Origin: Candidatus Planktophila sulfonica
Lineage (GTDB): Bacteria > Actinomycetota > Actinomycetes > Nanopelagicales > Nanopelagicaceae
NCBI RefSeq assembly: GCF_002288065.1
Contig: NZ_CP016773.1
Span: 992,001 to 1,056,000, forward strand
Direction: 5' to 3'
DNA: 64,000 bases
The translations under genes were made by a program, and so were the position numbers. Below, piece after piece: positions 1 to 64,000 of the stretch. A model generated the notes under the pieces. The model made no database searches and was not told where the DNA came from. It was given only the letters and a program-made list of their open reading frames with translations. The first letter of the stretch is position 1, and every line of letters begins with the position of its first letter.

Positions 1-288
1 TGGAGCCTGAGCCACTTCTCTGACCGCATCCGCGATCGCCATCAAATCATCTTCGCTCGGACCTGTTGCATTCGCATCAATTGATTGGCGAATAACTTCC
101 CAGCCATTTGGCACAGTAAGTCGCGCAGAGTGTTTTTCACAGAGGTCGTAAGAATGAGGTTCAGAGAAAGTTGCTAGCGGTCCAAGAACAGCAGTGGAAT
201 CTGCATAGATATATGTAAGAGTCATCGATGCAACTGATCGGCAACTGACGCGCGAACAGGCGCGACCAGTGCGAAGTTGTGAACTCAT
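1..288 (-). CDS. DUF3499 family protein, 3' part missing at window edge
   Basis: The reverse strand is open from an ATG at 288 to base 1, giving the first 96 residues; the C-terminus lies outside the window. I see a Cys-rich start (Cys at residues 11 and 16), then a conserved block with YADSTAVLGPLA and SYDLCEKH. These are hallmarks of DUF3499, a small, probably metal-binding actinobacterial family of unknown function that typically sits beside whiB2-type regulators, DUF5719 and a large glycosyltransferase, as here. The start is supported by a TAGCCT box seven bases upstream of the ATG, which suggests a leaderless mRNA. It has its own promoter although it follows DUF5719 by only 32 bp. Confidence 0.88.
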   Translation of the reverse strand, partial: MSSQLRTGRACSRVSCRSVASMTLTYIYADSTAVLGPLATFSEPHSYDLCEKHSARLTVPNGWEVIRQSIDANATGPSEDDLMAIADAVREVAQAP

Positions 289-295
289 AGCGCTA

Positions 296-301
296 AGGCT
301 A
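296..301 (-). promoter_or_regulatory. -10 box TAGCCT for DUF3499, leaderless
   Basis: TAGCCT is followed by 7 bases and then the ATG at 288. Transcription is therefore predicted to begin at or next to the start codon. No Shine-Dalgarno sequence is seen. Confidence 0.55.
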
Positions 302-320
302 GTGGGGGCGCTCTGAAAAG

Positions 321-1622
321 TTATGGATTGAGTACCCGAATATTTGATGCCGGGATTGAAGATTTCGTTAAGACGCTACCTGGGTTGAGAGGGATATACC
401 CATATCCACTCTTGGATGTAATGAGGGCAGCACCTGAAGTACCAGTTGAGATTTGAGAGAAGGAAACTGAGCGCACCGAACTAGAGACAACAAAGGTTGC
501 AATATCTTCAGCATCGATTTTTACGGACTTGCTCTTGCCGTTGGTATATGTGAGATCTAGTGTGACCTTGACTCGCTTGCCCGTAAAGACCAATGTAGGT
601 GCAAGCCCAGTAGTTGCCAAAGTGAATTCACTGAGCTGGCTAGCTCCAGTACTCCAGACAAAGTCGCGTTTGCCGCCAGATAGCGTGCGAGAGAAAACGG
701 ACCCCAGGATTGGCTGATCGGAAGTAATGTGTAGAGCAAATTTGCCTGACGCCATTGTTATATCCATCGGGATCTCAACAACCTTTTTATGCGCGATCGT
801 GCGCCCATTGATTCCTACAGGTGAAAAAGTGCCATCGGTAGATCGAATCTCTGCAGATATACGTGCATCTACATCACCCGGTACGAGCAATCGCAAAGTA
901 TGAGGCGTAGAACTATTTCGGCCAGTCTGCTGTGGGATTGCCGGAATCTGAAGCGTCTTGGTTGCATCCCCAGTTGAATTCACGAGATCTCCACCGAGAG
1001 CCTGAAGGCCCTTGCCGCGTTCGTCAATGAGGAAACCATTAACGCGACCCGAACGACTCAGAAGATGAATTGCAATCTCTTTAGATCCGGGTGCAAGTGT
1101 CGCCAAGGAAAGTGATGCATATGAATTTGGCTTGAGCGAAATGCTCCGTGGCGCAAGCTCTCCATTTTCATTAAAGAGTGTGATCTCGACAAGTGCGCGA
1201 CCTAATCCGCTGTTGACGATATTGAGCGAACCCTTCGAAGTGATATCGGCGATTGCACCGACAAACCATTGAGATGCAATAGGTGCGCTACATGGAACAG
1301 CGCCAGCCCACACACCCTTACGCACTTGCCACACAACAGGTGTGACAGGTCCTGCTTCAATCACAGCAGATTGCGCAGCAACTGCATATCTTCTAAAACC
1401 AACTTCAGCTGTCTTCATCGAAGATGTACCAGTCTTGCGAACCAACGTCTTCGGAGATGTCAGCGATATTGCAGTGGTGAGCCCGGAGATATTTGGAGGG
1501 CAGACAACAGCTGGGTAGCTCTCGTTGAATCTGCTAGTTGATGCGGTGAAATTAAGGATATTGCTGAGAAATACTGTGGCGGCAGTAGCTACGGCAAGAA
1601 TAAGAACTCTTCTATTTTTCAT
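321..1622 (-). CDS. DUF5719-like secreted or membrane-anchored protein
   Basis: A 433-residue protein with one N-terminal hydrophobic segment (about residues 5-25), either an uncleaved anchor or a signal peptide, followed by a long beta-rich, Ser/Thr/Gly-rich extracytoplasmic region with no catalytic motif that I recognise. Its place between a large GT2 glycosyltransferase and DUF3499, downstream of whiB, matches the actinobacterial DUF5719 family of unknown function; the assignment rests largely on this context. Its ATG overlaps the glycosyltransferase stop codon (ATGA at 1619-1622), so the two are probably co-translated. A role in envelope assembly with its neighbour is inference. Confidence 0.7.
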   Translation of the reverse strand: MKNRRVLILAVATAATVFLSNILNFTASTSRFNESYPAVVCPPNISGLTTAISLTSPKTLVRKTGTSSMKTAEVGFRRYAVAAQSAVIEAGPVTPVVWQVRKGVWAGAVPCSAPIASQWFVGAIADITSKGSLNIVNSGLGRALVEITLFNENGELAPRSISLKPNSYASLSLATLAPGSKEIAIHLLSRSGRVNGFLIDERGKGLQALGGDLVNSTGDATKTLQIPAIPQQTGRNSSTPHTLRLLVPGDVDARISAEIRSTDGTFSPVGINGRTIAHKKVVEIPMDITMASGKFALHITSDQPILGSVFSRTLSGGKRDFVWSTGASQLSEFTLATTGLAPTLVFTGKRVKVTLDLTYTNGKSKSVKIDAEDIATFVVSSSVRSVSFSQISTGTSGAALITSKSGYGYIPLNPGSVLTKSSIPASNIRVLNP

Positions 1623-4600
1623 GAGAGCTCCGATTCCGAAATCTCACGACGGCGACGGCCTGCTGGCAAAGCCAGAACAACTGTGGTGACAAGTACGATG
1701 AGGAAGAAGGAGATCCAAGCTCGTCGAGCAGTGCCATCATGAATTACTGAAATATCTCCACCTGTTGTTACCTCAAATGTTGGTAAACCATTGGCGTTTT
1801 CAATCTTTGCCAATCGATAACCATCTTGGAATACCTGCCAACGCTTGCTGTAGGTCTCAGTTAACGTGATTGTGCCTGGCGTTGGAGCATTGGCACTCAC
1901 GCCCTTCGATTCAAGTACAAATTCTTTTCCAGAGTAATCAACAAACTTGATTCGGCCAGTACTTTCCAATACTCGCCAGACGATTCCGTCTCGGGTCGCT
2001 GAAGTTCTGTTAAAACCGCCCAACCCATCGATCGTCTGAACTACTTCTGGGATGACTGGGTTCTTGAGGAATACGTACTTAATTCCGTAATCTGCAAAGA
2101 CCTTACTTGATGTCACGCCTGTGTTATCGACGAGACCTTCAATGGCCTTTGAAATGACATCTGTATCGGCAGGTGCCACATCAACTTCACCTAAAGTCGC
2201 TGAACTTCCACGCGAAATGTAATAAGAAAGTGTTGGTTCTCCCTTGCTTCGATAAGGTCTTAGCACGACGGTCTTTGCATCATTTTCAATGGCTAAGAAT
2301 GCTGGCAAGACTTCTTTTGAAGATGTGCGCACAGGTGAATCTGCACCTGCAGTGATGAGCCAGAAAATAGATGTTGTTGAGTAGAAGAGAGTCAGTAATA
2401 GCACTGCTGCGACAGAGATATGTCTGTAGTTAATATGTGATTGTTGAAGGCGGGCTCGAATCTTGTCGAACATAACTACTGCTGAAGTGATTGAGAGCAG
2501 CGTTGCAATCGAGAGAAGTGTGCCGGCAAATACTCGAGATGATGTTGCAGCACCATAGCCATGAAGAGTAAGTGCGCTCATGAGGGTTGCAGAGAGCAAG
2601 AAGACGATGCCAAGGGAAGCAAACTTACGGGCTGCAGTTGTAGAGAAATATGTAACAAAGAGAACGAAGGCAATCGGGCTGATTGCCCACCATGGAAGTG
2701 AACCTGGGCCTCCTGGATTTGCCAGGAGCGCGAGGTTGGGTCCCCCACCAGAAACTGTTAATCCGATTTCACCAAGTAAGCGAGATGGGTGAACAAAGTA
2801 TGCAAATGAACCAGGGGCAGATAAGAGGAAAGGAATAAAGAGCAAAGTCAGACGGCGAATTACTCGCTGGATAAATTGAGAATCACGATAATTCTTTTCG
2901 GCAGCTAAGTAATCCCGGTAAATTCTAAAAAGTACAGCTGCAAGAACAATGAGGATTGCAGATGGATTGAAGGCAAAAATCAACCAGATGAAGAGGGAAT
3001 ATGCGTAGATGCTGCGCCACGAGCTCTGATCAATGTCATTCCAATTCTTGAGCTCACCGATAAATATAGGAAGCAGGGCGAGGAAGATGATGACGCCGAG
3101 GCGCCCTGCATTGATGGATGCGATTGCTACTGGTGAGAATGCATAGAGAAGAGCGGCGCCGGATGAGAGCCATTCATTATCTGTAAATCGCTTGAGGTAA
3201 CGATATGAAGTAAGCAGGAGCAGAAATGGTGCTGCAAAGAAGAAGATAGTGATGAGGAGCGGAACATTTCCTAATGTAAATATCGATGCAGTTGAAACGA
3301 GTAATACCCAAGCAGGAGTCGATTCACCGCTACCCATTCCGATTCCATGCCAGCTAGCAAGGTAGAGCTTGAAGAGATCAGATAACCCATCTGGTGATGG
3401 CGCTAGCGCCCCACCTGAGATTGGACCGATGCGATGTCGAGCCCAGAAAAGTGAGACCACAAATATCAAAGTTGTTACGGCAACAATTGGCTGCGTAAAG
3501 AAGAGCTTCCAAGGGCGGTGGGCAACTGGAACCAATAGATCTTCTTCTTCATTAATTGTTAAATCACTCAGCGCAGCAGTTGTATCGCCTGAGTTGTCCG
3601 GCAAGAGCTTGCCTCTGATTACTTCAAATCCACGTGAGAATGAACTGCGCAGTTGCGTCCAACGAGATGGAACAAAAGCCTTTACTACTCGACTTGAAAC
3701 AAAGCGGCTCTTCTTTCTCGCCTTGCGAGCTTCAAAGAGTTCATTGGGATGGATGATGAGAGAGCCGATTGCCAGAATTTCATCACTTGCATATCCAGGT
3801 AACTTTGCAAAGAGGTAACCAACTGCACGGAAAAGTGCGCCGGCAAATAATTGAATTGTGAGCCATGGCAGCGACCAGAAACTTGAATTAGCTAAGAGCA
3901 CGTACGCGGCGTTACGGCGATCGAGCAAGAGTGGACGATGAAGGAATGCGCCCTTTACATCGACATCTCTGCGCTCTGTTGCCGAAGCTTGTGCGTGATA
4001 GCCAACGGCATCTGTTACTACAACGACAGAATGGCCAGCTGTACGAACTCTCCAACCGAAATCGACATCGTCGCGGAATAGTTCGAGGTTCTGGTCGAAA
4101 CCGCCAATCTCTTCAAAGATATCTCGTCTGATGAGTGCACCTGCAGTACTGACTGAAAGTACTTCGTGGATTCCATCTCGTTGACCTTGGTCATATTCAG
4201 ATGGTTCAAGACCAGTCCATCGCGCACCATTGGAGGCCAAACTAATTCCGACTTCGAGTAAGTGGGTGCGATCATGCCAACCAAGAAGTTTGGGTCCTGC
4301 CATGACAACACTTGGTCGTTCGATGAGAACTGCGAGAAGTGATTCAAGAGATGAAGCAGTAAGAGCGCAGTCATCGTGGAGAATCCAAAGCCACTCATCA
4401 ACGCCTTCGACGGGAGTTGCAAGTTGATCCACGCCATATGCAACTGCTGCACCGAAACCAGTTGTGCGATCCAATGTGGCAACCGGAATGCGAGCGCCTT
4501 TAAGAAGTTTCGCTGATGAATCTATTGAGCCAGTATCGACTGCAAGAATTTGATCAACCTGACGAGTTTGTGAAGCGATTGATGCAACAACTTCAGGCAA

Positions 4601-4654
4601 CCACGTTGATCCATCATGGACAACGAGAATTGCTGAAACGCGTTGCGTACTCAT
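1619..4654 (-). CDS. Large membrane glycosyltransferase (GT2 domain plus polytopic module)
   Basis: A 1011-residue protein. Residues about 6-250 form a GT-A fold of family 2: SAILVVHDGSTW at the start, a nucleotide-sugar Asp region near VDTGSIDSS, the metal-binding LHDDC, and GWRVRTAGH near the domain end. The remainder is a membrane module with many hydrophobic helices from about residue 250, an extracytoplasmic segment at roughly 770-950, and a last helix near the C-terminus followed by a basic tail. It probably adds a sugar to an envelope polymer or lipid carrier; acceptor and donor are unknown. This gene between whiB and DUF5719 is a conserved actinobacterial arrangement. A TAAGTT box six bases before the ATG indicates a leaderless promoter separate from that of whiB. 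Confidence 0.88.
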   Translation of the reverse strand: MSTQRVSAILVVHDGSTWLPEVVASIASQTRQVDQILAVDTGSIDSSAKLLKGARIPVATLDRTTGFGAAVAYGVDQLATPVEGVDEWLWILHDDCALTASSLESLLAVLIERPSVVMAGPKLLGWHDRTHLLEVGISLASNGARWTGLEPSEYDQGQRDGIHEVLSVSTAGALIRRDIFEEIGGFDQNLELFRDDVDFGWRVRTAGHSVVVVTDAVGYHAQASATERRDVDVKGAFLHRPLLLDRRNAAYVLLANSSFWSLPWLTIQLFAGALFRAVGYLFAKLPGYASDEILAIGSLIIHPNELFEARKARKKSRFVSSRVVKAFVPSRWTQLRSSFSRGFEVIRGKLLPDNSGDTTAALSDLTINEEEDLLVPVAHRPWKLFFTQPIVAVTTLIFVVSLFWARHRIGPISGGALAPSPDGLSDLFKLYLASWHGIGMGSGESTPAWVLLVSTASIFTLGNVPLLITIFFFAAPFLLLLTSYRYLKRFTDNEWLSSGAALLYAFSPVAIASINAGRLGVIIFLALLPIFIGELKNWNDIDQSSWRSIYAYSLFIWLIFAFNPSAILIVLAAVLFRIYRDYLAAEKNYRDSQFIQRVIRRLTLLFIPFLLSAPGSFAYFVHPSRLLGEIGLTVSGGGPNLALLANPGGPGSLPWWAISPIAFVLFVTYFSTTAARKFASLGIVFLLSATLMSALTLHGYGAATSSRVFAGTLLSIATLLSITSAVVMFDKIRARLQQSHINYRHISVAAVLLLTLFYSTTSIFWLITAGADSPVRTSSKEVLPAFLAIENDAKTVVLRPYRSKGEPTLSYYISRGSSATLGEVDVAPADTDVISKAIEGLVDNTGVTSSKVFADYGIKYVFLKNPVIPEVVQTIDGLGGFNRTSATRDGIVWRVLESTGRIKFVDYSGKEFVLESKGVSANAPTPGTITLTETYSKRWQVFQDGYRLAKIENANGLPTFEVTTGGDISVIHDGTARRAWISFFLIVLVTTVVLALPAGRRRREISESELS

Positions 4655-4660
4655 AAGGGA

Positions 4661-4666
4661 AACTTA
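4661..4666 (-). promoter_or_regulatory. -10 box TAAGTT for the membrane glycosyltransferase, leaderless
   Basis: TAAGTT is followed by six bases (TCCCTT) and the ATG at 4654. No Shine-Dalgarno sequence is seen. Confidence 0.6.
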
Positions 4667-4702
4667 TCGTTTGAAACTGTGAAGTAAATGAAGTGCCCGT
4701 GC

Positions 4703-5011
4703 TTACGCAGGACGACGCTTCAGGCGGCGGCGCTCACGTTCAGAGAGGCCACCCCAAATTCCGAAACGCTCATCATGCGCGAGCGCATATTCGAGACATT
4801 CCTGACGGACTTCGCATGAAAGGCAGACACGCTTTGCTTCACGTGTTGATCCGCCCTTCTCAGGGAAAAAAGCTTCTGGGTCGGTCTGGGCGCAGAGTGA
4901 GCGCTCCTGCCAGGAGAGTTCAATATTCTCTCCGCTAGCGAGTTGGATAGTTGGTCCAGCAGTGGGGGCTGATGGCTTGCCAGTCGATGTTCCTTCTGGG
5001 CGGATCGGCAT
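4703..5011 (-). CDS. whiB: WhiB-family iron-sulfur regulator (WhiB2/WhmD-like)
   Basis: A 102-residue protein with the four cluster-ligand cysteines C40, C63, C66 and C72 (spacing C-x22-C-x2-C-x5-C), the GIWGG turn at 84-88 and a basic C-terminal tail (ERERRRLKRR), the standard WhiB layout. WhiB proteins carry a 4Fe-4S cluster and act on transcription through the principal sigma factor. Its neighbourhood (glycosyltransferase, DUF5719, DUF3499, sugar nucleotidyltransferase) is that of the WhiB2/WhmD branch, which is linked to cell division and septation; the branch assignment is inference from context. A GAGGAG ribosome site lies seven bases before the ATG, and the leader of about 55 nt makes this one of the few clearly leadered genes here. 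Confidence 0.95.
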   Translation of the reverse strand: MPIRPEGTSTGKPSAPTAGPTIQLASGENIELSWQERSLCAQTDPEAFFPEKGGSTREAKRVCLSCEVRQECLEYALAHDERFGIWGGLSERERRRLKRRPA

Positions 5012-5072
5012 GCGCGAGTCTCCTCAAGTCATTAGGGCGCACTTCGGTGTGAAGAACGCGCTCTAGGAATGA

Positions 5073-5101
5073 ATTACACCCGTGTAATCCCTCTGAGTCA
5101 A
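5073..5101 (-). promoter_or_regulatory. whiB promoter with palindromic operator over the -10
   Basis: On the reverse strand TTGACT (5101-5096), a 17-bp spacer and TGTAAT (5078-5073) form a well-spaced housekeeping-type promoter. A perfect 16-bp palindrome, ATTACAC-CC-GTGTAAT (5073-5088), includes the whole -10 box and half the spacer. A dimeric repressor bound there would block RNA polymerase. Confidence 0.7.
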
Positions 5102-5124
5102 CCCCGAGGTAGAGACTTTTTTCC

Positions 5125-5142
5125 ATATTTCTCGAGAAATAT
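5125..5142. repeat. Perfect 18-bp palindrome upstream of the whiB promoter
   Basis: ATATTTCTCGAGAAATAT is self-complementary over its full length. It lies about 24 bp upstream of the whiB -35 box and about 30 bp downstream of the nucleotidyltransferase stop. With no loop it is a better dimer-binding site than a terminator. Confidence 0.6.
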
Positions 5143-5172
5143 TCGAAAATCTGGGGTGATTGTCGATTTTTT

Positions 5173-6129
5173 CTAGAGATTGATGGGTAGATCGAGCTTT
5201 TTAGAGAGGTAATGGGCGCTTTTATTCGTCCCAGCTGCAACTTCTGTCCCATGAGCAATGAAAGAGTGAGCGAGTACCGCCCCATCGCCGATAGTGACAT
5301 CGTCGCCAATAATGCAATCGTCAATCTCAACACCTGAGCCAATTGAACAGCGAGCCCCAATTGAAGTTCCACCTGTAATCCGCGCATCTGAAGCGATAGT
5401 TGTATCAGCCATCGCCTGGAAATCTCCATCGACTAAATCGCGAGAGCCCTTAAAGAGCGCAGCAGGAGTTCCCACATCAAGCCAGTATGACTGCTCTTTG
5501 TAGCCGAATACAGGTCGGCCACTTGAAACGAGCGCTGGAAAGGTTTCTCGTTCAACACTGACAACTTTGCCCAATGGAATCTGATCTATAACGGATGGGC
5601 TAAATACATAACAACCAGCGTTAATTGAATTAGTGACCGGGTTATCCATTTTTTCTAGGAACGCGGTTACGCGACCATCTGAATCTGTAGGAACGCAACC
5701 AAAGGCGCGAGCATCTGCAACATCGATCAGATGCAGCGTTACATCTGCCTTATTCTCTAGATGGAAAGCAATCTGATCAGCGATGGAGTGGCGGCTCAGT
5801 ACATCGCCATTAAAGATAACAACCGGTTCATCGCGTCCAAGTAGTTCTGCCGCATTGCGAATGGCGCCACCGGTGCCCAGAGGCTCTTTCTCAACTGCAT
5901 AAAGAATCTTCATCCCCCACTGAGCTCCATCGCCAAAGTACGGAGTAAAGACGTCTGCAAGATATGAAGTTGCAAGCACTAACGTGTGAATGCCAGCTTT
6001 CTTTGCAGCAAGTATCTGATGTTCAGTAACAGGAAGTCCTGCAACAGGAAGCATTGGCTTCGGTGACTCATCTGTCAGCGGCTTGAGGCGAGTACCAAAG
6101 CCACCCACCAGGAGAATGCCTACAGCCAT
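5173..6129 (-). CDS. Sugar-phosphate nucleotidyltransferase (mannose-1-phosphate guanylyltransferase type)
   Basis: A 318-residue protein. The N-terminal nucleotidyltransferase fold opens with the signature GGFGTRLKPLTDESPKPMLP (residues about 9-28); the FNGDVLS segment carries the metal-binding Asp. Residues about 240-300 are a left-handed beta-helix of hexapeptide repeats (ITGGTSIGARCSIGSGVEI), as in GDP-mannose and related pyrophosphorylases. It makes an NDP-sugar from NTP and sugar 1-phosphate. Actinobacteria often carry a GDP-mannose enzyme of this type near whiB2, which favours GTP and mannose 1-phosphate, but UTP or dTTP with glucose 1-phosphate is not excluded. Its ATG shares one base with the dapC stop (TAATG). 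Confidence 0.85.
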   Translation of the reverse strand: MAVGILLVGGFGTRLKPLTDESPKPMLPVAGLPVTEHQILAAKKAGIHTLVLATSYLADVFTPYFGDGAQWGMKILYAVEKEPLGTGGAIRNAAELLGRDEPVVIFNGDVLSRHSIADQIAFHLENKADVTLHLIDVADARAFGCVPTDSDGRVTAFLEKMDNPVTNSINAGCYVFSPSVIDQIPLGKVVSVERETFPALVSSGRPVFGYKEQSYWLDVGTPAALFKGSRDLVDGDFQAMADTTIASDARITGGTSIGARCSIGSGVEIDDCIIGDDVTIGDGAVLAHSFIAHGTEVAAGTNKSAHYLSKKLDLPINL

Positions 6130-7202
6130 TACTGCGCACTCACTTCACTTGTAATGCGCATTGCTGCTTCAGAAATTTGTTGATCCGTTGCAGTCATCGC
6201 GATTCGGATATGGGTTGCATCTCCATAGAAAATTCCGGGGGTTGCCAGGATTCCAAGGGATGCAAGCCAGGCAACGGATTGCCAGCAATCTTCATTACGG
6301 GTAGCCCAGAGATAAAGGCCGGCATCGGAGAAATCAATGGAAAACCCTGCAGCTTCAAGAGCGGGGATTAAGAGATCTTTTCGAGAGTTATAGCGTGCTC
6401 GTTGTTGAGCGACATGTTCTGAATCTGAAAGCGCAGCAATCATGGCTTTCTGAACCGGAAGTGGAACCATCATTCCTGCATGTTTGCGCACCTCAAGAAT
6501 CTGCGCGATAAGTTGAGGATCACCGACAACAAATGCTGCGCGATAGCCAGCTAGATTCGAGCGCTTAGAAAGTGAGTGCACGGCAAGGATGTTTTTATTA
6601 TCTCCGCCAGTGTGAGCGAGAATTGATGTGGGAGTTACTGTCTTTCCAAATTCGAGGTAACACTCATCAGAAACGACTACTCCCCCGGTTCTGCGCGCCC
6701 AATCAATTGCAGATTGATATTCAGATGCGGAATGCACACGTCCAGTTGGGTTTGATGGTGAATTAACCCACGCTAAATCAGCTTGCGGCCAGTGCGATGC
6801 ATCAATTCCTACTGGCGTTGCTCCAGATTTAGCAATCATTGCCCCGACTAAATAGGTTGGGTAAGCAACTTCAGGATAAAGAACGCTCTGCGATGTCAGA
6901 AAAGTTGGTAGCCACGCAACAAACTCTTTTGAACCGATGAGTGGAAGAACTCCGAACTCACCAGTGGCTCCAAGGTTTAACCTTGCCCATTCTGTAATTG
7001 CAGTACGAAGCTCAGGTGTTCCCATCGTGACGGGATAACTTGGTGAATTTGCAGAGTCTTTTAGCGCTTGTTGAATAAAGTCCGGGGTTGCATCAACAGG
7101 GGTGCCAACAGAGAGATCAATAATTCCTGCTGGATGTTCTTTCGCAGTTGCGCCATATGGAGCGAGCGCATCCCACGGGAAATCAGGAAGTTTGTGGCCC
7201 AA
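6129..7202 (-). CDS. dapC: Succinyldiaminopimelate transaminase (DapC)
   Basis: A 357-residue fold-type I PLP aminotransferase that makes N-succinyl-2-amino-6-ketopimelate into N-succinyl-LL-diaminopimelate for lysine and peptidoglycan. The LPDFPWD start and DLSVGTPVD (about 29-37) are typical of actinobacterial DapC. NSPSNPTGR (147-155) and the PLP lysine in HSLSKRSNLAGYR (K213) are intact. The position directly after fdxA is the conserved actinobacterial order. The ATG lies inside the last codons of fdxA (20-bp overlap), so translation is probably coupled. DapD, which makes the succinylated precursor, is at 24337, so this cell uses the succinylase route. Confidence 0.93.
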   Translation of the reverse strand: MGHKLPDFPWDALAPYGATAKEHPAGIIDLSVGTPVDATPDFIQQALKDSANSPSYPVTMGTPELRTAITEWARLNLGATGEFGVLPLIGSKEFVAWLPTFLTSQSVLYPEVAYPTYLVGAMIAKSGATPVGIDASHWPQADLAWVNSPSNPTGRVHSASEYQSAIDWARRTGGVVVSDECYLEFGKTVTPTSILAHTGGDNKNILAVHSLSKRSNLAGYRAAFVVGDPQLIAQILEVRKHAGMMVPLPVQKAMIAALSDSEHVAQQRARYNSRKDLLIPALEAAGFSIDFSDAGLYLWATRNEDCWQSVAWLASLGILATPGIFYGDATHIRIAMTATDQQISEAAMRITSEVSAQ

Positions 7203-7503
7203 GAGCAGTTACATCTGCATGGTCGGTATTTGTCTCGCCGACCTTTGATGCTCCCCCAGGTGAACCGAGTTCGATAAAGAATTCTGTATTGATCTTCTTG
7301 TAGTTCTGCCACTGTCCTGGAACGTCATCTTCGTAATAGATAGCTTCGACTGGGCATACTGGTTCGCAAGCACCGCAGTCGACACATTCGTCAGGCTGGA
7401 TGTAGAGCATGCGGGTACCGTCATAGATGCAGTCGACTGGGCACTCTTCACGGCAAGACTTATCTTTAACATCCACGCATGGTTCTGCAATTACATATGT
7501 CAC
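7183..7503 (-). CDS. fdxA: 7Fe-8S-type ferredoxin
   Basis: A 106-residue ferredoxin. C9, C17 and the VDC cysteine at 25 fit the first cluster and CVDCGACEPVCP (about 41-52) the 4Fe-4S cluster; the C-terminal WQNYKKINTEFF extension is typical of the mycobacterial FdxA/FdxC group, with one 3Fe-4S and one 4Fe-4S cluster. It is a soluble low-potential electron carrier; the partner is not evident. Translation starts at GTG (7503) behind a strong CGGAGGA site. TAGAAT at 7545-7540 is a plausible -10, giving a short leader. Confidence 0.93.
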   Translation of the reverse strand: MTYVIAEPCVDVKDKSCREECPVDCIYDGTRMLYIQPDECVDCGACEPVCPVEAIYYEDDVPGQWQNYKKINTEFFIELGSPGGASKVGETNTDHADVTALGPQTS

Positions 7504-7539
7504 GAAAAGTCCTCCGGGAGCTATTAACGGTAGGCGGTA

Positions 7540-7545
7540 ATTCTA
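7540..7545 (-). promoter_or_regulatory. -10 box TAGAAT for fdxA-dapC-nucleotidyltransferase
   Basis: TAGAAT on the reverse strand lies about 37 bases before the fdxA GTG. It predicts a leader of about 30 nt carrying the CGGAGGA ribosome site. No good -35 box is seen. Confidence 0.5.
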
Positions 7546-7571
7546 ACCCTGCGAGAGCGCTCGTGCACGAT

Positions 7572-7577
7572 TAGGGT
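7572..7577 (+). promoter_or_regulatory. -10 box TAGGGT before the CysRS leader ORF
   Basis: TAGGGT is followed by six bases (TGGGCC) and an ATG at 7584. That ATG opens a 9-codon ORF, not the synthetase frame. The box overlaps the upstream in-frame TTG at 7577, so that TTG should not be in the mRNA. Confidence 0.55.
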
Positions 7578-7583
7578 TGGGCC

Positions 7584-7613
7584 ATGTCCAGCAAAGTCTT
7601 GGGTCAGCGATGA
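7584..7613 (+). CDS. Putative 9-residue leaderless leader peptide before CysRS fusion
   Basis: The ATG at 7584 sits where the TAGGGT-N6 promoter predicts transcription to begin. It encodes MSSKVLGQR and ends at TGA 7611-7613, which overlaps the ATG (7610) of the next gene as ATGA. This arrangement would deliver ribosomes to a start codon that has no Shine-Dalgarno site. Leaderless small ORFs that control cysteine genes are known in mycobacteria, but those carry Cys codons and this one has none. It may only serve translational coupling. Confidence 0.4.
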   Translation: MSSKVLGQR

Positions 7614-9187
7614 ATTTGCCCACCCAGATTGCCCAAGCGCTCGGCAAGCGAGTCACCATTCGGCTTCGCGAAAGCGATGGAACTTTCCGTGATGTGGTTG
7701 GCGTTCTACAGAGTGAGACAACTCTGATTAATCGACGCGGCGAAAGCGTCTCCTTTGATCCTGAAACGGCAGTCGCTTTTCGAGTAATTCCAGTCTTCAA
7801 TCGTCGCGATACTTCTGCAGGTTCGCTATCCATGTACGACACGATGTCGCGAGCCCTGAAGACGATTTCTAGTAGCGACGGTGCAGTACGAATTTACTGC
7901 TGCGGACCAACTGTCTATCGCGATGCCCACGTCGGAAATCTTCGCACTTTTTTGCTATCTGATCTCATCTCTCGAACGTTGCAGATGACTGGTCTTGAAG
8001 TAACTCTCGTTCAGAACATCACCGATGTCGGTCATATGGCAGATGACTTCTCCGAAGAAGACAAGATGCTGGCTGAATCTGAGAAGACGAAGGTTGACCC
8101 TTTTGAAATCGCTCGGACATTTGAAGCGCGCTTTCATTTAGATTTACAACGCCTCAATATTCAGGGTGCTGATTCTTATCCGCGAGCATCAGAGAAGATG
8201 CCTCAGATGATTGCTGCAATTGAGAAACTCATCGATCTTAACTACGCATATGTTGGCAGCGATGGTTCGGTCTACTTTGATGCAACATCATTTCCAACAT
8301 ATGGCGCTTTAAGTGGCAACAAGCTAGAGGCGCTCAAGCCAGGACATCGTTACGAATTTACCGATGAAGGCGGAAAGAGATTTCACGCTGATTGGGCGCT
8401 CTGGAAATTAGCAGGTGCGCGCACACAAATGATTTGGGATTCACCTTGGGGCGCAGGTTTTCCTGGCTGGCATATCGAGTGCAGTGCAATGTCCATCGAG
8501 CTTCTTGACGGTCATGTAGATCTTCATATCGGCGGTATTGATCTGCGCTTTCCTCACCACGAAAATGAGCGTGCCCAATCAGATTCACTCACTGGTGATG
8601 AAACTGTAGATACCTGGGTGCATGGCGAGCACTTGCTCTTTGAAGGTCGCAAGATGTCAAAAAGTGCTGGCAATGTCGTATTGCTACAGGATGTGATTGA
8701 TCGAGGACTAGATCCTCTTTCGCTTCGCTTTGCACTCCTCGAGAACCGTTATCGATCTCAAATGGATTTAAGTTGGGCGTCCCTTGAAGCAGCGCATTCA
8801 ACTCTTAAGCGTTGGCGGCAATTGCTTGCAGATTCAGGCAGTGGCGTTGAATTAAAGTTTGATCAAGAGATTAGCGATGCGTTTACAACTGACCTCGATA
8901 CTCCCCGCGCCATGCAGCGAATTCGTGCCATTGAAAAAGACTCGACAATTGGCGCACTCGATAAACGCGCTCTCTTCTTATTTGCCGATCAAGTACTTGG
9001 CTTAGAGCTCGACCGTGGTGTCGAAAGCAAAGAGCCGAGTGACGAGATCAAAGCCTTGCTTGCTGCTCGAATCACAGCACGAGCTGAAAAGAATTGGTCT
9101 TTAAGTGATTCGCTCCGAGATCAGCTTTCTGAAGCAGGACTTGAGATTAAAGATGGAGCAAACGGTCAAGAGTGGAGCTGGCGTTAG
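7610..9187 (+). CDS. cysS: SH3-like domain fused to divergent cysteinyl-tRNA synthetase
   Basis: 525 residues from ATG 7610. Residues 1-70 resemble the SH3-like domain found before the GNAT domain in Rv0428c-type acetyltransferases (LGKRVTIRLRESDG, then a basic strand and FDPETAVAFRVIP). From about residue 75 a class Ia synthetase follows: YCCGPTVY with a zinc Cys, HVGN as the HIGH motif, GWHIECSAMS and HHENERAQS with the other zinc ligands, and KMSKSAGN. It should charge tRNA-Cys. Where standard bacterial CysRS reads NITDIDDKI this one reads NITDVGHMADD followed by an acidic insertion, so it belongs to a divergent clade and may be a second copy. The internal ATG at 7832 would give CysRS alone but lacks a ribosome site. 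Confidence 0.82.
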   Translation: MNLPTQIAQALGKRVTIRLRESDGTFRDVVGVLQSETTLINRRGESVSFDPETAVAFRVIPVFNRRDTSAGSLSMYDTMSRALKTISSSDGAVRIYCCGPTVYRDAHVGNLRTFLLSDLISRTLQMTGLEVTLVQNITDVGHMADDFSEEDKMLAESEKTKVDPFEIARTFEARFHLDLQRLNIQGADSYPRASEKMPQMIAAIEKLIDLNYAYVGSDGSVYFDATSFPTYGALSGNKLEALKPGHRYEFTDEGGKRFHADWALWKLAGARTQMIWDSPWGAGFPGWHIECSAMSIELLDGHVDLHIGGIDLRFPHHENERAQSDSLTGDETVDTWVHGEHLLFEGRKMSKSAGNVVLLQDVIDRGLDPLSLRFALLENRYRSQMDLSWASLEAAHSTLKRWRQLLADSGSGVELKFDQEISDAFTTDLDTPRAMQRIRAIEKDSTIGALDKRALFLFADQVLGLELDRGVESKEPSDEIKALLAARITARAEKNWSLSDSLRDQLSEAGLEIKDGANGQEWSWR

Positions 9188-9499
9188 CTAAGGACGCCTA
9201 GCTACGGCAAAGATTCCTGCAATAAATCCAAGAGCTAAGAGCGCACTACCTGAGTTATCTCCCTGAATAAGTAGCTCGTTTCCTACTCCAAAAGATCCAG
9301 CTTTAGCGATGACTGCAAGCCAAGAGATGAGCGCAAAGAATTTATAAAGTCTCTTGCCTGTATAACGACCTACCCACCAAATTGCTAGGTGGCTTGCAAG
9401 GATGGCAACAATCGCACCTATTGGTGGAAGCGTTTGATGAATAAGCGTTGCGGAAAGCGCGGTTGCTACGCCGATGAAAATCGCATAAACGAAATTCAT
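9188..9499 (-). CDS. Small four-helix membrane protein beside mshB (possibly DUF6113)
   Basis: A 103-residue protein made almost entirely of hydrophobic segments (about 3-20, 27-44, 55-70 and 80-98) separated by short loops. No catalytic motif is visible. Its ATG overlaps the mshB stop (ATGA at 9496-9499). Small membrane proteins annotated DUF6113 commonly follow mshB in actinobacteria, so membership is plausible from position, but the sequence alone does not prove it. Function unknown. Confidence 0.7.
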
Positions 9500-10368
9500 C
9501 GAGTGATATCTACGCCCGCAAAGAGATCTTGCTCGTAGCCCTTGCTATCAAAAGGTTCGGTTTTCTCGCCCTTCACCAAGGTGTAATACTCATTGCCCCA
9601 CACCTGTAAACCCAAATTGTTCGAGAGCGCAAAAAATGGGCCATCGACTTCGATCTGTGTTGCATGTGCGCGCATTGCATCCATCTTCTGCTCGACATAT
9701 GCGTTTCCATCAACCATGGCATGAACGAATGAATCATCTTTAGCAAATGGAAGGTCTTCTGCCTTTTCGGCACCAAAGAAATCAGAACCGACTTCCTTCA
9801 TCGCATCAATGCCCTCTTGAATAACGGACCTTGGCATGACGTTCCAATAAATCTTCTCAATATCCCAATGTGACTTCTCTGATGCTCGCATGGCAACGCG
9901 ATGGGCTTGAATGTGATCTGGGTGGCCATATCCGCCAATTTCGTCATACGTGATCATCACATGAGGCTTAACCTCGTCAATGATTGCAACTAAATCATCT
10001 GAGGCTCTCTCAAGATCTGCCTGCCAGAAAACATCGGGGCGATTATTTGGTTCTGTACCCATCATTCCGCTGTCTCGATACTTTTTTGTATCGCCGCCAA
10101 GGAAACGGTGATCCGAAATTCCGAGCGCTTTCATAGCAACAGCTAGCTCTTGAACGCGATGATCGCCAAGTGAATCAGTTGCATGTGCAGCTAAATGTGC
10201 AAGATCGGGAACTAGGACTTCACCTTCTTCACCACGTGTACATGTAACCAGCGTGACTTCAGCGCCAAGAGCTGCATACAACGCCATAGTGCTTCCATTG
10301 TTAATAGTTTCGTCGTCGGGATGAGCATGCACGAGCAGCATGCGATAACCCTTGTAACTATTGAGCAT
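9496..10368 (-). CDS. mshB: Mycothiol biosynthesis deacetylase MshB
   Basis: 290 residues from the ATG at 10368, which overlaps the moeZ stop as TAATG; a longer in-frame start at 10407 lies well inside moeZ and is less likely. The zinc motif AHPDDE (15-20) and the second motif [12 protein letters not shown] mark the PIG-L/LmbE deacetylase family, and the C-terminal [19 protein letters not shown] matches MshB rather than the mycothiol conjugate amidase Mca. It removes the acetyl group from GlcNAc-inositol to give GlcN-inositol, the acceptor for cysteine in mycothiol synthesis. It implies that this organism makes mycothiol; the other msh genes are not in this window. Confidence 0.9.
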
Positions 10369-11549
10369 TAGTAGACCGGAAGAGATGTATCGATCTGCTT
10401 TGCCCATGCGATGACGCCACCAGAAACATGTGAAGCATCAGCAAAACCAGCGCTCTTAAGAATTGCAAGACACTCAGCTGAGCGAACGCCGCTCTTGCAG
10501 TGAAGAACGATTGGCTTATCTTGCGGAAGAGATGCGAGCACGCTTCCGTCGATAAATCCTTGCTTAGGAATTAAGTGCGCGGTTGGAATATTGACGATTT
10601 CGTACTCACTAGGTTCACGAACATCGATGAGATAGAAATCTTCTTTGCTATCAATCTTTGTCTTGAGCTCTTGAACGGTAATCGTTGAACCCGTGCTTGC
10701 TTCCTGTGCTGCATCTGAAAGTGTTCCGCAGAATGCTTCATAGTCAGGAAGAAGTGCGGTTTGAGTCGCATTTTCGCTGCAGAGTGGGCAGTTAGGATCT
10801 TTACGAACTTTGATCTTTCGGAATGTCATTTCAAGTGCGTCATAGACCATCAGTGAACCGATAAGTGGTTCGCCAACTCCGGTGAGAACCTTGATCGCTT
10901 CTGTTGTTTGGATTGATCCAATAGTTGCGCAGAGAACTCCAAGCACGCCACCTTCGGCGCAGCTTGGAACCATTCCTGGAGGTGGTGGTTCTGGATAGAG
11001 GCAGCGGTAGCAAGGACCGTACTCAGCCCAGAAAACGCTCGCCTGTCCATCGAAGCGATAAATCGAACCCCAGACATAAGGCTTCTTCAACAGCACGCAT
11101 GCATCGTTGACGAGGTAGCGAGTTGCAAAATTATCTGTTCCGTCGACGATGATGTCGTATTGAGAAAAGATCTCCATGACATTTGAATTATCGAGACGAG
11201 TTTCGTGCAAGACGACATTTACATATGGGTTAATCTCGGCAATTTTCTCTTTTGCGCTAAGCGCCTTGCTCTTTCCAATATCTGATTGGCCGTGAATGAT
11301 TTGGCGCTGCAAATTAGATTCATCGACGGTATCGAATTCAACGATTCCGAGAGTTCCGACTCCGGCTGCAGCAAGATACATAAGTGCTGGAGAGCCCAAT
11401 CCACCTGCTCCAACGCAGAGCACCTTTGCATTCATCAATCGCTGCTGGCCAGCCATTGCGACATCAGGAATGATCAAGTGGCGGCTATAGCGGCGCACTT
11501 CATCAACGGTGAGCACTGGGCCTGGCGCGACTAGTGGAGGCGTCTTCAT
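10368..11549 (-). CDS. moeZ: Adenylyltransferase/sulfurtransferase MoeZ
   Basis: 393 residues. The N-terminal ThiF/E1-like domain has [17 protein letters not shown] (about 47-63) for ATP and two CxxC pairs (CYRC, CPLC) that bind zinc. A C-terminal rhodanese domain holds the sulfur-carrying Cys in [12 protein letters not shown]. It adenylates and thiolates the C-termini of sulfur carrier proteins (MoaD, ThiS or CysO types) for molybdopterin, thiamin or cysteine synthesis; which partner is used here cannot be told. It overlaps mshB by one base. A CAGAAT box seven bases before the ATG resembles the leaderless pattern seen elsewhere but has C in the first position. Confidence 0.92.
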
Positions 11550-11591
11550 GCTGGCAATTCTGCCTTACTGTGCCTTTCGTGGCGAATTCAG

Positions 11592-11597
11592 TACGAT
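11592..11597 (+). promoter_or_regulatory. -10 box TACGAT for tetR, leaderless
   Basis: TACGAT is followed by seven bases and the ATG at 11605. The in-frame ATG at 11596 overlaps the box and would be untranscribed. Confidence 0.55.
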
Positions 11598-11604
11598 GCG
11601 CGTA

Positions 11605-12240
11605 ATGAGTACTGAAACTGCTTCTGCAAACAATTCGCGTTCAGATAAATCGCGCCTTCCACGCGATGAACGTCGCGCAATTCTGCTCTCTGCCGCTCTC
11701 GAAGTTTTCACTGCTGCTGGCTATCACTCTGCTGCAATGGATGAAATCGCAGATCGAGCAAATGTCAGCAAGCCCGTTCTGTATCAGCACTTCCCTTCCA
11801 AGCTAGATCTCTATCTCGCTGTTCTCGATCTTCATATCGATTCACTTGTCTATGAAATTCAAAAGGCGATCTCTTCAACTCCTGATAACGAGCAGCGAGT
11901 ACATGTCACCATCGAGGCATACTTCAACTTTATTGAGAATGAAGGCGAAGCTTTCCGCCTTCTCTTTGAAAGCGATATGAGCGTCGAGCCACAAGTTCGC
12001 GAGAGACTCAACCGAATGACGTATGACTGTGCAGCCGCCGTTTCTGGAGTTATCTCAAATGACACAGGTCTTCCTAAGGAAGCGGCAATGATGCTCGGAG
12101 TCGGATTGATTGGTTATGTACAAGTAACTGCTCGCCACTGGCTCGAGCGTGATAGCAAACTCACTCGTCAGCAGGCCATGGAGCTCGTTGAGAACCTCAT
12201 GTGGCGTGGAATTTCTGGATTTCCCCGCACTGACTCTTAG
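11605..12240 (+). CDS. TetR/AcrR-family transcriptional regulator
   Basis: 211 residues from ATG 11605, chosen because the TACGAT-N7 promoter points to it; the longer frame from 11509 runs over the moeZ promoter and start. The N-terminal helix-turn-helix is clear: RRAILLSAALEVFTAAGYHS, then MDEIADRANVSKPVLYQHFPSKLDLY (about residues 25-75). The C-terminal ligand and dimer domain is all-helical. TetR genes at this position, divergent from moeZ and upstream of DUF3107 and a DEAD helicase, are common in actinobacteria. Its ligand and target genes cannot be told from sequence; the divergent moeZ promoter is an obvious candidate. Confidence 0.9.
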   Translation: MSTETASANNSRSDKSRLPRDERRAILLSAALEVFTAAGYHSAAMDEIADRANVSKPVLYQHFPSKLDLYLAVLDLHIDSLVYEIQKAISSTPDNEQRVHVTIEAYFNFIENEGEAFRLLFESDMSVEPQVRERLNRMTYDCAAAVSGVISNDTGLPKEAAMMLGVGLIGYVQVTARHWLERDSKLTRQQAMELVENLMWRGISGFPRTDS

Positions 12241-12244
12241 CGAA

Positions 12245-12250
12245 TAAGAT
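12245..12250 (+). promoter_or_regulatory. -10 box TAAGAT for DUF3107, leaderless
   Basis: TAAGAT is followed by six bases (AGGCGC) and the ATG at 12257, just after the tetR stop. Confidence 0.6.
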
Positions 12251-12256
12251 AGGCGC

Positions 12257-12508
12257 ATGAGTTCAAAGAAATCAGAAAAAGCATCAAAGGTTCGTATCTC
12301 CATCACCAACGTTGGAAGTGAACTCTCTTTTGATTGTCCTTCGACTCCGGCTGAGATCAAGAGCGCAGTAACTGCAGCTCTCACAGCGCAGACCCCACTC
12401 TCTCTTCAAGATATTCAGGGACACGAGATCATCGTCCCTGCGGACAAGATCGGTTACGTCGAAATCGGCGAGCCAGCTGAGCGCCGCGTCGGTTTCGGCG
12501 TTGTGTAA
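12257..12508 (+). CDS. DUF3107 family small protein
   Basis: 83 residues. After a Lys/Ser-rich start, VRISITNVGSELSFDC and the C-terminal VPADKIGYVEIGEPAERRVG are the conserved DUF3107 features: an ATP-binding-like small beta/alpha protein whose function is not established. It is conserved in actinobacteria between a TetR gene and a DEAD-box helicase, as here. The helicase start codon follows its TAA immediately, so the two are co-transcribed. Confidence 0.88.
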   Translation: MSSKKSEKASKVRISITNVGSELSFDCPSTPAEIKSAVTAALTAQTPLSLQDIQGHEIIVPADKIGYVEIGEPAERRVGFGVV

Positions 12509-13885
12509 GTGAGCCTGACTTTCGCAGACCTTCCTCTTCGTAAGGAAACAATTGCAGCTCTCGCAGAGCACGGATTTACTTCACCATTTCCAATTCAAGA
12601 GATGGTTATGCCTATCGCACTCGCTGATGGCGATGTCATTGGTCAAGCCAAGACCGGAACCGGCAAGACACTTGCTTTCGGTATTCCTGTTATTGAACGC
12701 GTTATCGCACCTAATGATTCTGATTGGGCCGGGCTTCCTAATCAAGGTAAGCCACAAGTATTAATCGTTGTTCCAACTCGCGAACTCTGCGTGCAGGTTA
12801 CAAAAGATATTGAAGAGCTCTCATTTAATCGCGGTATTCGTACATTGGCTGTCTATGGTGGGCGCGCATTTGAACCTCAGATTGAAGCACTTAATAACGG
12901 AGTTGAAATTGTTGTTGGAACTCCAGGTCGCCTCCTAGATCTCTATCGCCAAGGACAGCTCACACTGAAATTTGTATCCCGCGTTGTACTTGATGAAGCA
13001 GATGAAATGCTCGATCTCGGCTTCTTGCCAGATGTAGAGAAGATCTTTACAAGCACTCCTGCACGTCAACAGACAATGCTTTTCTCAGCAACCATGCCTG
13101 GCGACATAATCGCTCTCGCACGTCGCTTTATGAATCAGCCAGTACATATCCGCACTCAAGATAATGAAGATGAGGGCGCAGTTGTTTCACGCATCGAACA
13201 ACATGTAGTCCGCGCTCACGCAATGGATAAGATTGAAATGCTTGCTCGTATCTTGCAGGCTAATGGTCGCGGACCAACAATTGTTTTCTGCCGCACAAAG
13301 CGCACAGCGCAAAAGACTTCAGATGACCTCATTGAGCGCGGTTTCCGTGCAGCGACAATTCACGGTGATCTCGGTCAATCTGCTCGCGAAAAAGCGCTCA
13401 ATGACTTTAAGGCAGGAAAATCAGATGTTCTGATTGCAACCGATGTTGCAGCTCGCGGTATCGATATCGATGGAATTACTCACGTTATTAACTACCAATG
13501 CCCTGAAGATGAGAAGACTTACGTGCACCGCATCGGTCGTACTGCTCGCGCTGGCGCGCACGGAATTGCAGTCACTTTCGTCGACTGGGATGAACTTGCA
13601 CGTTGGAAGATGATTGATACAGCGCTCGTTCTCGGACTCCCAGAACCGGTTGAAACGTATTCATCTTCAGAGCACCTCTACGAAATGCTCAACATTCCAG
13701 CGGGCTCTAATGGTCGTATGGTCAAAGCGCGCGCTCCTCAGGCAGAGAAGCCCAAGTCTGATAGAACACAGTCTGACCGTTCTGCATCTGATCGCCCAAA
13801 GCGCGAGAAGAGTCCAGAAGTTAAGAAGCCTGCAGCAGAACGTGTGAAGCGCGAACGCACTCGCACAAAACGTATCTCTGAATAA
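12509..13885 (+). CDS. DEAD-box ATP-dependent RNA helicase
   Basis: 458 residues, GTG start directly after the DUF3107 stop. The motifs run in order: Q motif FPIQ, motif I AKTGTGKT (about 50-57), PTRELC, TPGRLLD, motif II DEAD, motif III SAT, then in the second RecA-like domain IVFCRTKR, VLIATDVAARGIDI and HRIGRTAR. The C-terminal tail (from about 410) is rich in Lys, Arg, Ser and Asp and is probably disordered and RNA-binding. The layout fits RhlE/DeaD-type helicases that unwind structured RNA during ribosome assembly or mRNA decay, often in the cold. Confidence 0.93.
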   Translation: MSLTFADLPLRKETIAALAEHGFTSPFPIQEMVMPIALADGDVIGQAKTGTGKTLAFGIPVIERVIAPNDSDWAGLPNQGKPQVLIVVPTRELCVQVTKDIEELSFNRGIRTLAVYGGRAFEPQIEALNNGVEIVVGTPGRLLDLYRQGQLTLKFVSRVVLDEADEMLDLGFLPDVEKIFTSTPARQQTMLFSATMPGDIIALARRFMNQPVHIRTQDNEDEGAVVSRIEQHVVRAHAMDKIEMLARILQANGRGPTIVFCRTKRTAQKTSDDLIERGFRAATIHGDLGQSAREKALNDFKAGKSDVLIATDVAARGIDIDGITHVINYQCPEDEKTYVHRIGRTARAGAHGIAVTFVDWDELARWKMIDTALVLGLPEPVETYSSSEHLYEMLNIPAGSNGRMVKARAPQAEKPKSDRTQSDRSASDRPKREKSPEVKKPAAERVKRERTRTKRISE

Positions 13886-13908
13886 TTAACTCTACAGATT
13901 GAGTTTAG

Positions 13909-14520
13909 TTAAGCAGCCGCAAAAGCTTTAATTGCATTTGCGAGCATCTGTACAGCAATTGCTGCCAGCAAGAGTCCGGCAATACTTGCAAGAAGCGTGA
14001 CGCCTGAATCCTTAATTAAACCAACAATCTTTGTTGATGCCATCAATACGGTGCCGATAATCAAGTGAACAGCCAAGATGGCGATTACGAGTCCGATAAT
14101 CTGAGTTGTTGTATCTGCCTTCTGCACATAAATCATTGTGGCAACAATGGCACCAGGGCCTGCAAGGAGCGGTGTGCCCAGCGGAACCATTCCGATGTTA
14201 TCGCTCGAATTTTCTGTGCCGGTGTTCTTATTTCCGGTAAGCAGTTGAAGAGCCACATAGAGCAGCAAAAGCCCGCCAGCTGCCTGTAAGGCTTCGATTG
14301 ATACATTCATATACTCCAAGATCAATTGCCCAAAGAGTGCGAATGTGGCGATAACGAAGAGTGAAACACCTGCTGCCTGCCATGCAAGGCGTACTCGCTC
14401 GCGCGGAGTTTTATCTCCGACTAGCCCTAAGAAGATTGGTGTTGCGCCCGGTGGATCCATAATGACAAAAAGGGTGACAAAAGCTTGAGTAGCAAAGGTA
14501 ACTGCTCCTAGTGAATTCAT
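13909..14520 (-). CDS. MarC family membrane protein (UPF0056)
   Basis: 203 residues with about six transmembrane helices. The FVIMDPPGATPIFLGL segment near the start and GPGAIVATMIYV in the middle are typical MarC features. The family has no agreed function; the old link to multiple antibiotic resistance was not upheld. It ends the DMT-PHP-MarC operon; its ATG overlaps the PHP stop (ATGA). Confidence 0.88.
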   Translation of the reverse strand: MNSLGAVTFATQAFVTLFVIMDPPGATPIFLGLVGDKTPRERVRLAWQAAGVSLFVIATFALFGQLILEYMNVSIEALQAAGGLLLLYVALQLLTGNKNTGTENSSDNIGMVPLGTPLLAGPGAIVATMIYVQKADTTTQIIGLVIAILAVHLIIGTVLMASTKIVGLIKDSGVTLLASIAGLLLAAIAVQMLANAIKAFAAA

Positions 14521-15362
14521 TTCTTAACAACCCTTCGTGCATTAGCAAGTGACTCTAACTGTTCCCATTGTGCCTGATGTGTGGTGTTTTCCGCTAAACC
14601 ATTTAATTTTCCAGTGCCGTGATAATCACTTGAGCCAGTAGTAACTAAGGAAAGTTCGCGTGCGATGGCAATCAGGGTTTCTTGCTCTTGCGCGTTCTGA
14701 TCTCTGTGGTGAACTTCAATTCCATTAAGTCCTGCAGCAACTAAATCTGCAAATGTGGATGCGGTGATGGTTTGGCCACGGCGAGAAGCAAATGGATGAG
14801 CGATGACTGCTACTCCCCCAGCTTTACGGATGGTTCGGATCGCATCCTCTGGTGTAGGCGCAGCGTGCGTTACATAGTATTTAGAATCATTGTTGAGTAA
14901 ATCTAAGAAAGCTTCATCGCGGCTAGCGACAACTCCGTTAGCAACTAAGGCATCGGCTAAATGAGGACGTCCAACTGTGGCGCCCTCAGGTGTTGCGCGA
15001 TAAACGTCATCGAGTGAGATATTGATTCCGTCTGCGCTCAAGAGCTCTACCATTTTGCGCATGCGAGGCAGGCGGGTATCTCGTGAATCTGCGAGCATCT
15101 GTTGCATTTCGCGATCTTCACCATCAAAGAGCAGGCCAAGCATATGAACGCTGATTCCATCTGTTGTGAGGCAGGAAACCTCTGCGCCTAAGACAAGTTC
15201 AATCTGAGGTTGAATCGCAGTAACTGCTTCCGCCCACCCTGCAGTCGAATCGTGATCTGTAATAGCTAGCGTTGTAATGCCTGCAGCTAGAGCCTTCTTC
15301 ACCAGAGAAAAAGGTGAATCTGTTCCATCGCTACAGGTGGTGTGGGTATGGAGATCAATCAT
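14517..15362 (-). CDS. PHP-domain phosphoesterase
   Basis: 281 residues. The metal-binding PHP signature is at the N-terminus (IDLHTHTTCSDG, then AITDHDST), with further ligands in GAEVSCLTTDGISVHMLG, VIAHPFASRR and SSDYHG. This single-domain layout resembles the TrpH/YciV/RNase AM group that acts on nucleoside 3',5'-bisphosphates or 5'-ends of short RNAs. The precise substrate cannot be fixed. It is coupled by ATGA overlaps to the transporter upstream and MarC downstream. Confidence 0.88.
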   Translation of the reverse strand: MIDLHTHTTCSDGTDSPFSLVKKALAAGITTLAITDHDSTAGWAEAVTAIQPQIELVLGAEVSCLTTDGISVHMLGLLFDGEDREMQQMLADSRDTRLPRMRKMVELLSADGINISLDDVYRATPEGATVGRPHLADALVANGVVASRDEAFLDLLNNDSKYYVTHAAPTPEDAIRTIRKAGGVAVIAHPFASRRGQTITASTFADLVAAGLNGIEVHHRDQNAQEQETLIAIARELSLVTTGSSDYHGTGKLNGLAENTTHQAQWEQLESLANARRVVKK

Positions 15363-16270
15363 TCGTCCACCACCACACTTTCAGGACGAGTGCGCAGGAC
15401 TACCAAAATACATCCTCCAAGAATGAGAATAACTCCCGGAATAATCATGAGCGTTGGTTGCTTTCCAATATCAAATGCCATGGCAAGAATTGCAGCCACT
15501 GGAACTTCAAAGAAGACAATCATTGATACAACTGCGGGTGAGACGCGCTTCAAGGTGATATTAAACATCGTATGTCCAAGAATCTGCGCACCCAGAATGA
15601 GCCCAATAAGAACCCACCACTCTTTTGCAACAAAGCCGAATATTGGATATCCAGAAAGTAGTGCCATAGGGAGTGCCGTCATTGCGCAAACAAAGTAGCA
15701 AATAGTTGTGTAAGAAGTTGTCGCAAGTGTTTGCTGTGCGCGTGAACCAATCAACATGTACGCAGCGGCAAGAGCACCGGAGATGAGCGCAGCGAGATCT
15801 CCCATAAATGAACGACGATCGAGTTGTAGATCAATACCTGTAACGAGAAGTACGCCGCTAAAACTGATCAACATTCCAAACCAAGCTTTAGTCGGAATAT
15901 GTCCACCCGTGAGCTTTACAAAGAATGCAGCAAAGATTGGTTGAGTAGCAACGATGGCAGTTCCGGCAGTAACGCTTGTCATGCGCATCGAGAGGAAGAA
16001 CCCAACAAAGTGCACAGCAAGGACGACGCCAGCCAAAACCGCCCACTTCGCGCCAGTGCGATCGAGTTTATGTCGAAGCGCAAAGGGCAGAGTCATTAGC
16101 GATCCGCCGAGATTGCGCCAGAAAATTAAGGTCGGGACAGGCATGGTGCTTAGTGCAATGAGCGGTCCTGAAGATCCAATGCCAAATATTCCGATAATGA
16201 GGCGGATGAGGTCAGGTCGTGCGGGCAGTTCAGTGTGATTATGAACCGTTGCTCTCTGGACCTCAGACAT
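15359..16270 (-). CDS. EamA/DMT-family transporter
   Basis: 303 residues with about ten transmembrane helices in two EamA halves. Characteristic segments are SSGPLIALSTMPVPTLIFWR in the first half and ISGALAAAYMLIGSRAQ at the start of the second. The family exports metabolites such as amino acids; the substrate is unknown. First gene of a three-gene operon with a leaderless promoter. Confidence 0.85.
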   Translation of the reverse strand: MSEVQRATVHNHTELPARPDLIRLIIGIFGIGSSGPLIALSTMPVPTLIFWRNLGGSLMTLPFALRHKLDRTGAKWAVLAGVVLAVHFVGFFLSMRMTSVTAGTAIVATQPIFAAFFVKLTGGHIPTKAWFGMLISFSGVLLVTGIDLQLDRRSFMGDLAALISGALAAAYMLIGSRAQQTLATTSYTTICYFVCAMTALPMALLSGYPIFGFVAKEWWVLIGLILGAQILGHTMFNITLKRVSPAVVSMIVFFEVPVAAILAMAFDIGKQPTLMIIPGVILILGGCILVVLRTRPESVVVDE

Positions 16271-16276
16271 AAGGCA

Positions 16277-16282
16277 AACCTA
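16277..16282 (-). promoter_or_regulatory. -10 box TAGGTT for the DMT-PHP-marC operon, leaderless
   Basis: TAGGTT is followed by six bases (TGCCTT) and the ATG at 16270. Confidence 0.6.
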
Positions 16283-16299
16283 GTCGATACCCCAGCCGT

Positions 16300-16305
16300 T
16301 ACTCT
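16300..16305 (+). promoter_or_regulatory. -10 box TACTCT for the MgtE-like gene, leaderless
   Basis: TACTCT is followed by six bases (TATCCC) and the ATG at 16312. The two divergent leaderless start sites are 42 bp apart. Confidence 0.6.
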
Positions 16306-16311
16306 TATCCC

Positions 16312-17625
16312 ATGAGCGGAAATAACATCAATCGAATATTTCTCGCCCGTCTTGCCGGAACTGCTGTTTTCGACCCTAATGGGGATCCTGTTGGCAAGGT
16401 GCGCGATGCTGTCGCGACCCTTCGTTCCAATAATCAATCTCCACGCATCCTGGGACTTGTCGTTGAAGTACCTCTACGTCGACGTGTTTTTGTTCCCATC
16501 ACTCGTGTAACTTCGATTGAATCAGGTGGCGTAGTAATTACCGGGCTTCTTAATATGCGCCGATTTGAAACTCGCGCTGGAGAAATGCTGGTTCTTGGCG
16601 ATCTGCTTGACCGCACAATTACTCTCCTTGAAAACAATGAAGATGTTCTTGTTGAAGATATGGGCATGGAGCAAAATCGCACTGGAGATTGGCTCATCAC
16701 TCGCGTTCACATCATGCGCAAGGGACGCGGTCTTCGTCGCAAGGGTGCAACTTCAACAGTTGCATGGGAAGAAGTCACTGGGTTTGCTCAACACGAATCT
16801 AACCAAGGCGTCTCTAACTTACTTTCAACTCTCTCTAATCTTCGTGCAGCCGACCTTGCAGCGGTAATTCAAGATCTCGCCCCTAAGCGTCGCGTTGAAG
16901 TTGCTCGCGCACTCGATGACGAGCGTCTTGCCGATGTTCTTGAAGAGATGGATGAATCAGAACGCGTTGCTCTCCTTGCAGAACTCGAAGGCGAACGCGC
17001 AGCTGACGTTCTCGAAGAGATGGATCCTGATGATGCTGCCGACTTGCTCCGCGAAATTGGAGAAGAGCGCGCTCAAGAACTTATTGGTTTGATGGATCCG
17101 GAAGATGCTGAAGATGTATTGCGCCTGATGACATATGAGGATTACTCAGCCGGTGGAATGATGACGACCGAACCAATCGTGATGTCCGCTGATTACACAG
17201 TTGCTGATGCTCTCGCTGCTGTGCGCCAGAGTGAAATTTCACCAGCGCTAGCTTCGCAGGTATTTATCGCGCGCCAACCGCTCGAAACTCCAACTGGTCG
17301 ATTTATCGGAATGGTTCATTACCAGCGCTTATTACGCGAACCGCCTTCAACTCTGCTGGGCTCGATTGTTGATACCAATACGCAAGGCGTAAATCCCGAC
17401 GCATCCCTGCATGCAGTTTCGTCATACTTAGCTAGCTACAACTTACTTTCACTGCCAGTTATCGACGCCAATGACCGCCTCTTGGGCGCAGTTACTGTCG
17501 ATGACGTGCTCGATCACTTGTTGCCCGAAAACTGGCGTCATGACCACCGAGATTCTGCAGCAACAACTGCAGCCCTTGAAAGTATCGATACAAACTTCGC
17601 AGAGAATTTCACCGAGGAGGTGTAA
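16312..17625 (+). CDS. Soluble PRC-barrel/MgtE_N/CBS protein
   Basis: 437 residues with no transmembrane helix. Residues about 5-75 are a PRC-barrel-like beta domain, with a second barrel-like stretch to about 150. Residues about 165-275 are the MgtE N-terminal superhelix with acidic repeats (LADVLEEMDESERVALL, DPDDAADLLREIGEERA, DPEDAEDVLRLM). Residues about 280-415 are a CBS pair (GGMMTTEPIVMSADYTVADA, SLPVIDANDRLLGAVTVDDV). In MgtE channels these domains sense Mg2+ and gate the pore, but no pore is present. It is followed two bases later by a DUF1003 membrane protein, a pairing common in actinobacteria. A magnesium-sensing role is inference. Confidence 0.87.
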   Translation: MSGNNINRIFLARLAGTAVFDPNGDPVGKVRDAVATLRSNNQSPRILGLVVEVPLRRRVFVPITRVTSIESGGVVITGLLNMRRFETRAGEMLVLGDLLDRTITLLENNEDVLVEDMGMEQNRTGDWLITRVHIMRKGRGLRRKGATSTVAWEEVTGFAQHESNQGVSNLLSTLSNLRAADLAAVIQDLAPKRRVEVARALDDERLADVLEEMDESERVALLAELEGERAADVLEEMDPDDAADLLREIGEERAQELIGLMDPEDAEDVLRLMTYEDYSAGGMMTTEPIVMSADYTVADALAAVRQSEISPALASQVFIARQPLETPTGRFIGMVHYQRLLREPPSTLLGSIVDTNTQGVNPDASLHAVSSYLASYNLLSLPVIDANDRLLGAVTVDDVLDHLLPENWRHDHRDSAATTAALESIDTNFAENFTEEV

Positions 17626-17627
17626 CG

Positions 17628-18122
17628 ATGGCACGCAACTTTGGTTTGGATACTCCGCGCGAGACTCGTCGTTCGCTCCGAGGAAATATCGACCCAGAAA
17701 CTTTTGGCCGTCTCTCTGAGCGCTTCGCACGTTTCTTAGGTACAGCGCGGTTCTTGGTTTATATGACAGCCTTTGTCTTCAGTTGGGTCTTGTGGAATAC
17801 CTTGGCGCCAAAAGATATTCGCTTCGATACTTATCCATTTATCTTTCTGACTTTGATTCTTTCACTTCAAGCTTCCTATGCAGCGCCGCTCATCTTGCTT
17901 GCGCAGAATCGCCAAGCAGACCGTGATCGCATTGCGCTCAATGAAGATCGCGCTCAGAATGCTCGCAGCATTGCAGATACTGAATATCTCACTCGTGAGT
18001 TAGCAAGTCTTCGTATTGCTTTGGGTGATGTTGCTACTCGCGATTACATGCGTAATGAATTAGGCGATCTTGCAAAAGAGATTGTTGAAGAGTTACGCAA
18101 GCCCGAGTCTGACGCCAAGTAA
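17628..18122 (+). CDS. DUF1003 family membrane protein
   Basis: 164 residues. Two hydrophobic helices at about 38-57 and 66-84 are joined by a short loop, with the conserved FVFSWVLWNTL and FDTYPFIFLTLILSLQASYAAP. A Gln/Asn/Arg-rich segment follows, then a helical cytoplasmic tail. Function unknown. It is coupled to the MgtE-like gene, and its last 30 bases overlap the convergent mrp gene. Confidence 0.87.
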   Translation: MARNFGLDTPRETRRSLRGNIDPETFGRLSERFARFLGTARFLVYMTAFVFSWVLWNTLAPKDIRFDTYPFIFLTLILSLQASYAAPLILLAQNRQADRDRIALNEDRAQNARSIADTEYLTRELASLRIALGDVATRDYMRNELGDLAKEIVEELRKPESDAK

Positions 18123-19211
18123 AGACTTCTCGCGCACAATCAACTGAGAAACAATTGCTTCAATTGCCTTGGCACTTGGGCTTTCAGGAGCTGACACAAC
18201 TACTGGAGCACCAGCATCTCCACCTTCGCGAAGATCTGGGCTAAATGGAATCTTTCCAAGCAGTGGAACATCTGCGCCAACCAACTGTGAAAGGCGACGA
18301 GAAGTTTCTTCTCCGCCGCCTTCGCCGAAGAGCGATGTGAGTTCTCCGCACTTTGCACATGGGTAGGCAGACATATTTTCGATTACGCCAATAACGCGTT
18401 GATGAATTTGGTGAGCAATGCGACCGGCACGTTCTGCAACTTCAGCTGCTGCAATTTGCGGGGTTGTTACTACAACGATTTCAGAGGAAGGAACGAGCTG
18501 TCCCAATGAGATTGCAAGATCTCCGGTACCTGGTGGAAGGTCGATGTAGAGAAGGTCGAGATCTCCCCAGTAAGCATCGGAGAGCAACTGCTCGAGAACG
18601 CGGTGCAGAAGTGGTCCGCGGTATGCGATTGCATCAGAGCGTTCAGGCTTAAACATCTCCATAGAGACTGTCTTCACGCCGAAAGATTCGAGAGGGATAA
18701 ACATTTGATCGATAGCTGTGGGTCTCTGTCCAATAAGCCCCATCAATCGAGGGATTGAGTGGCCGTAGACATCTGCATCAAGAATGCCGACACGTAAACC
18801 CTTTTGCGCAGATGCAACTGCCAAATTGGCAGTCAGTGAAGACTTTCCAACGCCACCTTTACCGGATGCAACACCAATAACGCGAGTAAGTGAATCCTTT
18901 TGAGCGAATGAGATAAAGCTTTCGCGTCCATTGCGAAGAAGCTTTTTAATGTTGGCACGTTGCTCTTCATCCATCACGCCAAAGTTGATTTCAACGGCAG
19001 TGATTCCATCAACTGCTTTTACTGCAGCATCGATATCTTTCTGAAGTCGATCCTTCATAGGACAGCCTGAGATCGTTAAGAGGATTTCTAGCTTTGCAGT
19101 AGTACCTGAAATTTCAACTGCCTTGACCATGCCAAGTTCAGGAAGGGCGCGATGGAGTTCAGGATCTTGGACGGTGGCAAGTGCTGCGTGAACTAATTCA
19201 AGAGTTGTCAT
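18093..19211 (-). CDS. mrp: Mrp/NBP35 iron-sulfur carrier ATPase
   Basis: 372 residues. An N-terminal MIP18-like domain (residues 1-90, with SGCPMKD) is followed by a deviant Walker A P-loop, GVASGKGGVGKSSLTANLA (about 113-131), and the C-terminal CxxC (CAKC) that holds a bridging Fe-S cluster. Such proteins carry or assemble Fe-S clusters and hand them to target enzymes. The ATG overlaps the tatB stop (ATGA). TatB-Mrp-HtrA order is as in mycobacteria. The 3' end overlaps DUF1003 by 30 bp tail to tail. Confidence 0.92.
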   Translation of the reverse strand: MTTLELVHAALATVQDPELHRALPELGMVKAVEISGTTAKLEILLTISGCPMKDRLQKDIDAAVKAVDGITAVEINFGVMDEEQRANIKKLLRNGRESFISFAQKDSLTRVIGVASGKGGVGKSSLTANLAVASAQKGLRVGILDADVYGHSIPRLMGLIGQRPTAIDQMFIPLESFGVKTVSMEMFKPERSDAIAYRGPLLHRVLEQLLSDAYWGDLDLLYIDLPPGTGDLAISLGQLVPSSEIVVVTTPQIAAAEVAERAGRIAHQIHQRVIGVIENMSAYPCAKCGELTSLFGEGGGEETSRRLSQLVGADVPLLGKIPFSPDLREGGDAGAPVVVSAPESPSAKAIEAIVSQLIVREKSLLGVRLGLA

Positions 19212-19513
19212 AGAAGATCGGGATCAATTTTGGAAGATTTTTTTGAGGTCGATGACGTTGGCTCATCATCCATAACGCCAGCGAGTTGCTTCTGGATAAA
19301 TTTCTTTGGACTTAAATCTGTTGGCTTGAGATCTTCAAAACCAGGGCCAAGGTTGCCTTTGAGTTCATCGGTAGCGTTAGTCGCCATCTGACGTGCACGC
19401 TTAATAAATTTAGCGGCATCAACAGCAAAGTTAGGAAGACGTTCTGGTCCCACCAAGATCATTGCGAGAATCGCAAGGCCTATAATTTCGCCGGCTCCGA
19501 AGTCAAAGAACAT
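19208..19513 (-). CDS. tatB: Twin-arginine translocase subunit TatB
   Basis: 101 residues. One N-terminal helix containing GAGEIIGLAILAMILVGPER, the conserved Glu and Pro of TatA/B proteins, then an amphipathic helix (LPNFAVDAAKFIKRARQM) and a charged disordered tail. Position after htrA and before mrp identifies it as TatB rather than TatA. It is the receptor subunit that, with TatC, recognises twin-arginine signals of folded proteins. Confidence 0.88.
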   Translation of the reverse strand: MFFDFGAGEIIGLAILAMILVGPERLPNFAVDAAKFIKRARQMATNATDELKGNLGPGFEDLKPTDLSPKKFIQKQLAGVMDDEPTSSTSKKSSKIDPDLL

Positions 19514-19533
19514 AGTGGCTAAACCCTACTCTG

Positions 19534-20652
19534 CTACTTCGATGCCGTCAGAACGAGGGTGACCGTCTTAGAAATAGCTCCACGCTTATATGTGACTTTG
19601 ATGCTATCTCCGACATTTTGCGCCCTGATAGCGACAATCAGCTCTTCCGGCGAAGTGATTGATCTGCCTTCTATTTCAGTAATTATGTCTCCGGATTTCA
19701 TGCCAGCTTTGGCTGCAGGGCCACCGCGCAAAACAGCGTTTGCAGTCTTTGCAATGAGAGCACCTTCTCCTGAGTAATTCATATCTACGGAGATGCCCAT
19801 CACCGGATATGTTGCCTTGCCATTCTTAATCAATTGATCTGCAGTCTTTCGCGCTTGATTGATTGGAATTGCAAAGCCAAGTCCGATGGAGCCAGCCTGA
19901 GATGAGAAATTTGAACCCAATGAAGCAATCGCTGAGTTCACACCAATTACTGCACCGGTTGCATCAACGAGAGGTCCACCTGAGTTACCTGGATTAATTG
20001 CAGCATCAGTTTGTAGGGCATTGATAAATGAATTCTCTTCACTAGATTCTCCTGCAGTCACAGCGCGATCTTTGGCGCTAATGATGCCGAGTGTGACGGT
20101 TCCAGAAAGCCCCAATGGTGATCCGATTGCTATCACAGAATCTCCGACAGCAACCTTTTCGCTATCTCCAAATTGAAGAGCTTTGAGAGATGCACCAATA
20201 ATTTTGAGTACTGCAAGATCATAAGAGCTATCTCGGCCGACAACTTTGGCATCGTAGGCAGAACCGTCGTTGAGGCGAACGGTGATATCTCCGCCACTGG
20301 TCACGGAGGAAGCAATCACGTGGTTATTTGTAAGTATGTAACCGCTGCTATCGATGACAAATCCCGAACCTGTAGAGCCGCCATCTGAGGAGCGCGCTTC
20401 AATAGATACAACCGATGGAAGTACGCGTTGTGCAATTTCTGCAACAGATCCCACGGGGCGCTCAATCGTTGAAGTAGATTTAACAAGATTAACTGAGTGA
20501 CCGAAGAGTGAACCAGAAGATGCGGCACCAAATGTTCCGCCGATTACTCCTGTTACAAGTGAAAGAACTACCGCTGATCGCAAGGTGATATTTCTGCCGA
20601 GTCCGCTCTTGCTTGGAGCTACCCACCAAGGTCCGCCGTTATTGATGCTCAT
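19534..20652 (-). CDS. htrA: HtrA/DegP-type membrane serine protease
   Basis: 372 residues from ATG 20652; an in-frame ATG at 20694 would overlap the methyltransferase and is less likely. One transmembrane segment (about residues 24-48) puts the protease outside. The trypsin-like triad is visible: His in TNNHVIASS, Asp in SSYDLAVLKI, and Ser in GNSGGPLVD. A single C-terminal PDZ domain follows (GISVDMNYSGEGALI to the end). The family degrades or refolds damaged envelope proteins and shapes stress signalling. Gene order O-methyltransferase-htrA-tatB-mrp is the actinobacterial one. Confidence 0.92.
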   Translation of the reverse strand: MSINNGGPWWVAPSKSGLGRNITLRSAVVLSLVTGVIGGTFGAASSGSLFGHSVNLVKSTSTIERPVGSVAEIAQRVLPSVVSIEARSSDGGSTGSGFVIDSSGYILTNNHVIASSVTSGGDITVRLNDGSAYDAKVVGRDSSYDLAVLKIIGASLKALQFGDSEKVAVGDSVIAIGSPLGLSGTVTLGIISAKDRAVTAGESSEENSFINALQTDAAINPGNSGGPLVDATGAVIGVNSAIASLGSNFSSQAGSIGLGFAIPINQARKTADQLIKNGKATYPVMGISVDMNYSGEGALIAKTANAVLRGGPAAKAGMKSGDIITEIEGRSITSPEELIVAIRAQNVGDSIKVTYKRGAISKTVTLVLTASK

Positions 20653-20665
20653 TCTCTTTACTCTT

Positions 20666-21292
20666 CTATAACTTTGTGGCGAGGAGTAAGCCATCGCCTG
20701 TTGGAATCAGTGTTGTAACCCAAGCTTCGGTATCTAATTTGATTGATTTACCCGCTTCGCGAAGTGCAATCGTCTTTGGGTCGCGTTGTGCAGGATCTTG
20801 CACCTTTGAACCACCGAAGAAATTGTCGATGACGAAAACACCACCGCTTCGTAGAATTCGATGCGCTTCTGAGATTGCAAAGCTGAGATCTTCAGGGTTG
20901 TGGCGAAATACCACTAAGTCATATGCGCGATCAGTGAGCTTAGTCATGACATCCATAACTGAATTAGTGATAAGTCGAAAACGTGGCTGCGCAATATCAG
21001 CCTCCGCTAGAGCCATCTTTGCAATATTTGTATGTTCCATCTCATCATCAATCGAAGTAAGAGTTCCACTTGCCATCATTCCTTCGAGCAACCAAAGCGC
21101 ACCGACACCTGAACCGGTACCGATTTCTACGACTGATTGTGCGCTGAGTTGATGAGCAAGGTGGCGAAGATAGGCGCCAGTACCTTGAGTGACATCAAGT
21201 GCGCCTAGTTCGAGGCCACGTGCTCGAGCTACTGCCTTTATCGCATCTTCTGCAATAAAGGACTCTGCATAAGAATGCGGTGTGATGTTCAT
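20666..21292 (-). CDS. SAM-dependent O-methyltransferase
   Basis: 208 residues from the ATG at 21292, which overlaps the aminopeptidase stop (ATGA). The class I methyltransferase motif I VEIGTGSGVGALWLLEGM binds SAM, SIDDEMEHT carries the ribose-binding acidic residue, and FVIDNFFGGS is the metal/substrate loop of catechol-type O-methyltransferases. It resembles mycobacterial Rv1220c, which lies in the same order near htrA-tatB. Substrate unknown. Confidence 0.88.
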   Translation of the reverse strand: MNITPHSYAESFIAEDAIKAVARARGLELGALDVTQGTGAYLRHLAHQLSAQSVVEIGTGSGVGALWLLEGMMASGTLTSIDDEMEHTNIAKMALAEADIAQPRFRLITNSVMDVMTKLTDRAYDLVVFRHNPEDLSFAISEAHRILRSGGVFVIDNFFGGSKVQDPAQRDPKTIALREAGKSIKLDTEAWVTTLIPTGDGLLLATKL

Positions 21293-22770
21293 GAGAGGGA
21301 CAATATCCAATCGATGAAGAAACGCACGCCGAAACCGGTGCCGCCCTTAGCGTTTTCTCCTGAATCAGTTTCGCTGCGGCCTGTGCCTGCAATATCAAGG
21401 TGCACCCATCGCGCATCGCCAACGAAATGTTCGAGATAGAGAGCGGCGGTTACTGATCCTGCTGAGTAATTTCCTTTATCTGCTGCATGGTTAAGGTCAG
21501 CCACATCACTTTCCAGCGAATCTGCATAATCATCAATCAGTGGCATCTGCCAGACGCGTTCACCAGAAGATTCTCCATTGGCAACGAGCTCTTGAGCCAA
21601 CTTATTGTCGCGCGAATAAAGCGCTGCATATTGGCGGCCAAGTCCAAGTGTTGCTGACCCTGTCAAAGTTGCAATATCAAAGAGGTAATCAGGATCGAGA
21701 TTAGCGACTGCATATGCCAAGCCATCTGCAAGAACGAGGCGACCTTCTGCATCGGTATTGATGATTTCTACAGTTGTACCGCCGTATTGGGTAATGACAT
21801 CAGATGGTCGCTGCGCTGTACCTGAAAGTGCATTCTCTGCACACATCATGAGCACAGTGACTTTGACTTGTGGTTGTAAATCAGGGAGTGCGCTAATTGT
21901 TGCAAGAGCTGCGGCTGCACCAGCCATATCGCTCTTCATCGCAGTCATAAATTCATAAGGACGCTTGAGTGAGACTCCGCCAGTATCGAAGGTGATTCCT
22001 TTTCCGACAATGACAACATGAGGAAGTGCTGCTGCGCTTCGTGCTTTTCCTTTTGGAATATAGGTCAACTCAATGAATCGTGGCCCTGGTTTTGGTGAAG
22101 AATTTCCAACTGCGCGTAGCCCACCAAATGGAGCGAGCTCTTTTCCTGAGAGCACTGAAATGGCTAAACCTTTTTCGTCGGCAATCTTCTTAGCCTCTTC
22201 AGCCATCCAGAGTGGATTCTTGATATTTGAAGGAGTGTGGATCAAGTCGCGTGCTGTGTAGAGCGCGCGAGCAATGACACCCGCTTCTGTAACGGAGGCT
22301 GAATCTTTGGTTGCGATTGCGATGGTTGCAAGCTCTGTTGGTTTACCTGTCTTGAGGTTCCATGAATATGCACCGAGAAGAATCGAGACGCCATGCGCGC
22401 GAATTTCGGCTCGGGATTCAGCAAGGAGTGAGATGAGTTCAATTGCTTTTCCGCGAACTTTCTTTCCTAGCGCAGCTCCCGCAGTACGAAGAGCTGGAAG
22501 TGAACCATCACCAGCGCCAACTAAATACAATCGATCTACCTGCGCGCCGTCGTGAAGTACGGGGATTTCAAAGAGTTCACCGGCCTTACCTGAAGGCTGG
22601 AAGAAGGTGACCTCATCAATGAGGCTAATTTCAAAATACTTTTCAAGCGCTGCGATTAAACGTGAGTTGCCGATGAACTCGACAGGATTATCTCCGCTCT
22701 TTGTAAACCCAAGAGCGAGAACATCTGCACTGATTAGTGAGTCTAAATCAGGTGCGACTGTGTGAAGAAT
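21289..22770 (-). CDS. pepA: Leucyl aminopeptidase (M17) with non-canonical start
   Basis: The M17 metal and active-site block NTDAEGRLVLADGLAY, GKGITFDTGGVSLK and SDMAGAA are intact. The first ATG/GTG/TTG in frame is TTG at 22530, which would remove most of the N-terminal M17 domain. The frame is open upstream to the DUF3117 TAG at 22788, and that stretch reads like a normal M17 N-domain (ADVLALGFTKSG, then EVTFFQPSGKAGELFEIPVL). It contains no ATG, GTG, TTG or CTG. An ATT at 22770, six codons after the TAG, would give 493 residues, the usual family length; I use it as a provisional start. Stop-codon readthrough from DUF3117 is the alternative. Confidence 0.75.
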   Translation of the reverse strand: MLHTVAPDLDSLISADVLALGFTKSGDNPVEFIGNSRLIAALEKYFEISLIDEVTFFQPSGKAGELFEIPVLHDGAQVDRLYLVGAGDGSLPALRTAGAALGKKVRGKAIELISLLAESRAEIRAHGVSILLGAYSWNLKTGKPTELATIAIATKDSASVTEAGVIARALYTARDLIHTPSNIKNPLWMAEEAKKIADEKGLAISVLSGKELAPFGGLRAVGNSSPKPGPRFIELTYIPKGKARSAAALPHVVIVGKGITFDTGGVSLKRPYEFMTAMKSDMAGAAAALATISALPDLQPQVKVTVLMMCAENALSGTAQRPSDVITQYGGTTVEIINTDAEGRLVLADGLAYAVANLDPDYLFDIATLTGSATLGLGRQYAALYSRDNKLAQELVANGESSGERVWQMPLIDDYADSLESDVADLNHAADKGNYSAGSVTAALYLEHFVGDARWVHLDIAGTGRSETDSGENAKGGTGFGVRFFIDWILSLS

Positions 22771-22785
22771 TTTCTGTAATCCGCT

Positions 22786-22965
22786 CTACTTCTTAATGAG
22801 AGCAACAGCGGCTTCAAGAGCGGCGCTGAGGTTATTTGCTTCCTGTGGGTTGAGTTCAACCACGAGGCGTCCGCCGCCTTCGAGAGGGATTCGCATCACG
22901 AGCGAGCGAGCTTCCTTGGTGACTTCCATTGGCCCATCGCCTGTACGAGGTTTCATAGCTGCCAT
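22786..22965 (-). CDS. DUF3117 family small protein
   Basis: 59 residues: MAAMKPRTGDGPMEVTKE, then a beta hairpin RIPLEGGGRLVVELN and a short helix. This is the highly conserved actinobacterial DUF3117 (Rv1211-like), function unknown. A strong AAGGAG site (22979-22974) lies eight bases before the ATG. Its TAG stop is in the same frame as the aminopeptidase that follows. Confidence 0.92.
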   Translation of the reverse strand: MAAMKPRTGDGPMEVTKEARSLVMRIPLEGGGRLVVELNPQEANNLSAALEAAVALIKK

Positions 22966-22973
22966 GGTGGGGA

Positions 22974-22979
22974 CTCCTT
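22974..22979 (-). promoter_or_regulatory. Ribosome binding site of DUF3117
   Basis: AAGGAG eight bases upstream of the ATG at 22965. It is unusually strong for this window, where many starts have none. Confidence 0.75.
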
Positions 22980-23077
22980 GTTTGCTCTTACTTCGGGTGG
23001 GGAAACCTTCTTAAGGAAAGTTACAGGGAGAAGTATCTCGCAGATTGAGCCATGGGTGAAATCGGTGAAAGTGGGGG

Positions 23078-23278
23078 CTAGAGACCTAAAGCCCCTGTGA
23101 GGCGGGCCTTTCCAGACTCAATTACAGCGATTACTGAGCGCTCAGGGACAGATAAGAGGGCGGCAATTTCAGAACTGCTTTGTGAACGCAGATAGTGAAG
23201 GGTCAAGATAAAACGTTCTTCATCGGGCAGAGCAGCGAGGAGTTCAGCCAAAGATTGTGGATTGCTGGCGCCGCTCAT
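23078..23278 (-). CDS. Sigma-70 region 4-like HTH protein
   Basis: 66 residues from ATG 23278; the longer frame to 23350 overlaps the SRPBCC gene. The whole protein is one region 4 module: LAELLAALPDEERFILTLHY followed by the recognition helices SSSEIAALLSVPERSVIAVI. In full sigma factors this contacts the -35 box and the RNA polymerase beta flap, but no region 2 or 3 is present. It may be a stand-alone DNA-binding or polymerase-binding regulator. A TAACCT box lies eight bases before the ATG. Confidence is in the gene and domain, not the role. Confidence 0.72.
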   Translation of the reverse strand: MSGASNPQSLAELLAALPDEERFILTLHYLRSQSSSEIAALLSVPERSVIAVIESGKARLTGALGL

Positions 23279-23330
23279 AGGTATAGAGGTTACTCGCTTG
23301 ATTCTTAAAGAATGCGAGGAAAAGGGTGAC

Positions 23331-23780
23331 TTAGGTAAAAGATCGCGCAAAACGCGCTAGAGATATGCGAACACCTACGTAGAGAAAGGGTGCGATGAGG
23401 GCAAATACCACTTTGGGCGCTTGGATGGTTTCAGACCAGTCAAAACGTGTTGCGCTCGAATTCATTTGCGTTAATTGGAAAGTTCCGGATCCTTTCAAAA
23501 TCTTTCCCACATGTTCGACATCGCAACGATGTGGAGGTTGCCACGTCGTAACAACCATGAGATCTAATAACCCTAAGAATCCGAAGCGTGGATAGATTCG
23601 ATGCAATGGTCCGGTGAACGCTGCAATGGATGTTCCGACGCCTTCGGTTTCTTGCGAAGTTACCCAGACTTTTGTCTGCAACATCCATTCACCTTGTGAT
23701 TGCCAATCCGCAATCTTCTTCCAGACTGAATCAACTGGAGCAGGAATTGTGAGACTGATTGAAAGAGTGTTACTTGCCAT
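23331..23780 (-). CDS. SRPBCC-family (polyketide cyclase-like) protein
   Basis: 149 residues from ATG 23780, overlapping the LOG gene stop. A START/Bet v1-type fold is indicated by the N-terminal strand and PAPVDSVWKKIADWQSQGEW, the central TGPLHRIYPRFGFL, and a long C-terminal helix. Such proteins hold hydrophobic ligands; most are uncharacterised. No ligand can be proposed. Confidence 0.8.
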   Translation of the reverse strand: MASNTLSISLTIPAPVDSVWKKIADWQSQGEWMLQTKVWVTSQETEGVGTSIAAFTGPLHRIYPRFGFLGLLDLMVVTTWQPPHRCDVEHVGKILKGSGTFQLTQMNSSATRFDWSETIQAPKVVFALIAPFLYVGVRISLARFARSFT

Positions 23781-24306
23781 GAGCAACCGCTACAGCTTCT
23801 TCAACAGAAGTTGCCCAGTGCAAGAGATCGCGCATTCCGGGCTTAACAAAATTCTCATTTTCAAGATGTTCTACAAGTGCGTGTAGTGGCTGATAGATGC
23901 CATATGGATCAAGGATGATTACCGGCTTATCGTGGAATTTAAGGTAGCGGCCAACCCAAATTTCAAAGAGTTCTTCGAGAGTTCCGAGCCCACCCGGCAA
24001 AGTAATAAAGGCGTCAGAGAGATCTTCAATCTTTGCCTTTCGTGTACGCATTGAATCGACCACAATAAGTTCATCGCTCTCGTGGTCAGCAAATTCAATA
24101 TCAACCAACTTCTGAGGAATGATTCCGATTGTCCGGCCGCCCACACTTCTTGCGCCGCGGGAGATTGCACCCATGGCAGAAATATGGCCTCCGCCAGAAA
24201 CTAATTCAGCTCCACTGCGTGCAATTCCTGAGCCAAGTTCGAATGCGAGGTCGATAAATTTAGAGTCGATAGTCGGAGAGGAAGAACAGAACACTGCAAT
24301 GCGCAT
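23770..24306 (-). CDS. LOG-family nucleotide phosphoribohydrolase (TIGR00730)
   Basis: 178 residues, Rossmann-like. The family signature PGGLGTLEELFEIW is present, with SGGGHISAMGAISRGA near the nucleotide site. LOG proteins hydrolyse nucleoside 5'-monophosphates to base and ribose 5-phosphate; in plants and some actinobacteria this releases free cytokinins, in others the physiological substrate is unknown. Divergent from dapD, as in mycobacteria, where a LOG gene lies near dapD. Confidence 0.9.
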   Translation of the reverse strand: MRIAVFCSSSPTIDSKFIDLAFELGSGIARSGAELVSGGGHISAMGAISRGARSVGGRTIGIIPQKLVDIEFADHESDELIVVDSMRTRKAKIEDLSDAFITLPGGLGTLEELFEIWVGRYLKFHDKPVIILDPYGIYQPLHALVEHLENENFVKPGMRDLLHWATSVEEAVAVAHGK

Positions 24307-24313
24307 GAGGCAC

Positions 24314-24319
24314 AGGATA
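24314..24319 (-). promoter_or_regulatory. -10 box TATCCT for the LOG gene, leaderless
   Basis: TATCCT is followed by seven bases and the ATG at 24306. Confidence 0.55.
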
Positions 24320-24324
24320 GGGGT

Positions 24325-24330
24325 TAGGCT
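24325..24330 (+). promoter_or_regulatory. -10 box TAGGCT for dapD, leaderless
   Basis: TAGGCT is followed by six bases (TAGAAC) and the ATG at 24337. The divergent start sites for LOG and dapD are 31 bp apart. Confidence 0.6.
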
Positions 24331-24336
24331 TAGAAC

Positions 24337-25254
24337 ATGTCTTCTTTAGCTCACGGTCACGGAATAGCAACAATTGCAGGATCAACTGTTCTCGATGTCT
24401 GGTTTCCAGCACCTGCTTTAGGTGCTCTCACTGGAACTCCTGATGTATCACTTACTGCAATGGTTGGAAGCGATGATGCTCGAGGTGTAACTCGTGAATT
24501 GGTCTCACTCGAAATTGATCTCGCACAAGCTCCAAAGGATGCACGCGATGCATACCTTCGCCTTCATCTTCTTTCGCATCGACTTGTAAAACCTCACGGC
24601 CAATCACTCGATGGAATTTTTGGACTTCTTGCAAACGTAGTCTGGACTTCTGCCGGTCCTTGCGCAGTCGAAGGCTTTGAACTCACTCGTGCGCGACTTA
24701 AGGCGAAGTTCGGCCATCTCACAGTATTTGCAGTCGATAAATTCCCGCGCATGGTCGATTACGTCATTCCTTCAGGTGTACGAATCGCAGATGCTGATCG
24801 CGTTCGATTAGGCGCTCACCTCGCATCAGGAACAACTGTGATGCATGAAGGATTTATCAACTTTAACGCGGGTACTTTGGGCGCTTCTATGGTTGAAGGT
24901 CGTATCTCTGCAGGCGTTGTTGTCGGAGATGGCACCGATATCGGTGGTGGAGCTTCCATCATGGGAACGCTCAGCGGCGGCGGAAAAGAAGTTATTTCAA
25001 TTGGTGAAAAGTGCCTCCTTGGTGCCAACTCAGGTCTTGGTATCTCGCTTGGCGATAACTGCGTCATTGAAGCTGGTACTTACATCACCGCAGCAGCAAA
25101 GGTGAAGTTGCCTGATGGTGAAATCGTGAAGGCTGGATCTCTAACAGGCGCAAACAATCTTCTCTTCCGTAGAAATTCACTTACTGGTGGGCTTGAAGCT
25201 GTTATGCGCACGGGCACTTGGGGCGGATTAAATTCTGTACTGCACGCTAACTAA
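24337..25254 (+). CDS. dapD: Tetrahydrodipicolinate N-succinyltransferase (DapD)
   Basis: 305 residues of the actinobacterial DapD type: a long N-terminal domain beginning near [21 protein letters not shown], then a left-handed beta-helix from about residue 150 ([38 protein letters not shown]) and a C-terminal catalytic segment. It succinylates tetrahydrodipicolinate from succinyl-CoA in lysine/meso-DAP synthesis. Together with DapC at 6129 it supports the succinylase pathway. Confidence 0.93.
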
Positions 25255-25257
25255 GTA

Positions 25258-26451
25258 CTACGGCAAAGCAAGCTGAAAATACGGAGAAGGAATCTTTACT
25301 CGACTTCTAAAGGTATCGCCTCGTAATAATTTCGTTGAACCTGAAGATGAAGTTCCCTTGATGTAAGTAACTGCTCCTGCAGAATTTCGAGAGACAATTT
25401 CTAGAGTGACTACATCTGGAAGCAGAAATGCTTTCTTCACCAGCTCTTGCGTTGCAGATGCCTTCCACTGTGCAAATCTCGGATTGAGCTTGGGATCTAA
25501 ACCAGCTGGATCTGGAACCGATTGTGTGTAGGAAGTTGCTTGACCCCACGCATCTAACGTTGTCTGAGTCGCTCCCCCTGAAGATGATGAGTAATAAGCC
25601 TGAATAGGCTTTCCTGCAGCGAGGATGGCAAGGCTTGTAGCTGTGTCGATATGTGTGCGGTTAACGGCAGCTTTCCAGAGTTGGCCAATCTTTGGCTCAA
25701 TCTCTTTCGAATACCCGACAAAGTTCTGATCCGCGATATGTGAATACACATGGCAATCGCATGAAGGCTTAATTGTAGAAATCTTGGAGAGTGCGTACGA
25801 ACGAGCTGCAATCACTTGAGCTTCAAGAGCTGCAGCTGGCCATGCCGAAGAAATTTCACTGATTCCCCAGAGATACTCATCGTGAAGACTGAGCGAATTC
25901 GTTACTTCGATTGCGCCTTTAACTACTTTCATCTGCATCTGCCCATAGCGATACTTCGCAGAACTTCCGGGTTGTGAAAAAGTCATTACTGCATTGGGTC
26001 CGGTCCAGCGAATAGTGAAGGCTTTTCCAGTTACTGGGCCAACTATGTTCTGCGCCGCATCTAATCTAAACGATGCTTTCTGTCGTGTTCCGAGTACTGC
26101 GATAGGTGCAATATCAGTGAAGCCAGTGACTTCTCCAGCATAAATCTGAATAGCTGATTCGGGAGTTGCGGTAACAAAAGAAACTGAGCGAAGTAAGTGC
26201 CCGATATTTACTCGTATCGTGTGGCTATCTACATATGGAGCAACCACAACATCCTTGTAATAGTAATTAAGAATTCCGGTTGCAGATTCGCCAGCGAGAG
26301 CAAGTGCGCGAGCTCCCATCTGGCTCATGCCTACTCCATGGCCATAGCCGGATCCAGTAAAGGAAAATGTTTCAGGATTTTCCGCGCGAGAAACAGGTAT
26401 GACTATAAAAGTTGCAGCAAGGAGTAAAACCCCGGCTCTAAACATCCTCAT
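25258..26451 (-). CDS. SpoIID/LytB-domain secreted protein
   Basis: 397 residues from ATG 26451 (an alternative ATG is at 26445). An N-terminal signal peptide (GVLLLAATFIVIPVSRA) is followed by the family signature SGYGHGVGMSQMGARALA and a central SpoIID domain (LWGISEISSAWPAAALEAQVIAARSYA region, catalytic Glu in ISEISSAWP). SpoIID proteins cleave denuded glycan strands of peptidoglycan. In a non-sporulating actinobacterium a cell-wall remodelling role is likely. The start overlaps the end of the ABC ATPase gene, placing it with the polymer-export genes. Only 3 bp separate it from dapD. Confidence 0.87.
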   Translation of the reverse strand: MRMFRAGVLLLAATFIVIPVSRAENPETFSFTGSGYGHGVGMSQMGARALALAGESATGILNYYYKDVVVAPYVDSHTIRVNIGHLLRSVSFVTATPESAIQIYAGEVTGFTDIAPIAVLGTRQKASFRLDAAQNIVGPVTGKAFTIRWTGPNAVMTFSQPGSSAKYRYGQMQMKVVKGAIEVTNSLSLHDEYLWGISEISSAWPAAALEAQVIAARSYALSKISTIKPSCDCHVYSHIADQNFVGYSKEIEPKIGQLWKAAVNRTHIDTATSLAILAAGKPIQAYYSSSSGGATQTTLDAWGQATSYTQSVPDPAGLDPKLNPRFAQWKASATQELVKKAFLLPDVVTLEIVSRNSAGAVTYIKGTSSSGSTKLLRGDTFRSRVKIPSPYFQLALP

Positions 26452-27244
26452 CTGATGATGCGCTCTTTCTTGCATTCACGAATTCACGATAAGAAGCGAT
26501 AACTTCTGTTGGATTACCTCGCGCCATTAACTTACCTTTATCAAGCCAGATGACTTCGTTGCAGATATCTTCGATGGTCGCTAACGCGTGGCTTACCAGG
26601 ATGAGAGCGCGGTCTGCGGTGCGAAGTTCCTTAATGCGATTAAGGCTCTTCTCTTTAAATTTCGCATCTCCAGTGCTGAGAGCTTCATCAATAATCAAAA
26701 TATCTGGTTCGACAACAGCTGCCACCGAGAAGGCAAGGCGTGCATACATTCCTGATGAATAAGTGCGCATAGGGGCATCGATTGCCTCACCAAGTTCTGA
26801 GAATGCAGCGATGGCATCAAAGTTCTTATCAATATCTTCGCGCGACATTCCAGCGGCAAGCCCACCTAGATAGACGTTATCTCGACCCGTCATCGATGGA
26901 TTAAAGCCAACGCCCAAGGCTAAGAGGGTGCTGACGCTTCCATAGACTTCAACGCGTCCTTGAGTAGGAGGAACAATGCCTGAAATCACGCGCATAAGAG
27001 AAGATTTACCAGCCCCATTTGAACCGATGATGCCAAGAACTGTTCCGTAATGAACATCTACTGAGACGTCGTTAAGCGCTTTCACAATACGTGTGTGTTT
27101 CTTTCCGCGCCCAAGAGATTTAATGCGCGCCTTAAGAGTTGGCTTCTTATCAATCGATGTTGTGTACGTAAGCCCTAGATCTTTAACAGATACAGCAAGG
27201 CTTTGAGGAGTATGTGTGTGGCTAAAGTCGGACAGCGAAATCAC
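26438..27244 (-). CDS. Polysaccharide/teichoic acid-type ABC exporter ATPase
   Basis: 268 residues from a GTG at 27244 that overlaps the permease 3' end; the frame extends further to 27430, but that region is permease coding and the family homology starts after it. Walker A GSNGAGKSSLMRVISG, the signature TYSSGMYARLAFS and Walker B PDILIIDEAL are intact. The LGLTYT start and the order permease-ATPase fit the TagGH/Wzm-Wzt class, which exports undecaprenyl-linked polymers. There is no long C-terminal carbohydrate-binding domain. Confidence 0.88.
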   Translation of the reverse strand: MISLSDFSHTHTPQSLAVSVKDLGLTYTTSIDKKPTLKARIKSLGRGKKHTRIVKALNDVSVDVHYGTVLGIIGSNGAGKSSLMRVISGIVPPTQGRVEVYGSVSTLLALGVGFNPSMTGRDNVYLGGLAAGMSREDIDKNFDAIAAFSELGEAIDAPMRTYSSGMYARLAFSVAAVVEPDILIIDEALSTGDAKFKEKSLNRIKELRTADRALILVSHALATIEDICNEVIWLDKGKLMARGNPTEVIASYREFVNARKSASSDEDV

Positions 27245-28049
27245 GCTCCCTCGATAGGAAGAAGTATGTGCCAACGGTAAAGAGGCTAAGTGCCCACACA
27301 GATGCGTGAACCATTCCGAAGACAGTTGGAGCCTGGGCGTGTACCAAGACGCGTGACCATGAATCGAGAAGATAGAAGATTGGGTTGGCAATCTCAAATG
27401 TCTTAATTCGGTCAGAGATGCTTGATGCAACGTAGAGAATTGGCGATAAGTAGAGAAGGCTTCGAGTCAGATATGGAAGCATGCTTGAGATATCTCGAAA
27501 GTACACATTAATGCAAGAGATAAGAATCGCCATTCCCAAAGCCATCACAAGTGCGATGGCCATGATTGGAATTGCCCACAACATCTGCCATGAATACGGA
27601 AGTCCGATTAATACGTGAATGACTCCGAAAACAATGAGAGTGGGAATAAATTTAAAGAGGGCAATGACCGTTGCAGAAATCGGCAACATCACTCTGGGAA
27701 ATGAAGTATTCATAATCAAACGCTGACCAGAGGTAATTGCTTTGACTCCACCTGTGAGGCTATTTGCAACCAAATAGAAGAGGAAGAGGCTTGCTGTGAG
27801 GTGGCCAAAACGAGTGGCATCGCTACTTCCGCCAATGACATAAATCAGAAGGAAGTAAACGGCAGAGAGAAGAAGCGGGTTTAGAACTAGCCACAATTGG
27901 CCGAAGACAGATCCGTAATTCTGCTCGCGCAGTTCTGACCGTGAGAACTCGGAGATGAAGGTTCGGCGAGACCAGAGTGAGCGCATGTACTCGCGCATAG
28001 GCGGCAAGCCTGCGCGAAATGGCTCGTATACAACTACTGGCTTCTCCAC
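27222..28049 (-). CDS. ABC-2 type polysaccharide export permease
   Basis: 275 residues, GTG start at 28049, about six transmembrane helices. REYMRSLWSRRTFISEFSRS near the start and the re-entrant-like LWLVLNPLLLSAVYFLLIY are typical of Wzm/TagG permeases. It forms the channel for the ATPase that follows with a 23-bp overlap. It lies 30 bp after the GT2 gene. Confidence 0.88.
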   Translation of the reverse strand: MEKPVVVYEPFRAGLPPMREYMRSLWSRRTFISEFSRSELREQNYGSVFGQLWLVLNPLLLSAVYFLLIYVIGGSSDATRFGHLTASLFLFYLVANSLTGGVKAITSGQRLIMNTSFPRVMLPISATVIALFKFIPTLIVFGVIHVLIGLPYSWQMLWAIPIMAIALVMALGMAILISCINVYFRDISSMLPYLTRSLLYLSPILYVASSISDRIKTFEIANPIFYLLDSWSRVLVHAQAPTVFGMVHASVWALSLFTVGTYFFLSRERDFAVRL

Positions 28050-28079
28050 GTGCGAAAGGCTACCGCAGCGAGGCTCACC

Positions 28080-29078
28080 TTATTCAGATACGGGGACGAG
28101 AGTCTTTGGTGAGGAGATAAAACCGGCGCCCCACGCGAAGTGCATGGTCGGAATAACAGCCAAGAGCAAGAAATATTCACGGATGTTTGATGCGATTTTG
28201 ATTGAAGCAAGTAGAACAAAGAGTGTGTAAATCGCGGCTGGGGTGAAGAGTATTGGTGCGATAAATCCAGCCAATAGCGAAACGGTGAAACCGATGAGAG
28301 CAAATGGTGGAGCGAGGTAGCGATAATTAATTGTTCCGCTATGTTTTCTTGAAACTACTCGGCGCCAGCGACCATATTCAAAATATTGTTTCGCAAGAGC
28401 TTTTACAGTCGATCGCGGACGATATGTGACATGAAGCCTTGGATCGAAGTAAACAACTCCGCCATTTTCGCGTAAGCGGAAATTAAGTTCCCAATCTTGG
28501 GCGCGAGTAAAGCGTTCATCGAAGCCACCAATTGCAATGAGTGCTTCTCGTCTAAAGGCGCCTAGGTACACAGTGTCAACTAAACCGGCTTCTCCCCCAG
28601 TGTGGAAACGTGATGCACCAACTCCGAGCGGACTGCGCATTGCGCCTGCAACTGCATTTTCAAAGGCGGTTGTACCAACGGCTGCCATTACGCCACCGAC
28701 ATTTACTGCACCGGTCTTGTTGAGAATTTCAACGACAAGTGAAAGGTAATTACTTGGAATTTGGGCATGCCCATCAACGCGAACTATGACTGGGCTCTGT
28801 GATTTTTTCAGCGCAAGATTTAATCCAGCTGCTGTTCGTCCTGTTGGATTTTCGACGATTACTACACGGGAATCTTGCTGAGATATTTGCTGAGCGATTT
28901 CAAGGGTGCGATCATGCGAAGGACCGATGGCAAGAATTACTTCTGTCTTTCCTAGATAATCCTGAGAAAGGATTGAGTCGATAGCACCTTTGAGATGTGC
29001 TTCTTCATTGAGAATTGGAAGTATGACGCTGATAGATGGATGCGGTGAGCCAATTAACTCGTGAGTTGGTGTCGCCAT
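28080..29078 (-). CDS. GT2 glycosyltransferase with C-terminal membrane helices
   Basis: 332 residues. The GT-A domain starts SVILPILNEEAHLKGAI; VRVDGHAQIP carries the DxD-like DGH and TRAQDWELNFRLRENG the ED-type catalytic region. The last 80 residues form two or three membrane helices. The arrangement resembles ExoA-type transferases that work on lipid-linked sugars. It is the first gene of the polymer-export operon. A GGAGGGG site sits two bases before the ATG. Sugar donor unknown. Confidence 0.86.
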   Translation of the reverse strand: MATPTHELIGSPHPSISVILPILNEEAHLKGAIDSILSQDYLGKTEVILAIGPSHDRTLEIAQQISQQDSRVVIVENPTGRTAAGLNLALKKSQSPVIVRVDGHAQIPSNYLSLVVEILNKTGAVNVGGVMAAVGTTAFENAVAGAMRSPLGVGASRFHTGGEAGLVDTVYLGAFRREALIAIGGFDERFTRAQDWELNFRLRENGGVVYFDPRLHVTYRPRSTVKALAKQYFEYGRWRRVVSRKHSGTINYRYLAPPFALIGFTVSLLAGFIAPILFTPAAIYTLFVLLASIKIASNIREYFLLLAVIPTMHFAWGAGFISSPKTLVPVSE

Positions 29079-29102
29079 AACCCCTCCACGCTATCGTCCA
29101 AG

Positions 29103-29109
29103 TACCCTA
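29103..29109. promoter_or_regulatory. Symmetric bidirectional -10, TACCCTA (LCP and GT2 genes)
   Basis: Forward: TACCCT (29103-29108), six bases, then GTG 29115, leaderless. Reverse: TAGGGT (29109-29104) predicts a start near 29097, giving the GT2 gene a leader of about 19 nt that carries its GGAGGGG site. The two -10 boxes share five bases. Confidence 0.5.
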
Positions 29110-29114
29110 CGGAT

Positions 29115-30227
29115 GTGAAATCTTCTCGTGCAATTCGGATAATTACATCACTCTCTCTGGGTGTTGTCCTTGTTGCATCGCTATCGTGGCTCGGATTAGG
29201 CCAGGTGAGCGGACAAATTTCTCGAATAGATGTCTTTGGCTCTATTAAAGATCGTCCTGAAAAGACTTCCTCGGCCCTGAACTATCTTGTTGTTGGTTCT
29301 GACACTCGTGAAGGTCTAACGAAAGAGCAGATTAAAGCGCTCCGTGTTGGAAGCACTGCAGTAGCGGCAGGTGGTCGCTCAGACACAATGTTGCTCGTCC
29401 ATATTTCAAAGGCCCGTGATGCGGCTTATATCGTCTCAATTCCACGAGATACCTTGGTGACTATTCCTGCGCACCGAAGCCAAGATGGCACACGAGATAT
29501 TCCAGCTCGTCCTGGAAAGATCAATGCCTCCTTTGCATTTGGTGGAGCACCGCTTCTTATTCAAACTCTTGAAGAGAAGACAAATTTAAAGATTGATCAT
29601 TACGTCGAAGTCAGCTTTGCTGGCTTTACTGGTGTGGTTGATGCTCTTGGTGGCATTGAGGTTTGTTCTAAAGTTGCTATCAATGATCCAAAGAGCCACT
29701 TGGTGATGAGCGCAGGCACACACGTGCTTGATGGAATTGAAGCGCTCAAGTATGTACGTACTCGTGACTTTGATGGCCGTGGGGATATTGGACGAATGGA
29801 ACGTCAACAGCAATTCGTGAGCGCTGTTCTGCGCAAAGCAACAAGCAGCGGAGTGCTTCTCAATCCAATCAAACTAACAAAGTTCTACAACGCAACTATT
29901 TCTACTGTGAAGATGGATTCTGGAGTGGATAAGAATGACCTTCTCACTCTTGCCAAGCAGATGCGCAATCTCTCTTCAGGAAATATTCGCACATTGACTG
30001 TTCCGCTTTCAGATCCAAATGGTCGCCATCCAACCGTTGGCTCTGTTGTGATTTGGGATGATGTATTGGCAACAGATCTCTGGACCAAGATTCGCAACGA
30101 TGAAGCCTTGCTTGAGACTGTGAAGCCAACTGCGAAAGCATCTGCAAAGGCGACTGCTGAAGCTGTGACAATCGACAAATTTAAGACGAAAACAGCTGCA
30201 GATAATCCTTGCGCGCCCGCAAAATAG
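29115..30227 (+). CDS. LytR-CpsA-Psr (LCP) family glycopolymer ligase
   Basis: 370 residues from GTG 29115; the longer frame from 29061 is rejected because the TACCCT box lies inside it. One N-terminal anchor helix (about 9-30) precedes the LCP domain: NYLVVGSDTREG, GGRSDTMLLVHISK, SIPRDTLVTI, and HYVEVSFAGFTGVVDALGGIEV, with RTRDFDGRGDIGRMERQQQF near its end. LCP enzymes transfer lipid-linked polymers to peptidoglycan. Divergent from the GT2-export operon, which could supply its substrate. The Ala/Lys-rich C-terminal tail is probably disordered. Confidence 0.9.
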   Translation: MKSSRAIRIITSLSLGVVLVASLSWLGLGQVSGQISRIDVFGSIKDRPEKTSSALNYLVVGSDTREGLTKEQIKALRVGSTAVAAGGRSDTMLLVHISKARDAAYIVSIPRDTLVTIPAHRSQDGTRDIPARPGKINASFAFGGAPLLIQTLEEKTNLKIDHYVEVSFAGFTGVVDALGGIEVCSKVAINDPKSHLVMSAGTHVLDGIEALKYVRTRDFDGRGDIGRMERQQQFVSAVLRKATSSGVLLNPIKLTKFYNATISTVKMDSGVDKNDLLTLAKQMRNLSSGNIRTLTVPLSDPNGRHPTVGSVVIWDDVLATDLWTKIRNDEALLETVKPTAKASAKATAEAVTIDKFKTKTAADNPCAPAK

Positions 30228-30261
30228 CCCTGAATTTTCCAGTTTTTAATTGAGCCTGCAA

Positions 30262-30267
30262 TAGACT
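30262..30267 (+). promoter_or_regulatory. -10 box TAGACT for the UDP-sugar dehydrogenase, leaderless
   Basis: TAGACT is followed by seven bases (CCCGCGT) and the ATG at 30275. Confidence 0.55.
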
Positions 30268-30274
30268 CCCGCGT

Positions 30275-31585
30275 ATGACTCTGAAGCTTTCAGTAATTGG
30301 TTGCGGCTACCTAGGCGCTACCCACGCAGCATGTATGTCCTCACTCGGTTTTGAAGTAGTCGGTATCGATACCGACCAGGGCAAGGTTGATCTCCTTTCT
30401 AAAGGCGAACTCCCTTTCTACGAACCTGGTCTCGATACTCTCCTAGCTGCTGAGATGAAGACTGGGCGTCTCTCATTTACAACCGACTTCTCGGCAGTTG
30501 CTGATGCTGATGTTCACTTCATCTGTGTCGGTACACCTCAGAGCAAAGATGGACTTGCTGCAGATCTGACATATGTAAAGTCATCTGTTGCAGCAATTGC
30601 TCCACATCTCAAAGAAGGTTCACTCGTTGTCGGAAAGTCGACGGTTCCAGTAGGAACAGCTCAGTTACTTCGCGATCAACTTGCAACGTCTGCTCCACAG
30701 GCAGACCTCGCTTGGAACCCTGAGTTCCTTCGCGAAGGTTTCGCAGTCGAAGATACTTTGACTCCAAACCGTCTTGTGGTTGGCGTTGCAAATGATCGCG
30801 CAGAAGAAATCCTTAAAGAGGTCTACAAGCCTGTAATTGATCTTGGAACTCCATGGATTCGCGCAGATCTACCAACTGCGGAGCTCGTAAAGGTTGCAGC
30901 AAACTCATTCCTTGCAACAAAGATTTCATTTATCAACGCGATGGCTGAAGTCTGCGAAGCAGCAGGTGGAGATGTCACTGTTCTTGCCAAGGCAATCGGT
31001 TACGACCCACGAATCGGAAGCCGCTTCCTGCAGGCGGGTATTGGATTCGGCGGAGGCTGTCTTCCCAAAGATATTCGCGCATTTATGGCACGCGCACAAG
31101 AACTTGGCGCAGACCAAGCTCTTGAATTCCTTCGCGAGATTGATGCAATCAACCTTCGTGCTCGTCAACGCGTTATTGATGTTGTGCGCGCAGATCTTTC
31201 TGAAGATCTCACTCAGTACAAAATCGCAGTTCTCGGTGCAACATTTAAGCCCGACAGCGACGACGTGCGTGACTCCCCAGCACTTGATATCGCCGCTCAA
31301 CTTCAAGCAGCTGGTGCACAAGTTGTTGTTCACGACCCTAAGGGCATTGAACCTGCACGTAAGCGATTCCCAAATCTTGATTACCAAGAGAAGGTTGTCG
31401 ATGCAGTTAAAGGCGCAGATGCGATCTTGCACTTAACTGAGTGGAAGGAATATCGCGAACTCGATCCATCAGTGATTGGTCAGCTCGTGAAGTCAAAGTT
31501 CCTTATTGACGGTCGTAATATGTTAGATCGCAATATGTGGCGCGCAGCTGGATGGCGCGTTCATGCCTTAGGACGAACTGACTAA
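30275..31585 (+). CDS. ugd: UDP-glucose/GDP-mannose 6-dehydrogenase family enzyme
   Basis: 436 residues. The N-terminal NAD motif is [17 protein letters not shown] (about 9-25), STVPVGT marks the substrate loop, the catalytic Cys is in [14 protein letters not shown], and a C-terminal NDP-sugar domain follows ([16 protein letters not shown]). It oxidises the C6 hydroxyl of an NDP-sugar twice to give a uronic acid donor. UDP-glucose is the most likely substrate. Neighbouring LCP, GT2 and export genes suggest use in a surface polymer. Its stop overlaps that of purE by three bases. Confidence 0.92.
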
Positions 31586-32097
31586 AAACCAGTCTTTGCA
31601 TTGCGACGGGCGCTCAATTGGGCGCCCTTTGCTTTTGCCTCATCCGATAGATCTGAAAGCTGAGATTCGATCTTCTTAGCCACCGCTGCATCGGCCGAAC
31701 CAATGATGCGCGCAGCAAGGATTCCTGCATTCTTAGCGTTATCAATTCCAACAGTTGCAACAGGAATTCCGCCAGGCATCTGAACGATAGATAGCAATGA
31801 ATCCATTCCATCTAGGTTCTTCAAAGACACTGGAACGCCGATAACCGGCAGCGTTGTAAGGGATGCAACCATTCCTGGGAGGTGCGCCGCTCCCCCTGCA
31901 CCAGCAATGATTACCTTGTAACCCTTTGATGCAGCTGTCTTTGCAAAGTCGACCATCTCTTCAGGCATGCGGTGTGCTGAGACAACATCTGCGCTGTAGC
32001 TAATTCCAAATGAATCAAGTGCCTTCGCAGCTTCTTCCATGACTGGCCAATCAGAATCTGAGCCCATGATGATTGCTACATCTTTACGATCACTCAT
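31582..32097 (-). CDS. purE: N5-carboxyaminoimidazole ribonucleotide mutase (PurE)
   Basis: 171 residues from ATG 32097, overlapping the purK stop by eight bases. [15 protein letters not shown] (the SDSD loop), SAHRMPEEM and [12 protein letters not shown] are the class I PurE active-site motifs. It converts N5-CAIR to CAIR in purine synthesis, taking the product of PurK. Confidence 0.95.
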
Positions 32098-33202
32098 CGA
32101 TAGCTCCACTCATATAGTCACGTGCATGCTGAACATCTGTGGTTAATTGTAGAAGGTCAGAGCCAACTGCTGTGACATGGCCAATCTTGCGCCCCACGCG
32201 GACTTCCTTCTTATATTGATGGAACTTAAGCTCTGGATTGCGCGCCATCAGGTGAAGATATGGGCGATACATATCTGTCTTCTCGCCGCCCAAGATATTT
32301 CCCATTACAGCGATATCGGCAGTCATTGAAGGATCTCCAAGTGGTAGATCGAGAATCGCGCGCAAGTGTTGTTCGAACTGACTTGTGACAGCTCCATCGA
32401 TGGTCCAGTGCCCTGAATTATGTGGGCGCATTGCGAGTTCGTTGATGAAGAGCTGATCTGCCTTCACAAACATTTCAACTGCCATAACACCGACCACGCC
32501 AACTTCTTGTGCGATATCGAGTGCGAGCTTCTGTGCCTTTTCAGCAATCTCTGAAGAAATATTTTGAGCAGGTGAAATCGTTAAAGTACAGATTCCATCT
32601 TCTTGCACCGTTTCAGTTGGTGTCCAAGAAGTTGCTTGTCCATGTGGAGAGCGAGCGACCATCACTGCAATTTCAGTGTCGAAAGAGATGAGTTCTTCAA
32701 TGAGGAGCTGCGGGGTTGTTTTCAATACTTCGGCAAGCTCATCTTGCGAATTAATCTTCCACACACCACGACCGTCGTAACCACCCGAGATAGCTTTTGC
32801 TATCAATGGGTATCGCTCGATATCGGCAGTTGATGTTGCAATCTTCCACTTCGGCGCAGGGAAGGCGCTCAGCTTCTTACGCATCTCAGCTTTATCTTGA
32901 GAATAGATAAATGCAGATGATGGCGGATAAACCTTTACGCCTGTGGCTTCCAGCCCCTTAATAACCGAGAGCGGCACGAGCTCGTGTTCAAATGTGATGA
33001 CATCGCAGTCCGCTGCAAATACTTTGAGAGCTTCAAGGTCTTCGTAATCGCCAACGATGTGATGTGTGATTTGGGCACCTGAATCATCAGGGCTTTGTGC
33101 GAAGAGAAGTAGATCGATTCCGAGAGCTGTTGCTGGCGCAACCATCATGCGCGCTAATTGCCCTGCGCCTATAACGCCTACGCGAGGGAATCGTTCATTC
33201 AC
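32090..33202 (-). CDS. purK: N5-carboxyaminoimidazole ribonucleotide synthase (PurK)
   Basis: 370 residues with an ATP-grasp fold: [12 protein letters not shown] at the start, [13 protein letters not shown] for the ATP loop, and [18 protein letters not shown] for the metal/substrate site. It makes N5-CAIR from AIR, ATP and bicarbonate. The GTG start at 33202 is preceded by TACGAT and six bases, so a leaderless purK-purE mRNA is predicted. Confidence 0.95.
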
Positions 33203-33206
33203 AGCC

Positions 33207-33974
33207 CTATCGTAGATGAACGATGTCTCCGACTGTTACTCGAGAACCGTCTTCGAGAATGAGTTCGCCTGCAGGCGTCACATCTACAGCTTTTCCATTC
33301 TTATGGCTGCCATCTGGATGTTCAATTCGTATGTCGTGGCCAATCGTTGCAGACCTCTCTTTATACAGATGGCGTAGATCTTCACCGTTCTGCCATCTTT
33401 GAAAGAGCTCTTCAAAGGTTGCTAGGAATGTCGAGAGAATGAGATTGCGGTCCAGTGTTGAGAAGTTGTGGAGGGCTAGTGAAGTAGCAGTAACAACAGG
33501 AAGTTCCTCTTGAGACATTCCAACGTTGATGCCAACACCGATTACAACTCCGTCACCACTTGTTTGCGCGATGATTCCGCCGACTTTTCCATCTCCTATA
33601 AGAATGTCATTGGGCCATTTAAGAGTAGGTGAAAGCTCGGGATCCAATGTGGTGAGCGAAAAGATTGCAGAGAGCCCAGTAAGAAGTGGCAGAAATGACC
33701 AATCAGATTTATCTCGAATTGGTTCAACATAGAATGAAAACATCAGAGCAGAAGATGCAGGTGCATCAAATTTTCTATCGAGCCGACCTCGTCCTGCACT
33801 TTGATATTCCGTAGTGATGACTTCACCGCTTTTTGCTTTTTTATCTGCAACTAATTGCGTTAAGTCATCTTGCGTCGATCCCGTGACTTCAACCACGCTT
33901 ACTCGCCAGTACTGCGAGATTTTTTCTGAGATGACCGAACTATCTAGCGGTGGTCTTGGCGCAACGGTGCTCAC
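33207..33974 (-). CDS. birA: Biotin-[acetyl-CoA-carboxylase] ligase (BirA)
   Basis: 255 residues from GTG 33974. The frame is open to 34097, but that runs across the accD start. STQDDL, QSAGRGRLDRKF (the biotinyl-AMP loop), LKWPNDILIGDGKVGGII and GVGINVG are the catalytic motifs, followed by the C-terminal SH3-like domain. No N-terminal HTH is present, so it is a ligase without repressor function. It activates biotin and attaches it to the BCCP lysine, for example of the AccA encoded at 36349. It is fired from a shared symmetric promoter with accD. Confidence 0.92.
   Translation of the reverse strand: MSTVAPRPPLDSSVISEKISQYWRVSVVEVTGSTQDDLTQLVADKKAKSGEVITTEYQSAGRGRLDRKFDAPASSALMFSFYVEPIRDKSDWSFLPLLTGLSAIFSLTTLDPELSPTLKWPNDILIGDGKVGGIIAQTSGDGVVIGVGINVGMSQEELPVVTATSLALHNFSTLDRNLILSTFLATFEELFQRWQNGEDLRHLYKERSATIGHDIRIEHPDGSHKNGKAVDVTPAGELILEDGSRVTVGDIVHLR
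33209..33214 (-). promoter_or_regulatory. -10 box TACGAT for purK-purE, leaderless
   Basis: TACGAT is followed by six bases (AGGGCT) and the GTG at 33202. It lies in the 3' end of birA. Confidence 0.58.
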
Positions 33975-33980
33975 GACTAG

Positions 33981-33987
33981 TACCTTA
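33981..33987. promoter_or_regulatory. Symmetric bidirectional -10, TACCTTA (accD and birA)
   Basis: Forward: TACCTT (33981-33986), six bases, then ATG 33993. Reverse: TAAGGT (33987-33982), seven bases, then GTG 33974. The boxes share five bases, and the two predicted leaderless start sites are 19 bp apart. Confidence 0.6.
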
Positions 33988-33992
33988 TGTTC

Positions 33993-35564
33993 ATGAGCCC
34001 AGATCTGCACACTACAGCGGGAAAAATCGAAGACCTCCGCGAAAGAATTGATGAAGCTGTCCACGCTGGTTCTGCACGCGCAGAAGAGAGGCAGCATGCC
34101 AAGGGCAAGGGCACCGCTCGCGAACGTATTGAGATGCTCGTCGATGCAGATTCATTTACCGAAATTGATGAGTTCGCTCGTCACCGCGCCCAGAACTTCG
34201 GCATGGAGAAGAACCGACCTTACGGTGACGGTGTCATTATCGGAACCGCGACAGTAGATGGGCGACCAATCGCACTTTACTCACAGGACTTCACTGTTTT
34301 TGGTGGATCGCTTGGCGAGGTACATGCAGAGAAGATTGTAAAGATTGCCGAGTTTGCTCTGAAGTCAGGAATTCCACTGATTGGAATCAATGATTCAGGT
34401 GGAGCGCGTATTCAAGAAGGCGTGGCTTCACTCAACGGTTACGGACGAATCTTCCGCCTTAACACGCGTTCATCAGGTGTGATTCCCCAGATTTCTTTGA
34501 TCCTCGGGCCATGTGCCGGCGGCTCTGCATATTCACCTGCACTAACCGACTTCACCGTCATGGTGAAGGAAACATCCAACATGTTTATTACAGGTCCAGA
34601 TGTGATCAAGACTGTTACTGGCGAAGATGTTGGTATGGAAGAACTTGGTGGTGCATTCACACATAACACCAAATCTGGAAACGCTCATTACATGGCAGAT
34701 TCAGAGGCAGATGCGATTGATTATGTGAAGGCGCTGCTGTCATACCTTCCATCTAACAATATGGATGGATCTCCTGTCCTTCCTCCAACAGAGACCCTTG
34801 ATAAGAGCGCATCTGATACAGCGCTCAACACTTTGATTCCAGATAGCCCTAACCAGCCATACGATATGAAGAACTTGATTCAAGCTCTCGTAGATGAAGG
34901 CGAATTCCTTGAAGTTCATGCTCTCTATGCACCGAATATTGTTGTGGGATTTGCGCGCATCGAAGGTCAATCAGTTGGAATTATTGCCAACCAACCTTCA
35001 CAGCTTGCAGGCACGCTCGATATCAATTCATCTGAGAAAGCAGCGCGATTCTTACGCTTCTGCGATGCATTTAATATTCCAATCCTGACACTCGTTGACG
35101 TACCAGGATTTATGCCTGGTACAGAGCAAGAGTGGAACGGAATCATTCGTCGCGGAGCAAAGCTTCTTTACGCATATGCTGAAGCATCAGTTCCACTAGT
35201 CACCCTTATTACCCGTAAGGCTTACGGTGGAGCATTTATCGTGATGGGCTCTAAGTACCTTGGCAGCGATATCAACTTTGCTTGGCCTAGCGCTGAAATC
35301 GCGGTGATGGGCGCACAGGGTGCAGTCAATATTCTTTATCGTAAGGATTTAGCTGAGGCTAAAGATCAAGATGCGAAGCGCGCAGAATTGATTACTGAGT
35401 ACACCGAAAAGTTCTCCAATCCTTACCTCGCTGCAGAGCGCGGAACAATCGATAGCGTGATTGAACCTGAAGATTCACGCCAATACATCACGAAGGCATT
35501 CCGAACACTCAAGACAAAGCGCGATACCTTGCCAGCACGTAAACATGGAAATATTCCTCTATAA
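33993..35564 (+). CDS. accD: Acyl-CoA carboxylase carboxyltransferase (beta) subunit
   Basis: 523 residues from ATG 33993; the ATG at 33987 lies between the -10 box and the predicted start site. Crotonase-like halves: [17 protein letters not shown], then [12 protein letters not shown] and [11 protein letters not shown] in the N half, [13 protein letters not shown] for the acyl-CoA oxyanion hole, and [13 protein letters not shown] and [11 protein letters not shown] in the C half. It moves the carboxyl group from biotin to acetyl- or propionyl-CoA. The operon order accD-accE-maf-accA matches the propionyl/acetyl-CoA carboxylase of actinobacteria (AccD5 type). Confidence 0.93.
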
Positions 35565-35566
35565 CG

Positions 35567-35749
35567 ATGAAATTCTCTGTTACAGCAGGCCATCCAACTC
35601 CTGAAGAGCTCGTTGCACTTCAAGCTGTTTTGGCCAACCACAAAGCCGTTGACATCAAGCCGGTAATTAAGCGAAGCGTCTTTGCGCTGCCACAACTGCG
35701 CCAACCACTTCCTCACCAAATTACCTTCGGCGCTCGAAAGCATCAGTAA
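35567..35749 (+). CDS. accE: Acyl-CoA carboxylase epsilon subunit
   Basis: 60 residues. The sequence starts with a strand and TPEELVALQAVLA, the conserved core of actinobacterial AccE (ACC_epsilon), between accD and maf. The epsilon subunit stabilises the alpha-beta complex and is specific to actinobacterial acyl-CoA carboxylases. It begins two bases after the accD stop and abuts maf with no gap. Confidence 0.88.
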   Translation: MKFSVTAGHPTPEELVALQAVLANHKAVDIKPVIKRSVFALPQLRQPLPHQITFGARKHQ

Positions 35750-36352
35750 ATGCCACGTATCGTCTTAGCATCGCAATCAACTTCTCGTCGTCGCTTACTG
35801 ACCGATGCTGGCCTGAAGCCAACAATCATCGTAAGCAATGTGGATGAAGAGACAGATTTCTTCAACGCAATGACTCCCGAAGATATGGTGATTGCTCTGG
35901 CGATTTCAAAGGCACACACAGTTCGCGAAATGATTGATTACCCAGCAATCATCATCGGCTGCGATTCAACATTTGATGTCGATGGAGTCTCATTCGGTAA
36001 ACCAGGTACGCCAGAAGTCGCCGTTAAGCGCGCTAAGAAAATTAGTGGCCGTACGGGTTTACTTCATACCGGACATTGCATTATCGATACTGAGCGCGGA
36101 ATTGAGATTGCAGATCGCGTCACCACGAAAGTCACCTTTACAGATATGACCGATGAAGAGATTACAGATTACGTAGCATCTGAAGAGCCACTTCACGTAG
36201 CTGGCGGTTTCACTCTCGATGGCTTTGGAAGCCCTTTTATTCCAGTAATCGAGGGCGATTACACCAATGTTGTGGGAATTTCGATGCCATTTCTTCGTAA
36301 CGCAATGAAGCAACTTGGATATTCTTGGCCTCAAGTGAAGGAGATGTCATGA
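35750..36352 (+). CDS. maf: Maf-like nucleoside triphosphate pyrophosphatase
   Basis: 200 residues. [15 protein letters not shown] at the N-terminus is the Maf substrate loop, [10 protein letters not shown] replaces the more usual ADTVV-type Asp segment, and [13 protein letters not shown] follows. Maf proteins hydrolyse non-canonical or selected nucleoside triphosphates to monophosphates. The ATG follows the accE stop directly. maf between acc genes is common in actinobacteria. Confidence 0.9.
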
Positions 36353-38067
36353 AGCGCGTTCTGATTGCTAACCGAGGAGAGATTGCTCTTCGCGTTATTC
36401 GCGCATGTAAAGACCATGGCCTCGAATCTATTGCGATGTATTCAGAAGAAGATCGCGATGCACTTCATGCAAAGAGTGCAGACTTTTCTTACTCACTCAA
36501 CGGAACTGTTGCCAAAGATACCTATCTCAATATTCCAAAGATCATCGCACTCGCTAAAGAATCTGGCGCGGATGCAGTTCACCCTGGTTATGGATTCCTC
36601 TCCGAGAACGCAGATTTTGCTCAAGCAGTAGTCGATGCCGGGCTCATCTGGATCGGTCCCCCACCCGCTGCCATTAGCGCGCTCGGCGATAAAGTTTCAG
36701 CTCGTCGTATTGCATCGGCTGCAGGCGCACCTCTTGTCGCAGGAACTAAAGACCCTGTTACAGGACATGAAGAAGTTCTCGCCTTTGCCAAAGAACATGG
36801 ACTACCCGTTGCAATCAAAGCTGCATTCGGCGGTGGAGGTCGCGGCCTCAAGGTTGCCCGCACCATGGAAGAAATTCCAGAACTTTATGCATCGGCTGTC
36901 CGTGAAGCGATTGCAGGTTTTGGGCGCGGTGAATGTTTCGTCGAACGTTATCTCGATAAGCCACGCCACGTAGAGACCCAAGTATTGGTCGACAAGCACG
37001 GACATGCAGTTGTTGTTTCAACTCGTGACTGCTCATTGCAGCGTCGCCACCAGAAGCTTGTTGAGGAAGCGCCAGCGCCATTCTTAACTGATGCCCAGAA
37101 CGAAGAGCTCTATCGCTCAAGTAAGGCGATCATGAAAGAAGCTGGCTATGTTGGCGCCGGCACTTGCGAATTTCTTGTCGGCCTCGACGGAACAATTTCG
37201 TTCCTTGAAGTAAATACCCGTCTTCAGGTAGAACACCCTGTCTCTGAAGAGGTAACAGGCATTGACCTTGTGCGCGAACAATTCCGCATCGCAATGGGTG
37301 AAAGCCTCGGTTTTGATGATCCTGTTGTGCGTGGCCACTCGATTGAATTCCGTATCAACGGTGAAGATCCTGGTCGCTCATTCTTACCTGCACCAGGTCG
37401 CATTACTTCGTGGAATATTCCAACCGGTCCGGGAGTCCGCGTAGATGCAGGTTTCCGTAACGGAGATGTCATCGGTGGAAACTTCGATTCACTTCTTGCA
37501 AAGCTCATCGTTACAGGTGCAACTCGCGAACAAGCTATCCAACGCGCACGTCGCGCTCTCGCTGAATTTGAAGTAGGTGGACTCGCTACTGCACTCCCCT
37601 TCCACCGCGCCATCCTGGAAGATCCTGCTTACACAGATGTGTTCAAGGTCTATACAAGTTATATCGAGAATGAATTTAAGAACGATATTCCTGCCTTTGA
37701 ATCTGCGGCCGCTGAGATTCAGACTCGCGTCGCTGCTGAAAAGCTTGTCGCTGAAGTCAATGGAAAGCGCTTTGAAATTCTCGTCCATGCACCAGAACCT
37801 GTTGTAAAGCGCCATCGCGCAAAGCAATCATCCGGTGGTGGCTCATCTGGAACTGGCCTTGCCAGCCCGATGCAAGGAACTGTTGTAAAGATTGCTGTCG
37901 AAGAAGGACAGAGCGTTGAAGCAGGAGATCTCATCATCGTTCTTGAAGCGATGAAGATGGAACAACCTCTCAACGCCCATAAGTCAGGTGTGATTAAGAA
38001 CCTAAAAGCTGTAATTGGTGAGACCGTGGCCAGCGGAACAGTTCTCTGTGACATTATTGAGGCATGA
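36349..38067 (+). CDS. accA: Acyl-CoA carboxylase alpha subunit (biotin carboxylase plus BCCP)
   Basis: 572 residues from ATG 36349, overlapping the maf stop (ATGA). Biotin carboxylase: [18 protein letters not shown] at the start, [14 protein letters not shown], the ATP-grasp glycine loop [13 protein letters not shown], and [19 protein letters not shown] basic/Gly-Ser linker leads to the C-terminal BCCP domain with the biotinyl lysine in EAMKMEQ (about residue 537). It carboxylates its own biotin with ATP and bicarbonate. Works with AccD and AccE in this operon and is the target of BirA. Confidence 0.94.
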
Positions 38068-38894
38068 CCTCAACTGAACTTCTCTACTCAGATCCATTAG
38101 CTGCCGCTACTAAGGCAGCTGCAGAAATCGCAGAACGCACAGGCGTCGCATCTCACGATGTCGCACTTGTTATGGGTTCAGGGTGGGTAACAGCTGCAGA
38201 TGCGCTCGGTGCACCTGCCTATGAGTGCGATGCACATGAGATCACCGGCTTCTTTGCACCAGCAGTTGAAGGTCACTCAGGAAAAGTTCGCTCTTACGAA
38301 ATCGTCGAAAATGGCAAGACAATTCGCGCACTTGTCTTCTTAGGTCGCACCCACCTATATGAAGGTAAGGGCATGGAACCTGTAGTGCACGGAGTCCGTA
38401 CAGCAGTGAAGGCAGGCTGCAAGGTAGTCATCCTCACCAATGCATGTGGTGGCATCAATACTTCATACAAGGTTGGTCAGCCCGTCATTATTCGTGATCA
38501 CATCTCACTTACAGCAGCATCACCACTATCAGGTGCAACATTTATCGATCTGACAGATCTTTATAGCAAGCGCATCCGCGAGATTGTGAAGAAGGAAGAT
38601 TCTTCTCTTGCCGAAGGCGTTTATGTCCACTGGCGCGGGCCAACTTATGAAACTCCAGCTGAAATTCTGATGATGCGCACTATGGGCGCTGATCTGGTTG
38701 GCATGTCAACGGTTCCTGAAGCAATTGCAGCGCATGCTCTTGGCGCTGAAGTTCTCGGCATCTCACTTGTTACTAATGCTGCGGCAGGCGTTACAGGAGA
38801 AAAGTTAAACCACGAAGAAGTAATTGCTGCCGGCAAGGCTGCTGCTGATCGCATGGGCACTTTGCTCAAGAACACTATTCCTAAACTCGTCTAA
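38064..38894 (+). CDS. Purine nucleoside phosphorylase
   Basis: 276 residues of the trimeric PNP class. [14 protein letters not shown] contains the phosphate-binding Ser, [11 protein letters not shown] and TNACGGIN are catalytic segments, and [14 protein letters not shown] and SLVTNAAAG mark the purine site (Asn). It splits inosine, guanosine and deoxy forms to base plus (deoxy)ribose 1-phosphate. The ATG overlaps the accA stop (ATGA). The pairing with a phosphohexomutase next, and with deoC, add, deoA and cdd nearby, is as in mycobacteria. Confidence 0.93.
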
Positions 38895-38900
38895 CGAGAT

Positions 38901-38906
38901 TAGCCT
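38901..38906 (+). promoter_or_regulatory. -10 box TAGCCT for the phosphohexomutase, leaderless
   Basis: TAGCCT is followed by six bases (TAAGCC) and the ATG at 38913, inside the 18-bp gap after the PNP gene. Confidence 0.6.
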
Positions 38907-38912
38907 TAAGCC

Positions 38913-40532
38913 ATGAACAGCACTCTGCGCGCCGAAGTTGAAGCTTGGATTGCTGACGACCCAGATCCAAAGACTGCAGCCGAGCTACAAACCCTGCTCG
39001 ATGCAGGCGATGAAGTAACACTTAAGAAATACTTCAATGGCTTTCTCCAATTTGGAACTGCTGGTCTTCGTGGTCCGATAGGTCCTGGACCTTCTTGTAT
39101 GAATCGCGCTGTTGTGGGCCGTGCAGCAGCTGGTATCGCTTCTTATATGCAAAAGCGCGGAATGACCAAGGTCGTCATTGGCAGAGATGCTCGTTATGGC
39201 TCTGAGGATTACACATTTGAAACGGCTGAAATTATGAGTGGTGCCGGAATGGATGTGTACATACTTCCCCGCCCGCTACCCACTCCGGTACTCGCCTTTG
39301 CAACTTCTTATCTTGCTTGCGATATCGGAATTATGGTGACGGCAAGCCATAATCCACCGCAAGATAATGGTTACAAGGTTTATGTAGGACCTGAAGCTGA
39401 TGGAGTTAAGTACGCATCATCACAGATTATTAATCCAACAGATGGCTTTATTGCAGCTGATATAGATGCAGTGACATCGCTGAGGTCACTCCCCCGTGGC
39501 AGCAAGTGGACTATCTTGGATGAAGAAGTATTAAATGAATATGTAAAGCGCACCAGCGCACTTGCTCCACGTCCTGGCGATCTCAAAGTTGTTTATACAG
39601 CGATGCACGGAGTTGGCACAGAGACAGCGCAACTTGTCTTTAACAAAGCCGGCTTCTCATCTCTGATAACTGTCGATGAACAGTGCACTCCAGATCCTGA
39701 TTTTCCTACCGTTGCATTTCCTAACCCCGAAGAACCTGGCGCCATTGACCTTGCTCTCAAAAAGGCTCGCGACTTCAACGCCGAAATAGTAATTGCCAAT
39801 GACCCTGACGCCGATCGATGCGCAGCTGCCATTAATGACCCTGTAGTCGGCTGGCGCATGCTGCGCGGAGATGAACTTGGCGTTGTGCTGGGTGAATGGA
39901 TTGCTCGCTCAAAACCTTCTGGAACATTTGGAAACTCAATCGTTTCCTCATCTGCTCTTCGCAAAATCAGCGGCCATTATGGAATCGATTTCCAGGAAGT
40001 ACTCACCGGCTTTAAATGGTTGGCCAAGATTGAAGAGCTCGCCTTCGGATATGAAGAAGCGATTGGATACGCCGTTGATTCAGATACCGTCAACGATAAA
40101 GATGGAATCTCCGCGGCAATATTCTTAGCGCAAGTTGCCATGGACCTGAAGCGAGATGGCTTAACAATTAGCGACTTACTCAATCAAGTGTGGGAACGCC
40201 ATGGTTTCCACGGCACCGAGCAGATCTCTATTCGAGTCTCAGATATGTCTGCCATTACTCGATTGCTAGCAGGTCTTCGTCAGACTCCGCCTAAAGAAAT
40301 TGCAGGGCGTGCGGTGGAATCAATCGATGACTTAGCTGCACCGAAGGATGGTTTACCACCCACAGATGGGTTGCGTATCTGGCTCGCTGGCGGCATTCGC
40401 ATCATTGTTCGCCCATCAGGGACCGAAGCAAAGATGAAGTGCTACATCGAAGTGATTACTAAGACTTCAGGCGATTCCGAAGCGCTATTAAATGAACTGC
40501 GCGAACCTTTAAAGAAGTTCTTGGCAGGTTAA
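38913..40532 (+). CDS. Phosphohexomutase (phosphomanno/phosphoglucomutase, possibly phosphopentomutase)
   Basis: 539 residues, alpha-D-phosphohexomutase family. GTAGLRGPIGPGPSCMN at the start, the phosphoserine loop TASHNPPQDNGYKVY, the Mg site NDPDADRC, GYEEAIGY for sugar recognition and RPSGTEAKMKCYIE for phosphate binding are intact. It matches the PmmB/Rv3308 type that in mycobacteria lies beside PNP. That position suggests it may also convert ribose 1-phosphate from nucleosides to ribose 5-phosphate; members of this subgroup are known as phosphopentomutases. The last four bases overlap convergent deoC. Confidence 0.9.
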   Translation: MNSTLRAEVEAWIADDPDPKTAAELQTLLDAGDEVTLKKYFNGFLQFGTAGLRGPIGPGPSCMNRAVVGRAAAGIASYMQKRGMTKVVIGRDARYGSEDYTFETAEIMSGAGMDVYILPRPLPTPVLAFATSYLACDIGIMVTASHNPPQDNGYKVYVGPEADGVKYASSQIINPTDGFIAADIDAVTSLRSLPRGSKWTILDEEVLNEYVKRTSALAPRPGDLKVVYTAMHGVGTETAQLVFNKAGFSSLITVDEQCTPDPDFPTVAFPNPEEPGAIDLALKKARDFNAEIVIANDPDADRCAAAINDPVVGWRMLRGDELGVVLGEWIARSKPSGTFGNSIVSSSALRKISGHYGIDFQEVLTGFKWLAKIEELAFGYEEAIGYAVDSDTVNDKDGISAAIFLAQVAMDLKRDGLTISDLLNQVWERHGFHGTEQISIRVSDMSAITRLLAGLRQTPPKEIAGRAVESIDDLAAPKDGLPPTDGLRIWLAGGIRIIVRPSGTEAKMKCYIEVITKTSGDSEALLNELREPLKKFLAG

Positions 40533-41215
40533 GCGCCGAAGCGCTCAACAAATTCATCGAGCATTGCAGCTGTTCCGCTAGCGCCACTGCGCTTTACGCC
40601 GGCATCCATAAATGAAAGCAACATATCGAGTGACTTCACGCCGCCCGCACTCTTTACTTCAACCTTTGAAGAAACCGAAGCGCGCATCAGTTGTACATCT
40701 TCAAGGATGGCACCTGTTGGAGCAAAACCTGTAGATGTCTTTACGTAATCAGCACCGGCAGCTTCGCAGAGCTGGCAGGCTTTAACAATCTCTTCTTTGG
40801 TCAGGTATGCATTCTCGAGGATTACCTTTACTTGGTTGCCACTTGCCGCAGCAACGACCGCAGCAATTTCTTCACGGACTTCGTCATACATCCCTGACTT
40901 CATCCAACCAATATTGATTACGACATCGATTTCAGTGGCTCCATCGGCAACTACCTGCTTGGTTTCAAATACCTTGGTAGCAGTTGCCGAATTGCCGTGC
41001 GGGAAGCCGACGACAGTTCCGACGTGAACATCGCTTCCGCGCAAAATATCGGCGCAGAAAGCAACATCAGCTGGCTTACAGCAGACAGATGCAACGTCGT
41101 ACTTCATAGCGACTTCACATCCTGCCTTTACTTCATCGCGTGACATATCTGGACGCAAGAGTGCGTGATCAATTGTCTTAGCGACTTGGTGAAGGGTGTA
41201 CTTAGGATGTGCCAT
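40529..41215 (-). CDS. deoC: Deoxyribose-phosphate aldolase (DeoC)
   Basis: 228 residues, class I aldolase barrel. IDHALLRPDMSRDEVKAGC, VGFPHGNSATATKVFE, the Schiff-base lysine in DYVKTSTGFAPTGA and VKSAGGVKSLDML are the family motifs. It splits 2-deoxyribose 5-phosphate to glyceraldehyde 3-phosphate and acetaldehyde. Last gene of the nucleoside operon, three bases after add. Confidence 0.94.
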   Translation of the reverse strand: MAHPKYTLHQVAKTIDHALLRPDMSRDEVKAGCEVAMKYDVASVCCKPADVAFCADILRGSDVHVGTVVGFPHGNSATATKVFETKQVVADGATEIDVVINIGWMKSGMYDEVREEIAAVVAAASGNQVKVILENAYLTKEEIVKACQLCEAAGADYVKTSTGFAPTGAILEDVQLMRASVSSKVEVKSAGGVKSLDMLLSFMDAGVKRSGASGTAAMLDEFVERFGA

Positions 41216-41218
41216 TAC

Positions 41219-42313
41219 TTACTCCTCTGAAATCTTTGCATAGGCAGGTTTAACAACGCTTTCAATGATTGCTAAGCGCTCTTCAAATGGAATGAAGGCG
41301 CTCTTAAGAGCATTAATCGTTACGCGCTGAAGGTCTTGGAAAGTCCAATCGCATTGGTTAACCATCTCGGTCATTTCGCGTGACATTGATGTTGCTGACA
41401 TTAAGCGGTTATCGGTATTGATGGTGACACGGAAACGAAGCTTGGCCAGGCGAGCAAGAGGGTGGTGGGCAAATGAATCTGCCACTCCTGTCTGAATATT
41501 TGATGATGGGCACATCTCAAGTGGAACGCGGCGATCGCGGACATAGGAAGCAAGACGTCCTAAACGCGGTGGCGTGTGGTTGAAATCAATATCGTCAGTG
41601 ATGCGCACGCCGTGTCCCAAGCGTTCTGCGCCGCAGAGTTGAATTGCTTCCCAGATTGATGGCAGGCCATACGCCTCACCAGCGTGGATCGTGAAATGAG
41701 CATTTTCGCGGCGCAGATATTCAAAGGTATCGAGCTGATCGCTTGGTGGGAAACCATCTTCAGGGCCTGCGATATCGAAGCCGACAACGCCTTGGTCGCG
41801 ATACTTCACCGCAAGCTCTGCTACCTCTTGCGAAAGATTGTTCTGGCGCATTCCACAGAGAAGTGACATCACACGAATTGTGTTGCCCTCTGCCTTTGCT
41901 TCAGCTTCACCTGCACGGAAACCTTCGAGGATGGCTTCGATTGCCTGAGAAAGTGACATTCCTTTTTCAGTGATGAGTTCTGGTGCCATACGCACTTCGG
42001 CATAGACCACGCCATCGCGAGCAAGATCTACAGCACATTCACGCGCCACACGTACTACATCTTCTTTACGTTGCATGACCGCAACTGTGTGCGCAAATGT
42101 TTCGAGATAGAGAACGAGTGAACCTGAATCACATGAACTGCGGAACCATTCAGCGAGTTCAGCTGCGTCAGAGGTTGGAAGTTCGTGGCCAATCTCTTTG
42201 GCGATATCGATAATTGTTTGCGGGCGAAGTCCTCCATCAAGGTGATCATGTAAAAGTGCTTTTGGAAGTCGCTTTACTTGATCCGCTGTTGGCTTCTTTG
42301 TTAAGTCGCTCAT
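41219..42313 (-). CDS. add: Adenosine deaminase
   Basis: 364 residues, metal-dependent hydrolase barrel. [12 protein letters not shown] carries the first two zinc His, HAGEAYG the third, and HGVRI and TINTDNR further ligands. CHHS-like [13 protein letters not shown] is typical. It deaminates adenosine and deoxyadenosine to inosines, which the PNP at 38064 can use. Overlaps deoA (ATGA). Confidence 0.93.
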
Positions 42314-43599
42314 CCTTCAATTCTCTCTAACACTAGAGGTAGACGATTGACCGTTCCACCTTCAACTATTGTGACAGCGCCTTCAAGAATTTCGAGAGCG
42401 CGTTCAAATCGTGGGGCTTCATCTGTATGTAAGGTCATCAATGGTGACCCTGCAGTGATGTAATCGCCTGGCTTTGCGTGGAGTTCGATGCCGGCACCTG
42501 CTTGAACCTTTTCACCCTGCTTAGAACGTCCTGCACCTAAACGCCATGCGCTGACGCCGACCTTCATCGCATCCATCGTTGTAATGATTCCGCTATTTGC
42601 AGCCTTCACAACATGTTGTTCGCGCGCTACAGGAAGTGCAGCATCGGGATCTCCGCCCTGAGCACTGATCATGCGGCGCCAATGGTCCATTGCGCTGCCA
42701 TCTTTGAGCGCATCTGCTGGATCTTTTCCGACAATGCCGGCTGCATCAATCATTTCGCGAGCAAGAAGAATGGTTAACTCAACAACATCAGAAGGTCCGC
42801 CACCTGCAAGGACTTCAACGGATTCACGCACTTCTAGAGCATTACCTGCTGTGAGTCCGAGAGGAACATCCATTGCGGTAACGAGAGCGCGAGTCTTCAC
42901 GCCTGCATCTCTACCAAGTTGCACCATAGTGCGAGCAAGTTCTGATGCCTTTGCAGGATCTGACATAAATGCACCAGAGCCTGTCTTCACATCAAGAACG
43001 AGCGCTGAAGTTCCTTCGGCAATCTTCTTGCTCATGATCGAAGATGCAATCAGTGGAATCGCTTCAACGGTTGCAGTGACATCGCGAAGCGCGTAGAGCT
43101 TCTTATCTGCTGGCGCTAGCCCTGCACCCGCTGCGCAAATTACAGCGCCGGTGTCTTGCAAGACTTTGAGCATCTCATCGTTTGTCAGCGATGCGCGCCA
43201 ACCGGGAATGGATTCAAGTTTGTCGAGAGTTCCACCGGTATGTCCAAGCCCACGGCCAGAAAGTTGAGGAACTGCTCCGCCGCATGCTGCAACAAGTGGA
43301 GCAAGTGGAAGAGTGATCTTGTCACCGACACCGCCCGTTGAATGCTTATCTGCTGTTTTGCGATCGAGCTTCGACCAATCCATACGTTCGCCGCTATTGA
43401 TCATGGCGTTGGTCCAGCGAGAAATTTCTCGTGAATTCATTCCATTAAGAAGAATTGCCATGAGAAGTGCTGACATCTGTTCGTCGGCAACGACGCCACG
43501 TGTATAGGCGTCGATAATCCAATCAATTTGCGGATCTGTTAACTCATTGCGATCGCGCTTTGCTGCAATGATTTCTACGGCTGCAAATGGTTCAATCAT
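42310..43599 (-). CDS. deoA: Thymidine/pyrimidine-nucleoside phosphorylase
   Basis: 429 residues from ATG 43599, which overlaps the cdd stop (ATGA); an in-frame GTG or ATG further up lies inside cdd. [19 protein letters not shown] binds phosphate, [20 protein letters not shown] and TGSGAFMS are typical of the glycosyl-transferase family 3 nucleoside phosphorylases. Splits (deoxy)uridine or thymidine to base and sugar 1-phosphate. Confidence 0.93.
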
Positions 43600-43994
43600 G
43601 AAAGGCGTTCGTTCATCTCTTCGGGACCAAATGCCCATGGAAGAAGGTCGCCCAGAGTTTTAATCCCTTCATTGGTATCCATTTGAAGCTTTGATCCACC
43701 GTGTTCTTGCAAGAGCTGGCGACAACGTCCACATGGCATCAAGGGATTTCCAGCAATATCTACGCAAGCAAAGGCGACCAAACGCCCGCCACCTGTAGCG
43801 ATGAGATTGGAAACTAATCCGCATTCGGCGCAGAGTGTAAGTCCGTAGCTAGCGTTTTCAACATTGCACCCTGTGATGATGCGACCATCATCAACGAGCG
43901 CTGCAACACCAACAGGGAACTTTGAATATGGCGCATACGCCTTCTTCATTGCACCGAGCGCTTCACTGCGCAGCAAATCCCAGTTGATCTCCAT
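43596..43994 (-). CDS. cdd: Cytidine deaminase
   Basis: 132 residues of the tetrameric type. NVENASYGLTLCAECGL carries the first zinc Cys and catalytic Glu (the Ala-Glu pair is shifted as in this family), and MPCGRCRQLLQE the other two zinc Cys. It deaminates cytidine and deoxycytidine to uridines, which feed DeoA. Starts within the permease stop (TAATG). Confidence 0.94.
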   Translation of the reverse strand: MEINWDLLRSEALGAMKKAYAPYSKFPVGVAALVDDGRIITGCNVENASYGLTLCAECGLVSNLIATGGGRLVAFACVDIAGNPLMPCGRCRQLLQEHGGSKLQMDTNEGIKTLGDLLPWAFGPEEMNERLS

Positions 43995-45271
43995 TAGTGC
44001 GAACCGCCTCCGCGTTTATAGGCGATGCCATCGGCTGCGGGTGCTCGTACTTTTCCTACGAAGCCCGATACGGCGATGATGGTTGCAATGTATGGAGCCA
44101 TCAACATAAATTCTGATGGAATTGGTGTTCCGGTAATTGTGAGAAGTCCTTGCAAGTTATCTGCAAAACCAAAGATAAGAGCAGCAGCTACAGCACCTAG
44201 TGGGCTCCAGCGACCGAAGATAAGGGCAGCAAGTGCGATGAAGCCCTTGCCTGCAGTCATCTCCTTGCTAAATGAACCAACTGCGCCCAATGTAAAGAAT
44301 GCTCCACCAAGCCCAGCAACTGCACCTGCAATAAGAACATTGCGGAATCGAATCTTATTGACGTCGATTCCGACAGATTCAGCAGCCGTTGGGTGCTCGC
44401 CCACAGCGCGGGTACGTAGACCCCACTTAGATTTAAAGAGTGCAATATGAATAAGAATGACAGCCGCGTACATCAGATACACAATGATGTTCTGGCTAAA
44501 AAAGATTGGTCCTATGACCGGAATCTTGGCGAGGATCGGAATCTCGATAGGTGCAAAGGTTCCGCCAGAGTTCCATGTTGATTGATATGGAATCAGCAGC
44601 TTCTTATAGAGGAAGCCGGTGAGACCAATAACAAGAACGTTGAGTACGAAACCAAGAACCACTTGATCGATTCCATACTTGATAGCAAAGACAGCCAGAA
44701 GCCAAGCGATTGCAGCGCCTGCGAATGGCGCAACCAATAGCCCTGCAATCTTGTTCTGAGTCAGTGATGCGATAACGCCTGACATGAAAGCACCCGCAAG
44801 GAGCTGGCCTTCAATTGCAATATTGATAACGCCCGAGCGTTCGGAGAGGACGCCGGCCATCGCACCAAAAATCAGAGGCACGGAAAGGAAGAGTGCGCCT
44901 TGAAGAAGCCCGGTAAATGGAATGAATTTGCCGGCTGCTGCCCAGCATAGGAATGACATCAGGAATGATGCACCGAAGAGACCGCTTGCAAAGCGAATGG
45001 TCTTACGCGCTCTAAATTGAAGAACAGAGAGAAGCACTGCAAGGAGTGCAATCACTGCAAATACAAGAGCACCTGACTTTGAATCGACGATGCGTTCGCG
45101 TGTAAGTACCCACTCGTTGCCTAAGACAAAGTTAAATGTCACAGGAGCGCTGGTCTTAGGAAGAAGGCCGAAGAGAATCAGTGCAAAGCCTCCGAGTGAG
45201 CCCATGGTGATGATTCCGCGCTTGCGGCGACGTTCTGGAGCAGAGAGAGCTCGTACTTCTGTAGTGCTCAT
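43994..45271 (-). CDS. Nucleoside ABC importer permease (BMP-type, second subunit)
   Basis: 425 residues from ATG 45271, which overlaps the stop of the other permease (TAATG). About ten transmembrane helices. AMAGVLSERSGVINIAIEGQLL is the characteristic loop of the BPD_transp_2 family, with GVHPTAAESVGIDVNKIRFR near the EAA-like loop. This subunit pairs with the 45271-46422 permease. Location directly upstream of cdd, deoA, add and deoC supports nucleoside uptake (NupQ/RnsD-type). A long cytoplasmic N-terminus with two extra helices precedes the core. Confidence 0.88.
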   Translation of the reverse strand: MSTTEVRALSAPERRRKRGIITMGSLGGFALILFGLLPKTSAPVTFNFVLGNEWVLTRERIVDSKSGALVFAVIALLAVLLSVLQFRARKTIRFASGLFGASFLMSFLCWAAAGKFIPFTGLLQGALFLSVPLIFGAMAGVLSERSGVINIAIEGQLLAGAFMSGVIASLTQNKIAGLLVAPFAGAAIAWLLAVFAIKYGIDQVVLGFVLNVLVIGLTGFLYKKLLIPYQSTWNSGGTFAPIEIPILAKIPVIGPIFFSQNIIVYLMYAAVILIHIALFKSKWGLRTRAVGEHPTAAESVGIDVNKIRFRNVLIAGAVAGLGGAFFTLGAVGSFSKEMTAGKGFIALAALIFGRWSPLGAVAAALIFGFADNLQGLLTITGTPIPSEFMLMAPYIATIIAVSGFVGKVRAPAADGIAYKRGGGSH

Positions 45272-46422
45272 TAGCCGTTCCATCCCTTCGAAGCGACTGT
45301 TTCTCCAGCGTCAACGTTCTTCAAGCGGAAGAGAGATTTAATCAGCGCTGGCGCTGCAATAAAGAGAACGACAAGTGCTTGAATCACAAGAACGAGATCA
45401 AGTGGAGTCTCAGTACTTGCCTGCATGGTGAGGCCACCAGCGCGGAGTGCTCCAAAGAGCAATGCAGCAAAGACTGTTCCGATTGGAGTTGCGCGACCAA
45501 GGAGAGCAACGGTGATGGCATCGAAGCCAAAGCTTCCGCCAACGCCAGCAGTCATTGCAGGTTCTGAACCAAGAATCTGAACAGCGCCACCGAGTCCAGC
45601 AAGTGCTCCTGCAATAAACATGACAGATGTTGTTACGCGAGCAACTGAAATTCCTGCAGTGCGGGATGCCGCTGCATTTGCACCGACTGCTCGGAATCGG
45701 AAGCCCCATGTGCTTCGATTGAGAAGCCACCAGATAGCAGCTGCTGCAATGAGTGCGACGATAAATCCAAAGTTTGCACGTAGATCTGAGCCGAAGAGAA
45801 GTGGCAAACGTGCGTTGGGGCCGACTTCAGGAGCAAGTGGGTCTTGACGTCCAGGACGTAAGAAAGCTGTAGTGCTGAGCAACCAGAGCAAGAAATAACC
45901 TGCGACGTAGTTGAGCATGATTGTCACGATTACTTCATGTGCCCCGGTGCGTGCTTTAAGGAGCCCCACAAAGCCTCCATAGAGACCAGAGAAGAGCATT
46001 GCTGCAGCGATTGCTGCAACTACGTGAATTCCAACTGGAAGATCGAATGTGAAACCAACCCAGCTAGCACCGATTGCACCGGCTATGAATTGACCTTGCG
46101 CACCGATATTAAATAGCCCGGCACGAAATGCCAGAGCTACAGAGAGTCCAGTAAGAATAAGAGGAGAAGCAGCTACAAGCGTTTCGGAGAATGGGTAGAA
46201 ACCTTGAATGAAACTATCTTGCGCAAGTTGTGGATCAAAGATTGAACCGCGAAAGAGCGCCCAGTATGCAGCGCCAGCTGTTGCGAATGCCTTTGAAATC
46301 ATTTCCAGCGGTTGACCCTTAAGGGCTAGGACGTTGGAATCTGAGAATGCAACCAACAAGCCGCTGACAAAGAGCGCCATGGCAAATGAGAGCGCAGGAA
46401 GAATTAATTTCTTTAGATTCAT
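45271..46422 (-). CDS. Nucleoside ABC importer permease (BMP-type, first subunit)
   Basis: 383 residues, about nine transmembrane helices of the BPD_transp_2 family. LTGLSVALAFRAGLFNIGAQGQF and GAHEVIVTIMLNYVAGYFL are family hallmarks, GANAAASRTAGISVARVT the loop that contacts the ATPase. Corresponds to NupP/RnsC. The ATG overlaps the ATPase stop (ATGA). Confidence 0.9.
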   Translation of the reverse strand: MNLKKLILPALSFAMALFVSGLLVAFSDSNVLALKGQPLEMISKAFATAGAAYWALFRGSIFDPQLAQDSFIQGFYPFSETLVAASPLILTGLSVALAFRAGLFNIGAQGQFIAGAIGASWVGFTFDLPVGIHVVAAIAAAMLFSGLYGGFVGLLKARTGAHEVIVTIMLNYVAGYFLLWLLSTTAFLRPGRQDPLAPEVGPNARLPLLFGSDLRANFGFIVALIAAAAIWWLLNRSTWGFRFRAVGANAAASRTAGISVARVTTSVMFIAGALAGLGGAVQILGSEPAMTAGVGGSFGFDAITVALLGRATPIGTVFAALLFGALRAGGLTMQASTETPLDLVLVIQALVVLFIAAPALIKSLFRLKNVDAGETVASKGWNG

Positions 46423-47918
46423 GGTTTTACACCTGCCATCAATAGACCTAGATCCTCACGTGAAGTTGTGGCGGGAACGATGGCGATAAATTCACCGCGA
46501 TACATCACAGCAATTCGATCTGCCAGTGCTGAAACTTCATCGAGTTCAGTACTGAAAAGAAGTACGGCGCGGCCAGAATCACGTTCAGCGATGATGCGCT
46601 CATGTACAAACTCAATGGAACCTACATCGAGGCCGCGAGTAGGTTGTGAAGCAACGACAAGTTTGACGGGACGAGATAGCTCGCGCGCAAGTACTACCTT
46701 CTGCTTATTTCCACCTGATAATGAAGATGCAGGATCTTTTGCAGATTGAGCGCGGATATCGAACTCAGCAACGCGCTTCTGCGCTTCCTGAGAGACAATG
46801 CTCGGAGAGATAACCGGACCTTTTGCATATGGTGGCAGGTCATGGAGATCGAGAATTAAATTCTCTTCGATGCTAAACGAGGCGATTAGTCCATCTTCTT
46901 CGCGAGATTCAGGTACAAATGCGATTCCAGAGTGAAGGGCATCGCGCACAGAAGATTTGGTGATATCTACGCCATCAAGCGAAATTGTTCCGTGAACATG
47001 TTCTTGCAGACCAACAATTGCTTCTGCAAGTTCTGATTGGCCATTGCCTTGCACACCTGCAACAGCGAGGACTTCGCCGGTACGTAGTTCGAAGGAGACA
47101 TTCTTTACAAGATTGCGACCTGTGTGATCGGAGATATTGAGGTTCTTCACATCGAGCATCACCTTGCCGAGCTCGGGTGCTTTCTTATCAACATCGAGTG
47201 AGACTGGGCGCCCCACCATGAGAGAGGCCAACTCTTCTTGAGAGGCTGAAGGGGATGCGGTTCCCACAACCTTGCCACGACGAATAATCGTAATCTTGTC
47301 CGCGGCCTCTCTTACTTCACGTAATTTATGGGTGATAAAGACGATTGATGTCCCGCCTTCTTTAAGCTTCTTCATATTGCGCAGAAGTTCATCGGTCTCT
47401 TGAGGAGTAAGCACTGCAGTTGGTTCGTCGAGGATAAGTACCTTTGCGTCATAAATGAGCGCACGAATGATTTCTACGCGCTGTTGAAGTCCGACCGGCA
47501 GGTCTTCGACAAGAGCATCGGGATCAATATCAAAGTTAAATTCAGCTGATACTCGAAGAATTTCTTCACGCGCTGTCGCGAGATCAAGAAGTCCTGGGCC
47601 TTTGGTCTTCTCATGGCCCAAGACAATATTTTCTGCAACAGTAAAGACGGGAATCAGCATGAAGTGCTGATGAACCATTCCGATACCTGCAGCAAGTGCA
47701 TCAAGTGGTGATTGGATATCGACAATTTTTCCGTCAACACTGATAGTTCCTTCATCAGGTGAGAGAAGTCCGTAGACGATATTCATCAGCGTTGATTTTC
47801 CAGCACCGTTCTCGCCGAGAATTGCATGGATCTCGCCATCAGCTACTGCAAGGTCGATGGATTCATTTGCAACGAGGGCACCAAAGCGCTTTGTTATTCC
47901 GCGCAATTCCAGTGACAT
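46419..47918 (-). CDS. Nucleoside ABC importer ATPase with two ABC domains
   Basis: 499 residues. First ABC domain: Walker A LGENGAGKSTLMN, signature LPVGLQQRVEI and LILDEPTAVL. Second domain: the degenerate Walker A VAGVQGNGQSELAEA, signature SLSGGNKQKVVLARE and the altered Walker B LVVASQPTRGLD. This is the usual layout in sugar/nucleoside importers (NupO/RnsB), where one site is weak. First gene of the transporter-catabolic operon, with its own leaderless promoter separate from the binding protein. Confidence 0.92.
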   Translation of the reverse strand: MSLELRGITKRFGALVANESIDLAVADGEIHAILGENGAGKSTLMNIVYGLLSPDEGTISVDGKIVDIQSPLDALAAGIGMVHQHFMLIPVFTVAENIVLGHEKTKGPGLLDLATAREEILRVSAEFNFDIDPDALVEDLPVGLQQRVEIIRALIYDAKVLILDEPTAVLTPQETDELLRNMKKLKEGGTSIVFITHKLREVREAADKITIIRRGKVVGTASPSASQEELASLMVGRPVSLDVDKKAPELGKVMLDVKNLNISDHTGRNLVKNVSFELRTGEVLAVAGVQGNGQSELAEAIVGLQEHVHGTISLDGVDITKSSVRDALHSGIAFVPESREEDGLIASFSIEENLILDLHDLPPYAKGPVISPSIVSQEAQKRVAEFDIRAQSAKDPASSLSGGNKQKVVLARELSRPVKLVVASQPTRGLDVGSIEFVHERIIAERDSGRAVLLFSTELDEVSALADRIAVMYRGEFIAIVPATTSREDLGLLMAGVKP

Positions 47919-47925
47919 GTGCGTA

Positions 47926-47931
47926 AATCTA
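47926..47931 (-). promoter_or_regulatory. -10 box TAGATT for the nucleoside ABC-cdd-deoA-add-deoC operon
   Basis: TAGATT is followed by seven bases (TACGCAC) and the ATG at 47918. It lies after the terminator of the binding-protein gene. Confidence 0.58.
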
Positions 47932-47967
47932 CTAGTTTTATTGCACTTTAGAAAGTTAAAAGAAAAG

Positions 47968-48003
47968 AAAGATGGGCTAGCACCGCAGTGCTAGCCCATC
48001 TTT
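47968..48003 (-). terminator. Strong intrinsic terminator after the BMP binding protein
   Basis: A perfect 16-bp stem (AAAGATGGGCTAGCAC paired with GTGCTAGCCCATCTTT) with a four-base loop is followed on the reverse strand by a T-rich run. It separates the binding-protein transcript from the ABC operon downstream. Confidence 0.88.
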
Positions 48004-48023
48004 GTAAAACTAGTTTTAGCTAA

Positions 48024-49085
48024 TTACTTAGCTGAAACCTTTCCGCTGCGAATATCGTTACCAAGCTTTGTAACTTCAGTACGAAGCTTTGTTGGAACCA
48101 TACGGATCAAGTCATGGTAAGGAGCAAGGAATGTTCCTGCATTCTTGAGGTTACCGTTGTAGCCAGTTGCTGAGAACTTTCCAGCAGCCTGGTCCTTGAT
48201 TACAGCCTGTACAGAAGTTCCGACACCCTTAACTACAGATGTAAGAAGAACCTTTTTGTACTGTGGAGCTGCAACATATCCATCAGTATCAACCCAGATA
48301 ACAACTGACTTCTTTGAAGTAAGTGAGTTACCTGCTGTTGCTCCACCAAGTCCACCAGCAACTGGGAAGATTACATCTGCACCCTGCTGCTCGAAGTTCT
48401 TAGAGATCTGAAGTGCCTTAGCTGAATCTGAGAAGCCGCCGACGAATGTTCCGTCCTTCTTAGCTGTATCCCAACCAAGAACTGTTACTGACTTGCCCTT
48501 GACCTTGTTGTAGTGAGCTACACCCTTAGCAAAGCCATCCATGAAGATTGTGACTGGTGGAATGTTAAGTCCGCCGTATGTTGCAACCTTTGCTGTCTTT
48601 GAAACTCCAGCAGCAACGTAACCAGCCTGGAATGCTGATTCATTTGTTGAGAATTCGATTGGCTTAAGGTTTGCAAACTTTGTACCTGGGTAGACAGAAC
48701 CGTCTGCACCGTGGTCTTCGCCATCCTGATCAACAATTGCGAAGTTAACTGTTGGGTTTGCCTTAGCTCCTGCAACGATTGCGCTGTTGATAAGGAAGCC
48801 AACGCCAATGATGAGGTTGCACTTCTCGTCTACAAGCTTCTTAATGTTTGGTGCGTAATCTGCATCAGTTGTTGCTGAGAGATACTTAACTGTTACGTTC
48901 TTATCTGCCTTTGCTGCAGCCTGTGCGCCTGCCCAAGCAGATGCGTTAAATGACTTGTCGTCAACGCCACCTGTATCGAGTGCAAGACATGCCTTTGTTG
49001 CGTTAGCTGCTGTTGCTGCTGGTGCTGCACCGAAAGCAAGTGCCGCAGCAGCGAACACTGCTACAAACTTAATTGTCTTCTTCAA
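48024..49085 (-). CDS. bmpA: BMP-family substrate-binding protein (nucleoside importer)
   Basis: 353 residues, TTG start at 49085 behind GGAGG six bases away. A Sec signal (FVAVFAAAALAFGAAPAATA, about 8-27) lacks a clear lipobox; the first Cys (33) is not in an L-x-x-C context. The mature part has LALDTGGVDDKSFNASAWAG, the BMP/PnrA signature with the Asp that binds the nucleoside, and IIGVGFLINSAIVAGA. It is the binding protein of the BMP-type importer downstream. Base composition and codon choice look like a highly expressed gene. Most members are lipoproteins; how this one stays near the permease is unclear. Confidence 0.88.
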   Translation of the reverse strand: MKKTIKFVAVFAAAALAFGAAPAATAANATKACLALDTGGVDDKSFNASAWAGAQAAAKADKNVTVKYLSATTDADYAPNIKKLVDEKCNLIIGVGFLINSAIVAGAKANPTVNFAIVDQDGEDHGADGSVYPGTKFANLKPIEFSTNESAFQAGYVAAGVSKTAKVATYGGLNIPPVTIFMDGFAKGVAHYNKVKGKSVTVLGWDTAKKDGTFVGGFSDSAKALQISKNFEQQGADVIFPVAGGLGGATAGNSLTSKKSVVIWVDTDGYVAAPQYKKVLLTSVVKGVGTSVQAVIKDQAAGKFSATGYNGNLKNAGTFLAPYHDLIRMVPTKLRTEVTKLGNDIRSGKVSAK

Positions 49086-49124
49086 GGTTTTCCTCCAAGG
49101 AATATTGGTTGTTCTGTATGCGTG

Positions 49125-49154
49125 AGCCTAGTCTTCCGCGCTGAGATTCAACAA
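49125..49154 (-). promoter_or_regulatory. Promoter of bmpA
   Basis: TTGTTG (49154-49149), an 18-bp spacer and TAGGCT (49130-49125) on the reverse strand, followed by a leader of about 33 nt with the GGAGG site at 49096-49092. Confidence 0.55.
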
Positions 49155-49164
49155 AATGCGAGGC

Positions 49165-49227
49165 CCTAAAACGCGGTGTGGCTTGTAACAGTTGTGAAAA
49201 CTCTCAACTAGAACTTTACGTTTTAGG
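49165..49227. repeat. Spaced inverted repeat at the end of the second BMP gene
   Basis: CCTAAAACG (49165-49173) and CGTTTTAGG (49219-49227) are exact complements 45 bp apart, with the second BMP gene's stop codon in one arm. It may limit readthrough between the two BMP genes or be an operator of bmpA; no T-run follows. Confidence 0.35.
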
Positions 49228-50209
49228 CGGGGATCTTCTCCGCGGTGGCCGCTGCCACATTGATTAAATCGCTGACATTGGCCAATTCTTTAGAACGGAC
49301 CGTGAATTCAATTCCGCCGCCCGTTATCCCATAGCTGCGTCCATAAATGCCCGCATCGGCATCGAGAATATCTAGGTACTGCTTCTTCGCCACAGAGAGT
49401 GCGATGACATCGTAAATGGCTTTATCTACGCGCTTCACAACTGAAGCGATAAGGAATTTCTTAGTTGCGCTGGTGACGGTTATGTATTGATCTGGTTCGA
49501 TATTGATAAGCCCAAGAACTGAACCTTTTTTCTTGGCATTGCGAGCAACTATTGATTTAAATATTTCAGCATCAGAACCAAAAGTTGTGGCAAAGACAAC
49601 GTCTGCTCCTGCATCAAGTACTTGAGTCGTTGCAACTGAGTAAGAACCCGAAACATACTTAACGATTGGAACTACCTTCTTCTTAGAAGCAAATACGCCT
49701 GCAGAGAATCCATCTTTAAAGAGGTCTGCTTGGTTCGGATTGGCAATCATCGCAACTTTGCCAGTCTTTGAAATTAAGGCTGCGCTATAGCCCGCAAGGT
49801 ATGCGCCTTGTACATTGGCAAAAACAACAGAGGTCACATTAAGCGCAGCCACGCTGGCATCGTTGATGATGGCAAATTGCGTATTGGGGAATTCAACTGC
49901 CAACGCCTGCAGAGTCGGTGCATACCCGCTGCCAATAACGATGATGGGGTTGCAGTTCTTTGAAATCAGCGAGCGAATTCGCTTTTCGCGATCAGCGCTA
50001 CTGCCATCAGTGACAACTGCATCAAGCTTGAAATCAAATTGACGTTGCGCTTTTTCCAACCCAGCGGCTGCGGCGTCGTTAAAGGACTTATCTCCACGTC
50101 CGCCAATGTCATAGGCAACGCCCACGCCGAGATTAGTTGCCGCCTGTGCTGGCGCAGAAAGCAATGACGCGCCAACCAAAAGCGCAATAAAGGCGGCGCG
50201 AATTTTCAT
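49223..50209 (-). CDS. Second BMP-family substrate-binding protein
   Basis: 328 residues. Signal peptide (AAFIALLVGASLLSAPAQA, about 5-23), no lipobox. VAYDIGGRGDKSFNDAAAAG is the BMP nucleoside-binding signature, and IIVIGSGYAPTLQALA follows. It is a diverged paralogue of the protein at 48024 and may give the same importer a second specificity. The ATG shares a base with the trpS stop (TAATG), so it is co-transcribed with trpS. Confidence 0.86.
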   Translation of the reverse strand: MKIRAAFIALLVGASLLSAPAQAATNLGVGVAYDIGGRGDKSFNDAAAAGLEKAQRQFDFKLDAVVTDGSSADREKRIRSLISKNCNPIIVIGSGYAPTLQALAVEFPNTQFAIINDASVAALNVTSVVFANVQGAYLAGYSAALISKTGKVAMIANPNQADLFKDGFSAGVFASKKKVVPIVKYVSGSYSVATTQVLDAGADVVFATTFGSDAEIFKSIVARNAKKKGSVLGLINIEPDQYITVTSATKKFLIASVVKRVDKAIYDVIALSVAKKQYLDILDADAGIYGRSYGITGGGIEFTVRSKELANVSDLINVAAATAEKIPA

Positions 50210-51201
50210 TAGAGAACCACACCTAGATTCTTGTAGGTCGCATCGATTGTTTGCTGAGCAACAGATCGAGCTTTTTCAGAACCCTGATGCAAAATATCGA
50301 GAAGGTGCTCTTCATCCTCAAGAAGTTCGACAGCCTTTGCGCGAATTGGGCGAAGGTATTCGACTACGACTTCAGCAACTGCTGATTTAAAGTCTCCGTA
50401 TCCCTTGCCCTCAAATTCATTCTCGAGGTCGGCGATGCTCTTGCCTGAAAGCGCTGAGTGAATAGTAAGAAGGTTGCTAATGCCTGGCTTTTCAGCGACG
50501 TCATATTTAACTTCGCGGCCCGCATCAGTCATTGCGCTCTTGATCTTCTTAAGGTTTGCCTCTGGAGTATCCATAATTTCAATAACACCAGCGACCGCAC
50601 CCGATGATTTACTCATCTTCGCAGTTGGCTCTTGAATATCGTTGATCTTCGCCGCAGTCTTAAGGATGTATGCCTCAGGAAGTTGGAAGGTATTTCCGTA
50701 GCGTGAATTAAAGCGCCCAGCTAAGTCGCGAGTGAGTTCGATATGTTGGCGCTGATCTTCACCGACAGGCACGTAATGCGCTTGGTAAAGCAAGATATCT
50801 GCAGCCTGCAACATCGGATATGTAAAGAGTCCTACGCGAGCAGAATCAGCGCCAGCCTTTGATGATTTATCTTTAAATTGCGTCATGCGGCTTGCTTCGC
50901 CGAATCCGGTCATGCACTCCATGATCCAACCCAATTGGTTGTGCTGTGGAACTTGTGATTGAACGAAGAGAGTTGATTTCTCTGGAGAAATACCCAGCGC
51001 CAAAAGCTGCGCCGCAGATGCAAGTGTGCGTTTACGCAATAGTGCTGGATCGGTCTCAACTGTTAACGCGTGGAGATCAACGATGCAGTAAAAAGCATCA
51101 TGGCCATCTTGGAGTTCAACCCACTGCTTTACCGCGCCTAGATAATTGCCCAGGTGGAAAGAGTCACTAGTTGGCTGAATGCCAGAGAGAACGCGCTTCA
51201 T
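50209..51201 (-). CDS. trpS: Tryptophanyl-tRNA synthetase
   Basis: 330 residues, class Ic. [17 protein letters not shown] holds the HIGH-like motif, [16 protein letters not shown] the tryptophan site, and TAKMSKSSG the KMSKS loop. Charges tRNA-Trp. GAGAAT seven bases before the ATG could be a weak leaderless -10. Confidence 0.95.
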
Positions 51202-51221
51202 GGTTGTAATTCTCGCACGCT

Positions 51222-52517
51222 CTAGTAGTTACGCGAGATCAATAATCGTCCAGCGCGCTTACCTTCCATAGAGAGCACTGTGATTCGGACGCCGTTAACG
51301 CCAACAATGTCGCTGGCGACTGGGATTCGCCCTAAATAATGCATCACAAAACCACTTGCAGTCTCGTATGGGCCATCCGGTAATTCAATGCCGGTTTCTT
51401 CGAGTAAATCCTCGAGAGAGATGAGTCCATCAACCTCAAAATCACCTGTGCGAGATTCGAGAGAAACTTCAGTCTCATCGCCATCGTATTCATCGCGAAT
51501 ATCGCCAATGAGAGTTTCGACGAGATCTTCAAGGGTGACAATGCCATCGGTGCCACCGTATTCATCGAGGACGATGGCAAGATGCTGGCGCTGACTTCTC
51601 ATCTCGGTGAGAGCAGGCAAAATTCCCTTAGTACCAGGTAAATACATAATGTTGCGTGAGAGCTCTTGAATCTTTGCATTTGAATTTGCAAGTGATGTAT
51701 CAAGTAGGTCGCGAACATGGATAAATCCAATTACTTCATCAGATGAACCCCGCACAACGGGATATCGTGAGTGCGCCTTCTCGATGGCGAGCGCAATTGC
51801 TTTGCCTACAGTCAGGGACGCGTCCATGAAATCAACTTCGGTGCGTGGCACCATAACCTCATGCACTTGGCGTTCTGATGCGTTAAAGACTTCTTCAACA
51901 ATGTCGCGCTCTTCATCTGTGAGAGCCGCATGCCCTGCAACTAAGTCCAGCAGCTCTTCTTCGGAGATCTGACTGCGCTGCTCTTTAGGGTCGATACCAA
52001 AGAGGCGCACGACAATATTTGTTGAGTGCGAAAGGATCCAGATGATGGGGCGGAAGAGATGCGCCACGAGATCGATAAACCCTGCAGATGCGAGCGCAAT
52101 CTGTTCAGTGCGAAATAGGGCAAGACGCTTTGGCACTAGCTCGCCGAAGACCAATGAGAAGTAGGCAATGATGAGAGTGACGCCGATAAGGGATGTGGTG
52201 TTGGCAGTCCGTGTAGAGATTCCTAAATCTTCAAGCCACGGAATGACATAGACGCCTAACTTTTCAGCACCCAGGGCAGCTGAAAGAAATCCTGTAACAG
52301 TGACGCCAACTTGTAGGGCAGCTAAGAGTCTGTTGGGATTACTTGCAACGTGAGCAACTTTGGCGCCTCGCTTGCCTCGGGTTGCCATCTGTTTGATCTG
52401 GCTTTCGCGCAGAGAAATCAGCGCAATTTCAGCAGCAACGAAGAGGGCTCCAAGAAGGATGAGCCCAAGGACAAGTCCAATCGAAGGCAGGATTGATCCC
52501 GCGGGGTGGCTTTCCAT
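51222..52517 (-). CDS. CNNM/CorC-type membrane protein with CBS pair
   Basis: 431 residues. An N-terminal DUF21 domain of about four helices ([41 protein letters not shown]) is followed by a CBS pair ([44 protein letters not shown]) and a C-terminal CorC_HlyC domain. The family is called hemolysin-like but the better-supported role is Mg2+/Co2+ transport or sensing. TAGACT lies a few bases upstream of the ATG, so the leader is very short at most. Confidence 0.9.
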
Positions 52518-52565
52518 GATGTGAGAAGTCTAGCGACTGCCCTTCCTAAACGCTCCCCCGTGCCA

Positions 52566-52651
52566 TAGCCTTTCCCACGCTGGTCAACCGGCCAGCACCT
52601 TCATCCTCGGACCGTCGGGCACGTACCTGCCCGGATAAGGAAATGTAAAAA
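52566..52651 (+). promoter_or_regulatory. Promoter and structured 5' leader of the orphan ABC ATPase
   Basis: TAGCCT (52566-52571) predicts a start near 52578 and a leader of about 74 nt, GC-rich compared with its surroundings. It can form two hairpins: GCTGG/CCAGC (52579-52596) and CGGGCA/TGCCCG (52616-52633). An AAGGAA ribosome site follows. I do not recognise a known riboswitch. Confidence 0.45.
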
Positions 52652-53734
52652 ATGGCATCAGTTGTATTCGAAAATGCATCACGCATCTACCCAGGCACAA
52701 CAGCTCCTGCAGTAGACAAGCTCAACCTCACCGTCGCAGATGGCGAGTTCCTTGTTCTTGTTGGACCATCAGGTTGCGGTAAGTCAACTTCACTTCGTAT
52801 GTTGGCAGGCCTTGAAGAGATCGACGGTGGTCGAGTTCTTATCGGTGATCGTGACGTCACAAACGTTGCACCAAAAGATCGCGATATCGCGATGGTCTTC
52901 CAGTCATATGCGCTTTACCCACACATGACTGTTGCAGAGAACATGGGCTTCGCTCTTAAGATCGCAGGCGTTGATAAAGCAGAACGCGAGAAGCGTGTCC
53001 GCGAAGCAGCAAAGTTGCTCGACCTCGAGCCATACCTAGAGCGCAAGCCAAAGGCTCTTTCAGGTGGTCAGCGTCAGCGCGTTGCAATGGGTCGTGCGAT
53101 TGTTCGCGAACCACAGGTGTTCTTGATGGACGAACCTCTTTCAAACCTTGATGCGAAGTTGCGCGTTGCAACTCGTACACAGATTGCTGCGTTGCAGCGT
53201 CGCCTCGGAATTACAACTGTCTACGTAACACACGACCAGGTTGAAGCTATGACCATGGGTGATCGCGTTGCAGTTCTTAAGGATGGCTTGCTTCAGCAAG
53301 TTGATACACCTCGTAATCTTTACGATAAGCCAGCAAATGCATTCGTTGCAGGCTTTATCGGATCTCCTGCAATGAACCTCCTTACCGCTCCTGTTTCAGG
53401 CGGAAAGGCTCAGCTCGGAGACCTCAATATCGATGTTCCAGCATCAGCTGGCTCATCTGTAACAGTTGGTATCCGTCCAGAAGGTTGGACAGCTGCTTCA
53501 ACTGGTTTCCATGTGCTTGTAGAAGTTGTTGAAGAACTCGGTTCTGATGCATTCGTATACGGAAAGCCTGCAGATAACAATGTGAAGTTCGCTAACTCTG
53601 TCGATGAAGGCGCTCAAGTAATTGTTCGCTGGGATCCAAAGAATCCACCAAAGCCAGGCGAGACAATCACAGTTGCTAACGTTGCAGGTGCAGTACACCT
53701 ATTCGATGCAACAACAGGTGCTCGTATTAACTAA
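52652..53734 (+). CDS. MsmK/UgpC-type ABC transporter ATPase, orphan
   Basis: 360 residues. Walker A GPSGCGKSTSLRMLAG, Q-loop MVFQSYALYPHMTV, signature LSGGQRQRVAMGR, Walker B VFLMDEPLSNLDAKLR and the H-loop THDQVEAMTMGD, then a C-terminal TOBE/OB domain (about 245-355). In actinobacteria one such ATPase often serves several sugar importers whose own loci lack an ATPase. No permease or binding protein is next to it, which fits a shared role. A strong terminator follows. Confidence 0.92.
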   Translation: MASVVFENASRIYPGTTAPAVDKLNLTVADGEFLVLVGPSGCGKSTSLRMLAGLEEIDGGRVLIGDRDVTNVAPKDRDIAMVFQSYALYPHMTVAENMGFALKIAGVDKAEREKRVREAAKLLDLEPYLERKPKALSGGQRQRVAMGRAIVREPQVFLMDEPLSNLDAKLRVATRTQIAALQRRLGITTVYVTHDQVEAMTMGDRVAVLKDGLLQQVDTPRNLYDKPANAFVAGFIGSPAMNLLTAPVSGGKAQLGDLNIDVPASAGSSVTVGIRPEGWTAASTGFHVLVEVVEELGSDAFVYGKPADNNVKFANSVDEGAQVIVRWDPKNPPKPGETITVANVAGAVHLFDATTGARIN

Positions 53735-53749
53735 GTAATTAACTAAAAA

Positions 53750-53777
53750 CCCCGTCGATTATTCGGCGGGGTTTTTT
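53750..53777 (+). terminator. Intrinsic terminator, probably bidirectional
   Basis: CCCCGTCG (53750-53757) pairs with CGGCGGGG (53764-53771) around a six-base loop, with one T-G pair, and is followed by six Ts. A run of As precedes it, so it could also stop the convergent peptidase transcript. Confidence 0.88.
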
Positions 53778-54462
53778 ATTGGGCAATATCTAGCGTGCCG
53801 CGGAGAACATGCACATTACCGCGACCGAACTTTCTCCAAGCATCGGTATGAACGAGTGCGGTATTTTCATCAATTCCCAGCAGAGTTGCATCAGAAAAAG
53901 TGTGAGCGATAAATGCTGTGACGCGATCTGGTAGCCAGCCCAACATCTTGTCGTAATGGGGAATTACTTCGATGCCGGTAAGTAGACCGAGACCTTCTGA
54001 GTGATGAGACTTACGAATTCCCATAATGGTGCCACCAAATGCCATGGCTCCAGCCGAACATCCAGCTAACGAAGTTCCTGTCTTCCACTGGGCAACAATT
54101 TCATTCCAAAGCGGTGAACCATTGAAGATCTCAGCAACGCGATGAGGGTCTCCCCCAGAAAAGTAAATGAGTCCAGCACCTTCAATTGCATCAACAAAGT
54201 CTGGATTGAAAGCATCTTCGCGTTCGTGAATGGGCAAGTAAATGCATTCGCTGCCGATGCGATCTGATTGCTCTTGCCCTAAACGCTTCCACTTTTCACG
54301 GCTTCCATCTCCTTCATGAGAAGAGGCAGTTGGAATCTGTACAAAGGTATTTCGTTTACCTCTAGAAATAGCACGATGCAGGAGCTCGGTTTCAAGCTCC
54401 TGCATCTGTACTGAATACTCACCAGAACCAACGAGTGCGATCGCACCTGCGTTCTGGTCCAT
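53776..54462 (-). CDS. Peptidase S51-like protein (dipeptidase E/cyanophycinase family)
   Basis: 228 residues. YFSGGDPHRVAEIF, then the nucleophile elbow LAGCSAGAMAFGG and a later LLGIDENTALV match the S51 fold (Ser-His-Glu). Members hydrolyse Asp-X dipeptides or cyanophycin; the substrate here is not clear. Placed eight bases after icd, so it is probably on the same mRNA. A perfect 12-bp hairpin lies in its early coding region. Confidence 0.82.
   Translation of the reverse strand: MDQNAGAIALVGSGEYSVQMQELETELLHRAISRGKRNTFVQIPTASSHEGDGSREKWKRLGQEQSDRIGSECIYLPIHEREDAFNPDFVDAIEGAGLIYFSGGDPHRVAEIFNGSPLWNEIVAQWKTGTSLAGCSAGAMAFGGTIMGIRKSHHSEGLGLLTGIEVIPHYDKMLGWLPDRVTAFIAHTFSDATLLGIDENTALVHTDAWRKFGRGNVHVLRGTLDIAQ
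54375..54406. repeat. Perfect 12-bp inverted repeat inside the S51 gene
   Basis: GATGCAGGAGCT (54375-54386) and AGCTCCTGCATC (54395-54406) are exact complements around an eight-base loop, in codons about 19-29 of the peptidase gene. Confidence 0.6.
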
Positions 54463-54470
54463 AGCTGTAT

Positions 54471-55685
54471 TTAAGCCATTGCCTTCTTGAGGTTTTCATC
54501 GATTGATGCCAAGAACTGCTGCGTAGTTTGGTATGGCGCATCAGGAGCGATAAGAAGTGCAAGATCCTTAGTCATCTTTCCTTCTTCAACTGTCTGAATA
54601 CATACCTGCTCGAGAGTCTTTGTGAACTTAGCGAGCTCTGCATTGTTATCAAGTTTTGCGCGGTGAGCAAGACCCTGTGTCCACGCGAAGATAGATGCGA
54701 TTGGGTTTGTTGAAGTCTCTTTACCTGCCTGGTGATCGCGGTAGTGACGAGTCACTGTTCCGTGAGCAGCCTCTGATTCGCAGACCTTTCCATCTGGTGT
54801 CATCAAGACAGATGTCATCAGACCAAGTGAGCCGTAACCCTGTGCGACGGTATCTGACTGAACGTCTCCGTCGTAGTTCTTACATGCCCAGACGTAGCCA
54901 CCTTCCATACGAAGTGACATTGCAACCATGTCATCGATGAGGCGGTGCTCGTACCAGATGCCTGCAGCTTCGAACTGTGGCTTGAATTCTGCCTGGTAGA
55001 TCTCTTCGAAAATATCTTTAAAGCGTCCGTCATATGCCTTAAGGATTGTGTTCTTAGTTGAGAGATAGACAGGGAACTTGCGTAGAAGTCCGTAGTTCAA
55101 AGATGCGCGTGCAAAGTCGCGGATTGATTCATCGACGTTGTACATAGCCATCGCTACACCTGAAGATTTAAAGTCAAAGACTTCAAATTCCTGTGGCGCT
55201 GAACCGTCTTCAGGAACATATGAAAGTGTGAGCTTTCCTGGACCTGGGACCTTGAAATCTGTTGCGCGGTACTGATCACCGAATGCGTGACGACCAATAA
55301 CGATTGGCTTTGTCCAGTGTGGAACAAGGCGTGGCACGTTACTGATGATGATTGGTTCGCGGAAGATTACGCCGCCAAGGATGTTGCGGATTGTTCCGTT
55401 AGGAGACTTCCACATCTTTTTGAGGCCAAATTCTTCAACGCGAGCTTCATCAGGAGTAATAGTTGCGCACTTGATACCGACGCCATGCTTCTGGATTGCC
55501 TTAGCTGAGTCGATAGTGACCTGATCATCAGTTGCATCGCGGTGTTCCATACCGAGGTCGTAGTACTCAAGATTGACGTCAAGGTAAGGCAGGATCAACT
55601 TATCCTTGATGAACTGCCACATGATGCGGGTCATTTCATCGCCGTCGAGCTCTACAACTGTTCCTTCTACTTTGATCTTTGCCAT
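54471..55685 (-). CDS. icd: NADP-dependent isocitrate dehydrogenase
   Basis: 404 residues, the homodimeric eukaryote-like type. [22 protein letters not shown] at the start, the substrate loop [12 protein letters not shown] (Ser-Asn-Arg), the metal Asp in [13 protein letters not shown] and [13 protein letters not shown], and [16 protein letters not shown] for NADP. It oxidises isocitrate to 2-oxoglutarate in the TCA cycle. GGAGAA precedes the ATG. Confidence 0.95.
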
Positions 55686-55713
55686 TATCTTCTCCGGTTT
55701 TTGTTGTGATTAA

Positions 55714-56664
55714 TTAAAGAGTCTGTACATCTGCTTGCTTAGCGCGGACTGCTTCGGCAGCTTCTTTGAGTGATGCAACTTCTGAATCGGTCAGCTTGCT
55801 TTCGACAACCTTGCGAATACCGGTCTTGCCGATTTCTGCTTCAACACCAAGGTAAACGCCAGAGATTCCGTATTCGCCATCGACCCATGCGCACACTGGC
55901 ATGACTTCGCCTGAATCTTCGATAACTGCCTTAGCCATACGAGCAGCTGCTGCAGATGGTGCGTAGTAAGCAGAACCTGTCTTAAGGAGGGCGACAACTT
56001 CTGCGCCACCATTACGTGTGCGGTCAACGAGTTCGTCGATTTCAGCTTGTGACAACTTATCTGAAAGTGGAACGCCGCCAACTGTGCAACGACTTGGGAC
56101 TGGAACCATGGTGTCGCCGTGGGAACCAAGGGTTAGAGTCTTTACCGATCCAACTTCAACGCCAAGCTTTTCAGCAACGAAGTTGGTAAAGCGTGCTGTA
56201 TCGAGCATTCCTGCCTGACCCATGACGCGGTTCTTAGGAAAGTTAGTTGCAATCTGTGCAAGTGCTGTCATTTCATCAAGTGGGTTTGAGACCACGATGA
56301 TGACCGCATTCGGTGAGTGCTTTGCAATGTTTTCAGCAACGCCACGGACGATGCCAGCATTGACGCCGATCAAATCCATGCGGCTCATGCCAGGCTTACG
56401 TGGAAGTCCTGCAGTAATGACAACGACATCAGAGTTAGCTGTCTTTTCGTAGCCAGCACCTTCAGGAGTTGTTGTTGCGCCAGTGATCTTTGTTTCGAAT
56501 CCTTCGATAGAACGAGATTGGTTCATATCGAGAGCAAGGCCTTCAGGCTTTCCTTCGAGAATATCTGTGAGTACAACCTCATCGAAGATGTTGTATTCAG
56601 CTAAACGAAGAGCTGTAGTTGAACCATAGAAACCTGCACCTACAACGGTGACTTTCTTTGCCAT
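55714..56664 (-). CDS. mdh: Malate dehydrogenase (LDH-like type)
   Basis: 316 residues. NAD motif VVGAGFYGSTTALRLAE, AGLPRKPGMSRMDLIG for the mobile loop with the substrate Arg, VSNPLDEMT and the catalytic His in LGSHGDTMVP. The Arg in the loop (LPRKPGMSR) favours malate/oxaloacetate over lactate. Sits upstream of icd with 28 bp between. AAGGA precedes the ATG. Confidence 0.93.
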   Translation of the reverse strand: MAKKVTVVGAGFYGSTTALRLAEYNIFDEVVLTDILEGKPEGLALDMNQSRSIEGFETKITGATTTPEGAGYEKTANSDVVVITAGLPRKPGMSRMDLIGVNAGIVRGVAENIAKHSPNAVIIVVSNPLDEMTALAQIATNFPKNRVMGQAGMLDTARFTNFVAEKLGVEVGSVKTLTLGSHGDTMVPVPSRCTVGGVPLSDKLSQAEIDELVDRTRNGGAEVVALLKTGSAYYAPSAAAARMAKAVIEDSGEVMPVCAWVDGEYGISGVYLGVEAEIGKTGIRKVVESKLTDSEVASLKEAAEAVRAKQADVQTL

Positions 56665-56715
56665 GAACGTATCCTTTTTAAGTAGCTATATAAGTATCTT
56701 GACGTCGAGAGAACT

Positions 56716-56943
56716 CTACAACCCCTTCGGAAGGGCGATAGCCAGACCAAAGAGCACAATCGCTATTGCGAGCGGGAGGTAGCGCTCAATTCTGCGCTTA
56801 TTCCATTGCGAAAGCGAGATCACGCCGGTGCCTGCTGAAATCAGAAGGGCGCCGGTGCGGACAAATCCTGCGATACCGAGAATAACGCCGAGTGAAATCG
56901 CGATGTATGCAGCGCGAAGTTGAAGGGCTGTTATCGCTCGCAT
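56716..56943 (-). CDS. DUF3017 family membrane protein
   Basis: 75 residues with two or three hydrophobic helices (about 9-27, 30-43 and 55-72). Small DUF3017 proteins commonly follow folD in actinobacteria; the ATG overlaps the folD end by 13 bases here. Function unknown. Confidence 0.8.
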
Positions 56944-57773
56944 GCATCAACCACATTCATCAAAAGCATCGCGCGAGTCATTGGTCCAACCCCGCCAGGC
57001 ATCGGCGCCACGAAAGATGCAACGTTCATAACACCAGGATCAACATCGCCCAATAAACCAGCTTCGGTACGAGAGATTCCAACATCGAGAACTGCAGCCC
57101 CTGGCTTAATCATTTCGGCTTTAAGGAAATGCGCCTGACCGATCGCAGCAACGACAATATCTGCGCGCTGTGTGTGAGCAACTAAATCTTTTGTGCCTGT
57201 ATGCGTCAGTGTCACGGTTGCATTCTCTTGTTTGCGAGTTAACAACAAACCAAGTGGGCGACCAACAGTGAGGCCGCGACCGATAACAACTACTTCTGCT
57301 CCGGCCAAAGGAATCTTGTAGTGGTTAATCAATTCAACGATTCCGCGAGGAGTGCAAGGAAGTGGTGCTTCATATCCTGCAACCAGGCGACCTAGATTCA
57401 TGGGATGCAATCCATCTGCATCTTTATCTGGATCGATTGCTTCAAGAATAACTTGGGTATCAATGCCCTTTGGAAGTGGAAGCTGCACGATATATCCGGT
57501 GCACTCTTTTGCTGCATTGAGATCTTTAATTGCAGCAAGAACATCAGCTTGGGTAGCCGATGCCGGAAGATCAATACGGATTGAATTGATTCCGACTTCT
57601 TGGCAATCACGATGCTTTCCGCCAACGTAGGAATGCGAACCAGGATCATCGCCAACTAATACGGTGCCAAGACCTGGAGTAATTCCCTTTGCCTTTAGAG
57701 CGGCAGTGCGAACAGCAAGATCTTTTTTGATTGAGGCAGCCAGTGCCTTTCCATCAAGTATCTGTGCGCTCAT
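56931..57773 (-). CDS. folD: Methylene-THF dehydrogenase/cyclohydrolase (FolD)
   Basis: 280 residues. [22 protein letters not shown] holds the catalytic Lys-x-x-x-Lys-type region, [10 protein letters not shown] and [19 protein letters not shown] bind substrate and NADP, and [13 protein letters not shown] closes the protein. It interconverts methylene- and formyl-THF, supplying formyl groups for PurN and PurH next door. Leaderless promoter. Confidence 0.95.
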
Positions 57774-57779
57774 GTGGCA

Positions 57780-57785
57780 ATCCTA
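57780..57785 (-). promoter_or_regulatory. -10 box TAGGAT for folD-DUF3017, leaderless
   Basis: TAGGAT is followed by six bases (TGCCAC) and the ATG at 57773, in the 21-bp gap after purH. Confidence 0.6.
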
Positions 57786-57794
57786 TTCTCTGGC

Positions 57795-59342
57795 TTAAGC
57801 GTGTGAGAAATGTCGAGTGCCAGTAAAGAACATCGCTACGCCTGCTTTGGTGGCCGCGTCAATAACTTCTTCATCGCGGACGCTTCCACCAGGCTGAACA
57901 ATCGCTGTAACACCCGCTGCTGTAAGGATTTCAAGGCCATCGGCAAATGGGAAGAAGGCATCAGATGCTGCAACGCTTCCAGCGACGCGATTGCCTGCGC
58001 GATCAACTGCCAGCTTTGCTGAATCAACACGATTGACCTGGCCCATACCAATTCCAACTGCAGCGCCATCTTTGGCGAGCAGAATCGCATTGCTCTTTAC
58101 TGCGCGCACTGAGCGCCATGCAAAAGCCAGATCCTTAAGAACATCGGAAGAAACAGGAGCACCAGTTACTTGCTTCCAATTCTTTGGATCATCACCCTCG
58201 GCATTAATTAAATCTGTCTGCTGAACTAGAACTCCACCAGATACAGGGCGAAGTTCAAGCGGTGAAATAGAAGTCGTTGTGCAAGTGAGAATTCGAATGG
58301 ATGGCTTCTTCATCAGAATTTCAAGCGCTGCTGGTTCATACTCTGGAGCGATGATGACTTCTGTAAAGATTTGCGAAAGAGGTTCAGCCATTGCAACGGT
58401 GACTTTGCGGTTTGCTGCGACAACGCCACCGAATGCAGAAACCGGATCGCATGCATGCGCCTTTGCATAGGCATCGGCAATATCTACACCCACTGCTACG
58501 CCACATGGATTAGCGTGCTTGATGATGGCAACGCATGGTTCGGAGTGATCGAGCGCGGTACGCCATGCAGCATCGGCATCGGTGTAATTGTTAAATGACA
58601 TCTCTTTACCGTGCGACTGAACAGCGTTGACGATTCCTGACGGTCCTCCGCGATAGATGGCCGCCTGCTGATGAGGGTTCTCGCCGTAGCGTAATGAGTT
58701 TTCGCGCTTCCAGATAAGACCGAGCCAATCTAAATCTTCCATCTTCATACTTACTGTGGAGCCAAGCCAACTTGCGATGGTGAGGTCGAATTCAGCAGTA
58801 GTGCGGAAAACTTCAAGAGCTAAGTGCTTGCGTTCTTCATCGGTAAATCCACCAGCCTTAATGGAAGCGACGACATGGTCGTATTGATCTTCATTGCAGA
58901 CAACTGCAACAGAGCCATGGTTCTTTGCAGCACCACGAAGCATTGAAGGACCGCCGATATCAATTTGTTCGATGCACTCTTCAAATGAAGCGCCAGACAT
59001 AAGGGTTTTGTAGAAGGGATAAAGGTTGATGACAACGAGGTCAAAAGGTGCGATATCGAGATCTGCGATTGCCTTCAGGTGTTCAGGGTTGTTTTGATCA
59101 GCCAAGATTCCTGAATGAATCTTTGGGTGCAGAGTCTTAACGCGACCGTCCATAATTTCTGGGAAACCTGTGTAGCTACTCACTTCTGTGACAGCAAAGC
59201 CAGCATCCTGAAGGGTTTTTGCAGTTGAGCCAGTGGAAAGGATTTCTACGCCTGCATCAGCAAGACATTTACCAAGTTCGAGGAGGCGATCTTTATCGTA
59301 GACGCTTACTAGTGCACGTCGAATGGGTTTGCGATTAGCCAT
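57795..59342 (-). CDS. purH: AICAR transformylase/IMP cyclohydrolase (PurH)
   Basis: 515 residues from ATG 59342, overlapping the purN stop by eight bases; the frame continues to 59384 inside purN. N-terminal cyclohydrolase ([43 protein letters not shown]) and C-terminal transformylase ([27 protein letters not shown]). Catalyses the last two steps of IMP synthesis using formyl-THF. Confidence 0.95.
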
Positions 59343-59895
59343 TGATTTTCTCCAGGGTTGGTAAGAGTTCTGCAATGGTCGCAACTATGAGACCTCGTTC
59401 GACAATCTTAATGCGTTCATGAAGTGACTCTTCGGTATCTCCGGGCAAGATCTCTACGCGTTCTTGCGCAATGACTTTCCCGGTATCAACGCCTGCATCG
59501 ACCCAGTGAATCGTGGCGCCAGTCTCGGTTGCGCCTGCTGCCAGAGCGTCGCGAACTGCATGTGCCCCTGGAAATAGAGGAAGAAGCGCAGGATGGCTAT
59601 TGATGATTTTGAATTTACTTGTGATGCGCTCAGAGAGAATTCGCATAAAACCTGCGCTGACAACGAGATCTGGCTTAAGCGCAGCGATAAGTGTTTCTAG
59701 TTCTCGGTCCCATTCGGTGCGATCAGGCAACATGGGAATTGTAAAAGTTTCAATGCGCGCCTTATGTGCGCGATCAAGAACAGCGGCATCTCTTTGATCT
59801 GAAATTACCGCGACGATATCTGCATCCAGTTGGGCATCGAAGATGGCTTGAGCCAAAGTTCCGCTTCCTGATGCCAGGATGACGATGCGCTTCAT
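59335..59895 (-). CDS. purN: Phosphoribosylglycinamide formyltransferase (PurN)
   Basis: 186 residues. [17 protein letters not shown] at the start, [17 protein letters not shown] with the catalytic Asn-His, and [19 protein letters not shown] with the catalytic Asp. Transfers a formyl group to GAR. Starts within the DUF6350 stop (ATGA). Confidence 0.95.
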
Positions 59896-60965
59896 CGATT
59901 ACTGCGATTCATGACAACAGTTGTTGCCGCAGCACCTATCCCGATTTCAAGCGCAGTTGATAACGCAAACTTCCAAATAGAGACTCCCATTGCCCCCATT
60001 TCAACTGTGATCAGTGAGCCGCTGGCGAGATAACCAAGCCCAATAAGGCAAACGACTGTGAATGCATAGCTTTGAATCAGAGTCGTTATTCCAAGCACTA
60101 AAGACCAGCGTGCTAGAAGTACACCAAGAGCTATAAAGAGAAGTACTCCGAGCAGTGCCCATGGATGTTTCTGTGTAGGAAGCACGCCAAGAAGTGGAAG
60201 GGCTGGGATTTGTCCAAGGTCATAAGACAGTGGAGAAACGATTGTTCCTGCACCCACTGCTAAACCGGTTCCAGAGAAATAGGCAGCAAGAGCAACTGCT
60301 GCATTAGGTAGGTAGAGAATATTGAGGAAGAGAAGAAGAACTCCGCCAAAAAATCCTGGTTCGAGAGAGATTGAAATAGCCTTCACTAACGAGAAGTTGG
60401 CAAAAATCAGAATTGAAAGTGCAATAAGTGATGCGCCAAGAATGAGTGCGGTAATTCGAGCTGCAATGCGCAACGGTCGTGATGGGTTTACGCGATAGCC
60501 AGCTGTGAGAGTTGCAATCAGCGCGATCAGAAAGGTAATGACAGGAGCCAAATACCACTGCGGCGTTACCGCAGTTGATTTACTTAAGAAAGCTAAGGCA
60601 GTAGCAAGTGCCATATAAAAGCTAGAGAAAATAATGCGCACTGCGTTGATGTCATGAAAGTCGCCCTGAAGACGATCAACAGCGCGATTAAATGCTGAGC
60701 GGATTGCAATAAATGGAAGTACTACTCCCCCGATAGGTAAGTAGGTGAGATAACCAGCTAGCCCTGTTGGTGGAAGTGAGAGCTGGAATGGAATGTGGTG
60801 TGCACCAAGCCAAATCCAGACTGCGCCACGAATGGGATCAGTTGTGCTGCCACTTGCACTTCCTGCTGTCGCCCAAGCAATGAGTGCAATAAATGAAAAT
60901 GGGAGCAGGAGAAAAGCGACGCTACGAAGTACATGAGACAACGAGACCGAGAGGACGCGTTGCAT
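59892..60965 (-). CDS. DUF6350/PerM-like polytopic membrane protein
   Basis: 357 residues with about ten transmembrane helices and no catalytic motif that I recognise. In mycobacteria the gene between sucCD and purN-purH encodes PerM, a membrane protein linked to cell division and persistence; other actinobacteria carry a DUF6350 protein there. The position and topology match exactly. A division role here is inference. Confidence 0.78.
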   Translation of the reverse strand: MQRVLSVSLSHVLRSVAFLLLPFSFIALIAWATAGSASGSTTDPIRGAVWIWLGAHHIPFQLSLPPTGLAGYLTYLPIGGVVLPFIAIRSAFNRAVDRLQGDFHDINAVRIIFSSFYMALATALAFLSKSTAVTPQWYLAPVITFLIALIATLTAGYRVNPSRPLRIAARITALILGASLIALSILIFANFSLVKAISISLEPGFFGGVLLLFLNILYLPNAAVALAAYFSGTGLAVGAGTIVSPLSYDLGQIPALPLLGVLPTQKHPWALLGVLLFIALGVLLARWSLVLGITTLIQSYAFTVVCLIGLGYLASGSLITVEMGAMGVSIWKFALSTALEIGIGAAATTVVMNRSNR

Positions 60966-60972
60966 CGGAGAA

Positions 60973-61854
60973 TTAACGACCTAGGATGTCGCGCATCAAC
61001 TGCGCTGTTTCACTTGGTGTCTGCCCGACCTTTACTCCAGCTGCTTCAAGCGCATCTTTCTTAGCCTGCGCTGTTCCTGATGAGCCAGAAACGATTGCGC
61101 CAGCGTGGCCCATCGTCTTGCCTTCAGGTGCTGTAAATCCTGCAACGTAACCAACAACTGGCTTGGTGACATATTCAGAGATAAATGCAGCTGCACGTTC
61201 TTCTGCATCTCCGCCGATTTCACCGATCATGACGATTGCAGTTGTCTCAGGATCATCCTGGAATGCGCGAAGGCAATCGATATGAGTTGTTCCAATAACT
61301 GGGTCTCCACCGATACCTACAGCAGTTGAGAATCCAATATCGCGGAGCTCGTACATCATTTGGTAGGTAAGAGTTCCTGACTTTGAAACAAGTCCGATCG
61401 GTCCACGCTTAGTGATATCTGCAGGAATGATTCCAACATTTGATTGCTCAGGGCTGATAAGTCCTGGGCAGTTAGGTCCGATGATCTGTGTTGTTCCCTT
61501 TTGTAGTGAGTATGCATAGAAGTATGCAGAGTCATGTACAGGAATACCTTCAGTGATCACAACGACGAGTGGCATCTTGGCATCGATTGCATCGATAACA
61601 GCTGCCTTTGCAAACTTAGGTGGAACGAATACAACAGAGACATTGGCACCTGTTGCAGCCATTGCTTCAGCAACTGTGTTGAAGACAGGAAGTGTTGTGC
61701 CATCGATATCAACGCTCTGGCCACCCTTGCCTGGTGTAACTCCACCAACAACCTTGGTGCCTGATGCCAACATACGACGGGTGTGCTTAGTTCCTTCAGA
61801 ACCAGTCATTCCCTGAACGATTACCTTGCTTGATTCATTGATAAAGATAGACAT
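60973..61854 (-). CDS. sucD: Succinyl-CoA synthetase alpha subunit (SucD)
   Basis: 293 residues. [20 protein letters not shown] for CoA binding, [17 protein letters not shown], and the phosphohistidine in [17 protein letters not shown]. It forms the catalytic subunit that makes ATP or GTP from succinyl-CoA. One-base overlap with sucC (TAATG). Confidence 0.95.
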
Positions 61855-63020
61855 TACTTTGCCGCCAATTCTGCAGCGCGTGATGCTGCTCCATCCATAG
61901 TTTCAGCTTGCTCAACCAATGGGTGGTTTGCAGCGTTAAGAATTGCGCGTCCTTCCAGGACATTGTTTCCATCGAGACGAACCACAATTGGCTTAGTTGC
62001 CTTTGGTCCAAGTAGCTCGAGGGCTTGAACGATTCCATTTGCAACAGCGTCGCATGCGGTGATTCCACCGAATACGTTTACAAATACGCTCTTTACATCA
62101 GGATCGCCGAGAATAATTGAAAGCCCATCTGCCATTACCTGAGCCGATGCACCGCCTCCGATATCGAGGAAGTTAGCTGGACGCATTCCGCCGAACTTTT
62201 CTCCAGCGTATGCAACAACATCGAGTGTCGACATAACAAGTCCTGCACCGTTTCCGATGATTCCGACCTGACCGTTATCGAGCTTGACGTAGTTAAGGCC
62301 CTTTTCCTTTGCAGCTGCTTCGAGAGCATTTGCAGTGTCATGATCAACAAGTGCTTCGTGATCTGGCTGACGGAAATCAGCGTTCTCATCAAGGGTGACC
62401 TTGCCATCGAGTGCGACGACGCGACCATCTTCTGTCTTAACGAGTGGGTTTACTTCTACGAGAGTTGCATCTTCTGATTGGAAAGTTTCCCAAAGCTTGA
62501 CCAATACATCAGCAACTTGATCTGCAACATCTGCAGGGAACTGAGCTTGAGCAACAATCTCTTTCGCCTTAGCAAGTGAAATTCCATCCACAGCACTTAC
62601 TGGAACCTTCGCAAGTTTTTCTGGAGCTGTATGCGCAACTTCTTCGATATCCATTCCGCCGGCAACAGATGCCATGACGAGGAATGTGCGGTTTGAACGA
62701 TCAAGAAGAATTGAAACGTAATATTCATCGACGATTGGTGCTGCTTGAGCAATCATCACTTTGTGAACTGTGTGGCCCTTAATATCCATTCCGAGAATGG
62801 CGCTTGCCTTTTCAAATGTATCTGCTGGATCTACTGCAAGCTTTACTCCGCCTGCTTTTCCACGTCCACCAACTTTTACCTGCGCCTTAACAACAACTTT
62901 GCTACCCATCTTCGCAGCAGCATCACGTGCCTGCTCGGGTGTAGTTGCAACTGCGCCCTGAAGAACAGGGACGGCGTGCTTTTCAAAAAGATCGCGGGCT
63001 TGGTATTCGTAGAGATCCAC
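61854..63020 (-). CDS. sucC: Succinyl-CoA synthetase beta subunit (SucC)
   Basis: 388 residues, GTG start behind AAGGAG. The N-terminal ATP-grasp domain starts [19 protein letters not shown] and includes [20 protein letters not shown]; the C-terminal part has [20 protein letters not shown] and [18 protein letters not shown]. Nucleotide-binding subunit of succinyl-CoA synthetase. Confidence 0.95.
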
Positions 63021-63070
63021 GTAGGCTCCTTAAGAGAGGGGGCGAATAGAGCCCAATCCTAAGTGTTTAT

Positions 63071-64000
63071 TTACAGGGCTGTGACAGGGGCATAGCGCAG
63101 CAAGAGGCGCTTATCGCCGTACTGGCCGAAGTTGATGGTCGCCTCAGACTTATCGCCTTCGCCACCAAGGGCTACGACGGTACCTAATCCGAATGTGTCA
63201 TGTGACACACGCTGTCCGACCTCGAGAACCATCGCAGTTGATTTCTTGCCGGTGGCGCGAGGTGGTGGACCTGATGGAAGTCGAGATTTACGAACTGCAG
63301 ATGATGTTGTGAAAGTGCTGCGTCCTTCATTCTTCCATTCGATGAGATCGGTTGGGATTTCATCGAGGAAGCGAGAACCTGGGTTGTACTTCGGTGTTCC
63401 GAAAGTTAAACGATATTCAGCGCGCGAAATGTAGAGACGCTTTTCTGCGCGAGTTAAACCGACATAAGCCAAGCGACGTTCTTCTTCGATCTCTTTTGGA
63501 TCATCAAGGGTTCGTGCATGCGGAAAGATTCCGTCTTCCATGCCGGTGAGAAATACCGTTGGAAATTCGAGTCCCTTTGCGGTGTGCAGAGTCATCAAAG
63601 TGACGACTCCCCCGTGGTCCTCGCCATCCGGGATCTCGTCGGCATCCGCAACCAATGAAACTTTCTCAAGGAAGCCAGACAGCGAAATTTCTTCATCTTC
63701 GCCGAGTTCTTCAAATGGGCGTTCTTCATATTCCATTGATGCTGAGACAAGTTCCTTGAGGTTTTCTACACGAACTTCATCTTGCGGATCTTTACTGGTT
63801 TCAAGTTCAGTGAGTAAACCTGATTGCTCGAGAACAGCTTCGATGATGACTGATGGCTTGGTCTTAGCTTCTACAAGAGTTTGAAGTGCTACCAACATGG
63901 AAGTGAAGTTCATGATGGATTGGGCGGCCTTGTTGGGTACCGACGTTGCCTCGGAAACTCGCAAGAGCGCATTCCAAAATGAGATGCCTTGGGCTTGCGC
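63071..64000 (-). CDS. pcrA: UvrD/PcrA-type DNA helicase, C-terminal part only
   Basis: The reverse strand is open from the right window edge to a TAA at 63071, giving the last 309 residues; the N-terminal ATPase domain lies outside. Visible are VTLMTLHTAKGLEFPTVFLTG (motif V region), RRLAYVGLTRAEKRLYISRA (motif VI), a basic linker and the C-terminal Tudor-like domain (VGQRVSHDTFGLGTVVALGG) that binds RNA polymerase in PcrA. It is a 3'-5' SF1A helicase for repair and for clearing replication-transcription conflicts. Confidence 0.93.
   Translation of the reverse strand, partial: AQAQGISFWNALLRVSEATSVPNKAAQSIMNFTSMLVALQTLVEAKTKPSVIIEAVLEQSGLLTELETSKDPQDEVRVENLKELVSASMEYEERPFEELGEDEEISLSGFLEKVSLVADADEIPDGEDHGGVVTLMTLHTAKGLEFPTVFLTGMEDGIFPHARTLDDPKEIEEERRLAYVGLTRAEKRLYISRAEYRLTFGTPKYNPGSRFLDEIPTDLIEWKNEGRSTFTTSSAVRKSRLPSGPPPRATGKKSTAMVLEVGQRVSHDTFGLGTVVALGGEGDKSEATINFGQYGDKRLLLRYAPVTAL

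Follow-up and report, generated by a model that had tools for sequence, protein, structure and literature searches.

Why would a bacterium keep two cysteine-charging enzymes for one tRNA, and why would one of them carry a small β-barrel at its N-terminus? The locus analyzed here makes this a testable case. Streamlined actinobacteria keep few spare genes, yet a second cysteinyl-tRNA synthetase (CysRS) is found in 41 of the host family's 47 most complete genomes. Because this enzyme is repeatedly found fused to one kind of small barrel, with visible intermediates, it offers a natural series for the gain of a domain by a synthetase. The gene lies in a window of 64,000 nucleotides, the whole stretch of the genome of Candidatus Planktophila sulfonica that was analyzed (contig NZ_CP016773.1, positions 992,001 to 1,056,000), to which all coordinates below refer unless a locus is named. 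We take the host lineage and the nearest named relative at the locus, Actinobacteria bacterium IMCC25003 (90%), to be members of the acI/Nanopelagicaceae ("Ca. Planktophila") group; a Ca. Planktophila MAG is more distant at this locus (64%). In the open-licence literature, we found no description of an SH3-CysRS fusion or of a second translational CysRS in actinobacteria.

Extent and parts of the fused gene

The gene occupies positions 7610-9187 of the forward strand as a single stop-free reading frame of 525 codons plus a stop, in which an SH3-like barrel is joined to a complete CysRS. The SH3-like small β-barrel covers residues 1-60 (7610-7789). It is followed by a linker (residues 61-72, 7790-7825), similar to how the linker between the two domains begins in some SH3-GNAT proteins, and by the full-length CysRS portion (residues 73-525), hereafter CysX. 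The catalytic domain (PF01406, 311.7 bits) spans residues 89-396 (7874-8797) and includes C98, H107, C291, H317, E320, and the KMSKS motif (residues 348-352, 8651-8665, placed by an alignment of 130 sequences). The anticodon-binding domain (PF23493, 33.6 bits for a cut-off of 23) spans residues 477-522 (9038-9175), with R491, W496, D500, and D515. The complete protein scores above the threshold of the cysS model TIGR00435 (385.9 bits, cut-off 340), and below those of the MshC model TIGR03447 (228.7 bits, cut-off 485.1) and the PRK14536-type CysRS model NF011108 (376.6 bits, cut-off 780).

The expected functional positions are strongly conserved. Among 130 distinct CysX sequences of the host family, C98, H107, N110, D139, H142, K152, W287, C291, H316, H317, E318, E320, K348, K351, R491, D500, and D515 are invariant, and position 496 is W in 81, F in 41, and Y in 8. 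The HIGH motif reads HVGN, with both its H107 and N110 among the invariant residues, and the corresponding motifs are HIGN in 3sp1 and HLGN in 6ujd. Zinc ligands were assigned from what we take to be the ligand identities of Escherichia coli CysRS. The alignment gives R491, W496, D500, and D515 as counterparts of E. coli R427, W432, D436, and D451, presumably the anticodon contacts of that enzyme. The full-length AlphaFold2 model has a mean pLDDT of 74.8 and a pTM of 0.70, with values below 50 in the linker (residues 62-69) and in parts of the catalytic domain; the best Foldseek match is a CysRS with tRNA-Cys (1u0b, E = 9.6e-27), followed by other CysRSs and MshC. Judged by its sequence, CysX is a complete and probably active second CysRS, and the role of its enzyme part is likely that of a synthetase.

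All the immediate neighbors are on the reverse strand. Upstream are a divergent ferredoxin gene (7183-7503), which the initial annotation named fdxA-like, and an aminotransferase gene (6129-7202) that we take to be dapC-like; both are also neighbors in relatives. Downstream and convergent are a 103-aa ORF (9188-9499), present in the list of reading frames and in the loci of relatives, and a gene previously named mshB-like (9496-10407). Where contigs allow, the order is dapC-fdxA-[X]-CysX-(103-aa ORF)-mshB-moeZ, where X is variable and the gene names, carried over in part from the earlier reading, are our presumption.

Three CysRS-like genes in one genome

The genome is a single contig of 1.34 Mb with three CysRS-like genes: CysX, a standard cysS, and mshC. 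The suggestion in the initial annotation that the fusion might be a second CysRS was thus borne out by the genome search. The canonical CysS (P0002, L034:4015-5418) belongs, like CysX, to the TIGR00435 enzyme family and is 35% identical to it, but is of the DIDDK type, lacks the SH3 domain, and sits in a different neighborhood (carD-ispDF-cysS-rlmB-like, the names of these neighbors being presumed). MshC (P0003, 546.6 bits, cut-off 485.1) has the CysRS catalytic fold in common with CysX, as have PDB 3C8Z and 8HFM. It is 33% identical to CysX and shows no match to the anticodon domain, which CysX has. Two CysRS genes, one of them MshC, are described for mycobacteria in a passage of PMC4721953. 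A part of another report (PMC9437257) describes a second bacterial CysRS, the CysRS* of Desulfobacterales, which lacks the anticodon domain and is paired with a SelC*-type tRNA. In contrast, CysX has this domain and its genome has only ordinary tRNAs: a second or odd tRNA-Cys was looked for among the 37 tRNA genes, and none was found besides the single tRNA-Cys (gca). Since the genome has a single tRNA-Cys and a standard CysS, it is not obvious why a second enzyme would be needed.

CysX matches better than 1e-80 were found in 247 of the 296 genomes of the host family, the other 49 giving only weaker matches; one of the latter (G204) has a CysX cut by the end of a contig. Of the 47 genomes with a listed completeness of 98% or more, 41 have CysX (best E < 1e-100) and 46 have the canonical cysS, the exception being G225, an assembly in 180 contigs. 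Both genes are present in all 17 single-contig genomes of the family. Hence, CysX is a common and additional gene in the family, and a dispensable one, since 6 of these 47 lack it. The idea that it substitutes for a lost cysS was rejected, given the presence of cysS in its own genome and in 46 of these 47.

The gene is also found outside the family. A search of 148 genomes of the class identified it in 12 further families, with 22 genomes in all (E up to 1e-85), with fdxA and/or dapC nearby in 16 of the 18 loci that were fetched. Within 1.6 kb upstream of CysX, these 18 loci have an SH3-GNAT gene (4), a nearby SH3 without a GNAT match (6), a more distant SH3 match (2), or none of these (6); L293 lies at a contig end. 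CysX, often near fdxA/dapC, therefore appears to be older than the host family.

A variant motif shared with other CysRSs

The stretch at 8021-8065 reads TDVGHMADDFSEEDK (DVGHMADD...EEDK), a variant of the DIDDK region with an acidic insert. The replacement of the DIDDKI-type region had been noticed in the initial annotation and is confirmed, with D139, H142, and K152 conserved in 130/130 sequences. The same arrangement is known from solved structures. The CysRSs of Borrelia burgdorferi (3SP1) and Elizabethkingia (6UJD) are, like CysX, full-length enzymes in which xGHL and an acidic insert replace DIDDK, the region being NITDIGHLTGDLDDGEDK in Borrelia (3sp1) and NITDAGHLTDDGNIENDR in 6ujd (titled Elizabethkingia sp.); they also share the HxGN signature, MSKS, and the similarity in the anticodon domain. 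They differ from CysX in that the identity is 26-32% (Foldseek) and the alignments do not extend beyond the CysRS part of the protein.

Across the phylum (396 genomes), we identified CysX-type matches of at least 355 bits in 33 genomes of other classes. We searched 24 of these for the standard cysS, including 11 of the 17 listed genomes of f16, a family of another class. In none of these 11 did we find a full-length CysRS other than the CysX-type gene, and the extra CysRS matches present in 3 of them all score below 23 bits. These genomes are 84-96% complete, such that a gene could have been missed in one of them, but hardly in all 11. In the same search, the CysX-type enzyme is accompanied by a standard CysRS in families f15, f18, f21, f46, f48, f51, and others. 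A quick tree of 29 sequences from other classes, 18 CysX of the host family, and the CysS and MshC of the window's genome (MshC on a very long branch) has the CysX-type rows split off together by a branch with support 97. The motif had been taken as a possible sign of a special role. This no longer stands, because solved CysRSs have it and because an enzyme of this type is the sole full CysRS found in 11/11 searched f16 genomes.

The loci of CysX-type genes in other classes (L067-L086) showed no SH3, fdxA, or mshB match to the reference set, in high-GC sequences where ORF calling is noisy, and a shared operon partner was rejected on this basis. Their recurring neighbors look FtsH-like, M24-peptidase-like, and helicase-like, names that we presume without a family search.

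Origin of the barrel

The first residues had been compared to the SH3-like domain preceding the GNAT domain in Rv0428c-type acetyltransferases, and a Pfam comparison of residues 1-75 had been suggested. We made it with two queries. Both matched SH3_Rv0428c (PF24551) below its curated cut-off of 27: the N-terminal 81 aa with E = 5.6e-5 and 23.6 bits (match at residues 10-58), and a 64-aa piece with the best score, E = 2.9e-5 and 24.5 bits. Of 25 aligned SH3 rows, 19 match this family with E values of 0.01 or lower. What settles this weak match as homology is that whole SH3-GNAT genes occupy the syntenic place in relatives; the SH3 of the window is 43% and 51% identical to those of L028 and L029, respectively. 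Its linker (VIPVFNRRD...) also resembles the inter-domain linker of the latter (VIPLPDRAG...), and is less like those of L028 and L161.

The SH3-GNAT proteins of the two scanned relatives pass the model PF24553 Rv0428c_C (63.6 and 67.8 bits, cut-off 27.2), and match the Cg3035 model NF049894 over nearly its full length at 102-103 bits, below its cut-off of 280. With such scores they are at most putative N-acetylglutamate synthases. Cg3035 is the N-acetylglutamate synthase of Corynebacterium glutamicum, and a passage of the same source states that the GNAT gene adjoins fdxA for cg3035 homologues (PMC3827942). The expectation that a GNAT gene would not be surprising beside fdxA thus agrees with this passage and with what is seen in relatives, where whole genes of the Cg3035/Rv0428c type, the source of the SH3 domain, stand in the same place adjoining fdxA. 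In contrast to Cg3035, the window protein lacks the GNAT part: the domain search gave no GNAT match in it. When its genome was searched with the SH3-GNAT protein of a relative, we found the SH3 of the window and one GNAT match of 19.9 bits, and no complete SH3-GNAT gene.

The barrel is maintained by selection. Relative to the dS of CysX, the dN of SH3 gives ratios of 0.075 in the fused clade of the window (CysX 0.066; 18 pairs), 0.038 when SH3 is alone (28 pairs), and 0.038 when it is with GNAT (16 pairs). Pooled dN/dS with its own dS is 0.182 (fused, 10 pairs), 0.066 (alone, 16 pairs), and 0.092 (with GNAT, 16 pairs), for 0.065 in CysX in the fused state and 0.146 in GNAT itself (16 pairs). 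The medians of own-dS values over unmatched pairs are 0.18-0.30 for SH3, 0.34 for GNAT, and 0.06-0.08 for CysX. The SH3 values vary with the method because its dS is low and the domain is short, and all are well below 1. Purifying selection acts on SH3 in each of the three states; by its own dS, SH3 is less constrained than CysX. As for translation, 12 of 35 distinct fused genes have no ATG, GTG, TTG, or CTG between -60 and +12 nt of the start of the CysRS part, and 9 of the 35 have no start codon between -60 and +24 nt. Together with the selection on SH3, this argues against translation only from ATG 7832, which the initial annotation had considered; in the window gene itself, there may be an additional internal start.

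Probable repeated fusion at the same locus

The 151 CysX loci of the host family (some genomes were fetched twice) include 50 fused genes, 50 with SH3 alone (counting the frameshifted L147), 43 with SH3-GNAT, and 8 without SH3 (counting L030 at the edge of a contig). In many relatives, CysX is found closely behind the SH3-GNAT gene. Among 45 distinct SH3-alone pairs, 40 have the SH3 stop and the CysX start overlapping by 4 nt, and the same overlap with the CysX start is found in 12 of 42 distinct SH3-GNAT pairs.

On a quick tree of 130 rows, in which long branches were flagged, the fused state requires 5 changes, 4 of them forced by well-supported branches. A careful tree of 49 of these rows, hand-picked to cover all states, gives 4 changes, all 4 forced, and a single change is found in 0% of 200 bootstrap trees. 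A single clade of all fused rows is rejected (p-AU 1.1e-51), as is a clade uniting the fusions of groups g11 and g4 (p-AU 0.0007). On the careful tree, the neighbors of the window's fused clades are SH3-GNAT rows, those of the g11 and g4 fusions are SH3-alone rows, and the g13 fusions stand next to an SH3-GNAT row. Support is 43/45 for the branch that bears on a single or a double origin of the two fused clades in the genus of the window. Fused genes thus stand in four or more distinct parts of the tree, and the fusion is not, as had been proposed, unique to one lineage.

Counts of changes alone do not distinguish gains from losses. We favor separate fusions because the alternative would have fused genes re-splitting and regaining an intact GNAT in place, in several clades. 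If the GNAT part was lost repeatedly and not regained, the fusions would be independent events. The architecture and the intermediate states are themselves well supported. We take the barrel to come from a decaying SH3-GNAT neighbor, in one of at least four such captures. In the lineage of the window, the fusion would be most simply explained by a deletion of GNAT between SH3 and CysX. More generally, it would have been eased by the adjacency and the overlap of the genes, and kept by selection on the barrel.

Barrel and synthetase apart from each other

We searched 35 genomes of the host family lacking CysX with an SH3-GNAT protein and read the resulting loci. An SH3-GNAT gene is present in 18 of them (cut in G266), adjoining fdxA in 17 (in G284 the contig ends first). 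A stand-alone SH3 ORF of 67-96 codons adjoins fdxA in 11 others, all without CysX; G204 has SH3 followed by the CysX cut at the contig end, and in the remaining 5 this search gave no SH3 match. Conversely, 7 loci of the family situated away from contig ends, all from one clade, have CysX without a detectable SH3. Neither SH3 nor CysX requires the other, since each occurs alone in these genomes. For the same reason, the link between them is frequent and not obligatory, and the barrel is useful in its own right. SH3 as an obligate partner of CysX, which would never be expected without it, was rejected.

When modeled alone by AlphaFold2, residues 1-64 form a helix (residues 3-9) and five strands, with a mean pLDDT of 92.5. 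Foldseek found nothing at E = 0.001 with this model, the best match being Hfq (0.07), with GatD of the tRNA-dependent amidotransferase at 0.14 (TM 0.68). VIA-align gave Z scores of 9.0 for GerQ, 8.2 and lower for Hfq, and 7.8 for RimP and an archaeal Sm protein, at levels where, as the tool warns, Z can reflect no more than a common arrangement. Among the structure matches listed by the two tools, there is no PsaE-like or other ferredoxin-docking barrel, an absence that does not speak against such a fold. PDB sequences searched with the SH3 profile gave one match at E = 1.6 and none that is significant. Since Foldseek gave no significant match and the Z scores carry this caveat, RNA binding by the predicted Sm/Hfq-like shape is to be taken as a lead only.

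What the fusion may do

The explanation we prefer, to which we give a probability of roughly 0.7, is that CysX is an auxiliary full-length CysRS working beside CysS, and that its N-terminal barrel was captured from the neighboring SH3-GNAT gene. CysX would make Cys-tRNA-Cys for translation, perhaps when CysS is limiting, and the appended barrel may tune the enzyme by binding a partner protein or RNA (tRNA or ribosome).

A first alternative, which we consider rather unlikely, concerns the barrel and is compatible with CysX being a synthetase. It holds that the barrel has a function unrelated to CysX, which would merely carry it, and that shrinking genomes produced the fusion incidentally, through gene overlap and deletion. 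The presence of SH3 alone in 11 of the 35 genomes lacking CysX fits it well, as do the clade with CysX and no SH3 and the 4-nt overlap in 40 of the 45 SH3-alone pairs, which would ease fusion. Fused genes nonetheless stand in at least four places and are kept by whole clades with the barrel under purifying selection, facts that speak against this alternative but that it can also accommodate.

It is improbable, in our view, that the cysteinyl-adenylate made by CysX is used outside translation, as in MshC, by a thiol, Fe-S, or persulfide cysteine ligase. In favor of it, 46 of the 47 most complete genomes carry a standard CysS, fdxA adjoins the gene with mshB near, and CysRS paralogues with other jobs are known, as described in a part of PMC9437257. 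However, CysX keeps the anticodon domain and the contact positions that we presume from E. coli, whereas the MshC of the same genome has no match to this domain, and such an enzyme is the sole full CysRS found in all 11 f16 genomes searched. The mycothiol role considered in the initial annotation finds no backing either: the genome already has an MshC scoring 546.6 bits against the model to which CysX scores only 228.7, and mshB lies behind another ORF and is convergent with CysX, so that the two cannot form a common operon. The proposed Fe-S role is not supported.

A more specific conjecture, which we hold to be quite improbable, is that the SH3 module is a small Sm/Hfq-like RNA-binding barrel, freed as a protein of ~60-80 aa by the loss of GNAT, and now working alone in some of these actinobacteria, in trans beside CysX in others, and captured in cis at least four times as an RNA-binding regulator of the second CysRS. 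The free SH3 is at any rate an unnamed small protein, possibly with a function of its own. Finally, there is next to no chance that the SH3 part is an untranslated or non-functional 5' sequence and that CysX begins at the in-frame ATG 7832: a 9-codon out-of-frame uORF does lie just upstream of ATG 7610 in the window, but 9 of the 35 distinct fused genes lack a start codon in the -60 to +24 nt interval, the dN/dS of SH3 is well below 1, and the barrel is predicted with a mean pLDDT of 92.5.

Possible constraint at the 5' end of the fusion gene

In gene pairs that are both fused, the SH3 part shows a synonymous divergence of 0.228, against 0.595 for CysX (the second, full-length CysRS) in the same pairs. 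When SH3 stands alone in both members, the corresponding values are 0.331 and 0.746. The lower divergence of SH3 relative to CysX within the same pairs suggests an added nucleotide-level constraint at the 5' end, in window 7610-7789 and in the homologous SH3 parts.

The window fusion gene is preceded by an out-of-frame uORF of 9 codons (7584-7613), which overlaps the ATG at 7610 as ATGA and has a promoter-like CACGATTAxGGTT immediately upstream. Two other fused loci (L005 and L006) share this uORF arrangement; the remaining 22 fused loci inspected have different short out-of-frame ORFs, or none.

SH3 proteins in genomes lacking CysX

Eleven genomes that lack CysX, and that have no GNAT at the locus, carry a free SH3-like small protein next to fdxA (L262-L268, L270-L273), for example at L264:1477-1677 and L267:1471-1689. 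The sole free SH3 scanned against NCBIfam, that of L132, matched no family. The free SH3 beside fdxA is an unnamed small protein, apparently with a function of its own.

Irregular loci and partial matches

Four loci (L124, L136, L145, L146) come from public records titled 'MAG: Bifidobacterium breve'; they are 57-74% identical to the window protein, and the titles look mislabelled. Two MAGs carry two CysX copies each, G281 (L148 and L205) and G215 (L171 and L179), and given their contamination (4% and 7%, respectively) these are likely mixed bins. In MAG UBA5975, the SH3-CysX gene (L147, match 3001-4822) reads as frameshifted, through either sequencing error or decay.

Elsewhere in the window's own genome (G000:C1:1119600-1119740, L004), 47 aa match the anticodon-domain end of CysX at 45%, within a different frame of 301 aa. 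Comparable short matches lie in frames of 315-327 aa in several further family genomes. The 301-aa frame and these counterparts represent a separate predicted protein that has this small domain in common with CysX.
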